Below are positions 1 to 64,000 of a stretch of 64,000 nt of DNA, piece by piece. How positions within the stretch are numbered: the stretch's first letter is position 1; the number at the start of each line of letters is the position of its first letter. The notes under the pieces are model-generated. The model was given only the letters and a program-made list of their open reading frames with translations, was not told where the DNA came from and ran no database searches. The translations under genes and the position numbers were made by a program. This DNA is from Qipengyuania sp. JC766 (GTDB taxonomy: Bacteria > Pseudomonadota > Alphaproteobacteria > Sphingomonadales > Sphingomonadaceae), in the NCBI RefSeq assembly GCF_040717445.1, contig NZ_JBFEFL010000001.1, forward strand, positions 2,304,001-2,368,000, given 5' to 3'.

Positions 1-41
1 AGTCCGGTGCCAAGTCCGACAAGGATCGCAAGGCAGCCTGA
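1..41 (+). CDS. 3' end of an unidentified CDS (partial)
   Basis: An open frame (first full codon at base 3) ends at a TGA at 39-41 and encodes a lysine-rich tail reading SGAKSDKDRKAA. It lies 20 bp upstream of gtrA on the same strand. A polyprenyl-phosphate glycosyltransferase often sits in that position, but 12 residues cannot identify a family, so that is only a guess from context. Confidence 0.45.
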   Translation, partial: SGAKSDKDRKAA

Positions 42-61
42 CCGATGGGCGGAACGCAGTC

Positions 62-472
62 ATGACGCGCCTGTTCTGGCGTGCGGCCGATATCCGGCTG
101 GTCCGCTACCTGATGGCCAGCGTCGGCGCGCTGGCCGTGGATGTCGGCCTGTTCCTGCTGCTGCTTCAGGCTGGGTTGCTGGCCGCGCTGGCATCGGCCG
201 TCGGCTATTGCGCCGGGATCCTGGCGCACTGGCTGCTGTCCAGCCGGACCGTGTTCCAGGACCGGGTCGCCATCACGGCACGCGACCGCACGCGGCAGAA
301 GGCGCTGTTCGTCGCATCCGCACTGCTCGGCCTGGCCATCACCACGCTGATCGTGGGGGCGGCGGATGCGGCTTCGCTCGATCCGCGCCCGGCCAAGCTG
401 TTCGCGATCGGGGTGAGCTTCACCGCGACATGGGTTCTGCGAAGCAAGGTGGTTTTCCGTGCGCGCATATGA
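62..472 (+). CDS. GtrA-family membrane protein
   Basis: This 136-residue protein has four predicted membrane segments and the GtrA pattern: an N-terminal RLVRYLMASVGALAVDVGLF stretch, then a second hairpin ending in LLSSRTVF. GtrA-family proteins are thought to help move undecaprenyl-linked sugars across the inner membrane for modification of O-antigen, teichoic acid or other glycans. It overlaps the next gene by 14 bp (that ATG is at 459), so the two are probably co-translated. The length fits the family (about 120-150). Function is inferred from the family; the sugar is unknown. Confidence 0.8.
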   Translation: MTRLFWRAADIRLVRYLMASVGALAVDVGLFLLLLQAGLLAALASAVGYCAGILAHWLLSSRTVFQDRVAITARDRTRQKALFVASALLGLAITTLIVGAADAASLDPRPAKLFAIGVSFTATWVLRSKVVFRARI

Positions 473-2243
473 ACGCGGCGCCGACCGCCGGTTGCGCAGC
501 GGCGAACATCCCAACCGGGCGATAGCGATCGCCTGGCTCGGTCTCAGCCTGCTGCTGTGCCTCGTCGCGCTGCCGAATATCATGGCGGGGCGCTTGCCAG
601 ATCCCGACGACGCGCTGCGACTCGTGCAGGTTCGCGACCTGATGGCGGGACAGGGCTGGTTCGACGTGACGCAGTACCGGATCGCGGGCCCCGACGGCAC
701 GCCGATGCATTGGTCGCGCCTCGTCGACGTCCCCGTGGCGCTGGCGATCGCCTTTTTCGACCTGTTCCTTGCGCACCCGCAGGCAGAGACCGCCGCACTG
801 GTGCTCGTCCCGCTGCTGACCTTCGGCGCGACGCTCGCCTGTATCGGACGGCTCGCATGGCGACTGTTCGACATGCAGGTGGCCGTCCTCAGCTGCCTCG
901 TCACCGGCCTGCTGACCGCGCTCGTCTTCCAGATCCAGCCGCTCCGGATCGATCACCATGGCTGGCAAATTGCCGCCGTGGCCTTCGCCGTCTGGGCGAT
1001 ATCCTGGCGCAGCCATGTGCGCGGCGGGGTCGGCGCAGGCCTCGCCATGGCGTTCGGGCTGGCGATTTCCATTGAGCTACTGCCCGTTGCCGCCGCTTTC
1101 GCTCTCGTCCTGTTCGTGCGCTGGTGGCGCGAGCGCGCAGCCCGCTGGTGGCTCGTGGTCTATCTGCAGGCTCTGGCCCTGGGGCTGGGCGCGCTGTTCC
1201 TCGCAACGCGCGGGGTGGGCGATCTTGCGCCCTATTGCGACGCCCTGTCGCCGGCTCACCTCGGCTTCTTCCTCACCGCCGCGCTCGGCACCGGAGTGGT
1301 CGCGGCGATCCCCGGACTGCAGCGCCTGGGCGCGTTCGTCCTGCTGGGCGCAGTCGGAGTGGTGGCGCTCGGCTTTTTCGGCCTGTCCGCGCCGCAATGC
1401 CTGCGCACGCCGTTCGGCGCGCTCGACCCGCTGGTGCGCGATTTCTGGTATCTCAACATCGCGGAAGGCCGCCCCGTATGGGAGCAGCCCTTCGCAGACA
1501 TCGCGCCGAAGATCGTCCATGCGCTCGCCGGATTGTTCGCCATCGCACTGCTGGTCGGCCGGTCCTCCGATTGGGTACGGCGCTGGTGGACCGAATATGC
1601 CCTGCTGTACGCGCTGATACTGCTGCAGGCGATCTTCGTCGCCCGGTCGTTCGCCTTCGTGGCGGTGCTGGCGGCGGTGCCGCTCGGCTGGCTGCTGTCG
1701 CGGATGCTGGTCCGCCTGCGGCAGGCGGACGGAGTTCCGGGCAAGGCAGCCGTGGCCGTGGCGCTTGCCGCCATGCTCGTCCCGGGCGGCCTTATCGCCG
1801 CCGTTTCCTCCATCGCCTCGGTCGGACAGGCAAGGGCGTCCGCACCGGTTCGCGAAGCGTCCTGCGACCCGCTGGCGCGGGCGCGTAACATGGACCGCCT
1901 GCCTGCGGGCACGGTATTCGCGCCCTTGGACATCGGCCCTGCGATCCTGCTCGAAAGCGACCATTCGGTCGTCGCCACCAGCCATCACCGCGCGGAAGAT
2001 GCGATGCGGGACGTGATCGCGGCCTTCATTGCGAAGCCCGCCGATGCGGAGCCTATCGTCCGCCAGCGGGGTGCGCGGTATCTGGCGCTCTGTTCCGATC
2101 TCGCCGAAGCGCGGCTTTATGCCGCGGCCCGTCCGGACGGGCTGGCGGCGCAGATCATCGCCGGTCGCGAGCCCGAATGGCTGGAGCCGATCGCGATGCC
2201 CGGAGCGGACGAATTCCGCCTCTACCGGGTCAGGCCGCGATGA
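459..2243 (+). CDS. Polytopic membrane protein, probable GT-C-type glycosyltransferase
   Basis: A 594-residue protein with about ten to twelve hydrophobic segments. After the first membrane segment comes an acidic loop, LPDPDDALRLVQVRDL, followed by WFDVTQYRI and a PDGTPMHWSRLVD stretch. An acidic first periplasmic loop of this kind is typical of GT-C-fold enzymes that use polyprenyl-phosphate sugars. The last 150 residues look like a soluble periplasmic domain with conserved-looking Cys residues (SCDPLARA, ALCSDLAEARLY). It overlaps gtrA upstream, which supports a glycan-modification role. The 3' end overlaps convergent msrB by 14 bp. The exact family and substrate are not recognised. Confidence 0.6.
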   Translation: MRAYERGADRRLRSGEHPNRAIAIAWLGLSLLLCLVALPNIMAGRLPDPDDALRLVQVRDLMAGQGWFDVTQYRIAGPDGTPMHWSRLVDVPVALAIAFFDLFLAHPQAETAALVLVPLLTFGATLACIGRLAWRLFDMQVAVLSCLVTGLLTALVFQIQPLRIDHHGWQIAAVAFAVWAISWRSHVRGGVGAGLAMAFGLAISIELLPVAAAFALVLFVRWWRERAARWWLVVYLQALALGLGALFLATRGVGDLAPYCDALSPAHLGFFLTAALGTGVVAAIPGLQRLGAFVLLGAVGVVALGFFGLSAPQCLRTPFGALDPLVRDFWYLNIAEGRPVWEQPFADIAPKIVHALAGLFAIALLVGRSSDWVRRWWTEYALLYALILLQAIFVARSFAFVAVLAAVPLGWLLSRMLVRLRQADGVPGKAAVAVALAAMLVPGGLIAAVSSIASVGQARASAPVREASCDPLARARNMDRLPAGTVFAPLDIGPAILLESDHSVVATSHHRAEDAMRDVIAAFIAKPADAEPIVRQRGARYLALCSDLAEARLYAAARPDGLAAQIIAGREPEWLEPIAMPGADEFRLYRVRPR

Positions 2244-2721
2244 AATCCATCGCGACGCCGTTCATGCAGTAACGCTTGCCGGTCGGCTGCGGCCCGTCGT
2301 TGAAGACGTGGCCCAGATGTCCGCCGCAATCGGCACAGTGCACTTCGGTGCGCGGATAGCCGATCTTCAGATCGCGCTTCGTGCCGATCGCACCCGGCAG
2401 GGGCCGCCAGAAACTGGGCCAGCCGGTGCCGCTGTCATACTTGGTGGAGGAACTGTAGAGCCGGTTGCCGCATCCGGCGCAGGTGAAGGTTCCCTTGCGC
2501 TTTTCCTTGTCCAGCGGCGAGGAATAGGGGCGTTCGGTCGCTTCTTCGCGCAGGACGCGATATTCCGCCGAGGTCAGCTTCTTGCGCCATTGCGCCTCGC
2601 TCCGCTTGACGGGGAAGGACTTCGCTTCCGCTGGCGATCCGCCGCAGGAGGCGAGGATTGGGACGGATACCCCGGCAGCCAGCCAGGCGAGTGCGCTGCG
2701 GCGGTCTGGTTCGATTGTCAT
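2230..2721 (-). CDS. msrB: Peptide-methionine (R)-S-oxide reductase, lipoprotein form
   Basis: MsrB reduces methionine-R-sulfoxide in damaged proteins. I chose the ATG at 2721, preceded by a GAAGGGAA ribosome site, giving 163 residues. The upstream in-frame start at 2766 would add 15 poorly coding residues. The N-terminus has a basic stretch (PDRRSA), a hydrophobic helix and a lipobox-like LASC at 23-26, so it is probably exported and lipid-anchored, as periplasmic MsrB forms are. Zinc cysteines are at about 81, 84, 129 and 132 (TCAGC, HCADC), and the catalytic Cys152 lies in RYCMNGVAMDF. The gene converges on and overlaps the end of the GT-C gene by 14 bp. Confidence 0.92.
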   Translation of the reverse strand: MTIEPDRRSALAWLAAGVSVPILASCGGSPAEAKSFPVKRSEAQWRKKLTSAEYRVLREEATERPYSSPLDKEKRKGTFTCAGCGNRLYSSSTKYDSGTGWPSFWRPLPGAIGTKRDLKIGYPRTEVHCADCGGHLGHVFNDGPQPTGKRYCMNGVAMDFIAA

Positions 2722-2801
2722 GGTCCGTTCCCTTCGATTTCCTGGCCGGACCTTAGCGGTCCGCACCTGAATATACGCTTGGGAGCGCCATTTGTTACCG
2801 G

Positions 2802-4151
2802 TCAGAAGCCGGTGACCTCGACTTCCAGCTTGCGGAAACCCTCGACGAAATTGGCTTTCACCCGTTCAACGTCGCCCGCGACATGCACTCGCATCCGGCG
2901 GGCGTGCATTTCTTCCAGCAGGATGCGCAGTTGCAGTTCCGCCAGCCGCGCGCCGACGCAGCGATGGATGCCGTAGCCGAAGGCGAGGTGGCGCCGCGCA
3001 TTCTCGCGCGTGATGTCCAGCCGGTCCGCATTCTCGAACACCTGCCCGTCGCGATTGGCGGAATTGTACCACAGGACCATCTTGTCGCCCTGCTTCACCT
3101 GCTGCCCGAACAGTTCGGTATCCTCGGTGCAGGTGCGGCGCATATGCTTGAGCGGGGTCTGAAAACGGATGCATTCCTGCACCGCGTTCGGGATCAGGTC
3201 GGGGTTTTCCTCGAACAGCTTGCGCTGGTCCGGGAAGCGATCGAAGGCATGGACGATGCCGCTCATCGTGTTGCGCGTGGTGTCGTTGCCGCCCACGATC
3301 AGCAGCACCAGATTGCCCATGAATTCCTGCGGATCCATCTGATTCATCGCCGGGCTGTGGATCATCATGGAGATCAGGTCGGGCGCGGCATCGGCCTGCG
3401 CGCGCTGGCCCCACAGCTGCATGAAATAGCCTGCCATCTCGTGCAGGATGCCGCGGCGCATCGCGTCCAGTTCGCGCACCGTCGCCAGTTCGGTATCGCC
3501 CGACCAGTCCGACCAGAAGGTCAGCAGGTGCCGGTCCTCCCACGGGAAATCGAACAGCAGCGCGAGCATGCCGGTCGTCAGTTCGATGGACACCCGGTCC
3601 ACCCAGTCGAAGGTCTCGCCGCGCGGCAGGCTGTCCAGCAGTTCGCCGGTGCGGCGGCGGATGTCGTCGTCCATCCGCTTCATCTCGGCCGGGGTGAAAG
3701 CGGGGGCGACGGTGCGGCGCTGGCCGGTGTGCTTGGGCCGGTCCATCGCGATGAACATCGGCAGTTCCAGCCGCTCTTCCTCCGGAATGTCCTGCCGCCG
3801 GTCGAGGATCGTGATGCCGCCATGTTCCCAGCTGGAGGAGAACAGTTCCGGCAGCGATTCGACGTGCTGGATCGCCTTGTGCTGCACCACGCTCCAGTAC
3901 GGGCCGAAGGGGCTCTCAGGGACGTAATGCAGCGGGCCCTTGGCGCGCAGGTCCGCGAAGATCGGCTGCCACCGGTTCTCGGCATAGATGTCCGACCGGC
4001 TCGTATCCCATTCGCACGGGTGGTCCAGCCGGTCTTCGGGATGCTGCTCGAAATGCTCCTGCAGGGCGCGATAGGCGCTGGGCGAAGTGCGCCACTGCGC
4101 ACCGCCCGCCATTTTCGGGGCCGGGGGTTTCTGCGAAAGCTGCGTCGCCAT
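2802..4151 (-). CDS. Cytochrome P450, CYP153-type alkane hydroxylase
   Basis: A 449-residue class I P450. The I-helix oxygen-activation motif GGNDTTRN is at about 287-294, the ExxR pair is E326/R329, and the heme loop FGYGIHRCVG at 391-400 has Cys398 as heme ligand. The GNDTTRN and FGYGIHRCVGARLAELQL signatures are those of CYP153, bacterial soluble P450s that hydroxylate the terminal carbon of medium-chain alkanes or fatty acids. A GGAGAGAGAG ribosome site precedes the ATG. CYP153 needs a [2Fe-2S] ferredoxin and an FAD reductase. Neither is adjacent, but a reductase of the right family lies at 7584-8813. Subfamily and substrate cannot be fixed by eye. Confidence 0.9.
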   Translation of the reverse strand: MATQLSQKPPAPKMAGGAQWRTSPSAYRALQEHFEQHPEDRLDHPCEWDTSRSDIYAENRWQPIFADLRAKGPLHYVPESPFGPYWSVVQHKAIQHVESLPELFSSSWEHGGITILDRRQDIPEEERLELPMFIAMDRPKHTGQRRTVAPAFTPAEMKRMDDDIRRRTGELLDSLPRGETFDWVDRVSIELTTGMLALLFDFPWEDRHLLTFWSDWSGDTELATVRELDAMRRGILHEMAGYFMQLWGQRAQADAAPDLISMMIHSPAMNQMDPQEFMGNLVLLIVGGNDTTRNTMSGIVHAFDRFPDQRKLFEENPDLIPNAVQECIRFQTPLKHMRRTCTEDTELFGQQVKQGDKMVLWYNSANRDGQVFENADRLDITRENARRHLAFGYGIHRCVGARLAELQLRILLEEMHARRMRVHVAGDVERVKANFVEGFRKLEVEVTGF

Positions 4152-4229
4152 CTCTCTCTCCGTGCGCCGCGCCTTTTCCCGCGCGGTCGTCAGTCCGGCA
4201 TCCTGACGGAACCGGGCGGAGAGTCAAGA

Positions 4230-5468
4230 TTAGGTTGCGATCTGCGACCCATCCTTGCGGCGCCTGGCGAACAGGCCGCCCTTGCGCGTCTTCGCACCGC
4301 GCGGGCCCGATTTCATCACGCGCTTGCGGAACAGGTTCGCGCCGAACTTGACGAACACGATCACCCACAGCGCCTGCCAGGCGAGCATCACCGGGTGGAT
4401 CCAGAGCGTCGCGTCCTGCGCGCCGCGCGCCAGCATCGCGAAGGGCGAACTGAGCGGGAAGAGGACCGCGAAGGTCTCGACCGGCGAACCCTGGTCGGTC
4501 ATCGCATAGGTGGCGAGGAAGAAGACCAGCAGCTGCAGGAAGGTGGCCGGCATGGAAATCGTCTGCACTTCGCGCACCGTCGGGGCGAGCGATCCGACGG
4601 CCAGGAAGACGGAGCCGATCAGCAGATAGGCCATCGCGAAGTAGAGCAGGAACAGCGGCGCGAAGAGAGGCCAGCCGATTGCGGGCGGGGTGATGTCCGG
4701 GATCGCGTCCCCGCCGAGCAGCAGGATCGCGCCGGCAACGCTGCCCCAGACCGATATGCCGACCAGGCTGATGCCCAGCATTGCGACGAGCTTGCCGAGG
4801 AACACCGCGTCCATCGGGATCGCGGCGGCAAGGATCTCGATGATCTTGTTGCCTTTTTCCTCGACCAGATTGGACAGGACCATCCCGGCGAGCAGCATGG
4901 TGAGCAGGAAGAGAAGCATGAGGCTGGCCGTGGCGATGCCGGTGCGCGAACTGCGTTCGCTCGCGATGCTGCTGGCCGTTGGCGCCAGTTCGATCGCGGG
5001 CGGTGTGAGCGCACCCGTGTCCCCGCGCGCCCGCGCGATTGCCAGTCCGACCTGCCCGCGCCATTCCTCGATCCGGTCTTGGGGACCGACCAGCCGCGGT
5101 TCGGCGAGGCTTCCCGCGAGCACGGCGTCCACATTGTCCTCGCCGTCCTCGAGCAATTGCGCCGCGTCGGCCGCCCCGTCCGTGTTCAGCGATGCCAGCT
5201 GCGGCATGGCGGTGAATTCGGACAGTTCGCCATGTGCCTCGCGAAAAGCCATCCGGTCCGCATCGGGGAGGTCGAGCGCGAGCGTGGGCTCCGCGGCACT
5301 GCGCGCTGCATTCGCGCCGAGCACGCCGGCGCCGCCGCTGATGCCGAGGAAGAACAGCGGGCCGATCAGGAAGAACAGGAACGCCTTGCTGAACAGGATC
5401 GCCGTGAAGTCGCGGCGGGCGATGACCCAAGCGGCCTGCAAGGTCGTGAGGCGGGAACCGGATTTCAT
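4230..5468 (-). CDS. ABC-2 type transporter permease (NatB-like)
   Basis: A 412-residue permease with one N-terminal membrane segment (ILFSKAFLFFLIGPLFF), a soluble extracytoplasmic domain of about 130 residues, and five to six C-terminal segments containing VLSNLVEEKGNKIIEIL. That stretch is typical of NatB/YhaP-type ABC-2 permeases. The tail is very basic (KSGPRGAKTRKGG). The start overlaps the stop of the ATPase gene by 4 bp (ATGA), so the pair is translationally coupled. It probably exports a small molecule or ion such as Na+ or a peptide; the substrate is unknown. Confidence 0.85.
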   Translation of the reverse strand: MKSGSRLTTLQAAWVIARRDFTAILFSKAFLFFLIGPLFFLGISGGAGVLGANAARSAAEPTLALDLPDADRMAFREAHGELSEFTAMPQLASLNTDGAADAAQLLEDGEDNVDAVLAGSLAEPRLVGPQDRIEEWRGQVGLAIARARGDTGALTPPAIELAPTASSIASERSSRTGIATASLMLLFLLTMLLAGMVLSNLVEEKGNKIIEILAAAIPMDAVFLGKLVAMLGISLVGISVWGSVAGAILLLGGDAIPDITPPAIGWPLFAPLFLLYFAMAYLLIGSVFLAVGSLAPTVREVQTISMPATFLQLLVFFLATYAMTDQGSPVETFAVLFPLSSPFAMLARGAQDATLWIHPVMLAWQALWVIVFVKFGANLFRKRVMKSGPRGAKTRKGGLFARRRKDGSQIAT

Positions 5469-6475
5469 CGCGTTACCACCTCCTGCGGATCTGCCTCGAG
5501 CGCGCGCGCGGCCGCCTCGCCGGCGATTTCCACGAACGCGTCATGCAGCCCGGCCCGCTCGATGGAAAGCGATAGGATGCCAGCCTCCCCTTCGATGAGA
5601 GCCCTCAACAGGGGTTCGATCCCGCATTCGGGCAGCGAGAAGTACCAGAAATTGCCGCCGCCCTTCTTGGTATCGCGGCGGGCATCTTCGGGCAGCGCGG
5701 CGCGCCAGCGGCCGTCGCCGGCCCGCGTTTCGAGCCGCACCTGTGCGGGGATGCGATCGCGCGCCTCGTCGACCGATCCCGCATAGGGGACCTTGCCGCC
5801 GGCAATGATCGCCACGCCTTCGCACAGCCGTTCCGCGTGCTGGATGACGTGGGTGGAGAAGATCACCGTGGTACCGTTGTCGGCCAGCTGCCGGATGACG
5901 CCTTCCAGCCGCCCCTGGTTGATTGCGTCCAGCCCTGAAAAAGGTTCGTCCAGCACGACCAGCTTCGGTTCGTGCACCAGCGTGCCGAGCAGTTGCACCT
6001 GTTGGGCCATGCCCTTGGAAAGCTGACGGATCTTCTTCTCGACCGCGTGGCCGAGATTGTTCTCTTCCAGCAATTGCCGCCCGCGTGCCTTGCCTTCTTC
6101 CAGCGGCAGTCCGCGCAGCGCGCCCATGAAACCGATCGCCTCGTAGGCTTTCATGTTCGGGTAGAGGCCGCGTTCTTCCGGCAAATAGCCGACGAGCTTC
6201 GCGACATGGTGGGGATTGTCGTGCCCGAGAAGGCGCCGTTCGCCCTCGTCCGGATCGATGATCCCCAGCAGCATGCGAAGCGTGGTGGTCTTGCCCGCGC
6301 CATTGGGGCCAAGGATGCCGTAAATCGAGCCTTCGGGAATCGCGATGTCCACCCCGTCGACCGCGGTCGTGCCTTCGAAGCGTTTGACAAGGCCCCGCGC
6401 TTCGATGGCATAGCGGGGGCCGTGTCCTGAATCGGTGCCCGGTTCGTGCAAGGAAGAAGCTTCGCCTAACGCCAT
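5465..6475 (-). CDS. ABC transporter ATP-binding protein
   Basis: The nucleotide-binding partner of the permease that follows. It shows Walker A (GPNGAGKTT), the Q-loop region (VGYLPEERGLYPNM), signature LSKGMAQQ, Walker B with D-loop (LVVLDEPFSGLDA) and the switch His (STHVIQHAE). About 100 residues follow the ATPase core and resemble the C-terminal domain of NatA/YhaQ-type exporters. I prefer the ATG at 6475, which has GGGA six bases upstream, over the in-frame ATG at 6496, whose GGGGG stretch is too close. It is divergent from queG, with less than 50 bp between the starts. Confidence 0.87.
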   Translation of the reverse strand: MALGEASSLHEPGTDSGHGPRYAIEARGLVKRFEGTTAVDGVDIAIPEGSIYGILGPNGAGKTTTLRMLLGIIDPDEGERRLLGHDNPHHVAKLVGYLPEERGLYPNMKAYEAIGFMGALRGLPLEEGKARGRQLLEENNLGHAVEKKIRQLSKGMAQQVQLLGTLVHEPKLVVLDEPFSGLDAINQGRLEGVIRQLADNGTTVIFSTHVIQHAERLCEGVAIIAGGKVPYAGSVDEARDRIPAQVRLETRAGDGRWRAALPEDARRDTKKGGGNFWYFSLPECGIEPLLRALIEGEAGILSLSIERAGLHDAFVEIAGEAAARALEADPQEVVTR

Positions 6476-6523
6476 GGTTGATCCCGCCCTAGCCATGCCC
6501 CCTGAACGGGAGCAACCCCAATC

Positions 6524-7600
6524 GTGGTAAACGCCTCGGCAATGCCCGGTATCGAGGATAGGCTGCGCGCAAAGGCGACGGAACTCGGCTTCGCCGCGAT
6601 CGGCATCGCCCCGGCGGAGGACGATCCACTACGGGCCGAACGGCTCCATCGATGGCTGGGCGAAGGCTATCACGGCAGCATGGAATGGATGGCGGAACGG
6701 GCCGGCCAGCGGCAGGGCGTCCGTTCTCTGTGGCCCGAGGCAGGATCGGTCATCGCTCTCGGCATGAGCTACGCCCCGTCGGGCGATCCGATGGCGCTCG
6801 GCGACCATCCCGACATCGGCAGGATCTCGGTCTATGCGCAGGGCCGCGACTATCACGTGACCGTGAAGAAGGCGCTGAAAGCGCTGGCGCGATGGCTGGT
6901 GGAGCAAGAACCGGACAGCGAACTGAAGGTGTTTGTCGATACCGCGCCCGTCATGGAAAAGCCGCTCGGCGAAGCGGCGGGGATCGGCTGGCAGGGAAAG
7001 CACACCAATCTCGTCAGTCGGGAACACGGCAGCTGGCTGTTTCTGGGCGCTATCTATACGACGCTGGAGCTGCGGCCGGACGGCCCGCACGCGGACAATT
7101 GCGGCAGCTGCCGGGCGTGCCAGGATGCCTGCCCGACCGATGCCTTCCCGCAGCCCTACGTGCTCGATGCGCGGCGGTGTATTTCCTATCTCACGATCGA
7201 GCATCACGGGCCGATCCCGCACGAATTTCGCAAGGCGATGGGTAACCGCATTTACGGATGCGACGATTGCCTGGCCGTCTGCCCGTGGAACAAGTTCGCC
7301 GATACGGCGGCCCGCCATCGCGCCTTCCTGCCGCGCGCTGAACTGACCGCGCCCCCGCTGGCGGACCTCCTGCAACTGGACGATGCAGGTTTCAGGCAGC
7401 TTTTCTCCGGATCGCCGATCAAGCGGATCGGCAGGGACCGGTTCGTGCGCAATTGCCTCATAGCGGCGGGCAATAGCGGGGATGAGAGCCTCCTCGACCA
7501 GGTCGAGGCGCTGTCGGGGGATCCGGACGATACCGTGGCGGAAGCGGCGCGCTGGGCCCGGGCCGAACTGGCCGGGGTCGAAGCTACAGCAGCGACTTGA
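6524..7600 (+). CDS. queG: Epoxyqueuosine reductase
   Basis: QueG performs the last step of queuosine synthesis, reducing epoxyqueuosine in the wobble position of GUN tRNAs, with cobalamin and two [4Fe-4S] clusters. The cluster motifs are visible: [15 protein letters not shown] and [14 protein letters not shown]. The active-site stretch [19 protein letters not shown] is also present. At 358 residues it is normal for the family, including the C-terminal HEAT-like tail. The start is a GTG (VNASAMPG); an ATG six codons later (6542) lacks a ribosome site. The 3' end overlaps the convergent reductase gene by 17 bp. Confidence 0.95.
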
Positions 7601-8813
7601 GCGCGACTTCCGGGTCGGCGAGCGTCGCCGGCTCGACGACCGACCCGGCCTCGATCAGCTTGCGACCCTGCACGTAACTGCGCGTATCGTTGACGCAGTC
7701 GAAAGCGATGACCTTGCCGCCCCTGAGATAGATCACGGAGAATTTACGGTCCTCCGGACTGCCACGCAGCACGGTCGCGTCATAGCCTGCCGAAATGCCG
7801 GCGGTCTGCAGCTTGAGATCGTACTGGTTCGACCAGAACCAGGGAAACGCGCGATAGGGCTGCGGATCGCCGCAAATGGCGCGCGCGACCGTCATCGCCA
7901 TGTCGTGCGCGTTCTGGACCGATTCGACCCGCAGTACGGCACCGTCGGCCCACACATTCGCATGGGCGGCGCAATCGCCGATCGCGTAGACATCCTCAAT
8001 GCTGGTGCGGCACAATTCGTCGATATCGACCCCGTCCGCGCCTGCCGCGCCGGCGGCGATGAGCGGTCCGACCGACGGGATGATGCCGATACCCGCGATC
8101 ACGATGTCGGCGTCGATCGTCTCCCCGTCGGACAGCGTGACGCCCGCGACCCGGCCGTCCCGTTCCACGATTGCCTCGACCGAAGCCGAAAGGCGCAGGT
8201 CCACGCCCTGCCGCGCGTGTTCGGCCTGGTAGAAGGCGGACAATTCCTCGCCCGCCACGCGTGCGAGGACGCGCGGCTGCGCTTCGACGAGCGTGACGTC
8301 ACGATCGAACTTCCGCAGCACCGCGGCCGCTTCCAGCCCGATATAGCCCCCGCCGACGACGACGGCACGGCGGGCCCCGGCATCGAGCTCGGCGCGCAGG
8401 AGGTCCACGTCGGCGCGGTTGCGAATGGTGTGGATGCCGGGAAGATCGGAGCCGGGACAGGACAAGCGGCGCGCATCACCGCCCGTCGCCCAGATCAGGG
8501 TCCCGTATCCGTGTTCGGTATCGTCCGACAGCCGCACCGAGCGCGCCTGCGGATCGACCCCGACTACCGCGACACCGGACCGGATAGCGATCCCTTTTTC
8601 CGGCCAGAAGGCAGCGGGACGAATGGCGATCCGGTCAAACGGTTTGTCGCCCGCCAGGTATTCCTTGGAGAGCGGCGGGCGTTCGTACGGCAGTTCGGTC
8701 TCGCGGCCGATCATGGCGATCGATCCCTCGAACCCGTTCTGCCGCAGGGCGATGGCGGCGCTGGTGCCGCCATGGCCCGTGCCGACGATCAGGACATCCG
8801 ACCGGTCTTCCAA
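7584..8813 (-). CDS. FAD-dependent ferredoxin-NAD(P) reductase family protein (rhodocoxin/putidaredoxin reductase-like)
   Basis: A 409-residue oxidoreductase with an N-terminal FAD Rossmann motif ([14 protein letters not shown]), the [12 protein letters not shown] motif typical of putidaredoxin/rhodocoxin reductases, an NAD-binding motif ([17 protein letters not shown]) and the FAD-ribityl motif [10 protein letters not shown]. No ATG lies near the FAD motif. The best start is a TTG at 8813 immediately after the TGA of gdh (8815-8817), with GGGACGG upstream, which implies coupling to gdh. Such reductases transfer NADH electrons to a [2Fe-2S] ferredoxin that feeds a P450 or dioxygenase. The only P450 in the window is the CYP153 at 2802-4151; pairing them is a guess. 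Confidence 0.85.
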
Positions 8814-8814
8814 A

Positions 8815-11800
8815 TCACCGTCCCATGAGGTTGCGAGCCTGGCTGGCGACCTGTGCCAGCACGGCGGGCGCCACCGGGCTGTTCGCCTGTGCGCGGCCAA
8901 TCATCGCACGGAACTGGCGGATCGGATCGGCATGGTCTTCTGCCCATTTCTCGACCGCGGCCAGCAGATCGTCCTTCGCGCCCTTGCGACGGGACAGCCG
9001 CCGCAGGAAGTCGAGCCGCATCTGCTGGAAGTCGCGGGCGAGCCCTGCAACCAGCAGGCGTTCCCAGACGTCCGAAGGGTTCATCAGCGCAGCCGTGCCC
9101 TGTGCCCAGTCGAGGCCGAGCCGACGCCCGAGATCGGTGAACGCCTCGGTCAGCGGGCGCACGGACATCTCGACTTCATTGGCAAGCCGGGCGAGCCCGA
9201 CGGCCCCGTCCATGTCGTACAGATGGACTGCCTTGCGAGCGAGGTCCGCAGGCGCGCCGGCATCGACGAAGCTGTTGAGCAGCTTCTTCGACTGGCGGCT
9301 GGTTTCTTCCGCGAGGAAGCCTGCGGTTCCTTCCGACAGTTCGCCCACGCCCTTGCTCAGGTTCCCGACCGCCTCGGCCGGCGGGCGCAGGGTCGCGCCG
9401 ACGCGCAGCAGGTCCGCCATGTGGCTGCGCATGGCCGAAGCCAGATGCGCGAACAGCAGCAGGCGGGCGTTCTCGGGCATCGATGTGCTGTCGACCTCGG
9501 CCCAGATCGCTTCCATGCCGAACAGGTCGTTCGCGCAGACGAATGCCGCCGCGATGTCGGCGAGGCCCACGCCTTCTTCCTCGGCCAGTTCGAACGGATG
9601 TACGATGCCGAGCCGGTTGACGATGCGATTGGCGATGACCGTGGCGACAATTTCCCCGCGCAGGCGATGTTCGTCGATTTCCTTGCGGAACTTGTCGCGC
9701 ATCGGTTCGGGGAAGTACTCGAGCAGCAGGGGCTCGAGCGTGTCGTCGGTGGCGAGCTTGCTGCGTTCGATCGCGTCCTGCAGCACGAGCTTGGTCGACG
9801 TGAGCAGCACGGCGAGCTCGGGGCGGGTCATCCCGATCCCCTCGCTGGCCCGGCGCGACAGCGCATCGCTGTCCGCAAGCCCTTCGGTACGCCGGTCGAG
9901 CGAACCGCGGTCCTCCAGCGTCTCGATCAGGCGCGCGACGGAATCGGTGGCTTCCGAACCGCCGAGTTCGGCGATCGACAGCGCGAGGGCCTGCAGCCGG
10001 TTGTTCTCCAGCACCAGCTGCGCGACTTCCTCGGTCATCTCCTCGAGCAACGCATTGCGCCGGCTTTCCGAAATACGGCCCTTCGCACGCGCGTCCTGCA
10101 GGGCGATCTTGATGTTGACCTCATGGTCGGAGCAATCGACGCCGGCGGAATTGTCGATGAAGTCGGTGTTGATCCGACCGCCGTTGATCGCGAACTCGAT
10201 CCGCCCGGCCTGGGTCACGCCAAGATTGGCGCCTTCACCCACGACCTTGGCGCGGACCTGTTCGGCATCGATTCGCAGGGCATCGTTGGCCGGGTCGCCC
10301 ACTTGCGCGTTGTTCTCGCGCTCGGCCTTGATGTAGGTGCCGATGCCGCCGAACCAGAGAAGGTCGACGGGCGCCGCCAGGATCGCGGAGATCAGGGCAT
10401 CGGGTTCGAGTTCGCGATCCTCGATCCCGAGCATCTTCCGAACTGCCGGCTTGATCGGAATGCGCTTCATCGACCGGGGGAAGACACCGCCGCCCTTGGA
10501 AATCAGATCCTTGTCGTAATCGTCCCAGCTGGACCGTGGGAGAGCGAACAGCCGCTGCCGCTCCTTGAACGATGCCTTAGGATCCGGATCGGGGTCCAGG
10601 AAGATGTGCCGGTGGTCGAACGCCGCCTTCAGCAGGATGGATTTCGACAGCAGCATGCCGTTGCCGAACACGTCGCCCGACATGTCGCCGCAGCCGGCCA
10701 CGCTGACCGGATCCTTCTGCACGTCGACGCCCATTTCCAGGAAGTGACGCTGGACGGAGACCCAAGCGCCGCGGGCGGTAATGCCCATGGCCTTGTGGTC
10801 GTAGCCGTTCGATCCGCCGCTCGCGAAGGCATCGCCCAGCCAGAAGTCCTGCTCGATCGCGATAGCATTGGCGACGTCGGAGAAGCGGGCGGTGCCCTTG
10901 TCCGCAGCCACCACGAAATACGGATCGTCGCCGTCGCGACGGACCACGCGCTCGGGATGCATGACCTTGCCTTCGGCAATGTCGTCGGTGACCGACAGCA
11001 GGCTGCGGATGAAGACTTCGTAGCTCGCCTGGCCTTCGGCCGCCCAGGCGTCGCGATCACGGACCGGGTCGGGCAGCTGCTTGGGATAGAAGCCACCCTT
11101 CGCGCCCGTGGGCACGATCACCGCGTTCTTGACCCGTTGCGCCTTAATCAGGCCGAGGATCTCGGTGCGGAAGTCGTCCCTCCGGTCGGACCAGCGCAGC
11201 CCGCCGCGCGCCACGGGCCCGGCCCGCAGGTGGATGCCTTCCACGCGGCGCGAATAGACGAAAATCTCGCGCCATGGCACGGGTTTGGGCAGGCCCGGCA
11301 CGTCTTCGGACCGTATCTTGAATGCCAGCGCTTCCTGCCCCGCCGGGGCGAAGGCGTTGGTCCGCAGGATCGCCTCGGTCAGCGAGTGGTACAGGCGCAG
11401 GAGCCGGTCGTCGTTGATCGCAGCGACATTGGCGAGGCCGGCCTTGATCGCGTCGTTCGCCTTGCGCGCCGCGGTATCGCGATCACCGTCGAAATCGGGA
11501 TCGTGCCGCGCCGTGAACAGGTCGACGAGCGCATTGGTGACGTCCGGCGCACGGCTGAGCGCGTCGACCACGGTGTAGATCGTGAAGCCCATGCCGGTCT
11601 GGCGCAGGTACCGGTAATAGGCGCGCAGCCAGTCGGCCTGGCGGGCGCTGAGTGCGGTTCCCAGCACCAGCCGGTTGAACGGATCGTCCTCGGACTGGCG
11701 GTTGAGCACCGACGCGATGGCTTCTTCGATGGCCGTGTCGCGTTCGAGGATTGCCTCGCTCTGGTCGCCTTCGGGAAGCTGGAGGCGGAAATCGTGGATC

Positions 11801-13548
11801 GTGCCCAGCTTCCCGTTGTCGATGGCGCTGGGAATCTCCTCCAGCACGCGGAAGCCGAAATTCTCGAGCGCGGGGACCGCGTCGGAAAGCGGGAGCGAGC
11901 CCTCGCTTTCGTAGATTTTCAGGCGAAGCTCGTTTTCCGGGTCGGTCTGCAGCCGATAGAGACGCGCGTCGCGCGGTTCGACCTCGCCGCTTTCGCGATC
12001 GGCGTCGACCGCCATCAGGTGACGCATTCGCCGGATGTCGCGGGCGGCTTCGACTGCGCCGTATTCGGTCCGGTAGCCGGCAGGGAAGGCATCGGCATAT
12101 CGCGAGGCGATCGCCGCGGCGCGGCCCGGTTCTTCCAGTTTCGCCAGTTCCTGCTCGACCGCTTCGGACCAGCCGCGCAGCATGGTCTGCAGGCGTTCCT
12201 CGGCGAGGTCTTCCGTCCCCGGCTCCAGGCTGTCCATGCCACGCAGGTCCAGCACGAAACGCAGAGTCGCGAGGTTGCCGCCTTCGACCGTCAGGCTCCA
12301 GTCGAGGAGTTCGGCGCCGGTCACTTCCTCCAGCATAGCCTGGATGTTGAGCCGCGTGGCCGTCGAAAGCAGGTCGCGCGGAAGCCAGACGAAGGCGAAC
12401 AGGTGGCGGGCCAGCGGCGCCTCAACCAGCGACAGGCGCGGCCGCGGACGGTCGACCAGGCTCATCATGGTGGTCGCCACCCGGGCGATGTCGCGTTCCG
12501 CGAAGCCGATGACCAGATCGTGCGGTAGCGCGGTCAGCGCATGCACCAGCGCCTTGCCCGCATGGCCGTTGGGATCGAAGTCGAAACTTTCCATCAGCGC
12601 CGCCAGGTCGCGCCTCAGCATCGGCACCTTGCTCGGGGCCTGTGCGAGAGCCGCGCTGGTCCAGACGCCGGCATGCATGGAAAGCGCCGCGACTTTTCCG
12701 TCCTCGAGAACCGGCACGATGAAGAGGTCCAGCGGCACGCGGCGGTGCACGCGCGATGCCAGATTGGCCTTGATGATCAGCGGAAGCGTCCGGCGCGGAT
12801 TGTCCGGGTTGTCGAACCAGGCGACCGCCCGTTCGAAAGAGGCATCGGCGAGGATCGACTGCGCGCTCTTGCGGCAGATACCCAGCCGCTCGGTCTGCGT
12901 GCCGTCGCGCGAGCGGGTGACATGGCCCAGTTGCGTCAGCATGCCGTCCTGCAGCCAGCAGAGCAGTTCGGCGCCTTCCTCGTCCTCGATCCGTTCGGCA
13001 TCGCGCGCCATCGCTTCGCGCATCTTCTGCCAGTCGGACACGGCCGCACGCACGTCGCCCAACGTTTCGCGCAAGGCCGCTTCCAGCGCGCGCCGCCGCC
13101 TGGCATCGACCCGGGCGGTCTCCATGTAGATCATCGATTCGCGCTGCGAGGCTTCGCCGGTCGCGTCCTTGCCGATGGCGGTCATGTTGCCGTCCGCGTC
13201 CCGCTCCACCGCGATGATCGGGTGGACCATGCAGTCGATCGTCAGGCCGTGGGCGGCGATGGTTCCGGCAACCGAATCGACCAGGAACGGCATGTCGTCG
13301 TTGACGACCGCGATCCGCATGAAGCGCCGGTCCTCGCTTGCGGACTCAAGCGCGATGGCGGAGCGTTTCTCGTCGCGTCGTGCGGCGGTTTCCAGCATGA
13401 AGGTCGCGACATCGCGCGCCGTGTGTTCGGCGAAAGGCGTATCGCCGGGAAGGCGCGACTGCGCGATCTGTTCGGCCAGGATGCGGATCGCACCCTTCGA
13501 CGGTTTCGGGGCTTCGGTGGGCTTCGGGGTCGCGGATTTGGCCGCCAT
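8815..13548 (-). CDS. gdh2: NAD-specific glutamate dehydrogenase, large (about 180 kDa) class
   Basis: A 1577-residue enzyme of the GDH-180 family, which oxidatively deaminates glutamate to 2-oxoglutarate with NAD. The N-terminal 700 residues are the long regulatory part. The catalytic core follows, with motifs such as [20 protein letters not shown] and GAKGGFYPK, and the NAD fold ([14 protein letters not shown]). I chose the ATG at 13548 with GGAG upstream ([12 protein letters not shown]) rather than the longer frame to 13626. Length fits the family (about 1,580-1,650). The ferredoxin reductase gene follows directly and may be co-transcribed. The function probably supports growth on amino acids. 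Confidence 0.95.
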
Positions 13549-13573
13549 GCATGCGCTCCGGGCAGTAATTTCG

Positions 13574-13602
13574 TGTGACACCAATGCTTGGAAAGCGTCA
13601 CA
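13574..13602. repeat. Inverted repeat TGTGAC-N17-GTCACA upstream of the NAD-GDH gene
   Basis: Perfect 6-bp arms (13574-13579 and 13597-13602) lie 26-54 bp upstream of the gdh start codon. The half-sites resemble CRP/FNR-type TGTGA boxes, but the 17-bp spacing is too wide for one such dimer site. It could be an operator, part of a promoter, or chance. Confidence 0.3.
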
Positions 13603-13654
13603 GTGCCAGCGCTCTAGGCGCGCCAAATGGTCGCCGCAAGCGGTCGCGCGCGGG

Positions 13655-14641
13655 TCAGGCGGCGAGCGCCTCCATGGTCAGGCGAAGCGAACGCTCCCGC
13701 GCCTCCGGATCGAAGGTCGAACCTGCGCAGACGATCTCGTCCGCACCGGTGCGCGCCACGAATGCGTCGATCCTTTCGCGTACCGTGGCAGGCGCGCCCA
13801 CGGCGCTCGCCTGTCCCAGATGCTGGAGCATCCGCCGGGCCGGGTCAGGAAGGGTTTCCTCGTAGTCGCGGATGGGCGGCGGCAGCTTGCCGGGGCTGCC
13901 CGTACGAAGCCTGACGAAGGATTGCTGCTGCGAGGATGCGAGATAGCGGGCTTCCTCGTCGGTTTCGGCCGCCATCACCGTCATCGCGGCCATGACGTGG
14001 GGCTTTTCCAGCGCTTCGGAGGGCCGGAAATCGCGCCGATAGACCGCCAACGCGGCATCAAGATGGTCGGGCGCGAAATGGCTGGCAAAGGCGTAGGGCA
14101 GCCCGAGCTGCGCTGCGAGTTGCGCCCCGAACAGGCTGGAGCCGAGCATCCACATCTCGATATTGGCGCCGAGACCGGGAGTGGCGCGGATCGGAAGATC
14201 GATGTCGCCCGTCAGGAGCGCGCGCAATTCCACGACGTCCTGCGGGAAATTTTCCGCCGCGCCGCGCAGGTCCTTGCGCAGGGCACGCTGCAGGCTGCCA
14301 TCCGCCCCGGGTGCACGGCCAAGGCCCAGATCAACCCGGTCTGGGAACAGGGCATCGAGCGTGCCGAACTGTTCGGCAATCTGGAATGGCGTATGGTTCG
14401 GGAGCATGATTCCGCCCGATCCGATCCGGATGGAAGACGTCGCGTTACCGATGTGCGCGAGCACGACCGAAGTCGCGCCGCCGGCGATACCGTCCATCGC
14501 GTGGTGTTCGGCCACCCAGAACCGCTTGTAACCCGTATCTTCCGCCATTCGGGCAAGGGCGGTCGACGCACGCAGCGCTTCGCCCGCGTCGGCGCCTTCG
14601 CGCACGGGCACGAGGTCGAGGACGGAAAGGGGCACGGTCAC
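13655..14641 (-). CDS. LLM-class flavin-dependent oxidoreductase (luciferase-like monooxygenase)
   Basis: A 328-residue TIM-barrel flavoprotein of the bacterial luciferase superfamily. Recognisable parts are SVLDLVPVREG at the N-terminus, YKRFWVAEHHAMDGIAGG, the IRIGSGGIMLPNHTP strand and DLGLGRAPGADG. These are features of the MsnO8/YhbW-type single-component-like LLM proteins that use FMNH2. The start is GTG, overlapping the stop of the TPR gene by 4 bp (GTGA), and its GAGGA ribosome site lies inside that gene's end. Substrate unknown. It is the last gene of a three-gene minus-strand operon. Confidence 0.88.
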   Translation of the reverse strand: MTVPLSVLDLVPVREGADAGEALRASTALARMAEDTGYKRFWVAEHHAMDGIAGGATSVVLAHIGNATSSIRIGSGGIMLPNHTPFQIAEQFGTLDALFPDRVDLGLGRAPGADGSLQRALRKDLRGAAENFPQDVVELRALLTGDIDLPIRATPGLGANIEMWMLGSSLFGAQLAAQLGLPYAFASHFAPDHLDAALAVYRRDFRPSEALEKPHVMAAMTVMAAETDEEARYLASSQQQSFVRLRTGSPGKLPPPIRDYEETLPDPARRMLQHLGQASAVGAPATVRERIDAFVARTGADEIVCAGSTFDPEARERSLRLTMEALAA

Positions 14642-15471
14642 TCCTCGGTTCCCCCTACCGAAAGTTGGGCAAGATAGGCGCGGGCGGACGCCGCGGTTTC
14701 GCTGTCGGGCGCGAGAGCCACGGCCGAATCGAAGCTCCTGCGGGCCGCGTCGTCCCGGCCCTGCAACGCAGCGATGACGCCTGCCTCCAGCGCGATTTCG
14801 GGATCGGTCCGGTCGAGCTCGGCAGCCCGCTCGATGAAGGCCTGCGCCTGTGCCAGATCGTCGGTTCGCCGTGCCAGCGTCGCAGACAGGAGCCAGACGC
14901 TCGCGGCATTCGCGGCGGTTTCGCGCGCGCCGGCAAGCGTTGAAGCGGCAGCGCCGATATCGCCTGCAGCGACTTCCGCCCTCGCCTTGTCGGAAAGGAT
15001 CTGTCCCGCGAGGTCCTGATCGCCTTCGATTGCCGCAAGCGCGGCGGCGGATTCGAAGGCCGACAGGGCTTCGGCAGAGCGGTCCGCAGACAAAAGGGCG
15101 TGCCCGCGCTGCGCGCCGATTACGGCACGCCAGCGGCCTTCATCGAACTCCGACGCAAGCTGCGCCGCCTCGGCAAAGCTGTCCGCGGCGCTGTTCCACT
15201 GGGAAAGGTCGGCCTGCGCTATACCGAGACACTGGAGCGAGGCGGCCTTTTCCAGCCCGCGCTGGCTTTCAGCACGGCGGCGGGCGGACTGCACGACCTG
15301 TTCCGCCGCTTCGGAGCCCGAAATCACCGGACATGGCGGCAGCGACACCGGGCGCGCTGCGCTATCCTGCCGGACGATCGCGTCGCGGGGATCGGGTGGG
15401 GGCACCGACCTGATATCGGCGGGATTGGGGCCGACCTGCATGAGGGCGGCGACGAGAAAACTGGGAATCAT
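14638..15471 (-). CDS. Exported TPR-repeat protein
   Basis: A 277-residue protein with a short hydrophobic N-terminus (MIPSFLVAALMQ) that may be a signal, then a proline-rich linker and about five helix-turn-helix repeats of TPR type (for example WNSAADSFAEAAQLA, SAEALSAFESAAALA, DAARRSFDSAVALAPDS). TPRs bind partner proteins, so a specific role cannot be read off. GAGGT precedes the ATG. It lies 15 bp after the hydrolase gene and is translationally coupled to the LLM gene. Confidence 0.7.
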   Translation of the reverse strand: MIPSFLVAALMQVGPNPADIRSVPPPDPRDAIVRQDSAARPVSLPPCPVISGSEAAEQVVQSARRRAESQRGLEKAASLQCLGIAQADLSQWNSAADSFAEAAQLASEFDEGRWRAVIGAQRGHALLSADRSAEALSAFESAAALAAIEGDQDLAGQILSDKARAEVAAGDIGAAASTLAGARETAANAASVWLLSATLARRTDDLAQAQAFIERAAELDRTDPEIALEAGVIAALQGRDDAARRSFDSAVALAPDSETAASARAYLAQLSVGGTEE

Positions 15472-15486
15472 GACTACCTCGGCAGG

Positions 15487-16221
15487 TCACGTGGGCATCG
15501 CGGCCAGGGTTCGCAACAGCACTGCGATATCCTCCGTTCGCGACAGACGATGGTCGCCATCCTTGATCAGCGTGACCTGTACATCGTCCGAACGCAGCGC
15601 CTGCGCGAGGCGCAGGCTGGTTTCCCAGGGCACGTCGGGATCGTCCTGGCCGTGGATGAGCCGAACGGGGCAGTCGATCGCGACAGGTGACCCCAGAAAC
15701 CTGTGGTCCTGCGCATCCTGCCAGAAGCGAGCATGGGTCGGCGTCGGCTCGGGGCCGTACGGATTGTCCTCATACACGGTCGATCCTGCTCGAAGTGCAG
15801 TCTTCTGCGTGTCGTCGTATCCCCATTCCGAGAAATCAGGCGCCGCTGCGATCCCGACCATGCCGGCAACGCGCGCCTGGAGTGCGAGAGCGACCAGCAG
15901 CATCAGCCAGCCGCCCATGGAACTGCCGACGAGCAGGACCGGCCCTTGCACCTGCGCGTCCAAAAGCGAGACGATCTCGTCCCGCCATCCCGACAGGGTT
16001 CCGTCCGCGAAATCGCCATCGCTCGAACCGCAGCCGGAATAGTCCAGCAACAGGCAGGCGCGGCCGTGTTCGCGGGCCCAATGCAGGGTCGATGTCGCCT
16101 TTCCGCCGTCCATGTCGGACATGTAGCCGGGCAGGAACACGATGGTCGGGCCTTCACCGGCCAGATGGCGAAAGGCGATGCGGCGTCCGCCGGGCAGGGT
16201 GTGGAAGCGGATGTCTGTCAT
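15487..16221 (-). CDS. Alpha/beta hydrolase
   Basis: About 244 residues with a complete alpha/beta-hydrolase triad: nucleophile elbow GSSMGGW, acid in LIHGQDDPDVPWE and His in IKDGDHRLSR. The oxyanion region (VFLPGYMSDMDGGKA) and the YSGCGSSDG loop resemble the palmitoyl-protein thioesterase ABHD10-like group common in alphaproteobacteria. I use the ATG at 16221 (MTDIRFHTL). An in-frame GTG at 16245 is possible, and neither has a strong ribosome site. First gene of the hydrolase-TPR-LLM operon. Confidence 0.82.
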   Translation of the reverse strand: MTDIRFHTLPGGRRIAFRHLAGEGPTIVFLPGYMSDMDGGKATSTLHWAREHGRACLLLDYSGCGSSDGDFADGTLSGWRDEIVSLLDAQVQGPVLLVGSSMGGWLMLLVALALQARVAGMVGIAAAPDFSEWGYDDTQKTALRAGSTVYEDNPYGPEPTPTHARFWQDAQDHRFLGSPVAIDCPVRLIHGQDDPDVPWETSLRLAQALRSDDVQVTLIKDGDHRLSRTEDIAVLLRTLAAMPT

Positions 16222-16266
16222 GCGGCGCGCATCGGCGTTCCGCACCGCATCATCAAGTCCGAAGCG

Positions 16267-16374
16267 TCAGTAGATCTCCGGCAGATAGACCGGATCGGAC
16301 TTCGCCGGCTTGGCGGGTGCTTCGGAAAAACACGCCGAAAGCGCGAGCGCGAAGACAAGGACCAGATATCGCAT
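16267..16374 (-). CDS. Small putative lipoprotein, 35 aa
   Basis: A short frame starting at ATG 16374 gives a basic N-terminus, a hydrophobic run (YLVLVFALALSAC) with lipobox LSAC (Cys15), then a proline/lysine-rich tail ending VYLPEIY. This is the architecture of very small alphaproteobacterial lipoproteins such as the LptM/YifL type, though I cannot confirm membership. It fits between the XRE regulator (stop 16382) and the hydrolase. A GGGGA lies about 11 bases upstream of the ATG, so translation may depend on the upstream gene. Confidence 0.6.
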   Translation of the reverse strand: MRYLVLVFALALSACFSEAPAKPAKSDPVYLPEIY

Positions 16375-16381
16375 TGGTACG

Positions 16382-16579
16382 CTATTCCCCGTCGCGGTCG
16401 AAAATCTCTTCGATGGTCATAGCAAATACTTCCGCAATCTTGAAGGCCAATGGTAAAGACGGGTCGTAGCGGCCCGTTTCGATGGCGTTGACGCTCTGGC
16501 GACTGACGCCGAGCCGTTCGGCCAGTTCCTGCTGGCTCCAGCTTCGTTCGGCACGAAGCACCTTTAAGCGGTTCTTCAT
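16382..16579 (-). CDS. XRE-family helix-turn-helix transcriptional regulator
   Basis: A 65-residue single-domain Cro/CI-type repressor. The HTH is QQELAERLGVSRQSVNAIE, followed by the family's typical DPSLPLAFKIAEVF and a TIEEIFD end. This is the small YozG/HipB-like subgroup that often sits beside a membrane protein gene. The ATG overlaps the TGA of that membrane protein gene (ATGA at 16576-16579), so they form one operon. It probably regulates its own operon. The longer open frame upstream (to 17011) is not coding. Confidence 0.88.
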   Translation of the reverse strand: MKNRLKVLRAERSWSQQELAERLGVSRQSVNAIETGRYDPSLPLAFKIAEVFAMTIEEIFDRDGE

Positions 16580-17184
16580 GGGCCTTCTGCCGAAGGTCCG
16601 TCGCGGTCGAACAGGAACTGTGCGATCCCCATACCGACGGCCCAGAGCGGGAAGACCCACCAGGCGGGCACGTGCGGTACCGGTGCGAAGGTCTCCAGGA
16701 AGCCGTAGATGATGCCCACGACGAGCACGAGCCAGAGTCCGCCGAGTGCGCTGCGACCTATCCGGTGGCGCAGATACTCGTCCGTTTCCGAATTCACGTA
16801 GCTGCGGAAGGACAGCGCCATTGCAACGGCCGGGATTGCGGGCAGCATGGCAATCGCGGCCAGCAGGACCGGGTCGTCCGTTTGCTCGAAGAGCACGAGA
16901 GCGCCTCCCATTCCGACCAGGTAGAGGCCGGTGGCGATCATGAACCGCTTGATATAGCGCTTCTCCTGCGGCGATCCTTTCCCGGGTCCCGCATCGCGAA
17001 CTTCCCGCCAATAGGCCGTCGATCGCACGATCGTGAGAACGCTCAGCGCGATCGGGATGGCAAGCAGCACGTAATAGCCGGGCGGCTCGACCGCGCCGCT
17101 CGCGCCGAGCGCGAGAATGATCCCTAGACTCGCTCCGGCAAGTCCGGCCAGTGTCCCGGGTGCCTTGCGCTGCGTTTCGATCAT
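16576..17184 (-). CDS. Membrane protein paired with XRE regulator
   Basis: A 202-residue protein with about six hydrophobic segments in three pairs (LAGLAGASLGIILALG, YYVLLAIPIALSVLTIV, and later GLYLVGMGGALVLF, LLAAIAMLPAIPAVAMAL, LGGLWLVLVVGIIYGF, WVFPLWAVGMGIAQFLF). I chose the ATG at 17184, with AGGAAAGGG upstream; in-frame starts at 17223 and 17232 lie within the probable promoter. No enzymatic motif is visible. Its coupling to a small XRE regulator matches a common bacterial two-gene arrangement of unproven function. Confidence 0.72.
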   Translation of the reverse strand: MIETQRKAPGTLAGLAGASLGIILALGASGAVEPPGYYVLLAIPIALSVLTIVRSTAYWREVRDAGPGKGSPQEKRYIKRFMIATGLYLVGMGGALVLFEQTDDPVLLAAIAMLPAIPAVAMALSFRSYVNSETDEYLRHRIGRSALGGLWLVLVVGIIYGFLETFAPVPHVPAWWVFPLWAVGMGIAQFLFDRDGPSAEGP

Positions 17185-17213
17185 GACTCGTACCCTTTCC
17201 TTTGTGTAAAGGT

Positions 17214-17242
17214 CATTTGTCATGATTGGCACACGATGTCAA
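17214..17242 (-). promoter_or_regulatory. Candidate promoter/operator of the membrane protein-XRE operon
   Basis: On the minus strand a perfect TTGACA (17242-17237) is followed 17 bp later by CAAATG (17219-17214), a weak -10 box. The same stretch holds imperfect inverted arms (TTGTCAT at 17217-17223 and ATGTCAA at 17236-17242 on the plus strand), a plausible site for the XRE repressor. Confidence 0.4.
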
Positions 17243-17321
17243 TGGTGCTTTCCAAATTGATTGGCGACCTTGTCGCTCAGGCTGTCTTCCTTCGGTCACG
17301 CTTGCGCGCTAATTCCTGCCA

Positions 17322-18971
17322 ATGAGCTTCCCGACCGAACCGCCCGCCCTGGCGATTTCCCGCCGCGACATTTTCCGGCTCGGCGGCGCATCGGCTGCAC
17401 TCGTCGCCACAGCGCCACTCGCCGCGCAAACCCGCACGGGCTTCACGCACGGCGTGGCCAGCGGGGAGCCGGGTCAGGACAGGGTTCTGCTGTGGACGCG
17501 GTTCGTGGGATCGCAGGACACGCCTCTCGACTGGGAGGTGCGGACCAACGATGCCGAGCGAAGGCTCGTTGCCGAAGGCTCCGTCGTCGCGTCGCCGGAC
17601 AACGACTGGTGCGCCAAGGCGCAGGTGACGGGGCTCGAGCCGGATCGCTGGTACTTCTACCGGTTCACCGCGCCCAATGGCGAGCAGTCCGCCGAGGGGC
17701 GCACGCGCACCTTGCCGGCAGGGGAAACGGCGGCGTTCCGGATGGCTGCCTTCAGTTGCTCGAATCTCGGCTTCGGTTGGTTCAACGCCTATCGCCACGC
17801 GGCCGAGACGGGCGATTTCGACCTCGCGCTGCACTTGGGCGACTATTTCTATGAATACGCGCCCGGGACCTATCCCGACGACGAGCGGCGCCTGCCCGAA
17901 CGAACGGTCTACCCAGAGACCGAAACCGTAGCGCTCGCCGATTATCGCCTGCGTCATGCGGCCTATCGCGACGATCCCGACCTTCAGCGCCTGCACCAGA
18001 TCGTGCCCTGGATCATGGGCTGGGACGATCACGAGAGCGCGAACGACAGCTGGACCGGCGGGGCGGAGAACCACCAGCCCGACAGCGAGGGTGAATGGTC
18101 CGCGAGGAAGCGCGCCGCGATGCGGGCATACCGCGAATGGCTGCCGGTGTCCGACAACCCGTGGGAAGCCTACGACATCGGTGATCTGGCAACGCTCTTC
18201 CGACTGGAAACCCGGCTGGAGGCCCGCTCTGAGCAATTCAGCCTCTCGACGATACTGGAAGGCAATGCGACGCCGGAAGAGGCGGCGGCCGCGCTCACGA
18301 GTTTTCGGGACGGCGATTATCGCGATCCGGCGAGGACGGTCCTGGGCAGTGCGCAGGAAGCGTGGCTCGCCTCGGGCCTCTCCCGTTCGCGGAGCGAAGG
18401 GAAGACTTGGCAAGTGCTGGTCCAGCAGGTGCTGATGGGCAAGGTGGCCAGCCCCGAACGACTGCTGGAGCCGCTGACGCAGGCCGCGCCCGAAGCGGTC
18501 CGGCCGCGACTGCTGGCCGCGATCCTCGCGAGCAAGGCGGGGCTCCCGCTCAACATGGATGCCTGGGACGGATATCCGGCTGCGCGCGATCGGCTGCTCG
18601 ATGCCGTCCTGGCGGCCGACGCCAACCTGATTTCGCTGGCGGGCGACACGCACAACGCATGGGCGTTCGACCTCACCCACAGGGGCGAAGCGGCAGGCAT
18701 CGAGTTCGCGGTGCAGGGGGTGACGTCGCCGGGCCTCGAGACCTATCTCGACCCGCTGCCGCCGGAAACGCTTGCCCGCGCGCTGGTGCAGCGCAATCCG
18801 GAACTGCAGTGGATGGATGCGAGCCAGCGCGGCTACATGGTCGTCGAACTGACGGCGTCGAGTGCAAGCTGCGAGTGGCGGTTTGCCGGGACCATCCGAC
18901 AGCGCACCAGTCGCCTTGCCGGAACCAGCCGCCTTTCCGCGGAGGCCGGTCGGAACGCGCTGACGGTTTAA
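17322..18971 (+). CDS. phoD: PhoD-family alkaline phosphatase/phosphodiesterase
   Basis: A 549-residue exported metallophosphatase. The N-terminus has a twin-arginine signal (SRRDIFRLGGASAA, cleavage probably after PLAAQ), as expected for PhoD, which is folded with metals before export. An N-terminal beta domain (GVASGEPGQDRVLLWTR) precedes the catalytic domain, with metal-binding stretches LHLGDYFYEY, MGWDDHESAND and LAGDTHNAWAF. PhoD releases phosphate from phosphodiesters and monoesters at the cell surface. The gene is divergent from the XRE operon. I did not identify a clear PHO box. Confidence 0.92.
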   Translation: MSFPTEPPALAISRRDIFRLGGASAALVATAPLAAQTRTGFTHGVASGEPGQDRVLLWTRFVGSQDTPLDWEVRTNDAERRLVAEGSVVASPDNDWCAKAQVTGLEPDRWYFYRFTAPNGEQSAEGRTRTLPAGETAAFRMAAFSCSNLGFGWFNAYRHAAETGDFDLALHLGDYFYEYAPGTYPDDERRLPERTVYPETETVALADYRLRHAAYRDDPDLQRLHQIVPWIMGWDDHESANDSWTGGAENHQPDSEGEWSARKRAAMRAYREWLPVSDNPWEAYDIGDLATLFRLETRLEARSEQFSLSTILEGNATPEEAAAALTSFRDGDYRDPARTVLGSAQEAWLASGLSRSRSEGKTWQVLVQQVLMGKVASPERLLEPLTQAAPEAVRPRLLAAILASKAGLPLNMDAWDGYPAARDRLLDAVLAADANLISLAGDTHNAWAFDLTHRGEAAGIEFAVQGVTSPGLETYLDPLPPETLARALVQRNPELQWMDASQRGYMVVELTASSASCEWRFAGTIRQRTSRLAGTSRLSAEAGRNALTV

Positions 18972-19027
18972 CCGGACGCCAATCTTTCCCCGCTATCCGC
19001 TAGACGGGATTTTTGGGGGAGATGCAG

Positions 19028-19648
19028 GTGCGCACGATGATCGGTCTGGCCCTGGCAGGCGCTGCCGGGGGTGGCATTTACATGACCGGCGCTGCCGGTT
19101 CGCAGGGCGAATATTACGAGCGGCCCCCGACGGAGATCGAGAACTCGCTCAAATCCATGCGCATGCCGGACGATTTCGGCGGTCCGACATCCGCCACGTC
19201 CGCGCTGCAGCGCCGGGCGTCGGAACCCGGCACCGTGAAGTGGGTGCTGATCGAAAACCGTTACCCGGTCGCGGAAATCCTCGCCACCGTCGCTCCGGAA
19301 GGATCCGGCGCGCGCGTGTCGGTCGATTTCGAACTGACCGACCAGATGCCGCAGGAGATGCGGGACAGCGAATTCGTCAACGACGTCGCCGAGATCGTGG
19401 TTCTCGAGCAGATCGATGCCACGATCGAGCAGCGCGAATTCGATGCCCGCACGATCATGGCCAAGCTGGCCGGCAAGGTCTGGTCGGACCCAGCAACGCT
19501 CGAACGCTACAAGAAGTCGATCGAGGATCTCGAGAATGCGGAGATGAGCCCTGCTGCCAAGGAGCGCCTGCTTCGCGAGCACGACTTCTACGCTGACGAG
19601 GCGACCGGTAGTTCGTCGGAATGGGGCGAGCATACGTCCTTCGAATAG
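19028..19648 (+). CDS. Hypothetical exported protein
   Basis: About 206 residues with a short glycine/alanine-rich hydrophobic N-terminus (MIGLALAGAAGGGIYMTG) and a charged soluble region of alternating strands and helices (VKWVLIENRYPVAEILATVA, FVNDVAEIVVLEQIDATIEQ). No family recognised. Several starts are possible: the GTG at 19028 sits six bases after GGGGGAG and is preferred over ATG 19022 (too close) or ATG 19037. It stands alone between phoD and the thrS leader. Confidence 0.65.
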   Translation: MRTMIGLALAGAAGGGIYMTGAAGSQGEYYERPPTEIENSLKSMRMPDDFGGPTSATSALQRRASEPGTVKWVLIENRYPVAEILATVAPEGSGARVSVDFELTDQMPQEMRDSEFVNDVAEIVVLEQIDATIEQREFDARTIMAKLAGKVWSDPATLERYKKSIEDLENAEMSPAAKERLLREHDFYADEATGSSSEWGEHTSFE

Positions 19649-19659
19649 GCGCTTCGTTC

Positions 19660-19688
19660 TTGCGCGGGGCGTAGGCCGCCCCTAGCTT
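19660..19688 (+). promoter_or_regulatory. Candidate promoter of the thrS leader
   Basis: TTGCGC (19660-19665), a 17-bp spacer and TAGCTT (19683-19688) resemble an alphaproteobacterial sigma-70 promoter. Transcription would start about seven bases later, at or next to the A of the leader-peptide ATG (19696). That would explain why the leader peptide has no ribosome site. Confidence 0.4.
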
Positions 19689-19695
19689 GCGGGCC

Positions 19696-19764
19696 ATGGC
19701 GAACGGATTTCCCATCACGACTACGACCACCCCGGGCTCCCGGGGGCGGTCGGTCGCGGGCTGA
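19696..19764 (+). CDS. Threonine-rich leader peptide (attenuator) of thrS
   Basis: A 22-codon frame begins at ATG 19696 and stops at TGA 19762-19764. Residues 7-13 read ITTTTTP: five consecutive Thr codons (ACG ACT ACG ACC ACC, 19717-19731). It ends 131 bp before the start codon of threonyl-tRNA synthetase. A run of codons for the cognate amino acid in a short frame, followed by competing hairpins, is the hallmark of ribosome-mediated transcription attenuation. There is no ribosome site, and the inferred transcription start coincides with the ATG, so it may be translated leaderless, as reported for trpL of Sinorhizobium. Confidence 0.75.
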
Positions 19765-19800
19765 GGCCCGGCCCCGCCACCCGGCTTCGGGTGGCGCGGC
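19730..19800 (+). promoter_or_regulatory. Attenuator with mutually exclusive RNA hairpins (thrS leader)
   Basis: Four pairing regions can be read. Region 1 (19730-19735, CCCCGG), which begins inside the last Thr codon, pairs with region 2 (19740-19745, CCGGGG) around a GCTC loop. Region 2 (19742-19749, GGGGGCGG) can instead pair with region 3 (19774-19782, CCGCCACCC) through 8 bp with one bulged A. Region 3 can instead pair with region 4 (19788-19796) to form the terminator. Stalling on the Thr codons would hide region 1, free region 2 to hold region 3 and allow read-through. Fast translation would give 1:2 plus the terminator. Confidence 0.65.
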
Positions 19801-19804
19801 GTTT
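19771..19804 (+). terminator. Attenuator terminator hairpin in the thrS leader
   Basis: A 9-bp stem (19775-19783 with 19788-19796, loop GCTT) is extended by three more pairs (19771-19773 with 19798-19800) across a C-C mismatch. The tail is GTTTGC, only three T residues, so as an intrinsic terminator it is strong in stem but weak in U-tract. Confidence 0.55.
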
Positions 19805-19895
19805 GCTCCCGAAACCGGTTTCCCTTCCCACGCCGCATCTTGCGGGTATGCTCGGCATTCGCCAAAGCGCCCGCGACGAACGGACGGTGGACACA

Positions 19896-21893
19896 ATGAC
19901 GGAACTGCTCAAGATCAGCCTGCCCGACGGGTCGGTGCGCGAACTGGAACGGGGTGCGACCCCGGCCGATGTCGCTGCCGCGATCGGTCCCGGCCTTGCG
20001 AAAGCGGCGCTGGCGGCCCGCGTCGACGGCGAGCTGCGCGACATCAACCGCCCCTTCGAAGGGGATGCGCAGCTGGAGCTGGTGACCAGCAGGGATGTCG
20101 ATGAAGCGCTCGAACTGGCGCGGCACGACTATGCACACGTACTGGCCGAGGCGGTGCAGAACCTGTTCCCCGGAACGCAGATCACTTTCGGTCCGGCAAC
20201 CGATGACGGCTTCTATTACGACTTCGCACCCGCCCCCGATCGCGGTCCGTTCACCGACGACGACCTGCCGACAATCGAGGAGGAGATGCGTCGCATCATC
20301 GCCGCCGATACGCCGCTGGAGCGCGAGGTGTGGACTCGCACGCAGCTGATCCAGTGGTTCAAGGACCATGGCGAGACCTTCAAGGCCGAGTGGGCGGCCG
20401 AACTTCCCGAGGGCGAGGAACTGACGGTCTATCGCCAGGGGGAATGGCTGGACATGTGCCGCGGCCCGCACCTTGCCAGCACCGGCAAGCTGGACCCGCA
20501 GGCGTTCAAGCTGACGCGCGTGTCCGGCGCCTACTGGCGCGGCGACCAGAAGAACGCGATGCTGAGCCGCATCTACGGCACCGGCTGGCTCAACAAGAAG
20601 CAGCTGAACGAGCACCTCCACCGGATGGAGGAAGCCGCCAAGCGCGACCACCGCAAGCTGGGCCGCGAGATGGACCTGTTCCACCTGCAGGAAGAAGCGC
20701 ATGGCAGCGTGTTCTGGCATCCGCAGGGCTACAAGATCTGGCGCCAGCTGGAAGCCTATATGCGCCGCAAGATGGACGGCGCGGGCTATCGCGAGATCAA
20801 GACCCCGCAGGTGATGGACGCGCGCCAGTGGGAGCAATCCGGACACTGGGGCAAGTATCGCGAGAACATGTTCGTCATTCCCGACGAGGTGCCCAATACG
20901 GAGGACGAAGGCGAGCTGGTGTCCAAGGACGCCGACTGGATGGCGCTCAAGCCGATGAACTGCCCCGCGCACGTGCTGGTCTTCAAGCAGGGCATCACCT
21001 CCTATCGCGACCTGCCGATCCGGCTGGGCGAGATGGGCTGCTGCCACCGCAACGAACCGCACGGCGCGCTGCACGGGCTGATGCGCGTGCGCCAGTTCAC
21101 GCAGGACGACGCGCACATCTTCTGCACCGAGAAACAGGTGGTCGAGGAAGTGCGCGCCTTCATCGAACTGGCGGACAGCGTCTACAAGGATTTCGGCTTC
21201 AGCTACGCCATCAAGCTCGCGCTGCGGCCGGAACAGCGATTCGGCTCCGATGCGGACTGGGACAAGGCGGAACAGGAAATGCGCGACGCCGTGGCCGAGG
21301 CGGGCATGGCGAACGACGACTACGGCTGGGAAGAGCTGCCGGGCGAGGGGGCGTTCTACGCGCCGAAGCTCGAATGGCACCTGACCGACGCCATCGGGCG
21401 CACCTGGCAGGTCGGCACGATCCAGGGCGATCGCGTCCTGCCCGAACGGCTCGATGCGACCTATGTGGGCGAGGATGGCGAGAAGCACCGCCCGGTGATG
21501 CTCCACCGCGCGATCTTCGGTAGCTACGAACGGTTCATCGGCATCCTGATCGAACATTTCGCCGGTCGCCTGCCCGTCTGGCTCGCCCCGACGCAGGCGG
21601 TGGTCGCCACCATCGTCTCGGACGCGGACGACTATGCCAACGAAGCGCTGGCCAAGCTGCGCGCGGCCGGCATCCGTGCCGAAGCGGACCTTCGCAACGA
21701 GAAGATCAACTACAAGGTGCGCGAACACAGCCTCGCCAAGGTCCCGCAATTGCTGGTCGTCGGCAAGCGCGAGGCGGAGGAAGGCACCGTCGCGGTTCGC
21801 ACACTGGGCGAGAAGGAACAGCGCGTCTTGCCGCTGGACGAGGCCATCGCGGCCCTGCGCGAAGCGGGAACGCCGCCGGACCTTCGGGACTGA
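19896..21893 (+). CDS. thrS: Threonine--tRNA ligase
   Basis: A 665-residue class II synthetase that charges tRNA-Thr. Domains in order: TGS (1-65), the N2 editing domain that removes mis-charged serine ([17 protein letters not shown]), the catalytic core, and a C-terminal anticodon-binding domain. Core motifs include KPMNCPAHV, where the Cys (about 356) is a zinc ligand, [24 protein letters not shown] (motif 2 region) and [17 protein letters not shown] (motif 3). I chose the ATG at 19896 ([12 protein letters not shown]) with GGACGGTGG upstream; the open frame extends back to 19791 without coding support. It is preceded by the threonine attenuator and followed after 3 bp by a TauE/SafE gene. 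Confidence 0.97.
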
Positions 21894-21896
21894 CGC

Positions 21897-22643
21897 TTGG
21901 ACGTACTGGCCGGTTTCACCGCGTGGCAGCTGGCCGCGGCGCTCGGCACGGGTCTTGTCGCCTCCTTCATCCGCGGGCTGGCGGGGTTCGGGCTGGCGAT
22001 CATCCTCGTGCCGGTGCTGGCGCTCGCGCTGACCCCGGTCGAGGCGGTGCTGACCACCAATGTCGTCGCGATGCTGATCGGCGGGGTCGAACTGCCCCGG
22101 CTGCTGCGCGAGGCGGAGCGCAGCGTCTGGTTCATCATCGGGGCGGTCCTGCTGACCACCTTGCCCGGCCTCGTCCTGCTTGCGGCGACCCCGCCCGACA
22201 TCGCGCGCGTGCTGATCGCGCTGGTGGCCCTGTCCGCCTTCTTCGCGGTCCTGTTTCCCGTGCGCGAGGCGACGCAGCCCGGGCCGCTCACCACCGGATT
22301 GACGGGGGCGGCCACCGGCATATTGACGGGATTTGCTGGCATGCCGGGGCCGCCGGTCGTCCCCTATTACGTGGGGCGCGCCATTCCGCGGCAAGTCGCG
22401 AAAAGCTCCATGCTGCTGATCTTCACCGTGGCGGCGGTCATCGGGATCGCCTCCGGCGTGGCGATCGGGGAAATGGAATGGCGGCTGGCCCTGCTGGGCG
22501 CGATGCTTTTGCCTATCGTGTTGTTCGGCACATGGCTGGGCCGCCGTGCCGACGGCTACATTTCGGACCGGGTCTGGCGGGGCTTCGTCGGGCTGGTCCT
22601 GGCCGCGGCGGCACTGGCCGCGATCGCCAAGCTGTTCGTCTAG
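21897..22643 (+). CDS. TauE/SafE family sulfite exporter-like membrane protein
   Basis: A 248-residue protein with about eight membrane segments and the family's repeated pattern (SFIRGLAGFGLAIILVP, then GILTGFAGMPGPPVVPYYVG in the second half). TauE/SafE proteins are proposed to export sulfite or sulfoacetate, or take up related anions; the substrate here is unknown. The start is a TTG three bases after the thrS stop, so it is probably read from the thrS transcript. That would place it under the same attenuator, although no link to threonine is obvious. Confidence 0.83.
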   Translation: MDVLAGFTAWQLAAALGTGLVASFIRGLAGFGLAIILVPVLALALTPVEAVLTTNVVAMLIGGVELPRLLREAERSVWFIIGAVLLTTLPGLVLLAATPPDIARVLIALVALSAFFAVLFPVREATQPGPLTTGLTGAATGILTGFAGMPGPPVVPYYVGRAIPRQVAKSSMLLIFTVAAVIGIASGVAIGEMEWRLALLGAMLLPIVLFGTWLGRRADGYISDRVWRGFVGLVLAAAALAAIAKLFV

Positions 22644-22676
22644 ACCATCAGGGCAATCGGCACGCCAGCGCGGGCT

Positions 22677-22817
22677 TTACGCGTCGCGTTGCTCGTCATC
22701 GGGTGCGGCCGCATGCGTGGTGGCGTTCTCGTTCTGCGCGGTGACGATGCCGGCGCCTGCCGAAACGACGAACAGGATGCCGAGACCGGCGGCGAACAGC
22801 TTGCGGGTGAAACGCAT
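22677..22817 (-). CDS. Small exported protein, 46 aa
   Basis: A 46-codon frame starts at ATG 22817, preceded by a good ribosome site (GAGGA, spacing about eight). It encodes RK residues, a hydrophobic signal-like helix (LFAAGLGILFVVSAGAGIV) and a short acidic hydrophilic tail with NENATTHAAAPDDEQRDA. It looks like a secreted or membrane-anchored small protein. Family not recognised. A longer open frame in another phase (22640-22831) is a shadow. Confidence 0.65.
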   Translation of the reverse strand: MRFTRKLFAAGLGILFVVSAGAGIVTAQNENATTHAAAPDDEQRDA

Positions 22818-22942
22818 GGACAAATCCTCATCTGTCCCCTCGTTTTCAGATACGCACGAGATCGTGTCCCGGGTGTGGCGGGGAGGCCGGCCGCCCGCCG
22901 ATTATCGCTTATCCGACACGGCCCGGCGATTCCGTCACGGAT

Positions 22943-23923
22943 TCAGGCTGAGGCGGGCATCTGCTGGCTGGCGCAATGGAAGCCGCCGCCGCCCGCCAGC
23001 ACGGCATCCGCCGGCACGCCGATCGCGGTCCGTCCCGGGAACAGCGCATCCAGCGCTTCGACGGCCGCATCGTCCTGCGCCACGCCGAAAGTGGGGACGA
23101 TGACGCAATGCGTCGCGATGGCGAAATTGGCGTAGCTCGCCGGTTCCACCATGTCGCCGCGCGTCACCAGGCCGGGGGAGGGGATGCGGATTACGTCCAC
23201 GCCGAAGGCCCCGGCCCGCGCCGCGGCATCGGCATAGATTCCGGCGTTTGGATCGTCCGCGCCCGACGGTTCGGCCAGCACGAGCGTGTTCGGGGCCACG
23301 AAGCGGGCGAGATTGTCGACATGCCCGTCGGTGTGATCGTTGAGGAGGCCGTCGCCCAGCCACAGCACCCGGTCGAAGCCGAGGTCGCGTTCGAGCCGCG
23401 CCTCGATGTCCTCGCGCGTCAGATGCGGATTGCGATTGGGATTGAGCAGGCATTGCTCGGTCGTCACGACGAGGCCGGTGCCGTCACCGTCCACGGCGCC
23501 GCCTTCCAGGATCCAGTCGGACGTCTCCAGCGCAATACCCAGGTCGCCGGCAAGTTCGGCGCCGATGGTCCGGTCGCCCGGCATTTCGTATTTGCCGCCC
23601 CAGCCATTGAAGCCGAACCGGCGGGCCTGTCGGGCGGTGCCGTCGCGCACGATCAGCGGCCCCGTGTCGCGCAGCCAGATATCGCCGTATGCGCGCCTCT
23701 CCAGCACGACATTGCCCGACACGAGCGACTTCGCGCGTGCCTCGTTCGCGGCGTTGCGGACCAGAAGCCGCACTTCCTGCCCGGTTTCGGCCACCGCGTT
23801 GGCGAAGGCGGCGATCTGCTCCTGCGCGCGATCGAGATAGCCGGGCCACTCGTCCGCATCGTGCGGGAAGCCGATCCACAGCCAGTCCTGCGGTGCCCAT
23901 TCGGGCGGCATGCGAAAGGTCAT
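22943..23923 (-). CDS. aguA: Agmatine deiminase (peptidyl-arginine deiminase family)
   Basis: AguA hydrolyses agmatine to N-carbamoylputrescine and ammonia on the route to putrescine. The 326-residue protein has the family blocks: PPEWAPQDWLWIGFPHD at the N-terminus, DIWLRDTGPLIVRDG, EGGAVDGDGTGLVVTTEQCLLNPNRN, the NDHTDGHVDNLARF histidine motif and the C-terminal catalytic Cys (about 317) in GGGFHCASQQ. No partner aguB (N-carbamoylputrescine amidohydrolase) is in the window. It lies 19 bp from the M28 peptidase gene on the same strand, so co-transcription is likely. Confidence 0.93.
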   Translation of the reverse strand: MTFRMPPEWAPQDWLWIGFPHDADEWPGYLDRAQEQIAAFANAVAETGQEVRLLVRNAANEARAKSLVSGNVVLERRAYGDIWLRDTGPLIVRDGTARQARRFGFNGWGGKYEMPGDRTIGAELAGDLGIALETSDWILEGGAVDGDGTGLVVTTEQCLLNPNRNPHLTREDIEARLERDLGFDRVLWLGDGLLNDHTDGHVDNLARFVAPNTLVLAEPSGADDPNAGIYADAAARAGAFGVDVIRIPSPGLVTRGDMVEPASYANFAIATHCVIVPTFGVAQDDAAVEALDALFPGRTAIGVPADAVLAGGGGFHCASQQMPASA

Positions 23924-23942
23924 GGCGTGTCTTCGGCGTGGC

Positions 23943-25637
23943 TCAGCAGCCGCCTTCGGCAGCGCAGGCCTCGTCGCGGACGGCGCGGAATTCGTCGCCC
24001 TCGTTCCAGTTAGGCCAGCTGGTGCTGTTGGCCATCATGCGGCCCAGGCGATAATAGAGCTGCAGGTCCTGCATGACGCCGGACCAGTCCCAGTTCTCGT
24101 CGAACTCGTCCTTCGGACCGTGATAGCGGTTGGCACGGTATTCGTCGGCAATCGCCTTGCCCGCGGTCCGGCCGCCATCCTTCAGGTCCTCTCCCCCGTC
24201 GATATAGAGCATCGGCACGCCGAGCTTGGCGAAGGCGAAGTGGTCGGAGCGGTAGTAATAGCCGGCCTGCGGTTCGGGATTGGGCGTAGCGACGCGCCCG
24301 TCCGCCTTCAGCGCGGCGTCGAGGAACTGGTCGAGCTGCGACTTGCCCGGACCGACGACGGTCACGTCGTTGCTGGGACCGGCGACCAGGAAGGCGTCCA
24401 TGTTGATGCCGCCGACCGTTTGGTCGAGCGGGAAGACCGGGTTCTGCGCGTAATAGTGTGCGCCCAGCAGGCCCGATTCCTCGGCGGTCACGGCCAGGAA
24501 CACGAGGCTGCGATCGGGTGCGCCGGCCTTGGCATGCGCCTCGCCCAGAGCGACCAGCGCGGCCGTCCCGGTGGCGTTGTCCACCGCGCCGTTGCAGATG
24601 TCGTCCCCGTCATCGGCCGGGGTGCAGCGGCCCAGATGGTCCCAGTGCGCGGTGTGCATGACATATTCGTCGGGCCGTTCGGCGCCTTCGAGCATGGCGA
24701 TCACGTTCTGCGATTCGAACTTGCGCACATCGTTGCTGAAGGCGGTGGAGGCCGTGATGCCCAGCGGCACCGGCTTGAACCCAGGCTGCTTCGCCGCGGC
24801 GACCAGCGCATCGAAATCCTGTCCGGCCGCTTCCACGATCTGGCGCGCGACCTGGTTCTGCACCCAGCCGTTCATCTGCGTGCGGGGCGGGGCGTTGGCG
24901 CCGTATTGCGGATAGGCCTGCGGTCCGGACCAGCTCGATTCGACTACGTTCCAGCCGTAGGAAGCCGGTTCGGTATCGTGGACCACCAGCGCGGCCGCCG
25001 CGCCCTGCTCGCCCGCTTCCTCGAACTTGTAGGTCCAGCGCCCATAATAGGTCATCGCGCGGCCGTTGAAGGTGCCTTCCAGCCCGTCCGATTCCCAGTC
25101 GGGATCGTTGACGAGGATGACGGCGGTCTTGCCCGCCATGTCGACGCCTTCGTAATCGTTCCACTCGCGTTCGGGCGCGTTGATGCCGTAGCCCACGAAG
25201 ACGAGCTCGCTGTCCTCCAGACTGCTCTGCGCTTCCTCGCGGTAGGTGACACCGACCCAGTCCTCGGCGAAGTCGAAGCTCAGATCGACCCCGTCGCCCG
25301 CGATCGTGAGCGGCGCGTAATCGCGGCCCGTGATCTCGACCAGCGGGACCTTCTGTACCCAGCTGTCGCCATTGCCCGGCTGCAGGCCGGCCGCCTTGAA
25401 TCGCTCGATCAGCAGGGCGACGGTCTTCTCCTCGCCCACCGTGCCCGGCATGCGGCCCTCGAACGCGTCGCTGCTCAGTTCGCGCGTAATGTCGACCATG
25501 GTCGCTTCGTTCAGGTCACCATCCTCGACCTCCGGGATGTCGAGCGATGCGGTCGGCTCCTCCCCGGCCTCGCCGGGCATCTGGCAGGCGGAAAGCGACA
25601 TCAGCGTCGCGGCGGCGAAGGCAAGGCGAATTCTCAT
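23943..25637 (-). CDS. M28 family metallopeptidase, lipoprotein
   Basis: A 564-residue exported zinc aminopeptidase. The N-terminus is a lipoprotein signal (AAATLMSLSAC, lipobox LSAC). The two-zinc M28 ligands are visible: His/Asp in TAHWDHLG, Asp in NGAVDNATGTAAL, Glu-Glu in TAEESGLLGAHYY, Asp in NMDAFLVAG and His in YRSDHFAFAKLG. A PA-type insert (VFVGYGINAPEREW...MAGKTAVILVNDPDW) precedes the peptidase domain. AGAGGATG lies upstream of the ATG at 25637; the frame open to 26153 is not coding. Upstream of agmatine deiminase in the same direction. Confidence 0.92.
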   Translation of the reverse strand: MRIRLAFAAATLMSLSACQMPGEAGEEPTASLDIPEVEDGDLNEATMVDITRELSSDAFEGRMPGTVGEEKTVALLIERFKAAGLQPGNGDSWVQKVPLVEITGRDYAPLTIAGDGVDLSFDFAEDWVGVTYREEAQSSLEDSELVFVGYGINAPEREWNDYEGVDMAGKTAVILVNDPDWESDGLEGTFNGRAMTYYGRWTYKFEEAGEQGAAAALVVHDTEPASYGWNVVESSWSGPQAYPQYGANAPPRTQMNGWVQNQVARQIVEAAGQDFDALVAAAKQPGFKPVPLGITASTAFSNDVRKFESQNVIAMLEGAERPDEYVMHTAHWDHLGRCTPADDGDDICNGAVDNATGTAALVALGEAHAKAGAPDRSLVFLAVTAEESGLLGAHYYAQNPVFPLDQTVGGINMDAFLVAGPSNDVTVVGPGKSQLDQFLDAALKADGRVATPNPEPQAGYYYRSDHFAFAKLGVPMLYIDGGEDLKDGGRTAGKAIADEYRANRYHGPKDEFDENWDWSGVMQDLQLYYRLGRMMANSTSWPNWNEGDEFRAVRDEACAAEGGC

Positions 25638-25752
25638 GGGGCGGACATCCTCTGTTCTGCGCGCGAACGGGTCGATGCGTTTGGCAGATGCGGGGCTTTT
25701 TGCAATTTGCCGGGCTTGTCGCAAGGGGGCGGGACGGGCAGGACGCCAGACG

Positions 25753-28452
25753 ATGGAGACGAACTGGGCAGACGCGGTGGCGCGGGCGAGACGCAATTCG
25801 CCCTTCCTCTCCCGCGCGCTCGACCGCCAGCCAGAGCTTGCCGGCCTGCTCGAGGCAGGCGACGGCGACGCCGCCCTCGCTTGGGCCGGGCAGGCAGGAC
25901 ACGGCATAGACGATGTCGGGGTCTCGCTCCGGCGAGAGCGGCTGGCGCTGGCGACCGCACTGGCGATCGGGGACCTGGCGGGCGCTTTCTCGCTGGCGGA
26001 CGTGACGGGCCGGCTGTCGGATTTCGCGGACCGGGCGCTGGAACGGGCCATCGGCGCGGCGATCGCCCGCCGGGTGCCGGATGCCGACACCGGGGTCGGC
26101 ATCACGGGTTTCATCGCGCTGGCACTGGGCAAGCACGGGGCGTGCGAGCTCAACTACAGCTCGGACATCGATCCCATCCTGCTCTACGACCCGGAAACGC
26201 TTCCGCGCGCGAAGCGCGACGAGCCGGGCGAAGCGGCGCAGCGTTACGCGCGCGACGTCGTGCGAATTCTGTCGGAGAACACGGAGGAAGGCTACATCTT
26301 CCGGGTCGATCTTCGCCTGCGCCCCGCATCGGAAGTCAGCCCGCTGGCGATTTCGCTCAACGGTGCGATCTCGCACTACGAATCGAGCGCCCTGCCGTGG
26401 GAACGGGCGGCGTTTATCCGGGCGCGGGTCGCGGCAGGAGATCGCGCAGCCGGGGAGGAGTTCCTCGACACGATCGAATCCTTCGTCTGGCGGCGGAGCC
26501 TCGATTTCGGGGCGATTGAGGAGATCGGCCGTCTCACCGAACGGATCCGGACCGACCATTCCGGACCCCGCACCGTGGGCCCCGGCTTCGACGTCAAGAA
26601 GGGCCGCGGCGGCATCCGTGAAGCAGAGTTCTACGCCCAGACGCACCAGCTGATCCATGGCGGGCGCAACGAGGCCCTGCGCCTGCGCGGCACGCGTCAG
26701 ACGCTGGATGCCCTGGCCGCAGCAGACATCATCGGCGCGGACGATGCACGCGACGTGGGCGAGGCCTACGAGGGCCTGCGCACGATCGAGCACCGCATCC
26801 AGATGCTCGACGACCGCCAGACCCACTCGATACCGGACAAGGACCGGCTCGACGCGCTTGCCTCGCTTTCGGGTTACGACACGCCTGCGAGCCTGCTCGC
26901 GGAGGTGGAGAGGCTGACCGCCGCTGTCGGAAAGCGCTTCGATCGCCTGCTCGATGCCGCGGCCAGCGATTCCGAGGGACTGAAGGTCGACGAGAAGCTC
27001 GTGGATCGCCTGCGCACGGCAGGGTTCGACAAGGCGGACGAGCTCGCCGAGCGAATCGAGCGTTGGCACGGCGGTGGTGTACGATCGCTGCGAAGCGAGG
27101 CGGCCCAGACCGCGCATGCGGCGCTATTGCCGGACCTGATCGAGGCGTTCGGCCAGGCGCCCGATCCCCGGCGTGCGCTGCTGCGCTGGGGCGAGCTGCT
27201 CGAAACCGCGCCCAGCGCGATCAACCTGCTGAAACTGCTGGAAGCGCGGCCGGCCCTGCTGGGGCAGCTGGTCGGGATCATCACTCTCGCGCCGCCACTC
27301 GCCGCACAGCTGGGGCGCAGGCCCGTCCTGTTCGACGCGCTGATCGACCGCAGCGCTCTCGACCTGCCCGGAGACGTCGAATCGCTGGAGCGCAAGATGG
27401 CGACCGACGGGGATTACGAGGACCAGCTCGACCGTCTGCGCATCGTGACCAACGAGACGCGCTTCGCACTGGGCGTACAGCTCGTTGAACAGGCTCACGA
27501 CCCGCTCGAGATCGCGGAGGCGCTGGCGCGGCTGGCCGAAGCCGGACTGCGCGTCGCGGCGCGAGCCGCGGAACGGGAGTTCGCGCGCAAACACGGCCGC
27601 ATCGGGGGGGCGGAGTTGCTGATCGTGGGTCTGGGCCGGCTCGGGGGACGGGCGCTGACCCATGCATCGGATCTCGACATCGTGTTCCTATTCACCGGCG
27701 ATTTCGCGCGCGAATCCGATGGCGATCGGCCCCTGGGCGCCACGCTCTACTTCAATCGGCTCGCCCAGCGGATTGTCGCCGCGCTCAGCGTGCCGACCGC
27801 GGAGGGTGCCCTCTACGAAGTCGATACGCGGTTGCGACCGCAAGGGGCGCAGGGTCCGCTGGCGGTCAGTGTCGAGAGTTTCGAGCGCTACCAGCTCGAA
27901 CGCGCGTGGACGTGGGAACACATGGCGCTGACCCGGGCGCGGGTGCTGACCGGATCAGACACAGCACGGCGCGATGTCGAACAGGTCATCGAAGGTGTCC
28001 TGTGCCGCAGCCGCGACGCGGGTGAACTGCGCGATGCCGTCCTCGCGATGCGGTCGGAGATGGCGCAGCACAAGGCGGCGCGCGGGAAACTGGACGCGAA
28101 GCTTCTGCGCGGTGGCCTGGTCGATATCGAGTTCCTGACCCATTTCCTGCAGCTGCGGGAGGAAACGGCGCAGCGACCCGAGCTCGAAAAAGCGATCGCG
28201 CGACTGGTGGAACAGGGACTGGTCGGTAGGGGCGTGGCCGATGCCCATGCCTTGATGACCCGCCTGCTGGTTTCCGCGCGCCTCATCGCGCCCGACCTGT
28301 CCATGCCGCGAGCCTCGGCCGCGCGAGTCCTGGCGAACCTGTGCGGTCAGCCCGATCCGCTGACCCTGCTGGAGGCACTGGACCGGGCCCGCCGGGATGT
28401 CGCAGAGGCATGGCAGGAAATTTTCGGCGAACCACTGGAGATCGAGACATGA
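25753..28452 (+). CDS. glnE: Bifunctional glutamine synthetase adenylyltransferase/adenylyl-removing enzyme
   Basis: GlnE adenylylates glutamine synthetase to inactivate it and removes AMP to reactivate it, under control of PII. The 899-residue protein has two nucleotidyltransferase domains. The N-terminal (adenylyl-removing) one has LGKHGACELNYSSDIDPI at about 124-141. The C-terminal (adenylylating) one has GLGRLGGRALTHASDLDIVF at about 625-644. A central GFDVKKGRGGIREAEF motif links them. The real start is ATG 25753 (METNWADAVARA); the frame runs open further upstream across the divergent M28 gene. It overlaps bcp by 4 bp. Confidence 0.95.
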   Translation: METNWADAVARARRNSPFLSRALDRQPELAGLLEAGDGDAALAWAGQAGHGIDDVGVSLRRERLALATALAIGDLAGAFSLADVTGRLSDFADRALERAIGAAIARRVPDADTGVGITGFIALALGKHGACELNYSSDIDPILLYDPETLPRAKRDEPGEAAQRYARDVVRILSENTEEGYIFRVDLRLRPASEVSPLAISLNGAISHYESSALPWERAAFIRARVAAGDRAAGEEFLDTIESFVWRRSLDFGAIEEIGRLTERIRTDHSGPRTVGPGFDVKKGRGGIREAEFYAQTHQLIHGGRNEALRLRGTRQTLDALAAADIIGADDARDVGEAYEGLRTIEHRIQMLDDRQTHSIPDKDRLDALASLSGYDTPASLLAEVERLTAAVGKRFDRLLDAAASDSEGLKVDEKLVDRLRTAGFDKADELAERIERWHGGGVRSLRSEAAQTAHAALLPDLIEAFGQAPDPRRALLRWGELLETAPSAINLLKLLEARPALLGQLVGIITLAPPLAAQLGRRPVLFDALIDRSALDLPGDVESLERKMATDGDYEDQLDRLRIVTNETRFALGVQLVEQAHDPLEIAEALARLAEAGLRVAARAAEREFARKHGRIGGAELLIVGLGRLGGRALTHASDLDIVFLFTGDFARESDGDRPLGATLYFNRLAQRIVAALSVPTAEGALYEVDTRLRPQGAQGPLAVSVESFERYQLERAWTWEHMALTRARVLTGSDTARRDVEQVIEGVLCRSRDAGELRDAVLAMRSEMAQHKAARGKLDAKLLRGGLVDIEFLTHFLQLREETAQRPELEKAIARLVEQGLVGRGVADAHALMTRLLVSARLIAPDLSMPRASAARVLANLCGQPDPLTLLEALDRARRDVAEAWQEIFGEPLEIET

Positions 28453-28922
28453 GCAAGACTTACGAGGCGGGCGACGAGATGCCCGATATCGCGATGCAAG
28501 GCGTCGACGGATCGACTATCAAACCGTCCGACTATCGCGGTCGCAAGCTGGTGCTGTTCTTCTATCCGAAGGACAATACGCCCGGCTGCACGAACGAGGC
28601 GAAGGATTTCAGCGCTTTGAAACCGCAATTCGAGCAGGCGGGCGCGGCCATACTGGGGATCAGCAAGGATTCGGCGAAGAAGCACCAGAATTTCATCGCC
28701 AAGCATGGCCTCTCGGTCGACCTGGCGACGGACGCGCAGGAGGACGGCCTGTCCGACACGCTCGGTATCTGGACCGAGAAGCAGATGTACGGGAAGACCT
28801 TCATGGGCATGGTCCGCACGACATATCTCGTGGACGAAGACGGCCGGATCGCGGGAGTGTGGCCCAAGGTGAAGGTGAAGGACCACGCCGCTGACGTACT
28901 CGAAGCGGTCGAAGCCATGTAA
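28449..28922 (+). CDS. bcp: Thioredoxin-dependent peroxiredoxin, Bcp/PrxQ type
   Basis: A 157-residue thiol peroxidase that reduces H2O2 and organic hydroperoxides. The peroxidatic Cys47 is in DNTPGCTNEAKDF, preceded by KLVLFFYPK; the C-terminal FMGMVRTTYLVDEDG is typical of Bcp. The second Cys five residues after Cys47, which resolves the disulfide in E. coli Bcp, is replaced by Lys (NEAKDF), and no other Cys is seen. The enzyme should therefore act as a 1-Cys type or use an external thiol. The ATG overlaps the glnE stop (ATGA). Confidence 0.93.
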   Translation: MSKTYEAGDEMPDIAMQGVDGSTIKPSDYRGRKLVLFFYPKDNTPGCTNEAKDFSALKPQFEQAGAAILGISKDSAKKHQNFIAKHGLSVDLATDAQEDGLSDTLGIWTEKQMYGKTFMGMVRTTYLVDEDGRIAGVWPKVKVKDHAADVLEAVEAM

Positions 28923-29220
28923 CGCTTGCCGACAGGCAAGGGGGGTGTTCCGACCGAAATCGGCCCTCCAGGTACGCGCGAGGTGTCGGGAAAGTTTACA
29001 GAACCTTTATTTTCGGGAGCGTGTGGTCGAGCGGCGAAACGACTCAACCCGTTAAAGGGCCAGCCCATCGCTCGCATCCGGTGCGCCTGTTGCATCGGAA
29101 ACGAACCTCACGTTACCCCACAATCACCGAAGCGGAGGATCGTTCCCGTTTCGGTCTGATTGGGGTCGGCCCCGCTCTATCGGGGCAGGTCGGCCGGGAA
29201 GACGGGACAGAGTTTTATAT
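28923..29220. other. Intergenic region between bcp and the M23 peptidase gene (298 bp)
   Basis: No coding frame seen. A 6-bp hairpin lies directly after the bcp stop (28925-28940, CTTGCC-GACA-GGCAAG) but lacks a T-tract, so it is a weak terminator candidate. A second 6-bp hairpin (29169-29186, loop CTCTAT) lies in the probable 5' leader of the M23 gene. The stretch 28985-29020 is locally AT-richer (aaagtttacagaacctttattttc) and may hold the promoter. No tRNA-like fold was found. Confidence 0.5.
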
Positions 29221-29976
29221 ATGGTCGCTCGGACATTTGGTCGCACTCTTGGAATGTGCCTGGCTGCAGCAGGACTATCTTTCACCGCCACGCCGGCATT
29301 TGCCGAAGACGATCCGGACGCCGGTTCGGTAGTGGTCATGGCGGCTGACTCCGCCTCCGACGCCACCCGCCCCCTGCCCCCGGTCAAGGATGTGGTCGAA
29401 CTGGGCAACGACGCGCAGTTTTCCGAACTCTTCGCCAAGTGGAAGGATCTCGACACGAAGGGCGCCGACGGCCAGTCCGTCACGGCGACCGACGTTCGCC
29501 AGCTCGCCGCGATGAACATGCCCGCGGCCACGCCTTCGCTGATGCCGATCGCCACCGCCACGCTGACCAGCGGATACGGCATGCGCGACCATCCCGTGCT
29601 GCGCCGCCGCGCCAACCACAAGGGGGTGGACCTTGCCGCAGCGACCGGCACGCCGATCTACGCCACGGCCGACGGTACGGTGAGCCGCGCCAATTACTCG
29701 GGCAGCTACGGCAATGTCGTCTATATCGAGCATGCCGGCGAGATGCAGACCCGCTACGCCCACATGAGCCGCATCGCCACCGCCGACGGCGCGCAGGTGA
29801 AGAAGGGTGACCTTATCGGCTATGTCGGATCCACCGGCCGTTCCACCGGTCCGCACCTGCACTACGAAGTCCGCATTTCCGGCCGCGCGGTCAATCCGGT
29901 CCCGTACATGAAGGACACGCATTCGCACGGCGAACTCGCCCTGGTCGAAGGCGAGGGCGGCCGCGGCGGCGATTGA
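29221..29976 (+). CDS. M23 family metallopeptidase (LytM-domain cell-wall hydrolase)
   Basis: A 251-residue exported protein. It has a Sec signal (GMCLAAAGLSFTATPAFA, cleavage before EDD), a linker of about 70 residues, then a LytM domain with zinc ligands His and Asp in NHKGVDLAAATGTP and the HLHYEVRISG motif. The SGYGMRDHPVLRRR start and TRYAHMSR block are complete, so it should be catalytically active. Such enzymes cut peptidoglycan cross-bridges or activate amidases during division. The ATG at 29221 follows TTTATAT and lacks a close ribosome site. A strong terminator follows. Confidence 0.92.
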   Translation: MVARTFGRTLGMCLAAAGLSFTATPAFAEDDPDAGSVVVMAADSASDATRPLPPVKDVVELGNDAQFSELFAKWKDLDTKGADGQSVTATDVRQLAAMNMPAATPSLMPIATATLTSGYGMRDHPVLRRRANHKGVDLAAATGTPIYATADGTVSRANYSGSYGNVVYIEHAGEMQTRYAHMSRIATADGAQVKKGDLIGYVGSTGRSTGPHLHYEVRISGRAVNPVPYMKDTHSHGELALVEGEGGRGGD

Positions 29977-30017
29977 TCCGCGGCGCCCGCGAGAGGGCAA
30001 CGAAACGGTTTCACGAA

Positions 30018-30046
30018 GGGCGCCGGTACGAACCGGCGCCCTTTTT
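30018..30046 (+). terminator. Rho-independent terminator after the M23 gene
   Basis: A perfect 10-bp stem GGGCGCCGGT/ACCGGCGCCC (30018-30027 with 30032-30041), loop ACGA, is followed directly by TTTTT (30042-30046). It lies 42 bp after the M23 stop codon. Confidence 0.95.
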
Positions 30047-30121
30047 GCTTGCGGGCCGCCGGTGCAGCTTTAGGCTTCCTGCCAGGTGCGACGCCATGAC
30101 GTCGGGGGGGAAGAGGACAGC

Positions 30122-31657
30122 ATGCATCCGATACTTCACGCACAATCGCGTCCGGACCGGCCCGCGGTCATCATGGGCGGCTCCGGCGAGACGGTAACCT
30201 ATGGCGAGCTCGACCGGCGGGCGAACCGCGTGGCGCATTTCCTGCGCGCGCAGGGGCTGGCGGCGGGAGACGGCTTCGCGATCCTGCTGGAGAACCGGGC
30301 CGAGTATTTCGACCTCGTCTGGGGATCGCAGCGGGCGGGCACCGTGCTGGTCCCGATCGCGACGCGGCTGGCGGCGCCGGAGATCGCCTACATCCTGCAG
30401 GACAGCGGCGCGAAGCTGCTGGTGACCTCGCGCCAGTTCGAGCATCTGCTGGCAGGGGTTAGGGAGGCATGCCCGGACCTGCCGATCCACGTGCTGGGCG
30501 GTACGCCGGACCTGGCGGACGACCTCGCCAAACAGTCCGCCGATCCCATCGACGATCCCGCGCCCGGCCTGAACATGGTCTATAGCTCAGGAACGACTGG
30601 CCAGCCCAAGGGCGTGCGCCCCGCACCGCCCGCCGAACCCGAAGTGACCGCAGGAACGCCGCTGGTCGGCCTTGCGGTGATGGGCGCCGGGATGCCGGCC
30701 GACGGGGACATGACCTACCTCTCGCCCGCCCCGCTCTACCACGCGGCGCCGCTTGCCTGGAGCAGCACGGTGCAGCGGCTCGGCGGGACGGTGGTCGTCA
30801 TGGAGAAGTTCGATCCCGAGCAGGCGCTCGCCCTGATCGAGCGGCACCGCGTCACGCACAGCCAGTGGGTGCCGACCCATTTCGTGCGGATGCTCAAGCT
30901 GCCCGACGACGTGCGCACGCGCTACGACCTTTCCAGCCATCGCAGCGCGCTCCATGCCGCCGCGCCCTGCCCGGTGCCGATCAAGCGGGCGATGATCGAC
31001 TGGTGGGGCCCCATCATCACCGAATACTACGCCGGGTCCGAAGGCATCGGCATGACGCTGGCCCGCTCTGCGGAATGGCTGGAGCGGCCCGGCACGGTCG
31101 GGCGCCCCATCTACGGCAAGCTGCATGTCTGCGGGCCGGACGGGGCGGAACTGCCGCCGGGCGAGGACGGGCTGATCTATTGCGAGGTCGACGTCATGCC
31201 GACCTATCACAACGATCCCGCCAAGACGGCCGAGGCGATGCATCCCGAAGGCTGGATGACCATCGGCGACATCGGCCACGTGGACGAGGACGGGTACCTC
31301 TTCCTGACCGACCGCAAGAGCCACATGATCATCAGCGGCGGGGTCAACATCTACCCGCAGGAGATCGAGAACCTCCTGATCAGCCACGACAAGGTGATGG
31401 ATGCCGCCGTGATCGGCGCGCCCGATCCCGATTTCGGCGAGAAGGTCGTCGCCGTGGTCCAGCCGGTGGACATGGCGGAAGCAGGTGAGGCGCTGGAGGC
31501 GGAGCTGCGCGCCTATCTCGACGGGCGGCTGGCGGCGTTCAAGATGCCCCGCCTGTTCGACTTCCGCCCGGAACTCCCGCGCGAGGCGAACGGCAAGCTC
31601 TACAAGCGCGAATTGCGAGACGAGTTCGCCCGCGCCGCGGAGCAGGACACCGGGTAA
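30122..31657 (+). CDS. Acyl-CoA synthetase (AMP-binding, FadD-like)
   Basis: A 511-residue member of the ANL superfamily that activates a carboxylic acid to its CoA thioester via an acyl-AMP. Motifs: the P-loop MVYSSGTTGQPKGV, EYYAGSEGIGMT, GWMTIGDIGHVDEDGYLFL with DRKSHMIISGGVNIYPQEIE, and the C-terminal catalytic Lys in PREANGKLYKREL. GAAGAGGA precedes the ATG at 30122; earlier in-frame sequence is terminator and leader. It may activate fatty acids, including products of alkane oxidation, but the substrate cannot be told from sequence. Confidence 0.9.
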   Translation: MHPILHAQSRPDRPAVIMGGSGETVTYGELDRRANRVAHFLRAQGLAAGDGFAILLENRAEYFDLVWGSQRAGTVLVPIATRLAAPEIAYILQDSGAKLLVTSRQFEHLLAGVREACPDLPIHVLGGTPDLADDLAKQSADPIDDPAPGLNMVYSSGTTGQPKGVRPAPPAEPEVTAGTPLVGLAVMGAGMPADGDMTYLSPAPLYHAAPLAWSSTVQRLGGTVVVMEKFDPEQALALIERHRVTHSQWVPTHFVRMLKLPDDVRTRYDLSSHRSALHAAAPCPVPIKRAMIDWWGPIITEYYAGSEGIGMTLARSAEWLERPGTVGRPIYGKLHVCGPDGAELPPGEDGLIYCEVDVMPTYHNDPAKTAEAMHPEGWMTIGDIGHVDEDGYLFLTDRKSHMIISGGVNIYPQEIENLLISHDKVMDAAVIGAPDPDFGEKVVAVVQPVDMAEAGEALEAELRAYLDGRLAAFKMPRLFDFRPELPREANGKLYKRELRDEFARAAEQDTG

Positions 31658-32042
31658 CGCCCGGCAGGCGGGCGGGACATGGACCGCCCGATGCCTTTCG
31701 AACGAAATCCCCGGGGGCCGGGAAAGTCCCGCAATTCCGCGGGTTTGCGGCGAGCGGCGGCGAGCAACCCGTGGCCTTTGCGATCAGGCGAAAGTCACAC
31801 CGGAGTGACCTTCCCATGCGCCGGCGAGGTCCGGGCAAGCAGGATGCGACGAGTGAGAAAGAACGCCTGCGCCCCTACCACCGCCTCCGGCATGTAGGAC
31901 AGCGCGAAATACGTCGGGGGCAGCGGCGGCCCGGATGGAGCCACGGCCCGTCCGGCGCACCGGGTAATTCTCCCGTGCGGCCAGCGCGTTGTTGGCAAGC
32001 GCATACGCGGCGCTAGAAGCGGTGGGGAAGGGGAGTGTTTGA
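31658..32042. other. Intergenic region upstream of the restriction-modification gene (385 bp)
   Basis: No convincing gene. Two overlapping minus-strand open frames (31784-32050 and 31795-32004) lack ribosome sites and family features and are probably chance. The region holds the 16-bp palindrome at 31794-31809 and ends with AAGGGGAG, the ribosome site of the downstream gene. It differs in texture from neighbouring genes and may mark the left edge of the inserted gene. Confidence 0.45.
31794..31809. repeat. Near-perfect 16-bp palindrome GTCACACCGGAGTGAC
   Basis: Arms GTCAC and GTGAC flank a CCGG core; only the A/A pair inside breaks symmetry. It lies 234 bp before the start of the restriction-modification gene and 137 bp after the acyl-CoA synthetase stop. 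It could be an operator, a weak hairpin terminator or a recombination scar. Confidence 0.4.
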
Positions 32043-35000
32043 GTGGACATCGCAGGCTATCTCGAAGAAATCACGGACATCTATGCCAGCGGCGACGCGA
32101 CGGAGCACAGCTACCGCGCGCCCCTGCAGCGATTGTTCGAAAGCATCGACGACAGCGCCCGCGTCATCAACGAACCCAAGCGTTCCGAAGGCGGGATGCC
32201 GGATTTCCTGTTCCACCGCGACGGCGTGCCGTTCGGCTGGGCGGAAGCGAAGGACCTGCCGAAGGATGTCGTCAAGCTGAAGGGCTACAGCGTCGAGCAG
32301 CGCAAGCGCTACGAGGCGGCCTATCCCAACCTGATCTACACCAACGGGGTGGACTTCGAATTCATCCGCGAGGGCGAGGTGATCCACCATACCTCCATCG
32401 CCTCGTTCCTGGGCGATCTGGGCAAGCTGCAGCCGCTCCCGGAAACCTTCGCTGACCTCGAGCGCCACTTGCGCCTGTTCGCCGCGGAACAGCCGATCAG
32501 CATCCGCAGCGCGAAGCGGCTGGCGGAAATGATGGCCAGCAAGGCGGCGATCATAAAGGGCGAAGTCGACATCGCCTTGAAGGACGATCCCGAATTCCAG
32601 ACCACGCTGGGCCGCCAGTACACGGTGTTCAAGCAAAACCTGCTGCCCAACCTGACGCCTGAAGAATTCGCGGACCTTTACGCGGAGACCATTACCTACG
32701 GCATGTTCGCGGCCCGCCTGCACGATACGCGGACGCCGGAGGATTTCACCCGCAGCGAGGCGCTGGAACTGCTGCCCAAGTCGAACCCGTTCCTGCGCGG
32801 TCTTTTCCAGACCATCGCCGGATACGATCTGCCCGAATGGCTGCGCTACGCGGTGGACGACCTCGTGGCGGTGCTGCGCGCCAGCCGGCCGCACGACCTG
32901 TTCAAGGACTTCGGCCAGTTCACTGCCCGCAACGATCCCTTCATCCACTTCTACGAGACGTTCCTGGCGGAATACAATCCGAAGAAACGCAAGGCGCGCG
33001 GGGTCTGGTACACGCCGGAACCGGTGGTCGATTTCATCGTGCGGGCGGTTGACGATGTGCTGAAGTCCGAATTCGGCATCGCGGACGGGCTGGCCGATAC
33101 GCAGAAGGTGACGGTGGACTGGGATACCGGTCAGGACGATCCGAAAACCGGCAAACCGCGCACGATCCGGCGTGACGTTCACCGCGTGCAGATACTCGAT
33201 CCCGCGACGGGCACGGGCACTTTTCTGGCGAAGACGGTGCAGACCATTGCCGACCGGGTAAAGCCGCGCGCGCCGGGGCAATGGTCCCGCTACGTGGAGC
33301 GGGACCTGCTGCCGCGCCTGCACGGTTTCGAACTGCTGATGGCCAGTTACGCCATGTGCCACATGAAGCTGGACATGCAGCTGACCGAAAGCGGATATAC
33401 GCCCAGCACCGGCAAGCCGCCGGAGGACTGGCCCACTGGCAAGCAATGGCCCCCGCGCCTCTCCGTCTGGCTGACCAACGCGCTGGAGCCCGCCGAGCGC
33501 GAGGTGAAGGACCTCTTCGCGCTACAGGCGCTGGCCGACGAAGCGCGCGGCGCGGGTGATGTGAAACGGCAGACGCCGATCATGTGCGTGATCGGAAACC
33601 CGCCGTATTCCGGTGAAAGCGCCAATAAGGGCAAGCACATCATGGGGCTGATGGAAGCCTACAAGATGGAGCCGGGAGGGAAGGAACGGCTAAAGGAGCG
33701 CAATCCGAAATGGATCAACGACGATTACGTTAAGTTCATCCGCATGAGCGAGGAGTTGATTGCCAAGAACCCGTCAGGCGGGGTGCTCGGCTTCATCACC
33801 AATCACGGCTATCTCGACAACCCGACCTTTCGCGGGATGCGCTGGCACTTGCTCAAGACCTTCGACAAGATTTGGGTGCTGGACCTGCACGGCAACGCCA
33901 AGAAGAAAGAGGTGAGCCCGGACGGTTCGCCGGACAAGAACGTCTTCGATATCCAGCAGGGTGTGGCGCTGATCGTCGCGGTTAGGAAAGGCGAGGGCAG
34001 CGATAAACTGGCGGAGGTCTGGCATGGAGACTTGTGGGGAAGTCGGCACGCGAAGAGCCAATCACTCGATAAGAATTTGCTCTCTCTATCTAGCACCGAG
34101 CTTGAGGCCCAGCCCTATAACTTTCCATTCGTGCCGCGCGATTGGGCCTTGAGGGAACGGTACGAAGAAAGCTTCGCAGTTAACGACCTTCTTCCCATCA
34201 ACTCGGTCGGTATCGTTACGGCTCGTGATGCACTGGTGATTGACGGCAGTCGATCAGAATTATGGAAGCGTTTACAAACGTTTTCTCTTAACGAAACAGA
34301 ATCTTTGCGCGAACAGTTTCGGCTGGGGAATGACGTCAGAGACTGGCGAGTTGAATGGGCGCAAAAAGATGTTCGGGCTAATCTTGATAGATCAAAGATT
34401 GTTCCAATTGCATACCGACCTTTCGACAGCCGATGGACGTTTTACACCGGTAATTCACGGGGTTTTATGTGCTATCCCCGGCACGAAGTTATGCGTCAAA
34501 TGCTACGTGACAACTTGTCGCTCATGTCGCCGCGACAAGCCATCCAAGGCGGCGCTCCTTATTCTCATGTCACAGTCATCGATGAGATTGTCGATAACCG
34601 ATACGTTTTCTCCAACAAGGGTATAGCCCAGCAATTCCCGCTTTACCTTTATCCCGACGAAGACATTGATCAATCGGACGCGCTCGCCCCCAAGCAACGC
34701 GCCGTCAATTTCGACCCCAAGCTCTACGCCGCCATCTGCAAGGCCGCCGGGATCGATCCTGCCGACCAGGCCGGCCCGGAGGACGATTTCCGCGCGGCGA
34801 CCGGCGATGCGCGCCCGTCGGAGGTCAAGGTGTTCGACTATATATACGGCGTGCTGCACTCGCCCGATTACCGCGCGACATTCGCCGAATTCCTGAAGAT
34901 CGACTTTCCGCGCATCCCTTATCCCGCCAGCCCGGACGTATTCCACCATGTCAGCGAAAAGGGCGAGGTGCTGCGCCGCCTGCACCTTATGGAACCCGCC

Positions 35001-35345
35001 GTCATCGGAGAGGCGCTCTATCCCTTCGCGGGTGACGTGCCGGAAGGCGAGGAGGACAGCGTCGTTGCCGCAGGGCATCCGAAATTCGTGTCACAGACAA
35101 GCGGGTCAGGGTCCACGGTGGGCCGCGTCCATATCAACGCGCAACAGTATTTCGACAGCGTACCGGAAACCGCGTGGGAGTTCCATATCGGCGGATACCA
35201 GCCGGCCCAGAAATGGCTGAAGGATCGCAAGGGCCGCACGCTCTCCTACGAGGACCTCAACCACTACATGCGGATCGTCAAAATCCTGCTCGAAACGGAT
35301 CGGATCATGCGGGAGATCGAACTGCCGCTGGAATCGGGGACGTAG
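32043..35345 (+). CDS. Single-polypeptide restriction-modification enzyme (nuclease + gamma-type N6-adenine methylase + specificity region)
   Basis: An 1100-residue protein. The N-terminal nuclease-like domain carries a PD-(D/E)xK pattern (Asp54 in GMPDFLF, Glu68 and Lys70 in GWAEAKD). A helical linker (150-310) follows. The methylase has motif X-like YTPEPVVDFIV (about 323), motif I ILDPATGTGTFL (384-395) and motif IV CVIGNPPYSGES (515-526). The last 450 residues are the target-recognition region, resembling the C-terminal domain of Type ISP enzymes. No helicase motifs lie between nuclease and methylase, so it is closer to Type IIG than to LlaGI-like Type ISP. Start is GTG 32043 with AAGGGGAG upstream. 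Bases 34021-34680 are about 50% GC against about 65% just after. Confidence 0.85.
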   Translation: MDIAGYLEEITDIYASGDATEHSYRAPLQRLFESIDDSARVINEPKRSEGGMPDFLFHRDGVPFGWAEAKDLPKDVVKLKGYSVEQRKRYEAAYPNLIYTNGVDFEFIREGEVIHHTSIASFLGDLGKLQPLPETFADLERHLRLFAAEQPISIRSAKRLAEMMASKAAIIKGEVDIALKDDPEFQTTLGRQYTVFKQNLLPNLTPEEFADLYAETITYGMFAARLHDTRTPEDFTRSEALELLPKSNPFLRGLFQTIAGYDLPEWLRYAVDDLVAVLRASRPHDLFKDFGQFTARNDPFIHFYETFLAEYNPKKRKARGVWYTPEPVVDFIVRAVDDVLKSEFGIADGLADTQKVTVDWDTGQDDPKTGKPRTIRRDVHRVQILDPATGTGTFLAKTVQTIADRVKPRAPGQWSRYVERDLLPRLHGFELLMASYAMCHMKLDMQLTESGYTPSTGKPPEDWPTGKQWPPRLSVWLTNALEPAEREVKDLFALQALADEARGAGDVKRQTPIMCVIGNPPYSGESANKGKHIMGLMEAYKMEPGGKERLKERNPKWINDDYVKFIRMSEELIAKNPSGGVLGFITNHGYLDNPTFRGMRWHLLKTFDKIWVLDLHGNAKKKEVSPDGSPDKNVFDIQQGVALIVAVRKGEGSDKLAEVWHGDLWGSRHAKSQSLDKNLLSLSSTELEAQPYNFPFVPRDWALRERYEESFAVNDLLPINSVGIVTARDALVIDGSRSELWKRLQTFSLNETESLREQFRLGNDVRDWRVEWAQKDVRANLDRSKIVPIAYRPFDSRWTFYTGNSRGFMCYPRHEVMRQMLRDNLSLMSPRQAIQGGAPYSHVTVIDEIVDNRYVFSNKGIAQQFPLYLYPDEDIDQSDALAPKQRAVNFDPKLYAAICKAAGIDPADQAGPEDDFRAATGDARPSEVKVFDYIYGVLHSPDYRATFAEFLKIDFPRIPYPASPDVFHHVSEKGEVLRRLHLMEPAVIGEALYPFAGDVPEGEEDSVVAAGHPKFVSQTSGSGSTVGRVHINAQQYFDSVPETAWEFHIGGYQPAQKWLKDRKGRTLSYEDLNHYMRIVKILLETDRIMREIELPLESGT

Positions 35346-35542
35346 CAGCGGTTCTCGTCTGGCAACCGCGCCGGCGACTGCCTTGAAATCGCTCATGCAC
35401 CCAATCTGTCACATCGCAGTCCACCCCGAATTCCGCCGGCAAAAGGCCCGAATTTCCTTCCCTATTCCGGACCTGTCTGGCATATGAATGGCATGGGCAA
35501 AGCGGGGAAAATCAAGGCGTCCGGGGGGACCGGGGCGAATCC

Positions 35543-36196
35543 GTGAGCTTGCTTGCCGACCATAACCTGCCCTTTGCCGTCGCGCTCGCATTCATGGCGC
35601 TGCTCGCGCTGGTGCAGGCCATCGGGCTCGATTTCGGTGGGGATGCCGATGCGGACATGGACCTGGACGCGGACGGCGATCTGGAAGGCGGCAGCGCGAT
35701 GCCCGATGGCGGGATCGGCGCGGCGGCGGCCAGCATGCTCGGCCTGGGGCGGGTCCCGATTACCGTGTGGCTGGCAGTGTTCCTGTTCGTGTTCGCAGCG
35801 CTCGGCGTCGGTATCCAGGGGTTTGCGACCAGCCTGACCGGCGGCCCGCTCGACCGGTGGCTCGCCGCGCTGTTCGCGGCCGGCGCGGCCCTGCCGGTCA
35901 CCGGCGTGGTGGTCAGGCCCATCGGGCGGATATTGCCGAAGGACGAGACCAGCGCCGTCACGCTCGACACTCTTGTCGGACGCCGGGCGGAAATCGTGAC
36001 CGGCACCGCCCGCCATGCGTCCCCGGCGCGCGGCCGCGTGATCGACGCGTTCGGCCATCCGCACCACGTCATGATCGAGCCGCACGCGAAGGACGGGCAG
36101 ATCGTGGAAGGGGAGCAGGTCCTGCTGGTCCGCCGCGAAGGCGAGTTGTTCTTCGGGCAGGCCCTCGAAACGCGCAACCTTTCGCCGGCGCGATGA
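35543..36196 (+). CDS. yqiJ: YqiJ-like (NfeD/OB-fold) membrane protein, flotillin partner
   Basis: A 217-residue protein: an N-terminal membrane segment (LPFAVALAFMALLALVQAIGL), an acidic loop (GDADADMDLDADGDLEGG), two more membrane segments (VWLAVFLFVFAALGVGI, WLAALFAAGAALPVTGVVV) and a C-terminal OB-fold (TLVGRRAEIVTGTARHASPARGRV...EGEQVLLVRREGELFF). This is the YqiJ/DUF1449 layout. In E. coli yqiJ precedes the flotillin gene yqiK, as here (49-bp gap). NfeD-type proteins are thought to work with flotillins in membrane microdomains. The start is GTG 35543. Confidence 0.82.
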   Translation: MSLLADHNLPFAVALAFMALLALVQAIGLDFGGDADADMDLDADGDLEGGSAMPDGGIGAAAASMLGLGRVPITVWLAVFLFVFAALGVGIQGFATSLTGGPLDRWLAALFAAGAALPVTGVVVRPIGRILPKDETSAVTLDTLVGRRAEIVTGTARHASPARGRVIDAFGHPHHVMIEPHAKDGQIVEGEQVLLVRREGELFFGQALETRNLSPAR

Positions 36197-36245
36197 CCCG
36201 GATCGACATTTATACGCTGCACCCTTGCCGCATCACGGAGGATGA

Positions 36246-38045
36246 ATGGAAAACCTGACCGACATTGCGATCTGGGCCGGCTCCGCGCTGTTCCTGTTCC
36301 TGCTGATCGTGTTCACGATCACCCGGCTCTACCGCCGGGCGAGCAAGGAAACCGCCTTCGTGCGCACCGGCTTCGGCGGGGAGAAGGTCGTGATGAACGG
36401 CGGCGCGCTGGTCCTGCCGGTGCTGCACGAGACGATGCCGGTCAACATGAACACGCTCGTCCTGTCGGTGATCCGGCGCGATAGCGAGGCGCTGATCACG
36501 CTCGACCGGCTGCGGATCGACGTGAAGGCGGAGTTCTACGTCCGCGTGCGGCCCGATGCGGGCGCGATCGCCATGGCGGCGCAGACGCTGGGCCAGCGGA
36601 CCATGCAGCCGGAAATGCTGAAGGATCTGGTCGAAGGCAAGTTCGTCGACGCGCTGCGCTCGGTCGCGGCGGGCATGAGCATGAACGAGTTGCACGAGCA
36701 GCGGGCCGATTTCGTGCAGAAGGTGCAGCAGGTCAGTTCCAACGACCTCGCCATGAACGGGCTGGAGCTCGAATCGGTCTCGCTCACCGGGCTCGACCAG
36801 ACCAGTATCGAGCATTTCAACGCCAACAACGCCTTCGACGCCGAGGGCCTGACCAAGCTGACCGAGCAGATCGAGGCGCGCAAGAAGCTGCGCAACGATA
36901 TCGAGCAGGACACGCGCGTGCAGATGGAAGCGAAGAACCTCGAGGCCGATGCGCGCAGCTTCCAGATCAGCCGCGACACCGAATATGCCCGGCTGGAGCA
37001 GGAGCGCGAGGTCGAGGTGCGCCGCGCCGCGCAGATGTCGGAAATCGCCAGCCAGCAGGCCGAACGCCAGCGCGAGGCCGATGCCGCACGGATCGAAGCG
37101 AAGAAGCTGGTCGATGCGCAGCAGATCGAAGCCGACCGGCTGGTCGAGGAAGCTAGGATCGACCAGGTCCGCGCGCTCGAGATCGCCCGGCAGGAACAGC
37201 AGATCGCCGTGCAGAACAAGAGCCGCGAGGAAAGCCAGGCCAAGGCCGAAGCGGACGAGGCCCGTGCCAAGGCGGTCCAGGCCGAAGAACAGGTGGCGAC
37301 CGCGCGCGAAAGCGAAATCGCCGAACGACAGAAGAAGATCGAGCTGATCGAAGCGGCCAAGCAGGCCGAGCGCGACGCGATCAAGATCAAGGTCGATGCC
37401 GAGGCCGAGCGTGACGCGGCAGCCAACCGCGCCGAGGCGATCCGCCGCGAGGCCGAGGGCGAGGCGGAAGCGGAAAAGCTGCGCGCGGAAGCCGCGCGGG
37501 TGCGCTTCGAAGTCGAAGCCGCGGGCCAGCGCGCCATCAACGAGGCCGCCAACATCCTGTCGATGGACCAGATCAGCCTACAGACGAAGCTCGCGCTGCT
37601 GAAAGTTCTGCCGGAGCTGGTGCGCGAAAGCGCCAAGCCGATGGAAGCGATCGATTCGATCAAGATCGTCCAGGTGGACGGCCTCACGAACGGCGGCCGC
37701 AGCGCGGCGGACGGGTCCGGTGTGCACAATGGCGGCGGCAGCGGCGGCAACCTCGCCACCGATGCGGTCAGCGCGGCCCTCGCCTACCGGGCACAGGCGC
37801 CGGTCCTCGACGGGCTGATGAAGGAGCTGGGCCTCGACGGCAGTTCGCTGGGCGGACTTGTGCGCGAAGCGGCCAGCGATGCGAACGGCAAGGACGCGAA
37901 GCCGTCCCGCACCGAAGGCAAGCCCAGGTCCGAAACGCCTTCGCGCGCACTGTCCCAGCGCAAGGAGGACCGGCCCTCCGAAGCGAAGTCCAAATCCGAC
38001 GGAAAGGATGCGCCGGATGGCAAGTCCGAGGCGTTGTCCGACTGA
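36246..38045 (+). CDS. yqiK: Flotillin-family (SPFH/band 7) protein, YqiK-like
   Basis: A 599-residue membrane-anchored scaffold protein. One N-terminal membrane segment (ALFLFLLIVFTITRLY, about 12-27) is followed by a band-7/SPFH domain (FGGEKVVMNGGALVLPVLHE to about 200), a long coiled coil rich in EA, EAR and QAE repeats (220-470) and a disordered charged tail of S, K and D. Flotillins oligomerise and organise membrane microdomains, affecting motility, stress response and protein sorting. GGAGGATGA precedes the ATG. The pairing with yqiJ supports the assignment. Confidence 0.9.
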   Translation: MENLTDIAIWAGSALFLFLLIVFTITRLYRRASKETAFVRTGFGGEKVVMNGGALVLPVLHETMPVNMNTLVLSVIRRDSEALITLDRLRIDVKAEFYVRVRPDAGAIAMAAQTLGQRTMQPEMLKDLVEGKFVDALRSVAAGMSMNELHEQRADFVQKVQQVSSNDLAMNGLELESVSLTGLDQTSIEHFNANNAFDAEGLTKLTEQIEARKKLRNDIEQDTRVQMEAKNLEADARSFQISRDTEYARLEQEREVEVRRAAQMSEIASQQAERQREADAARIEAKKLVDAQQIEADRLVEEARIDQVRALEIARQEQQIAVQNKSREESQAKAEADEARAKAVQAEEQVATARESEIAERQKKIELIEAAKQAERDAIKIKVDAEAERDAAANRAEAIRREAEGEAEAEKLRAEAARVRFEVEAAGQRAINEAANILSMDQISLQTKLALLKVLPELVRESAKPMEAIDSIKIVQVDGLTNGGRSAADGSGVHNGGGSGGNLATDAVSAALAYRAQAPVLDGLMKELGLDGSSLGGLVREAASDANGKDAKPSRTEGKPRSETPSRALSQRKEDRPSEAKSKSDGKDAPDGKSEALSD

Positions 38046-38070
38046 CGGTTAGCGCAAGCGGTTCGATAGC

Positions 38071-38109
38071 GGCCGGGGATGGGCGGTTGCCCGCAAGTCC
38101 ATCCCGGCC
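38071..38109. terminator. Large hairpin between convergent yqiK and galU
   Basis: GGCCGGGGATGG (38071-38082) pairs with CCATCCCGGCC (38099-38109), about 11 bp with one bulged G. A smaller GCGG-TTGC-CCGC hairpin sits in the loop. It fills the gap between two convergent stops and reads alike on both strands, so a bidirectional terminator is likely, although there is no T-tract. Confidence 0.5.
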
Positions 38110-38124
38110 ACCGGTCCGGCCGGC

Positions 38125-39012
38125 CTAGCCCAGCAGGCGCCGGGCGATGGCCCTGACCTCGTCGCCCATGTCCTCGCGCTCCATGGCGAGGGCGAGGGTG
38201 GCTTCGACGAAGCCGGTCTTGCTGCCGCAATCGTAGCGGCGGCCGTCGAAGGTGACGGCGTGGAAGGGCTGGGTGCCGATCATGCGGGCCATCGCGTCGG
38301 TCAGCTGAATCTCCCCGCCGGCGCCCTTTTCCTGGTCTTCCAGCACCCGCATCACTTCGGGCTGCAGGATATAGCGGCCCGAGACGATCTTGTTCGAGGG
38401 CGCCTGATCCACCGGGGGCTTTTCCACCAGCCCGGTCACTTCGGTGAGCGTGTCCGACACCTGCGCACCCGGGTCGATCACGCCGTAGCTGCTCACTTGG
38501 TCGCGCGGGATTTCCAGTACGCTGATAAGGTTGCCGCCGGTCTGCGCGTAGGCATCCACCATCTGCTTCATGCATCCGGTGCCGCCGCCTTGCCTTGCGA
38601 TCATCAGCTCGTCCGGCAGGAAGATCGCGAAGGGTTCGTCCCCGACGATGGCGCGCGCGCACCAGATCGCATGGCCGAGGCCCAGCGGCACCTGCTGGCG
38701 CACGGTGATGATGTCGCCCGGGACGAAGCGGCTCGATTCCAGCACGCCCAGGTCCTTGCCCCGCTCGCGCATCGTGTCCTCGAGCTCGTAGGCGACGTCG
38801 AAATGCTCGACGATGGCGGTCTTCCCGCGCCCGGTGACGAAGATCATCTGCTCGATCCCCGCCTCGCGCGCCTCGTCCACCGCGTACTGGATCAGAGGGC
38901 GGTCCACGATCGGCAGCATTTCCTTGGGAATGGCCTTGGTGGCGGGGAGGAAGCGCGTGCCGAGACCCGCGACGGGGAAGACGGCTTTCTTGATCGGTTT
39001 CGGGCTGCTCAT
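38125..39012 (-). CDS. galU: UTP--glucose-1-phosphate uridylyltransferase
   Basis: GalU makes UDP-glucose from UTP and glucose-1-phosphate for exopolysaccharide, LPS and osmolyte synthesis. The 295-residue protein begins KPIKKAVFPVAGLGTRFLPA (nucleotide-binding loop), followed by KAIPKEMLPIVDRPLIQYAV, FVTGRGKTAIVEHFD, LGHAIWCAR and LPDELMI. I chose ATG 39012 to match the conserved N-terminus; the frame is open to 39072 at a TTG. It is divergent from murA. Confidence 0.95.
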   Translation of the reverse strand: MSSPKPIKKAVFPVAGLGTRFLPATKAIPKEMLPIVDRPLIQYAVDEAREAGIEQMIFVTGRGKTAIVEHFDVAYELEDTMRERGKDLGVLESSRFVPGDIITVRQQVPLGLGHAIWCARAIVGDEPFAIFLPDELMIARQGGGTGCMKQMVDAYAQTGGNLISVLEIPRDQVSSYGVIDPGAQVSDTLTEVTGLVEKPPVDQAPSNKIVSGRYILQPEVMRVLEDQEKGAGGEIQLTDAMARMIGTQPFHAVTFDGRRYDCGSKTGFVEATLALAMEREDMGDEVRAIARRLLG

Positions 39013-39098
39013 GGCTTCGGGGGTAAGCAGGGGCACGCGGCGCGGCAAGGGCGGACCGCTCGCCTTGCTCAAAAAGCAATTTTGTCTAAACCGCCGCG

Positions 39099-40382
39099 AT
39101 GGACAAGATACGCATCATCGGCGGCAAGCGCCTGTCGGGCACGATCCCCGTGTCCGGCGCGAAGAACGCCGCGCTCACCCTCATTCCCTGCGCGCTGCTG
39201 ACGGACGAGCCGCTGACGCTGCGCAACCTGCCGCGATTGGCGGATATCGACGGGTTCCAGCACCTGATGACGCAGTTTGGCGTGTCGGTGAACATCGCCG
39301 GCGGGCGGCCGGAGGATTTCGGCCGGGTGGTGACATACGAGGCGACGCGGCTGACCAGCACCGTCGCGCCCTACGACCTGGTGCGCAAGATGCGCGCGTC
39401 CGTCCTGGTGCTGGGCCCGATGCTGGCCCGCGCGGGCGAGGCGACCGTGTCGATGCCCGGCGGCTGCGCCATCGGCAACCGGCCCATCGACCTGCACCTG
39501 AAGGCGCTGGAAGCCTTCGGCGCGGAAATCGAACTGGCGCAAGGTTATGTGAAGGCGCGCGCGCCCGATGGCGGCTTGCCGGGCGGGGACTACGATTTCC
39601 CCGTGGTATCCGTGGGCGCGACGGAGAACGCGTTGATGGCGGCGGTGCTGGCGAACGGGACCAGCCGCCTCAACAACGCCGCGCGCGAGCCGGAGATCGT
39701 GGACCTGTGCAACCTGCTGGTCGCGATGGGCGCGCAGATCGAGGGGATCGGCACGTCGGACCTGACGATCCACGGGGTGAAGCGGCTGCACGGCGCGACC
39801 TACCGGGTGATGCCGGACCGGATCGAGGCGGGCTCCTACGCCTGCGCCGCGGCGATCACCGGCGGGCAGGTGCGGCTGGACGGCGCGAAGGCGGACGACA
39901 TGCTCTCCACCATCCATGCGCTGCGCAATATCGGCATCGAGGTCGAGACCGATGCGACCGGCATAGACGTCGCGGCCAACGGCCCGCTGAAGGCCGTCAA
40001 CCTTTCCACCGCGCCGTTCCCGGGCCTTGCCACCGACATGCAGGCGCAGTTGATGGCGCTGCTGTGCCGCGCGGAAGGCACCAGCGTCCTGACCGAGACG
40101 ATTTTCGAGAACCGCTACATGCACGTACCCGAACTGGCGCGCATGGGAGCGGACATCGACGTGCAAAGCCGCACGGCGATCGTGAAGGGCGTGCCGTCAA
40201 TGACCGGGGCGCAAGTGATGGCGACCGACCTGCGCGCCTCGATGAGCCTGGTGATCGCCGGGCTCGCCGCCGAAGGGGAGACGCAGGTGAAGCGCCTCTA
40301 CCACCTCGATCGCGGTTACGAGCGGCTGGAAGAGAAGCTCGCCCTGCTCGGCGCCGAAGTGGAGCGCATCGGCGACGAATAG
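39099..40382 (+). CDS. murA: UDP-N-acetylglucosamine 1-carboxyvinyltransferase
   Basis: MurA performs the first committed step of peptidoglycan synthesis, moving enolpyruvyl from PEP to UDP-GlcNAc; it is the fosfomycin target. The 427-residue protein has Lys22-Asn23 in [13 protein letters not shown], the active-site Cys123 in [20 protein letters not shown] (so fosfomycin-sensitive by this residue), and the C-terminal [16 protein letters not shown] and [12 protein letters not shown] blocks. Length is normal. It is divergent from galU, with 86 bp between start codons. Confidence 0.97.
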
Positions 40383-40455
40383 ACCTTCGTTAAGTGGACC
40401 TTTCCCCCGCTTGCGGAGTTGAAGGGGAAGAGTGTCCGCAAGGAGGAACAGGACA

Positions 40456-40680
40456 ATGATCTTGAGATTGGCCGCACTGGGCGCGCTGGGCTACGGCGCG
40501 TTCAAGTATTTCGAACAGCAGAAGCGCGACAACAACGGCGTCGCCTTTGCCAAGGGCGAGCCCGAAGGCGCGTTCCGCAATGCAGGGTCCGATGCGACCC
40601 GCACCCACGATAAGATGAGCAAGACGGACGAGGAACTCGACGAGACCTATCCGGCGAGCGATCCGCCCGCCAATTACTGA
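40456..40680 (+). CDS. Small membrane-anchored protein, 74 aa
   Basis: A 74-residue protein with an N-terminal hydrophobic helix (LRLAALGALGYGAFKYF) and a polar tail ending DEELDETYPASDPPANY. The start is ATG 40456, with AGGAGG nine bases upstream; the frame is open eight codons further. The DETYPASDPP tail is seen in many sphingomonad small proteins of unknown role. Its 3' end overlaps the convergent ribbon-helix-helix gene by 7 bp. Confidence 0.75.
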   Translation: MILRLAALGALGYGAFKYFEQQKRDNNGVAFAKGEPEGAFRNAGSDATRTHDKMSKTDEELDETYPASDPPANY

Positions 40681-40925
40681 CCGGGCCGTCCGGCCCTGAG
40701 CTCCTCGACGAGCCACAGACGGATCGCGCTTGCCAGCCCCGGCGGGGTTGGCGAGGCGATCCGTTCTTCGTCTATCCGCGCGACGAGCGCGTTGATCGGC
40801 ACGCCCTCACGCTCCGCCGCCTCGCGCAGCATGGTCCAGAACACGGGCTCCAGACTCACGGACGTCTTGTGCCCTGCGATCTCGACCGATCGCTTCGCCG
40901 GAGGATGGTAGGCTGCGCCTCCCAA
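40674..40925 (-). CDS. Ribbon-helix-helix domain protein
   Basis: An 83-residue protein matching the alphaproteobacterial RHH_4-type pattern: RSVEIAGHKTSVSLEPVFWTMLREAAEREGVPINALVARID. The first strand and two helices form an Arc/MetJ-like DNA-binding fold, followed by a helix ending AIRLWLVEELRAG. Its target is unknown. The only plausible start is a TTG at 40925, immediately after the TGA of terC (40926-40928), so it is probably translated by re-initiation from the terC transcript. Confidence 0.82.
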   Translation of the reverse strand: MGGAAYHPPAKRSVEIAGHKTSVSLEPVFWTMLREAAEREGVPINALVARIDEERIASPTPPGLASAIRLWLVEELRAGRPGQ

Positions 40926-41732
40926 TCAGGTACCTTCCGCGGCCGCATTCGTCCGCCGATTGCGCTGCACCATGTTGAGCAGTTCCACTGCGATGGAGAA
41001 ACCCATCGCCGCGTAGATGTAACCCTTGGGCACGTGGAACCCGAAGCCGTCGGCAATCAGCACGAGACCGATCATCACCAGGAAGGCGAGGGCGAGCATT
41101 ACCAGCGTCGGGTTCTTCTCGATAAACTTCGCGAGCGGCGTGGCGGCGACCAGCATGATGCCGACCGTGATGACGACCGCGGCGACCATGATCGGGATCT
41201 GGTCGGTCATGCCGACCGCGGTCAGGATCGAATCGATCGAAAAGACGAGGTCGATGGCGATGATCTGGGCGATCACGGCACCGAAAGTGGCGGTCGCGGC
41301 CTTGGCGACGGAAGGCGTCTTGTCGAGCAAGTCACCGCTATTGTCGGCCGGTTCGACCGCGTGATGGATTTCCTTGGTCGCCTTCCAGAGGAGGAACAGC
41401 CCGCCCGCCAGCAGGATCAGGTCGCGCCCGGAAAAGGCGGTTTCGAAACTGGCCTTGTTGGTCCCTTCGACCGGCGGCCCCTGGATGCCGAGATCGAACA
41501 GCGGCGTCTGCAGCGTGACGATCCAGCCGATCAGCAGCAGCAGCCCGATTCGCATGACCAACGCCAGCATCAGGCCGATGCGCCGCGCCTTTTCCTGCTG
41601 GTGCTCGGGCAGCTTGTTGGACAGGATCGCGATGAAGATGAGGTTGTCGACGCCCAGGACCACTTCCAGCGCGATCAGGGTCAGCAGAGCGAGCCAGGCC
41701 GCGGGGTCGGACAGGAGGGCGAGAATATCCAT
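40926..41732 (-). CDS. TerC-family integral membrane protein
   Basis: A 268-residue protein with seven to eight membrane segments and the TerC signatures: [21 protein letters not shown] near the N-terminus and [20 protein letters not shown] in the second half, each with acidic residues in the membrane. TerC/Alx-type proteins export Mn2+ and help metallate secreted proteins. No other tellurite genes lie nearby, so a metal-homeostasis role is more likely than tellurite resistance. It is co-transcribed with the RHH gene. Confidence 0.9.
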
Positions 41733-41772
41733 CGCTTTCGCGCTTATCGCGCGGCGCGCCTATCGCAAGTCT

Positions 41773-42582
41773 CTATTTGTCGGTGGACCCGGCCACATTC
41801 TCTTCTGATGCCTCCCACGCCTGCCAGATCCGCGCGGCGATGCCGTCCAGCGGAACCCAGTGCGTGCCGCCTGTCAGGTTGACGCGCGTGACGTTCGGCC
41901 CGCCCGCCTTTTCCAGCTTCGCCGCGTGGTCGAAATCGACCACCTCGTCCTTGGTCCCGTGCATCAGCAGCAGGGGCTCGCTGACCCGGGCGATCTTCTC
42001 GCGGTTGTCGTAGCGCTCCTTGATGAAGGGGCGCGCAAGGGCCGGTGCCGCATCGCGCAGGCTGGTGAACGCGCCGAGGGTCGCGACGCCCGCGAACTCG
42101 TTGCGGCTCGCCATTTCCAGCGCGACCGCCCCGCCCATGGAAAAGCCGAACGCGTACAGGCGGACGTCGGGATGCAGCGTGCGCGCCTTGGCCAGCCATG
42201 CCTCGGCATCGCGGTACAGGCCTTCTTCGGACGGCTTGCCAGGATTGTCCCCGAACCCGCGATAGGACGCGACGAGGACGCCGCGCCCGCCCACCCGCAA
42301 GGGTTCCGCGCGCACGGCCATGACGAGATGGTTGTAGGAATTCCCGTGGAAGACGACGACCAGCTGGTCCACGCCTTCCGCCGCCGGCCAGTACGCGCCT
42401 TCCAATTCGAGCCCCTCGGCGGTGGTCGTACGCACGGCCTGCGGCGGTTCGCCGGCGTACGTCACCTCGGTATCGGCCAGCGAAACCGGTTCGTACACCT
42501 TGCCCTGTGCCGCGGCCGGCGCGGCGTATTGAAGCGCCGCGAAGGCCGAGATGGCCAGAACCCACTTGCGCACGAAATTCAT
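41773..42582 (-). CDS. Exported alpha/beta hydrolase
   Basis: A 269-residue protein with a Sec signal (KWVLAISAFAALQYAAPAAAQG, cleavage after AAA or AAAQ) and an intact triad: nucleophile in YAFGFSMGGAVALEMA, Asp in LMHGTKDEVVDFDH and His in TGGTHWVPLDG. The oxyanion stretch is VVVFHGNSYNH, and SYRGFGDNPGKPSEEG resembles the BEM46/ABHD13-like group. Likely a periplasmic esterase or peptidase; the substrate is unknown. GGGGGGACGG precedes the ATG. Confidence 0.83.
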   Translation of the reverse strand: MNFVRKWVLAISAFAALQYAAPAAAQGKVYEPVSLADTEVTYAGEPPQAVRTTTAEGLELEGAYWPAAEGVDQLVVVFHGNSYNHLVMAVRAEPLRVGGRGVLVASYRGFGDNPGKPSEEGLYRDAEAWLAKARTLHPDVRLYAFGFSMGGAVALEMASRNEFAGVATLGAFTSLRDAAPALARPFIKERYDNREKIARVSEPLLLMHGTKDEVVDFDHAAKLEKAGGPNVTRVNLTGGTHWVPLDGIAARIWQAWEASEENVAGSTDK

Positions 42583-42677
42583 GTCCGTCCCCCCTTCAAG
42601 AGATCCCCTTAGGCGCCAGGCGACCCGTATGACAGATGAACCGGGGGGGCGGCCCAGTCGCAGGCGTTTGCCGCGCG

Positions 42678-43523
42678 CTATTCGAAATCGGCTTCTGCCG
42701 CCGGAATGCGCGTCAGGGTCCTTTTGGCGGTGCGTTCTTCATCGCCACGGTCGAGGCCGGTCACCAGCATTTCGACCGTTTCGGTCTTCTTCCACACAAG
42801 GCCGGCTTCGTCGATTTCGAATTCGATTTCGATGGTGCCGGACGCGTCGATTTCCGATCCCGATGAAGTGTCATCGACGGGAAGCGTTCCGCCACTTATT
42901 TCGGCGACGATCTCTCTCGTGCGCGCTTCCTGATCGCGGACGGTTTGCGGATCGACCGGCGCGGACAGGAAGAGAACCTGTCGACCATTACGCGTTCCAC
43001 GGTCTTCCAGCAGGCCGCTGATTCCATACTCCGGCAGTTCGAACTGCGTACCCGGCCGCAACGGCGCGGGCCTCAGGCCGTAACCTTCGATGCTTTCCAG
43101 CACGGCCTGCGGATCGCATTCGATCTTCACGGCCGTCCAGGTGAACAGCCATCGCCCGCACTGCTCCTTCGTCCAGCCCGCCTCGTCCAGCCACAGGTCC
43201 CGCCGCGCAATTATCTCGCTCTCGTTGAGCAGGCGCTTCGAACCGTCCGGCCTCACGAGAACGCGCGCGGGGTACATCCACATGTCGTTCCCGCGCACCT
43301 CGTCCGGATCGCCCGGGATCGAATATTCGATCTCCAGTCCCTCGGCCGTGGTCGCAATCGCATGTTCCGCCAGCGACTGCGTGCCGCCACTGCTCGACTG
43401 ACCGTGACCCGAGACCTCCTGCGTGCTGGTCTCGTATTCGTATTGCAGGAGATAACCCTGCTCTCCCGCGGTCAGGCCGCTTGCCGCGCCGAGCGCGGCC
43501 AGCGCGGCGAGCGATCTGAACAT
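42678..43523 (-). CDS. Hypothetical exported protein
   Basis: A 281-residue protein with an N-terminal signal (MFRSLAALAALGAASGLTAG). The rest is polar and beta-rich, with acidic stretches (SSGSEIDASGTIEIEFEIDE). No family recognised. ATG 43523 has GAGAGG upstream; the frame is open to 43559, overlapping phaB. It starts 13 bp after the phaB stop, so the two are probably one transcript, though no functional link is apparent. Confidence 0.7.
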   Translation of the reverse strand: MFRSLAALAALGAASGLTAGEQGYLLQYEYETSTQEVSGHGQSSSGGTQSLAEHAIATTAEGLEIEYSIPGDPDEVRGNDMWMYPARVLVRPDGSKRLLNESEIIARRDLWLDEAGWTKEQCGRWLFTWTAVKIECDPQAVLESIEGYGLRPAPLRPGTQFELPEYGISGLLEDRGTRNGRQVLFLSAPVDPQTVRDQEARTREIVAEISGGTLPVDDTSSGSEIDASGTIEIEFEIDEAGLVWKKTETVEMLVTGLDRGDEERTAKRTLTRIPAAEADFE

Positions 43524-43536
43524 CGAACCGGCCCTC

Positions 43537-44259
43537 TCAGTACATGTGCTGCCCGCCATTGATGCTCATGGTGGAGCCGGTGACGAAGCCGGCCTCGTCG
43601 CTGCACAGGAAGGCGACTCCGCGCGCGATTTCCTCCGCCTTGCCGAGGCGGCCGACGGGGATCTTGGCGACGATCTTCTCCAGCACGTTGTCGGGCACGG
43701 CCGCGACCATGTCGGTGTCGATGTAGCCCGGGGCGATCGCGTTCACAGTCACGTTGTAGCGCGCGCCTTCCTGCGCCAGCGCCTTGGTGAAGCCGTGGAT
43801 GCCGGACTTGGCGGCGGCGTAATTCACCTGCCCGTACTGGCCCGCCTGCCCGTTGATGCTGCCGATATTGACGATCCGCCCCCACTGGCGCTCACGCATG
43901 CCGGGGAAGCATGCCTTGGCCATGTTGAAACACCCGCCCAGGTTGACGCGCATCACGTCGTTCCAGTCGTCGAAGCTCATCTTGTGCAGCGTGCCGTCGC
44001 GCGTGATCCCGGCATTGTTCACGACGATGTCGATCGGGCCGACTTCGCTGGCGACTTTCGCGCAGCCTTCCATCGTCGCTTCGTGGTCGCCCACGTCCCA
44101 CTTGTAGGCTTCGATGCCGAGTTCGTCCGCGCATTTGCGCGCGGCATCGTCATTGCCGGCATAGTTGGCGACCACCGTGTGGCCCTGCGCCTGCAGCGAC
44201 TGGCAGATCGCCTTGCCGATACCGCGCGTACCCCCGGTCACGATTGCTACCCTCGCCAT
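43537..44259 (-). CDS. phaB: Acetoacetyl-CoA reductase
   Basis: PhaB is an NADPH-dependent short-chain dehydrogenase that makes (R)-3-hydroxybutyryl-CoA for polyhydroxybutyrate. The 240-residue protein has the cofactor loop VTGGTRGIGKAIC (7-19), NNAG at 81-84, catalytic Ser134 in VNIGSINGQ and Tyr147/Lys151 in YAAAKSG, with the PhaB-typical GQYGQVNYAAAKSGIHGFTK and SINGGQHMY end. No phaA or phaC is present in the window, so a polyhydroxybutyrate pathway cannot be confirmed here. GGGACTGAGG precedes the ATG. Confidence 0.93.
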   Translation of the reverse strand: MARVAIVTGGTRGIGKAICQSLQAQGHTVVANYAGNDDAARKCADELGIEAYKWDVGDHEATMEGCAKVASEVGPIDIVVNNAGITRDGTLHKMSFDDWNDVMRVNLGGCFNMAKACFPGMRERQWGRIVNIGSINGQAGQYGQVNYAAAKSGIHGFTKALAQEGARYNVTVNAIAPGYIDTDMVAAVPDNVLEKIVAKIPVGRLGKAEEIARGVAFLCSDEAGFVTGSTMSINGGQHMY

Positions 44260-44330
44260 CCTCAGTCCCTTTCAATTGTTTCTATGCCTTCCGTAACGTC
44301 ACGCTACGAAAGGGGATTGGACAAGGCAAA

Positions 44331-44352
44331 GAAAAACCCCGCCGAAGCGGGG
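44331..44352 (-). terminator. Rho-independent terminator after the beta-barrel-like protein gene
   Basis: On the minus strand CCCCGC-TTCG-GCGGGG (44352-44337) is followed by TTTTTC. This is a 6-bp GC stem with a very stable TTCG tetraloop and a five-T tail, 29-50 bp after the stop of the gene at 44381-45142. Confidence 0.92.
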
Positions 44353-44380
44353 CCTTGTGCGTTTTCGACTGGCGGTCCGG

Positions 44381-45142
44381 TCAGAAGCGGAACTGGGTCC
44401 CGACATAGACGGCCTGATTGTCCTGCGCCTCGTCCGGAACGATGCGGTTGCGTTCCTGCGAAACGCGCACGCCTGCGGTCACGTCGATATTGCGCGTGAC
44501 GCGGTAGGACCCGCCCACATCGACCGACTGGTCGGAAGCATCCTCGATCGTTCGGGGCGAACGTCCGGCCTGGCGTTCCTGCTCCAGCGAAATACGCGGC
44601 TGCAGGCGACCCGGGCGGTCGGTGCCGCTGTCGGGACGGAATTCGGACAGGTCCGGCATGCCTTCGATCTTGCGGACCGAATCGGGCAGCTGCGCCGGAC
44701 GGGCGAAGCTCTTGTAACCGCGCGCGATGCCGAGATTGTAGGTTGAAGGCTGCAGCGCGGCGATGCGCGTCGCGCCGCCTGTGCCGACCGTATCGGGAAT
44801 GCCGGAAGTCGAGGAACGGCGGCGTTCGAAGACCTTGGCGGTCGCTTCGTCCACCCGGACGGCGACCGTCACGGTCCGCTCGCCCGACGTTTCTGTGCGG
44901 GCCGGCGTGAAACGCGTGGCGACGCCGCCTGCGCGCAGCTGCTGGCTGACGCGAGCGGCTTCGACGGGATCGATGGAGGCGGGCGTGAACTGGACGAAAT
45001 CGAGGATCGGGCGTGCGACATCGGCCGAATCGGATGCGAAGGCGGACCCGGCCGCGAGGGAGGCGAGCAGCGCGAAGCCGGCGGTGGTCGCGCCGAGCGC
45101 GCCGCCTTTCGCGAATGTCCCGATTTTCCGGTTCCTGCTCAT
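44381..45142 (-). CDS. Hypothetical exported protein, possible small outer-membrane beta-barrel
   Basis: A 253-residue protein with a Sec signal (GALGATTAGFALLASLAAGSAFA, cleavage before SDS). After a polar middle region the last 50 residues alternate as amphipathic strands (VDVGGSYRVTRNIDVTAGVRV, QAVYVGTQFRF) and end in Phe, the BAM recognition signature of outer-membrane proteins. Fewer strands than a normal barrel are visible, so an autotransporter-like trimer or a surface lipidless protein is also possible. ATG 45142 chosen; the frame is open to 45409. A strong terminator follows. Confidence 0.65.
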   Translation of the reverse strand: MSRNRKIGTFAKGGALGATTAGFALLASLAAGSAFASDSADVARPILDFVQFTPASIDPVEAARVSQQLRAGGVATRFTPARTETSGERTVTVAVRVDEATAKVFERRRSSTSGIPDTVGTGGATRIAALQPSTYNLGIARGYKSFARPAQLPDSVRKIEGMPDLSEFRPDSGTDRPGRLQPRISLEQERQAGRSPRTIEDASDQSVDVGGSYRVTRNIDVTAGVRVSQERNRIVPDEAQDNQAVYVGTQFRF

Positions 45143-45468
45143 AATACCTGCGTTTCCTTCCCCCCTTGAACCGCAGTCACGGTGAACCGTTCCTGAGCGA
45201 CTCGTCGGCACCCGAGAAGGCACCGGACCTTGTTGATAAGTCGAAGCAAGCGGCTTTGACCATCCATTTAGGGTCCCGGGGCGCAGACTCCTTGCGCAGT
45301 GTTGCAACTGGCACACACGCGAGCCGGCGCTGAAGGCACTATTCAGTGGCGGTTCACGCGCCGGAGGCGCCTTTGCGCCAATCGGTCCCGCCCTGCTTGC
45401 CGCCTGCAATATGGCGCGATAGAGGGGCCGTGTAGCAAACCCTTGTCATTTTCTGGCTGGATATCTCG
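45143..45468. other. Divergent intergenic region (326 bp)
   Basis: Separates the possible barrel protein (minus) from DUF3576 (plus) and must hold promoters for both. I see no coding frame, and only a short GGCGC-CTTT-GCGCC hairpin near 45366-45380, too small to call. TTTGACC at about 45255 could be a -35 box on the plus strand, but no matching -10 box is visible. Confidence 0.4.
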
Positions 45469-45915
45469 ATGGCCCTTTCCAAGACCTTCCTTCCGCGCCT
45501 TGCCCGTATCGGCCTTGCCGGAACCGCCCTGGCCGCTCTCGCCGCGTGCGGCGGTGCCGACCGTCCGCGGGCGGATCTCGCTGCGGCGAACGTGACGCAG
45601 ATCGGGGTCAATTCCTATCTCTGGCGCGCCAGCCTCGAGACGATCAGCTTCGCGCCTCTGCTGCAGACCGACAGCGCGGGCGGCGTGATCGTGACCGACT
45701 GGTACGCCAATCCGCGCAATCCGGCGGAGCGGGTGAAGCTCACCGTCTCGATCCTTGACCAGGACCTTCGCGCCGACGCCCTGCGCGTCGCGGCGAGCCG
45801 CCAGGTCAACCAGAACGGCAGCTGGGTCGATGCGCCCGTGCAGGCCGCGACCGTACAGAAACTGGAAGACATCATCCTGACCAAGGCGCGCACGCTGCGC
45901 CGTCAGGCGATCTGA
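45469..45915 (+). CDS. DUF3576 domain lipoprotein
   Basis: A 148-residue protein with a lipoprotein signal ([17 protein letters not shown], lipobox LAAC, Cys27) followed by the DUF3576 pattern ([37 protein letters not shown]). The gene lies immediately upstream of leuS-lptE-holA in many alphaproteobacteria, as here. Because lptE follows, an envelope role at the outer membrane is plausible; the molecular function is not known. Confidence 0.87.
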
Positions 45916-45937
45916 TACCGCGAAAGGCGGGGGCACC

Positions 45938-48460
45938 ATGAGCGAGAGCCGGTTCGAAAACCGATTCGATCCGGAGCAGGCGGAACCGCGCTGGCAGGCG
46001 GCGTGGGACGAGGCGCGCTGCTTCGAAGCGGACAGCAACAGCGACAGGCCCAAGAGCTACGTGCTCGAGATGTTCCCCTATCCTTCGGGGCGCATCCATA
46101 TCGGCCACGTACGCAATTACACGATGGGCGACGTGCTGGCGCGCTACAAGGCGATGACCGGGCACGAGGTGCTTCACCCGATGGGGTGGGACGCCTTCGG
46201 CATGCCGGCCGAAAACGCCGCCATGGAAAAGGGCGTGCATCCGGGCGGATGGACGCGCGACAACATCGCCACGATGAAGGCGCAGCTGAAGCGGCTGGGT
46301 TTCGCGCTGGACTGGAGTCGCGAATTCGCGACCTGCGACGCCGAATATTACGGGCACGAGCAGGCGCTGTTCCTGGCGCTGTACGAAGCCGGCCTCGTCT
46401 ATCGCAAGGAAAGCCAGGTCAACTGGGACCCGGTCGACATGACCGTGCTCGCCAACGAGCAGGTGATCGACGGCAAGGGCTGGCGCTCGGGCGCCGAGGT
46501 CGAGAAGCGCAAGCTCAACCAGTGGTTCCTCAAGATCACGCAGTTCGCCGGCGACCTGCTGGACGGGCTCGACACGCTGGAGGACTGGCCGGACAAGGTC
46601 CGCCTGATGCAGCGCAACTGGATCGGCAAGTCGCAGGGCCTGGAATTCTCCTTCGAACTGACCAGCGGGCAGCGGCTGCCGGTCTATTCGACGCGTCCCG
46701 ACACGATCTTCGGCGCCAGCTTCGTGGCGGTGGCCGCGGATCATCCGGTCGCGCAAAGCCTTGCAGGCGAAGATGCGGCCGCGGCCGCCTTCATCGAGGA
46801 ATGCAAGCGCGGCGGGACGACCGCCGCGGAGCTCGAGACGGCTGAGAAGCTGGGTTACCGCACGCCGATCGCCGCGAAGCATCCCTTCACGGGCGAAAAC
46901 CTGCCGGTCTACATCGCGAACTTCGTGCTGATGGATTACGGCACCGGCGCGGTGATGGGCGTGCCCGCGCACGACCAGCGCGATTACGAATTCGCGACCA
47001 AGTACGACCTGCCGATCCCGCGCGTCGTCGCGGCCAGCCCGGACGAGGCGGATGCCCCGCTTGCCGGCGAGGCGGAGAGCGGAGAGGGCGTGATCGTCAA
47101 CTCGCAGTTCCTCGACGGCATGGACGTGGAAGCCGCCAAGGCAGAAGTCATCGCCCGTGCGCAGGACGAAGGCTGGGGCGAGGGCAAGACCGTCTGGCGC
47201 CTGCGCGACTGGGGCGTTTCACGCCAGCGTTACTGGGGGACGCCGATCCCCTTCATCCACTGCAAGGCCTGCGGCGTGCAGCCGGTGCCGGTGGACCAGT
47301 TGCCGGTCGAATTGCCCGAGGATGTCGATTTCGCGACGCCCGGCAATCCGCTGGAACGCCACCCGACCTGGAAGCACGTCACCTGCCCCGACTGCGGCGG
47401 GGAGGCCGAGCGCGAGACCGATACACTCGACACCTTCATCAACAGCTCGTGGTACTTCCTGCGCTTCGCCAGCCAGCCCGCCGACCGTCCGTTCGACGCG
47501 GGCGAGATCGCCAGCTGGCTGCCCGTCGAGCAGTATATCGGCGGGGTCGAGCACGCGATCCTTCACCTACTCTACGCCCGTTTCTGGACCCGCGCGCTGG
47601 CGCATGTCGGCATGGTCGACCTGCAGGAGCCTTTCGCCTCGCTGTTCACGCAAGGAATGGTCACGCACGAGACCTACAAGGCGGGCGACGGCAGCTGGCT
47701 TTCGCCCGGCGAAGTGCGCAAGGACGGGGACGACTGGATCCGCATCGATGACGGCGCGCCGGTAACGGCGGGCCGGGTCGAGAAGATGTCCAAGTCCAAG
47801 AAGAACGTGGTCGACCCGGACACCATCGTCTCGCGATACGGCGCGGACGCGGTGCGCTGGTTCATGCTGAGCGACAGCCCGCCCGAACGCGACCTGCCGT
47901 GGTCGGAGGCGGGCATCGAGGGATGCTGGCGCTTCGTCCAGCGCCTGTGGCGCCTGTTCGGCCAGTATGACGAGGGCGCCAGCGGCGAGGACAAGGCGCT
48001 CGCCCGCAAGACGCACCAGACCATCGCCGCCGTCGCGCAGGACATCGAGGCGCTGGGCTTCAACAAGGCCGTCGCACGCCTCTACGAACTGGTCGGCGCG
48101 ATCGAGAAGGCCGACAGTTCGGCGAGCCGCAACCACGCGATACGGTCGGTCCTGCTGATGGCAAGCCCCATGATGCCGCACCTGGCCGAAGAGGCCTGGC
48201 AGGCGATCGGCGAGGGCGGCCTGATCGCGCAGGCATCTTGGCCGGAGGTGGACCCGGCACTGCTGGTCGACGACGAGGTCACCATCGCGGTCCAGCACAA
48301 GGGCAAGCTGCGCGATACGCTGACGGTCGCCAAGGGCCTTTCGAAGGAAGACCTGGAAGCAGCGGCCCTCGCGAGCGAGAACGTGCAGCGCAGCATCGAC
48401 GGGGCGCAGATCCGGAAAGTGATTGTCGTCCCGGACCGTCTGGTCAATATCGTCACCTGA
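45938..48460 (+). CDS. leuS: Leucine--tRNA ligase
   Basis: An 840-residue class I synthetase that charges tRNA-Leu. It shows the HIGH-type motif [14 protein letters not shown] (about 48-61), the CP1 editing insert (roughly 220-420, with [23 protein letters not shown] at its start), zinc-like CX2C pairs (HCKACG, CPDCGG), and KMSKSKKN at about 616-623. The length is typical for bacteria. The stop overlaps the lptE start by one base (TGATG). Confidence 0.97.
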
Positions 48461-48972
48461 TGCGAACGCCGTCCGCCTTCCTCTTGGCTCTGATCGCGCC
48501 ACTGGCGCTGGCCGGGTGCGGGCTGCAGCCGATGTATGCCGGCGGCGGCAACGGCGCGGTTGCGCAGGGACTGGCCGCAGTCGATGTCGCGCCGATCGAA
48601 GGCCGTGCAGGCTGGCTGATGCAGAATGCGCTGACCGATCGCCTGACGGCGGCGGGCAACGGGCAAACGGCGCGCTACCGGCTCGACGTGCGGCTGGACG
48701 ACCGGCTGGAAGCGCTGGGCGTGCTCGCCAACGACACGGTCGGGCGGGAAAGGCGTACCCTGCGCGCCCGTTACCAGCTGGTCGACCTGACCGACGGATC
48801 GATCGTGATCGACCAGACGGCCGGTTCGGATGCCGGGATCGACGTGGTCAGCAGCGAATACGCGACCATCGCGGCAGAAGAGCGCGCCCTGGAAAACCTT
48901 GCGCAGGACGTGGCCCAGCGGATCGTCGCGCAGGTCGCGCTGACGCTGCGTGCGCGCCAGACGACGCCGTGA
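48460..48972 (+). CDS. lptE: LPS-assembly lipoprotein LptE
   Basis: A 170-residue lipoprotein (signal LLALIAPLALAGC, Cys20) that plugs the LptD barrel for final LPS insertion in the outer membrane. The CGLQPMYAGG start and VDVAPIEGRAGWLMQNALTDRL match the LptE/RlpB pattern. It is tightly coupled upstream to leuS and downstream to holA (4-bp GTGA overlap), the conserved alphaproteobacterial order. Confidence 0.92.
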   Translation: MRTPSAFLLALIAPLALAGCGLQPMYAGGGNGAVAQGLAAVDVAPIEGRAGWLMQNALTDRLTAAGNGQTARYRLDVRLDDRLEALGVLANDTVGRERRTLRARYQLVDLTDGSIVIDQTAGSDAGIDVVSSEYATIAAEERALENLAQDVAQRIVAQVALTLRARQTTP

Positions 48973-50000
48973 AGGCGACGCAGAAGGACTTCCCAGCTTC
49001 CGCCCCGCGGTTCGCGAAATCGGCCCGCGTCTTCTTCTTCTGCGGTCCGGACGAGGCCGGTGCCTCCGCCGCGGCGCAGGCGGTCATCGAGGCGCTGGAC
49101 GAGGCGGGCGAGCGGATCGACATGACGGGCGCGCAGCTGCGCAGCGATCCCGTCCTCTTGGGCGACGAGGCACGTTCTTCCTCCCTCTTCGGCGGCACGC
49201 GCCACATCCATGTGCGGGTACAGGGCGACGAGGCGCACGATGCCGTCGCAAACCTGCTGGAAGGCCAGGGCGAGCCGTGCCCGGTGCTGATCGTCGCGTC
49301 CTCCGCGACCGACAAATCGCGCACCGCGAAGCTGCTGGAAAAGCGCGACGATGCGCTGGTGGCGATGTTCTGGCCGCCCGACCTTGCCTCCGTCACCGCG
49401 TCGGTCCGGCGGATGGCGGACGGGGCGGGGCTGGCGCTCAACGGGGACATCGCGGAACGGATCGCGCGCGGGGCGGGGCTGGACGTGCGGCTGGCCCGGT
49501 CCGAGGTGGAAAAGCTGGCGCTTTATTGCGACGCGTCGCCGCTCTCGCCCCGGAAGGCGAGCGTCGAGGACCTGAACGCCATTGCCGCCACGACCGAGGA
49601 CGACGGGTTCATGCCGGTCGTGAACGCGGTGCTGTCGGGCGAAACCGGCAAGCTGCAGGCAGAATTGCGGCGGATGAGCGAGCTGGCGCTCAATCCCGTG
49701 GGACTGCTGCTGGCGTTCGAACGGCGTGCGGCGCAACTGGCGCGGCTGGCGATGAAGCTGGGACCGCGCGGCAACCTGCAGTCGCTCGGTCGGGGGGAAA
49801 AGGCGCAATTGGGCGTCTTCTGGAAGGACGAGCGCGACCTGACCGCGCAATTGCGCATCTGGCGTGGGCGCAAGCTGGACCGGCTGGTCGAGAAGCTGAT
49901 GACGCTGCACCGCGAGCTGCTCGGCAACAGCCAGAGCGCGGAGCTGCTGCTGGCCCAGGGCCTGACCGAAATCGCGCGCGCCGCCGTTCCGCGGCGCTGA
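48969..50000 (+). CDS. holA: DNA polymerase III subunit delta
   Basis: The delta subunit of the clamp loader, which opens the beta sliding clamp. At 343 residues it has the same length as E. coli HolA. Recognisable parts are the clamp-binding region SSLFGGTRHIHVRVQGDEA, the second AAA-like domain (VTASVRRMADGAGLALNGDIAERIARGAGLDVRLARSE split by a short helix) and the C-terminal NPVGLLLAFERRAAQL collar helix. The start is GTG 48969, overlapping the lptE stop. Its stop is only 4 bp from that of convergent lptA. Confidence 0.92.
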   Translation: MKATQKDFPASAPRFAKSARVFFFCGPDEAGASAAAQAVIEALDEAGERIDMTGAQLRSDPVLLGDEARSSSLFGGTRHIHVRVQGDEAHDAVANLLEGQGEPCPVLIVASSATDKSRTAKLLEKRDDALVAMFWPPDLASVTASVRRMADGAGLALNGDIAERIARGAGLDVRLARSEVEKLALYCDASPLSPRKASVEDLNAIAATTEDDGFMPVVNAVLSGETGKLQAELRRMSELALNPVGLLLAFERRAAQLARLAMKLGPRGNLQSLGRGEKAQLGVFWKDERDLTAQLRIWRGRKLDRLVEKLMTLHRELLGNSQSAELLLAQGLTEIARAAVPRR

Positions 50001-50004
50001 CGGG

Positions 50005-50568
50005 TCAGTTCTGCGGCACTTGGAACGTGCCGGTCACGCGGCCGCTGCCGGAGGTCGGGCCGGCATCGGGCTCGTCCGCGATCGGGGAGGATCCGCTGGC
50101 CCGCCCGTCGATGCTGGACACCCCGCTTTGCAGGTCGATCACCAGCCGCCCACCATTGAGGTTGTCCGCCCCGCGGCGCAGGCGCACGTCGCCTACCATG
50201 GTGATGACCCGGCGGTTGAAGTCGTACACGGCGACATTGCCGCGCGCGCTTTCGTTGCCGCGTGTTACCGTCACGCCGCCGGTCGCGGTGATGCGGTTTA
50301 TGCTGAGCGCGGAGGCATCCGTGTAATTGACGAGCGTGCGCGCCGACCGGACGCGCAGGCCCGCCTGCTCGATATCGACATTACCCGACAGCACCACGCG
50401 GTCCTGCCGGTCCTGTAGCTCGATCCGGTCGGCGGCGAAATTGACCGGGGCATTGGAATTGTGCGCCGCGATCGCCTGGCCCGTCGCCTGGATGCCGGCG
50501 AATGCGGCCACGGTCACGGTGAAGCCGATGGCCGCGTTGCGCGCCGCGTTGATCATCTTGCCGGCCAT
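50005..50568 (-). CDS. lptA: LptA/OstA-like LPS transport periplasmic protein
   Basis: A 187-residue periplasmic bridge protein with a signal-like N-terminus (ARNAAIGFTVTVAAFAGIQATGQAIA) and OstA beta-jellyroll repeats: NFAADRIELQDRQDRVVLSGNVDIEQAGLRV and ITATGGVTVTRGNESARGNVAVYD. It carries LPS from LptC to LptD. The ATG overlaps the lptC stop by one base. Downstream lptB, usual in this cluster, is missing; the convergent holA occupies that position. Confidence 0.9.
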   Translation of the reverse strand: MAGKMINAARNAAIGFTVTVAAFAGIQATGQAIAAHNSNAPVNFAADRIELQDRQDRVVLSGNVDIEQAGLRVRSARTLVNYTDASALSINRITATGGVTVTRGNESARGNVAVYDFNRRVITMVGDVRLRRGADNLNGGRLVIDLQSGVSSIDGRASGSSPIADEPDAGPTSGSGRVTGTFQVPQN

Positions 50569-51233
50569 CAGAAATCCTCCACGCGCTTAGGTATCATTCG
50601 CAATCTCGCATTGCCTTCCAGCGTCACCGTGCGTTCCTGCAGGTCCGCTTCCAGCCGGTCGGCGGAGAACGTCCCGGCAGGCGTGCTGCCCGATACGCCG
50701 TCCGTGCCGAGCATGCGCTGTCCCTGCAGGTCCACGTTAACCCCGCGCGCGAACATGGTATAGTCGTCCGCCGCCCGGAACTGCACTTCGCCGTCGATGT
50801 CGATGAACTGGCGGTCGATGTCGTAGCGTCCGCCGGGCGCGGAAATGCGCGCCGGACCGTCATTCATCAGCAACCGCGCGACCAGATCCTGCATCCGCAC
50901 GATGCCTTCGCGGGTGGAACGCTGGATCGCCTCGCCCGCGGTCAGCGAGAACGGCCGGCTTTCGTCGTCTTGGCCGCGATACATCGCGTTCTCCACGCTC
51001 AGCCGTTCGTCGATCACCGCGACCTCGTTTCGGTCGAGCAGGAAGCTGACTTCGCCGCGCGGGCTCAGCGGCGTGATGACCATGAAGGCCGCGAGCACGC
51101 CCACGCCCATGGGAAGGAAGGTGCCGAGCGCCTTGATCAGCCGGTCGTGGAAACCGCCGGGCGTGGCGAAGTGCTGGCGCTTGCTGCGCAGCGCCTTTGC
51201 CTCAGCGGTCTCGATACGCCTGCTTGTCGCCAT
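50568..51233 (-). CDS. lptC: LPS export protein LptC
   Basis: A 221-residue inner-membrane bitopic protein: cytoplasmic N-terminus, one membrane segment (LPMGVGVLAAFMVITPL, about 41-57) and a periplasmic jellyroll (VSFLLDRNEVAVIDERLSVENAMYRG...FSADRLEADLQERTVTLEGNARL). LptC receives LPS from the LptBFG transporter and hands it to LptA. Coupled to lptA, and 24 bp downstream of rnd. Confidence 0.9.
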   Translation of the reverse strand: MATSRRIETAEAKALRSKRQHFATPGGFHDRLIKALGTFLPMGVGVLAAFMVITPLSPRGEVSFLLDRNEVAVIDERLSVENAMYRGQDDESRPFSLTAGEAIQRSTREGIVRMQDLVARLLMNDGPARISAPGGRYDIDRQFIDIDGEVQFRAADDYTMFARGVNVDLQGQRMLGTDGVSGSTPAGTFSADRLEADLQERTVTLEGNARLRMIPKRVEDF

Positions 51234-51257
51234 CTGCCTGCTTTGCGCCTTCGTCCC

Positions 51258-51875
51258 TTACGCGTGGCTGAAAATGTCGTGGTCGGCCCAGCCGGCGATA
51301 TCCAGCCGCGCGCGAGTGGGCAGGAAATCGAAGCAGGCCTGCGCCATTTCGGTTCGTCCTTCGCGCTCCAGCCGTTCCACGAACACGTCGTGCAGGCGGT
51401 GGAGGTAGCGCACGTCCGATGCGGCGTAGTCGCGCTGCGCTTCGGTGATGTGGGGCGCGCCCCAGTCGGAACTCTGCTGCGCCTTGGAAATGCTTTCGCC
51501 CAGCAATTCGTCGACCAGGTTCTTCAGCCCGTGCCGGTCGGTATAGGTGCGCGTCAGCTTGCTGGCGATCTTGGTGCAGAAGACCGGCGTTGCCGTGACG
51601 CCAAGGTAATACTCGATCGCCGCGAGGTCGAAGCGGGCGAAGTGGAACAGCTTCACGCGTTCGGGATCGGCGAGCACGGCGCACAGGTTCGGCGCCTCGT
51701 ACTCGCTGCCCACGCCGAAGCGCACGAGATGTTCGTCGCCGCGGCCGTCGCTGATCTGCACCACGCACAACCGGTCGCGCGGGGTGACGAGGCCCATGGT
51801 CTCCGTATCGACGGCAACGGGGCCCGGGGCGAGGACGCCTTCGGGCAGGTCTTCTTCGTGGAAATGCACTGTCAT
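51258..51875 (-). CDS. rnd: Short-form ribonuclease D (3'-5' exonuclease)
   Basis: A 205-residue DEDDy exonuclease: DxE at [10 protein letters not shown] (Asp23/Glu25), the second Asp in [15 protein letters not shown], and the Tyr/Asp pair in [15 protein letters not shown]. It lacks the HRDC domains of E. coli RNase D, as is usual in alphaproteobacteria. It trims tRNA and other RNA 3' ends. I chose ATG 51875; the frame is open to 52064 across ung. It heads the rnd-lptC-lptA transcript. Confidence 0.92.
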
Positions 51876-51954
51876 CGCGCCGGCCTTAGGCCCATCGGGG
51901 ATTGAGGGGAAGAGGCGGTGGAGCGGCCGCCGCGCCCGCGATAGAGGCAGGCAG

Positions 51955-52635
51955 GTGAGCGAGATCGTCCCCGACAGCTGGCAGCTCGTGCTGGAACCGA
52001 TCCTGGCCAGTGCCGGGGCGCGCACGCTGGGCGGCTGGCTGCGCGCGGAAGAGGATGCGGGCAAGGCCGTATACCCGCCGCGCGGCTGCCGCCTGCGGGC
52101 GCTGGAACTGACGCCGCTGCCCGAAGTGAAGGTCGTGATACTGGGGCAGGATCCCTATCACGGGCCGGGGCAGGCGCACGGCCTGTGCTTTTCGGTCCCG
52201 GACGGCATCGCGATCCCGCCCTCGTTGCGCAACATCTACAAGGAACTGCATGCGGACCTCGGCTGCCCGGTCCCGGCGCACGGCAATCTGGAACGCTGGG
52301 CGCGGCAGGGCGTGCTGCTGCTCAACAACACGCTGACGGTGGAGGCGGGAAAGGCGGGCAGCCACGCGGGCCGGGGCTGGGAAGCGATCACCGACGCCTG
52401 CGTCGCCGCCGTGGCCGAGCGGGCCGATCCCGCCGTGTTCCTCCTTTGGGGCAGCCATGCGCAGGGCAAGGCGGCGCGCATCCCCGCTCTGAAAGGCGCG
52501 GACCGGCACTGCGTGATCGAGAGCCCGCATCCCAGCCCGCTCTCGGCCCATCGCGGCTTCTTCGGCAGCCGTCCCTTCAGCCGCGCCAATGCGTTTCTCG
52601 AGTCGAACGGGCGCGGCGCGATCGACTGGTGTTGA
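51955..52635 (+). CDS. ung: Uracil-DNA glycosylase
   Basis: Family 1 UDG, which removes uracil from DNA as the first step of base-excision repair. The 226-residue protein has the water-activating loop GQDPYHG (64-70, Asp66), the uracil-binding [12 protein letters not shown], and the DNA-intercalation loop [10 protein letters not shown] (192-201). The start is GTG 51955 behind AGAGGCAGG. It is divergent from rnd with about 80 bp between starts. Confidence 0.96.
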
Positions 52636-52846
52636 CACGCACCCGGGCGCTTTCCGAAATACGACCGGCCTGCATTGGCGCATAATTTCAGGAGGTTAGG
52701 CCTGATCCGGCGCAAGTGTGCGTCACCTTCCGCAGCCGCGGGCGCCGCCTGCCGGTCGGGCGTGCATTGCCGGGTACCTGATAGTGAACGGGGGGCCATC
52801 CGGCAGGCTTGCCACGAAGCCATGCGTGTAGGACAGCGCCGATTGC

Positions 52847-53023
52847 ATGGCCGCCCTCGGATGCTTCCTCTTCCTCGCCCTGCCGATCATCGGCGTGGTC
52901 CTCGGCGGCTGGCTCGCCGGCCCCGACGGCGCGCTGGCGGGAGGAGTGGCTGGTTTCGCCCTGGCCCTCGCCGCCACCGCCCTCTCGTTCCTCGGCCTCT
53001 GGAAAGCGGGCAAGCGGCGCTAG
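52847..53023 (+). CDS. Small membrane protein, 58 aa
   Basis: A 58-residue frame from ATG 52847 predicts two membrane helices (LGCFLFLALPIIGVVLGGWLAG and AGGVAGFALALAATALSFLGLW) with a basic KAGKRR tail. The composition and stop-defined end look coding, but the ribosome site is weak (AGGA at 13 bases). Family unknown. It stands alone after ung. The 211 bp upstream (52636-52846) hold a TTGACA at 52632-52637 and an AGGAGG without a following start. Confidence 0.55.
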   Translation: MAALGCFLFLALPIIGVVLGGWLAGPDGALAGGVAGFALALAATALSFLGLWKAGKRR

Positions 53024-53089
53024 GGCGTTGTCGCAAGCCATACATCTGCCGAGGCGATCGGAGCCACCGCCAGTCAGGATAAATTGCTC

Positions 53090-54055
53090 ATGAACCAAAG
53101 AAAGATAGATCCCTGGCTAGGCCTCCGACCTCCGGAACGCTTGGGCGAGCTGTATGATCAGCTTGGTGATTTGCTCGACCAATTTGATCTGCTGGCGCGC
53201 GATACGGACTATCATGATCAGCGGCGTCATTGCGGCTTCGACGTTCTTCCGCGTGTGGCCTTTCCGATGCGTTGGCACGAGGTCCCGGCCGATAAGATAA
53301 ATCGGTGCGAGTCCATGTTGAGTGGACCACTGTTTACAAGCAACGACTTTCCTTGGCCGATTACCGGGCAATGGCAGGTGCCTGCCGAGCCCTTGCTCCA
53401 GATGCGCACTACCATTCTGGAGAAAATCTGGCCGCTCGGTCTCGATGACGGGCTTGTCCAGGTCTGGATGGATGACTGGGGAACGTCGATCGTGAGATTC
53501 GTGCCTATCACGAATGTTTCGCCACGCGATCTTACGGCGCCTCCCCAACTCACGGGCGAGGCCCTTTCCAAAGAAGCATACGAGAATCCGAACGTTTATC
53601 GGGAATGGCCGGACGGACTATCTTCGCCACCTTGGTTTTTGACCGCGTTTTCATTTGTCGGTCTCGATCGCCCGCTTCATGAATTTCCGACCGTGATCGA
53701 GTATGCTTTGGAAGATTTGGACTACTACGAGGCTGAGACGACCGGCGCGCCAATCGAAAAACTTCAGGAGCTCTCGCGGAAAATTAGCGCTCAGCCATAT
53801 TCCGGCGATATTTTCTCATTGACCAGCCACCCTAAAAAGCGGCTTGATCACAACGATCTGGTTTACGGGTCCTTGTTCGGAACTTTCCGGTCCGTTCAGA
53901 ACAGTCCCTACGAGATTTTCGAGTCACTCGCTTTACCGCTGATCGATCTGTCTGATTACGACAAGATTTTCGATTTCGGTTACGGGGATGCGCAACTTCT
54001 CACGCCACTGGACGATCCTGGTAGCGTATTCGTTTTTGACTGGAGTACCTCCTGA
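53090..54055 (+). CDS. DUF1963 (YwqG)-like protein, lower GC than neighbours
   Basis: A 321-residue soluble protein. The middle (GPLFTSNDFPWPITGQWQVP...GLVQVWMDDWGTSIVRFVPI) and the end (FDFGYGDAQLLTPLDDPGSVFVFDWS) resemble the DUF1963/YwqG pattern, whose members sometimes lie next to secreted toxins as immunity proteins. Function unproven. ATG 53090 follows CAGGATAA. Hand counts give about 47-57% GC for sampled lines, against roughly 65% nearby, and the codon choice is less GC-biased, which suggests recent transfer. No toxin gene is adjacent. Confidence 0.6.
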   Translation: MNQRKIDPWLGLRPPERLGELYDQLGDLLDQFDLLARDTDYHDQRRHCGFDVLPRVAFPMRWHEVPADKINRCESMLSGPLFTSNDFPWPITGQWQVPAEPLLQMRTTILEKIWPLGLDDGLVQVWMDDWGTSIVRFVPITNVSPRDLTAPPQLTGEALSKEAYENPNVYREWPDGLSSPPWFLTAFSFVGLDRPLHEFPTVIEYALEDLDYYEAETTGAPIEKLQELSRKISAQPYSGDIFSLTSHPKKRLDHNDLVYGSLFGTFRSVQNSPYEIFESLALPLIDLSDYDKIFDFGYGDAQLLTPLDDPGSVFVFDWSTS

Positions 54056-54080
54056 AGAGGCTGCGCTCTGCCCGTACCGG

Positions 54081-55283
54081 TCAGGCGCATTCCAGCCAGG
54101 GTCTCTGCTCGCCGGTCTTTTCCGGGCGGCGGGGCGGGGGCAGGGTGGCGACGCGGTTCCGGCCGGCGGCCTTGGCGCGGTAGAGGGCGAGGTCCGACCT
54201 GCGGCCGAGATCGGAAAGTTGGTCGTCCGACTGCAGCTCGGCGACCCCGAAGGACGCCGTGACCGTCATGCCGTCCGCCGCCCGTACGCGCAGGTCGCGG
54301 GCGACGATGGCCCGGATATCTTCGGCGAAATCGTACGCCTCCTGTGTGTCGCGACCGGGCAGGAGGACCGCGAATTCCTCCCCGCCCATGCGCGCGACGA
54401 CATCGTACCGCCCGGTCCGCTTGCGCAAGAGGTCGGCCAGTTCGCGAATGATCCGGTCGCCCGCGGCATGGCCGAAGCCGTCATTGACCGCCTTGAACCG
54501 GTCGAGGTCGAGCGTGACGAAGGCGAGCGGGCTGCCGTGGCGGCGTGCCCGTTCCACAGCACGCACGCCGTGCTTTTCGAACCCGCGGCGGTTGAGCGCA
54601 CCCGACAGCGGATCCGTATCCGACCGGGCGACCATTTCCAGCATCACGTCGCGCATGATGACCAGCAGCAGGCCGAGCGCGAGCGCGATCAGCGCGATCG
54701 AGCCGATGGTCTGCGACGCGGCGGCGTAATTGGATGCGATGTAGCTTTGCGGGCTGCTCGCCGAACCGACGGCCCATGCGATTATCGGCTTGGACAGGCA
54801 GGCGAGCGCCACCAGCACGCTGACGCAGGCCAGCAGCCTGTCGAGCGCCATGCGCCGGCCCGACGACAGCACGACATGGGCCATCAGCAGGTGCAGGGCC
54901 GCATAGGGAAGCTGGTAGAGTAAGAGGCGCGCGGACGATCCGTAAGTCAGGTTGAGCAGCACCGGGATCGCCGCCAGCGACGCGATCCAGACGATCGCGA
55001 GAGCGCGCTTGGGAACCGGTCGCCGGTAATGCTGGGCGAGGCCCACCAGCCCGCAGCTCAGCGCCATCAGGTAGGTTAAGTAGATGCCGACCACCGCGAA
55101 CACCGGCTGTTCCAGCCAGGGGAGGGCGAACTCCTGCACCACCACCAGCACGCCGATGCCGTACCCCGCCGCCAGCCACCACGCCCCGCGCACCGTGGGG
55201 TGCGTCTTCGCCACGACGGCGAAGGCCAGTGCGAAAAGCACCGCGACGAACAGGTTGATACTGAGAAGAAAAACGGCAGTCAT
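54081..55283 (-). CDS. Membrane-anchored diguanylate cyclase (GGDEF)
   Basis: A 400-residue protein with about seven to eight membrane segments in the first 210 residues (a MASE-like sensory part), then a GGDEF domain: DPLSGALNRRGFEKHG, FVTLDLDRFKAVNDGFGHAAGD, and the active-site motif ARMGGEEFAVLLPG. GGEEF is an active form, so it should make cyclic-di-GMP from GTP. No RxxD inhibitory site is obvious just before it. The start is ATG 55283 (MTAVFLLSINLF) rather than 55307. No EAL domain is present. Confidence 0.92.
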   Translation of the reverse strand: MTAVFLLSINLFVAVLFALAFAVVAKTHPTVRGAWWLAAGYGIGVLVVVQEFALPWLEQPVFAVVGIYLTYLMALSCGLVGLAQHYRRPVPKRALAIVWIASLAAIPVLLNLTYGSSARLLLYQLPYAALHLLMAHVVLSSGRRMALDRLLACVSVLVALACLSKPIIAWAVGSASSPQSYIASNYAAASQTIGSIALIALALGLLLVIMRDVMLEMVARSDTDPLSGALNRRGFEKHGVRAVERARRHGSPLAFVTLDLDRFKAVNDGFGHAAGDRIIRELADLLRKRTGRYDVVARMGGEEFAVLLPGRDTQEAYDFAEDIRAIVARDLRVRAADGMTVTASFGVAELQSDDQLSDLGRRSDLALYRAKAAGRNRVATLPPPRRPEKTGEQRPWLECA

Positions 55284-55477
55284 GAAGCTCACCGGCGACC
55301 TGAGCAAAGGGCTACGCGATTTGTCCGAAAACCTGGTTAACAGGTGGTTGCGTACTCTACCACGCCTGTATTTGACAGTTTTTCAGCGCGGAGCGCAGGA
55401 CGAAGCCGGCCTTCCTCACAGTCTTTGTTAGTCCGGAAGGGGGCGTAGCCCGCACGGGAGCCGGTCGTCGGTCGGCC

Positions 55478-56917
55478 CTATCGTGGCAGCTTGCTTGCCC
55501 CCATCAGCGCCTCGTCCACGCTGCGGGCGCATTGCCGGCCTTCGCGGATTGCCCAGACGACCAGGCTCTGGCCCCGGCGCATGTCGCCGCAGGCGAAGAC
55601 CTGCGCTTGGCTGGTGGCGTAGTCCTGCTCGTTCGCGGAGACGGTCCCGCGATCGGTCATCTCGACGCCGACCCGGTCCAGCAGTCCGCGGCGCGTGGGG
55701 CCGGTGAAGCCCATGGCCAGCAGGATGAGGTCCGCCTTCAGCGTGAACTCGCTGCCCGCGACTTCCTCGAACTTGCGCCCGTTCCATTCGATGCGGACGC
55801 ATTCCAGCCCGGCGACATCGCCGTTCTCGCCTGGGACCACGCGCTTGGTCAGCACGGACCAGTCGCGCGCGACGCCTTCCTCGTGGCTGGAGGAGGTCCG
55901 CAGCTTGAGGGGCCAGTGCGGCCAGGTCAGCGCTTTGTCCTCGCGCTCGGGCGGCTTGGGCATGATTTCCAGCTGGGTCACCCTGGCTGCGCCCTGCCGG
56001 TTGCTGGTGCCCACGCAGTCGCTGCCCGTATCGCCGCCGCCGATCACGATGACGTGCTTGTCCTTGGCCGTCAGCGTGCCGCGCGGGGCGGCGCGCACTT
56101 CGTCGTCGCCCGCATTGCGCTTGTTCTGCTGGGTCAGGAATTCCATCGCGAGGCGCACACCGGGCAGTTCGGCGCCGGGGATTTCCAGCTGGCGCGCCTC
56201 TTCCGCGCCGCCGGCCAGGACGATCGCGTCGAAATTGTCCTGCAGCGCGCGGAAGCTGACATCGACGCCCACCTCGCTGCTCGTCTTGAACACGACGCCT
56301 TCGGCTTCCATCTGCACCGCCCGGCGGTTGATGAGGTGCTTTTCCATCTTGAAGTCGGGAATGCCGTAGCGAAGCAGCCCGCCGATCCGGTCCGATTTCT
56401 CGAACACGGTGACCGCGTGGCCGACGCGGGCCAGCTGCTGCGCGCAGGCTAGGCCCGCCGGGCCGGAACCGATGACCGCGACGGACTTGCCGGTCGGCCG
56501 GTCGGGCTTGGCCGGTTCAATCCAGCCTTCGCGCCAGCCGCGGTCCACGATGGCGCATTCGATGCTCTTGATGGTGACCGGCGCGTCCACGATGTTGAGC
56601 GTGCACGCCGCCTCGCACGGGGCGGGGCAGATGCGGCCGGTGAACTCGGGGAAATTGTTGGTCGAATGGAGGACCGCCAGCGCGTTCTTCCAGTCGTCCT
56701 CGTAGACCAGGTGGTTCCAGTCCGGGATGATGTTGTTCACCGGGCAACCCGTATGGCAGTACGGGATACCGCAATTCATGCAGCGCGCGGCCTGTTCGCG
56801 CAGCGCGTCCCCGGAATGCGGACGCACGAATTCCTTGTAGTGACCCAGCCTTTCGGCCGGATCGTCATAGGTGCGATCCTTGCGCTCGAATTCGAGGAAG
56901 CCGGTTTCCTTGCCCAT
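55478..56917 (-). CDS. gltD: Glutamate synthase small subunit
   Basis: GltD passes NADPH electrons through FAD and iron-sulfur clusters to the large subunit. The 479-residue protein has the N-terminal cluster cysteines ([19 protein letters not shown] and [15 protein letters not shown]), an FAD Rossmann motif ([17 protein letters not shown]), an NADPH motif ([21 protein letters not shown]) and the FAD-closing [16 protein letters not shown]. It starts 5 bp after gltB. The open frame continues upstream through gltB in another phase but is not coding. Confidence 0.96.
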
Positions 56918-56922
56918 AAGTC

Positions 56923-61563
<4,641 letters not shown>

Positions 61564-61672
61564 CAAAACACCTCGTCATGCCAGATGCCCGCGCGCCCCC
61601 GGGGGGCGGAATGCGGGCAGGAAAAGCGATCTGCGAATCCCCGAAACCGGGAATTATCTGTCGCGTGGCGCC

Positions 61673-61701
61673 TTAATGACGAAACGAAATGTTTTTTGCA
61701 A
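61673..61701 (-). promoter_or_regulatory. Candidate gltBD promoter
   Basis: On the minus strand TTGCAA (61701-61696), a 17-bp spacer and CATTAA (61678-61673) lie about 110 bp upstream of gltB. The match is moderate. A GC-rich palindrome (CGCCCCC-G-GGGGGCG, 61594-61608) lies between it and the start codon. Confidence 0.3.
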
Positions 61702-61770
61702 CTGCGAGCAAGGAGATAGTCCGGGCCGGGAACCGGACCATGGTGTCGATGCGGCCGGCAGTCTGGCGGA

Positions 61771-63468
61771 TCAGTTGCCGCCGCTCATCCGCTGCAGCTT
61801 TTCGAGAGCCTCGCGAAGCGCGCGTTCCGTATCGTTAGGTACGGCACTGGCAGGTTTCGGCTGCGCACTGCCGACCGGTGCATCGAACTTGCGCGGGGTG
61901 AAATCGCCCGAATCCATGTTTTCGTATGCACTGGCAGTATCCCCTTCGCGGACCGGTCCGTCGCTGGCCGGGAAAGCCGCGCCCTTTTCCTGACCGGGGA
62001 ACACCACGACCTGGCGGGGATGCTCGTCTTCCTCGTCGGCTTCGTCGATGCGGACGAAGTCTCCACCCCCGCCGAGCGACGAACGCATGGAGAGGAGCGA
62101 GCTGTAGGCGTCCTGGCTCTCGGCCGCGATGCTCTCGTTCTCGGCATCCGCCTCGAACTCGGCTTCGGCACGGGCAACCCCGGCGCGTTTCATGTAGTCG
62201 GACAGGTCGAGCGCGAGCGGACCGTCATCGTCCTCGCCGTATCCGTCCTCGTCTTCCTCATCGAGATCGAGCGGCTGGCCGAACGGATTGAACGGCGTGC
62301 GTTCGGGAAGGGCGGCTTCTTCGGAAGCCGGTTGCGGCTGCGCAGGCGCGGCGTCCTTCTCGGGACGGCGGAACACCATCGGCGTGTTCGCATCCTGCGC
62401 GGGCTGCGGTGCAAGATCGGCGGCGGAGCGGTTTTCCAGCGCGAAGGCCAGGCGCTCGACCAGCTCGACGAGGCCCATGTCGGCCAGCGGCTTGGTCGCG
62501 ATAGCGGGCAGGTCGCGCTCGGCGGCCGCGGGTTCGGCGGGTTCTTCGACCGAGTGCGCCTGTGCGGATTGCGACGGCGCGTCGAGGTCCGTGTGCTCCG
62601 GCGGATCGAAATCGGCGAACGGGTTGTAGTCGCTACGCGGTGCGAAACTTTCGGTCATGTCGGGCCCATCCTCGGCAGGCAGTTCGGGTTCTGGTTCGGC
62701 GGTCGCCTGCTCTTGTCCGCGCGTGTCGTGCAGGAAGGCTGCGTCGAAATCGGGTTCTTCGATTTCGGCATCCTCACTGAGGGCATCGTCAACGAAGGCG
62801 TCATCGGCGAAGGCGAGCGGTTGCGCGGTTTCTGCCGGCGCAGGCGAGTCCTCGATCGGAAGTTCGTCGTTCGCGAGCGGCAGCGGGCTCTCGTCCTCGT
62901 CCGCCAGCTCGGTCAGTTCGAGCGCGTCGAAATCGGCTTCGTCCCCGTCATCCCCGGCGTCGTCCCCGGCATCCTCGCTGGCACCGGGCACGGGGGCGTG
63001 ATCGAGAAATTCGCTCGGTCCGCTCTCGTCGGCGAGCGACAGGGCGCGGCGCCGGCCGAGATAGGGCGGGCGCGCGGGTGCATCCTGTTCGTCCACGGGT
63101 TCGTCGAGACTGTCGGAGCCCAGTTCGCTGCGGGCGGCGATCGGCTGCCTCGCCACGAGCGGACCGCTCGGCTTGGCAGGCTCCGCGACGCTGTTGCCCG
63201 ATGCGACGCGCCGCGCGAGCAGCAGGCCCATCACGACGCCGACGGCGGCAAGGGCGACGGCGATCACCAGGCGCGTGGTCATGCCGACCATGGGCCGCCC
63301 GGCCTCGTCCAGGCCGCCAAGGCCCATGTTCACATAGAGGCTTTGCGGCAGGATCAGGCTGCCGATGCCCAGCAATGCCGCGAACCACAGCGCGACCACG
63401 GCCGGAAAGGCGCGATGCGCACTGATCGGCACGGAAGATCGCCTGGTCTGGTTGTCTGTGCCCGTCAC
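61771..63468 (-). CDS. Large acidic membrane-anchored protein of unknown function
   Basis: About 565 residues. Two N-terminal membrane segments (FPAVVALWFAALLGIGSLIL and TTRLVIAVALAAVGVVMGLLLA) are followed by some 480 mostly disordered, very acidic residues rich in D, E, A and P. Short ordered islands include MGLVELVERLAFALENRSA and a C-terminal DTERALREALEKLQRMSGG helix. The start is uncertain: GTG 63468 has AGGGGA upstream, GTG 63522 would overlap the upstream glycosyltransferase gene, and GTG at about 63432 is also possible. A divisome or polar scaffold role would suit this layout, but that is speculation. Confidence 0.65.
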   Translation of the reverse strand: MTGTDNQTRRSSVPISAHRAFPAVVALWFAALLGIGSLILPQSLYVNMGLGGLDEAGRPMVGMTTRLVIAVALAAVGVVMGLLLARRVASGNSVAEPAKPSGPLVARQPIAARSELGSDSLDEPVDEQDAPARPPYLGRRRALSLADESGPSEFLDHAPVPGASEDAGDDAGDDGDEADFDALELTELADEDESPLPLANDELPIEDSPAPAETAQPLAFADDAFVDDALSEDAEIEEPDFDAAFLHDTRGQEQATAEPEPELPAEDGPDMTESFAPRSDYNPFADFDPPEHTDLDAPSQSAQAHSVEEPAEPAAAERDLPAIATKPLADMGLVELVERLAFALENRSAADLAPQPAQDANTPMVFRRPEKDAAPAQPQPASEEAALPERTPFNPFGQPLDLDEEDEDGYGEDDDGPLALDLSDYMKRAGVARAEAEFEADAENESIAAESQDAYSSLLSMRSSLGGGGDFVRIDEADEEDEHPRQVVVFPGQEKGAAFPASDGPVREGDTASAYENMDSGDFTPRKFDAPVGSAQPKPASAVPNDTERALREALEKLQRMSGGN

Positions 63469-63487
63469 TCGGGTCCGTCCCCTGTTG

Positions 63488-64000
63488 TCAGCCCTGCGGG
63501 ACCCGCTGCGGGTTTTGCGCACCGGATGCCCCTTCGACGGAGCGGCCTAGCAAGTTGTGGTAAACGGATTGATAACGCTGAACGTTCTTGGCCCAGTCGT
63601 GGTGCTCGGCGACATGCGCTCGCCCCGCATCGCGCATCCGGTCCCATGCTTCGCGCCGGTCGAGGAGATGGGCCAGGACACCGGCGCAGTCGGCGGGATC
63701 GTCCGGCGCGAACAGCACGCCCGTCACGTCCGGCTCGATCAGTTCGCGATGCCCGCCGACATCGCTCGCCGCCACGATCCGTCGCTGCGCCATCGCTTCC
63801 AGCGGCTTCAGCGGCGTGACCAGATCGGTCAGGCGCGATTTCTTGCGCGGATAGGCGAGCACGTCGATCAGCGAGTAGTACCGCTCCACTTCGGCGTGGG
63901 GCACGCGGCCGGTGAAGTGGATGGCATCGCGCGCCGGCGATGCCGCCGCTTGTGCCCGCAACGCCTCGTCCCGCGGGCCGCCGCCGACAAGCAGCAGGCG
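63488..64000 (-). CDS. Glycosyltransferase family 4, exosortase A/PEP-CTERM-associated type (5' end outside window)
   Basis: The last 170 residues of a GT-B glycosyltransferase; the frame runs off the window end (LLLVGGGPRDEALR). It shows FTGRVPHAEVERYYSLIDVLAYPRKKSRLTDLVTPLKPLEAMAQ, with breaks, and ASDVGGHRELI. The YPRKKSRLTDLVTPLKP stretch is characteristic of the GT4 subgroup found with exosortase A (EpsH1) exopolysaccharide clusters. It suggests that such a cluster continues past 64,000. The last 20 residues are unstructured. Confidence 0.8.
   Translation of the reverse strand, partial: RLLLVGGGPRDEALRAQAAASPARDAIHFTGRVPHAEVERYYSLIDVLAYPRKKSRLTDLVTPLKPLEAMAQRRIVAASDVGGHRELIEPDVTGVLFAPDDPADCAGVLAHLLDRREAWDRMRDAGRAHVAEHHDWAKNVQRYQSVYHNLLGRSVEGASGAQNPQRVPQG

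Follow-up and report, generated by a model that had tools for sequence, protein, structure and literature searches.

Synthetase genes are best known under T-boxes in Firmicutes, with scattered mechanisms elsewhere. Two of these act on thrS itself, T-boxes through direct binding of tRNA and the E. coli operator through direct binding of ThrS; the locus described here has the same target gene, but its sensor would be a translated run of codons. A Thr-sensing leader peptide precedes thrABC in gammaproteobacteria, where it regulates biosynthesis; the sensing is alike, but the target is not the synthetase. The enterobacterial his attenuator, which serves a biosynthetic operon and uses His codons, consists of six segments that pair either as A:B, C:D and E:F or as B:C and D:E. 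Our locus may follow the same six-segment pairing logic, with the differences that its D:E and E:F helices (4:5 and 4b:5b below) cross rather than share bases and that its U-tract is weak.

The closest described system is thrL-thrS of Streptomyces lividans TK24, where a weak leader peptide has been proposed ahead of thrS (PMC8079986). In that report, thrL likewise is a Thr-containing leader before thrS and has a hairpin without U-rich sequence; it is leaderless, as ours probably is, but it contains two Thr codons and was seen by RNA-seq in one strain of another phylum, whereas leaders of the present type carry 4 to 13 Thr in 44 loci and have covarying helices. Leader-peptide attenuators are also described for trpS and leuS of Streptomyces, with gammaproteobacterial pheST named for comparison (PMC1262725), and His leaders for hisS paralogues of bacilli (PMC2965389). 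All place a synthetase under a run of its own codons with switching hairpins; they concern other amino acids and lineages, and the likeness is one of description. For Sinorhizobium meliloti trpL-trpE(G), the attenuator RNA begins at the leader ATG (PMC7298713); that system is alphaproteobacterial like ours and leaderless, as ours probably is, but it uses Trp codons and a biosynthetic gene.

A reading of our locus from its letters alone (the sequence-only reading) had taken it as possibly new. It is less novel than thought, because a thrS leader peptide had been proposed in S. lividans (PMC8079986); for alphaproteobacteria, no thrS leader-peptide attenuator was found in the portion of the open-access literature that was covered, and an earlier mention is possible.

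The threonine leader and its place before thrS

The window is the whole stretch of 64,000 nucleotides analysed here, from the 2.70-Mb genome of Qipengyuania sp. JC766. Its relevant features are as follows.

19660-19688, + strand: putative promoter P1, TTGCGC (19660-19665), 17 nt, TAGCTT (19683-19688); predicted start at the leader ATG or next to it
19696-19764, + strand: leader ORF of 22 codons, from the window sequence
19717-19731, + strand: run of Thr codons (putative sensor), ACG ACT ACG ACC ACC, from the window sequence
19730-19735, + strand: region 1, pairs with 19740-19745
19740-19749, + strand: region 2, pairs with region 1, or with region 3 (10 bp)
19774-19784, + strand: region 3, pairs with region 2 or region 4
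19783-19796, + strand: region 4, with CGGGTGGCG (19788-19796) pairing to region 3 and GGCTTCGGG (19783-19791) to region 5
19798-19803, + strand: region 4b, GGCGTT, pairs with region 5b
19808-19816, + strand: region 5, CCCGAAACC, pairs with region 4 with one C.A mismatch in the window
19830-19834, + strand: region 5b, ACGCC, pairs with region 4b; followed by a weak pyrimidine tract, GCATCTTG
19839-19867, + strand: putative second promoter P2, CTTGCG, 17 nt, CCAAAG; found by eye, downstream of the attenuator
19896-21893, + strand: thrS, threonyl-tRNA synthetase (NCBIfam TIGR00418 thrS, 636 bits, plus Pfam)

The 22-codon ORF with five consecutive Thr codons that had been claimed before thrS is indeed there, and 131 nt lie between its end and the thrS ATG at 19896. 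We consider it likely, at a probability of roughly 0.86, that this is a ribosome-mediated leader-peptide attenuator coupling thrS transcription to charged tRNA-Thr.

Relatives were sampled by taking the DNA upstream of thrS in two sets, 80 named contigs and 90 of the 98 family genomes having a ThrS match (G040, G024 and G052 were left out, as were the broken or partial ThrS matches in G007, G018, G025, G064 and G096). The family within this genome set includes Allopontixanthobacter and Sphingopyxis records. After dropping L009, which has 101 nt upstream, and the duplicates L118 (= L008) and L125 (= L022), we counted 167 upstream regions. A short ORF with at least five Thr in eight codons precedes thrS in 43 of these 167 relatives; the runner-up residue, Arg, reaches this density in 7 regions, and the shuffles of the set do so for Thr in 4 of 3,340 cases. 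For the window's own 330 nt upstream of thrS, 2 of 3,000 dinucleotide shuffles give five or more Thr in eight. A looser cut of four in eight codons finds Thr in 48 regions, Ala in 42 and Arg in 38, and is not Thr-specific by itself because Ala and Arg approach Thr. On the reverse strand of the 167 regions the count is 30 for Val, which is what ACC runs give when read in the opposite direction, and 8 for Ala. The segment 19690-19815 folds with z = -3.4 against shuffles. We conclude from these sequence comparisons that the Thr-leader layout of the window is not a product of chance.

Alignment A1 contains 44 of the 48 loci with at least four Thr in eight codons; we excluded L081, which is of another family and type, and the doubtful L100, L114 and L167. 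Within the Thr run, conservation by codon position in A1 is 94% at position 1, 93% at position 2 and 62% at position 3, a contrast that is inflated and partly built in, because the 44 loci had been chosen by Thr content. Subject to that inflation by selection, the synonymous variation of the run was counted in favour of a translated sensor. Codon usage differs as well when the 44 leaders are set against the thrS genes from 35 of the same loci: ACT makes up 21% of Thr codons in the leaders and 4% in the genes, ACC 53% and 47%, and ACG 20% and 44%. Leaders thus use ACT roughly five times as often as the genes do, and ACG roughly half as often. The bias suggests that codons read by tRNA-Thr(GGU), to which we presume the favoured codons belong, are apparently preferred in the leader. 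Peptide C-terminal ends such as RGRxVA recur among the leaders.

The distance from the best -10 element to the first in-frame start is 6 to 8 nt in 38 of the 44 loci (7 nt in the window) and, by the same script, 10 to 37 nt or none in the remaining 6. Because the start codon follows so closely in these 38, we infer that the leader mRNA is probably leaderless. The P1 match of the window, at 5.75, is the weakest of the 44 (mean 7.15), and 125 control regions average 5.96. Further downstream, a box of the form CTT.., 17 to 19 nt, CAT/CAA/TAA stands before thrS in loci with or without a leader, as judged by eye and without statistics; P2 is possibly an unattenuated source of basal thrS expression.

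A covariance model of the leader, R1, finds one strong match in its own genome (112.9 bits; the next scores 20.9). Across 296 genomes of Sphingomonadales, 93 match at E <=0.01 and 88 at 40 bits or more, and all 88 fall in the window's family. Every one of these 88 precedes thrS, two of them one gene away; the count combines 23 matches for which a ThrS start was found downstream in fetched loci with 65 for which the distance was computed. A ThrS start lies downstream of the match in all 29 foreign loci examined among the fetched ones. From the end of the model to thrS, the 65 loci show 24 to 88 nt in 63 cases and 574 to 575 nt in 2 (G059, G312). The weaker matches are mixed: G217 (28.7 bits) lies 585 nt upstream of thrS, those in G271, G180 and G133 are not beside thrS, and there are also a match in G071 and second matches in G231 and G341. 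When 16 further matches were read, all 16 had a leader with at least four Thr in eight codons, a model-dependent figure, as R1 itself includes the Thr run.

When 289 genomes from across the class were searched, R1 matched in 3, each of them a member of the window's family; the leader was not found in the sampled loci named Sphingobium (0 of 3) or Sphingopyxis (0 of 5), and most sampled Sphingomonas loci are without it. On a ThrS tree of 110 rows built by a quick method, the label 'leader present' needs 13 changes (set before L083 was known to carry the leader, and with L081 counted as without), which implies repeated losses or gains.

In four loci the attenuator would control a two-gene unit, since another gene intervenes. 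A small gene (MRYYIDTEFNGT...) lies between attenuator and thrS in L083, whose ThrS is the closest to the window's in the family sample (94% identical), and in L087; the same gene follows the attenuator in L348 and L349, where thrS comes 575 to 585 nt on. It has no Pfam match, and its resemblance to RNase AS (NF033638, E 0.0011) is weak and falls far below the cut-off.

Around the window's own locus, a 211-aa ORF (19013-19648) without a Pfam match at E 0.001 ends 47 nt before the leader ATG, and a TauE/SafE-type gene (Pfam PF01925, 21897-22643) lies directly downstream of thrS. A 979-aa open frame on the minus strand (19455-22394) runs antisense to leader and thrS and is most likely a by-product of high G+C. 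Rfam, T-box included, gave no match in the window at gathering and none up to E = 10 for 19600-19920, and the tRNA scan and the promoter and terminator scans gave no lead.

Pairing of the leader RNA

Regions 1 to 4 and the pairings 1:2, 2:3 and 3:4 were located by script where the sequence-only reading had placed them, and the mutually exclusive, correctly ordered arrangement with region 1 at the Thr codons is kept in aligned relatives. That reading had missed two further covarying helices, 4:5 and 4b:5b. The duplex energies in the window are -11.5 kcal/mol for 1:2, -20.1 for 2:3, -19.8 for 3:4, -14.7 for 4:5 and -13.4 for 4b:5b.

We compared each helix in A1 with versions in which the pairing had been slid. 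For 1:2, 81.1% of cells are paired (best slide 72.3%) and 11 are changed on both sides (12 at slide +1). Helix 2:3 is 87.0% paired (best slide 66.2%) with only 4 both-side cells (slides up to 9), and 93 of 500 shuffles reach its covariation score, so that it rests on complementarity and not on covariation; on sequences outside A1 it is 96.5% paired, nearly invariant and without covariation. Helix 3:4 is 81.3% paired, above its slid versions, with 16 both-side cells (slides up to 12). The two added helices do better: 4:5 (GGUUUCGGG with CCCGAAACC) has 82.5% of cells paired and 24 changed on both sides (slides at most 67.9% and 18), and 4b:5b (GGYGUY with RACRCC) 88.0% and 16 (slides at most 60.1% and 9). 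Helix 4:5 was also examined in 24 sequences that are not part of A1 (23 distinct), aligned with a model that leaves this helix out; there it is 96.7% paired, versus 74.5% for the best slide.

Exchanging partner arms between sequences worsened the pairing energy for all five helices, and 0 of 500 exchanges reached the real value, in tests that leave relatedness in and use helices drawn after A1 had been inspected. The gap is largest for 4:5, at -12.2 versus -9.5 in 41 loci of A1 (3 of the 44 were omitted), and it recurs in 22 more divergent loci of set A3 (-12.6 versus -9.3), six of which are also in A1; L028 and L134 were omitted, leaving 22 of 24. Helices 4:5 and 4b:5b cross without sharing bases and might coexist as a pseudoknot. 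Together they point to a his-like switch of six segments.

Aligned relatives thus keep the Thr run, the three stems proposed earlier and the place before thrS, so that the lack of conservation which the sequence-only reading had named as a refutation did not appear; with all 88 strong matches before thrS, these features support the proposed Thr attenuator. Among the compensatory changes looked for, those in 2:3 are weak. The comparison speaks for the Thr run, for the helices in their order and for the constant association with thrS. Ribosome stalling, the role of 4:5 as antiterminator (A:B/C:D/E:F versus B:C/D:E), the exact termination step and P2 are inferred.

The proposed mechanism would run as follows. 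Transcription would start at or beside the leader ATG, so that the ribosome would translate a leaderless mRNA. With ample Thr-tRNA it would run through, 1:2 and 3:4 would form with region 5 left free, and transcription would end at 4b:5b and the weak pyrimidine tract behind it, or through Rho. When Thr-tRNA is short, the ribosome would stall on the Thr codons and cover region 1, allowing the 10-bp helix 2:3 to form; region 4, so released, would pair with region 5, and RNA polymerase would go on into thrS. In other words, the off state would consist of 1:2, 3:4 and 4b:5b, and the on state of 2:3 and 4:5.

The median energies of the two states lie near each other, at -18.75 for 2:3 with 4:5 versus -16.5 for 3:4 with 4b:5b; state energies of single loci are unreliable because of misalignment. 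When all bases upstream of 19737 are masked and the transcript has not yet reached region 4, computation gives the 10-bp helix 2:3; once region 4 is present, the minimum-energy fold of the masked window RNA has 3:4, not 2:3. Since the masked fold returns to 3:4, antitermination would have to be kinetic or be held by 4:5.

The stop, and competing explanations

The sequence-only reading had called 3:4 a terminator, and this label is not supported. The 8 nt after 3:4 in the window are CGGCGTTT, with no U-tract; at least four T in the 8 nt after 3:4 occur in 0 of the 44 A1 loci, and a terminator scan of 19500-20000 found none. On these grounds we rejected 3:4 as a standard intrinsic terminator, and termination at this hairpin is unproven because it has no U-tract. 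After 5b, at least four T in 8 nt occur in 5 of 44 loci (39 of the 44 show the full 8 nt; background 3.5%). Because T tracts follow 5b in some loci and 3:4 in none, 4b:5b is the likelier terminator of the two on sequence grounds, with Rho a serious alternative.

Leader-peptide control could be real and yet depend for its outcome on Rho, acting on the free C-rich region 5 of the off state, or on translation, and not on an intrinsic terminator, with 4:5 and 4b:5b perhaps in a pseudoknot. We regard this as possible, though somewhat unlikely. It would account for the U-tract that is absent after 3:4 in all 44 loci and weak after 5b, for the conservation of 4:5 beyond the needs of a four-segment attenuator, and for 4b:5b (by eye) ending only a little way ahead of the following gene in L083, L087, L348 and L349. 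It fits less well with UCUUUUC, which follows 5b in some divergent loci (L043, L054, L056, L343, L344), though not in L341, L345 or L346, or with the hairpin plus U6 of a second alphaproteobacterial family described below. Masking of the ribosome-binding site would also have to act over a long distance, as the thrS start is 24 to 88 nt past the model end in 63 of 65 loci. A more detailed scheme, which we offer only tentatively and consider rather unlikely as a whole, is a six-segment leaderless Thr-tRNA sensor biased to ACC and ACU, whose crossing helices 4:5 and 4b:5b, possibly a pseudoknot, would open or hide a Rho entry site, with no canonical intrinsic terminator and a second, unregulated promoter downstream.

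Compatible with the attenuator is the idea of an additional role in trans for the terminated leader RNA or its peptide, like that described for Sinorhizobium rnTrpL/peTrpL in PMC7298713. In its favour, a leaderless leader would yield a small mRNA, and peptide ends such as RGRxVA recur, but the RGR codons sit in region 2, where RNA pairing alone explains them, and there is no known target; we judge such action improbable here.

Still less probable is that ThrS represses its own mRNA through a tRNA-like hairpin, as it does in E. coli, and that the upstream ORF is incidental. A TGTGCCAT-like motif with GC-rich inverted arms does recur about 32 to 67 nt before thrS, and its own arms pair at -11.95 versus -10.69 kcal/mol (sd 0.34) for swapped arms. 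The arm-to-arm pairs, however, number 8.3 versus 8.0 when swapped (sd 0.27), hardly above; where the leader is absent, the motif coincides by eye with what looks like a promoter box; and the Thr run is left unexplained. As a tRNA-like ThrS operator the TGTGCCAT hairpin was rejected, with swapped arms pairing almost equally and the element resembling a promoter box.

Coincidence in GC-rich DNA has next to no probability and is contradicted by conservation and covariation: hairpins abound in such DNA, long spurious ORFs overlap the same region, and Ala and Arg come close to Thr at the four-in-eight cut, but the Thr enrichment at the stricter cut (43/167 versus 4/3,340 in shuffles), the model matches, the thrS linkage, 4:5 outside A1 and the arm swaps (0/500) all oppose it.

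Threonine leaders elsewhere in the class

We examined 89 thrS upstream regions from the 136 class genomes that had a match besides our own; one is in the window's family and one comprises only 161 nt. At least four Thr in eight codons occur in 3 of the 89 (L224, L229, L221). As a count across the class this is no excess, because Ala reaches 15 and Arg 14 at four in eight; at five in eight, Thr and Arg each stand at 3.

The family of L224 is a different matter when its own members are compared, with a Thr leader in 8 of 9 usable thrS loci. The leader loci include L224, L297 and L299-L304; L298 has none, and L296 has too little sequence. A hairpin CCCUCCC..GGAGGG followed by UUUUUU is present in 7 of the 8 leaders, and L081, from a bin named Rhodospirillaceae, has the same leader as L299. 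Judged from sequence, the case for Thr codons attenuating thrS transcription is nowhere clearer than in this family.

L229 and L221 have isolated Thr-rich short ORFs before thrS and belong to two other families. The family of L229 shows one convincing leader in 30 loci, so that the leader of L229 may be chance.

Since 88 of the 296 sampled Sphingomonadales genomes carry the leader, and a second alphaproteobacterial family has a comparable arrangement with a standard terminator, leader peptides through which charged tRNA feeds back on the matching synthetase may be commoner than catalogued. The locus offers a proposed attenuator that is probably leaderless and without a clear U-tract, together with a covariance model for annotation.
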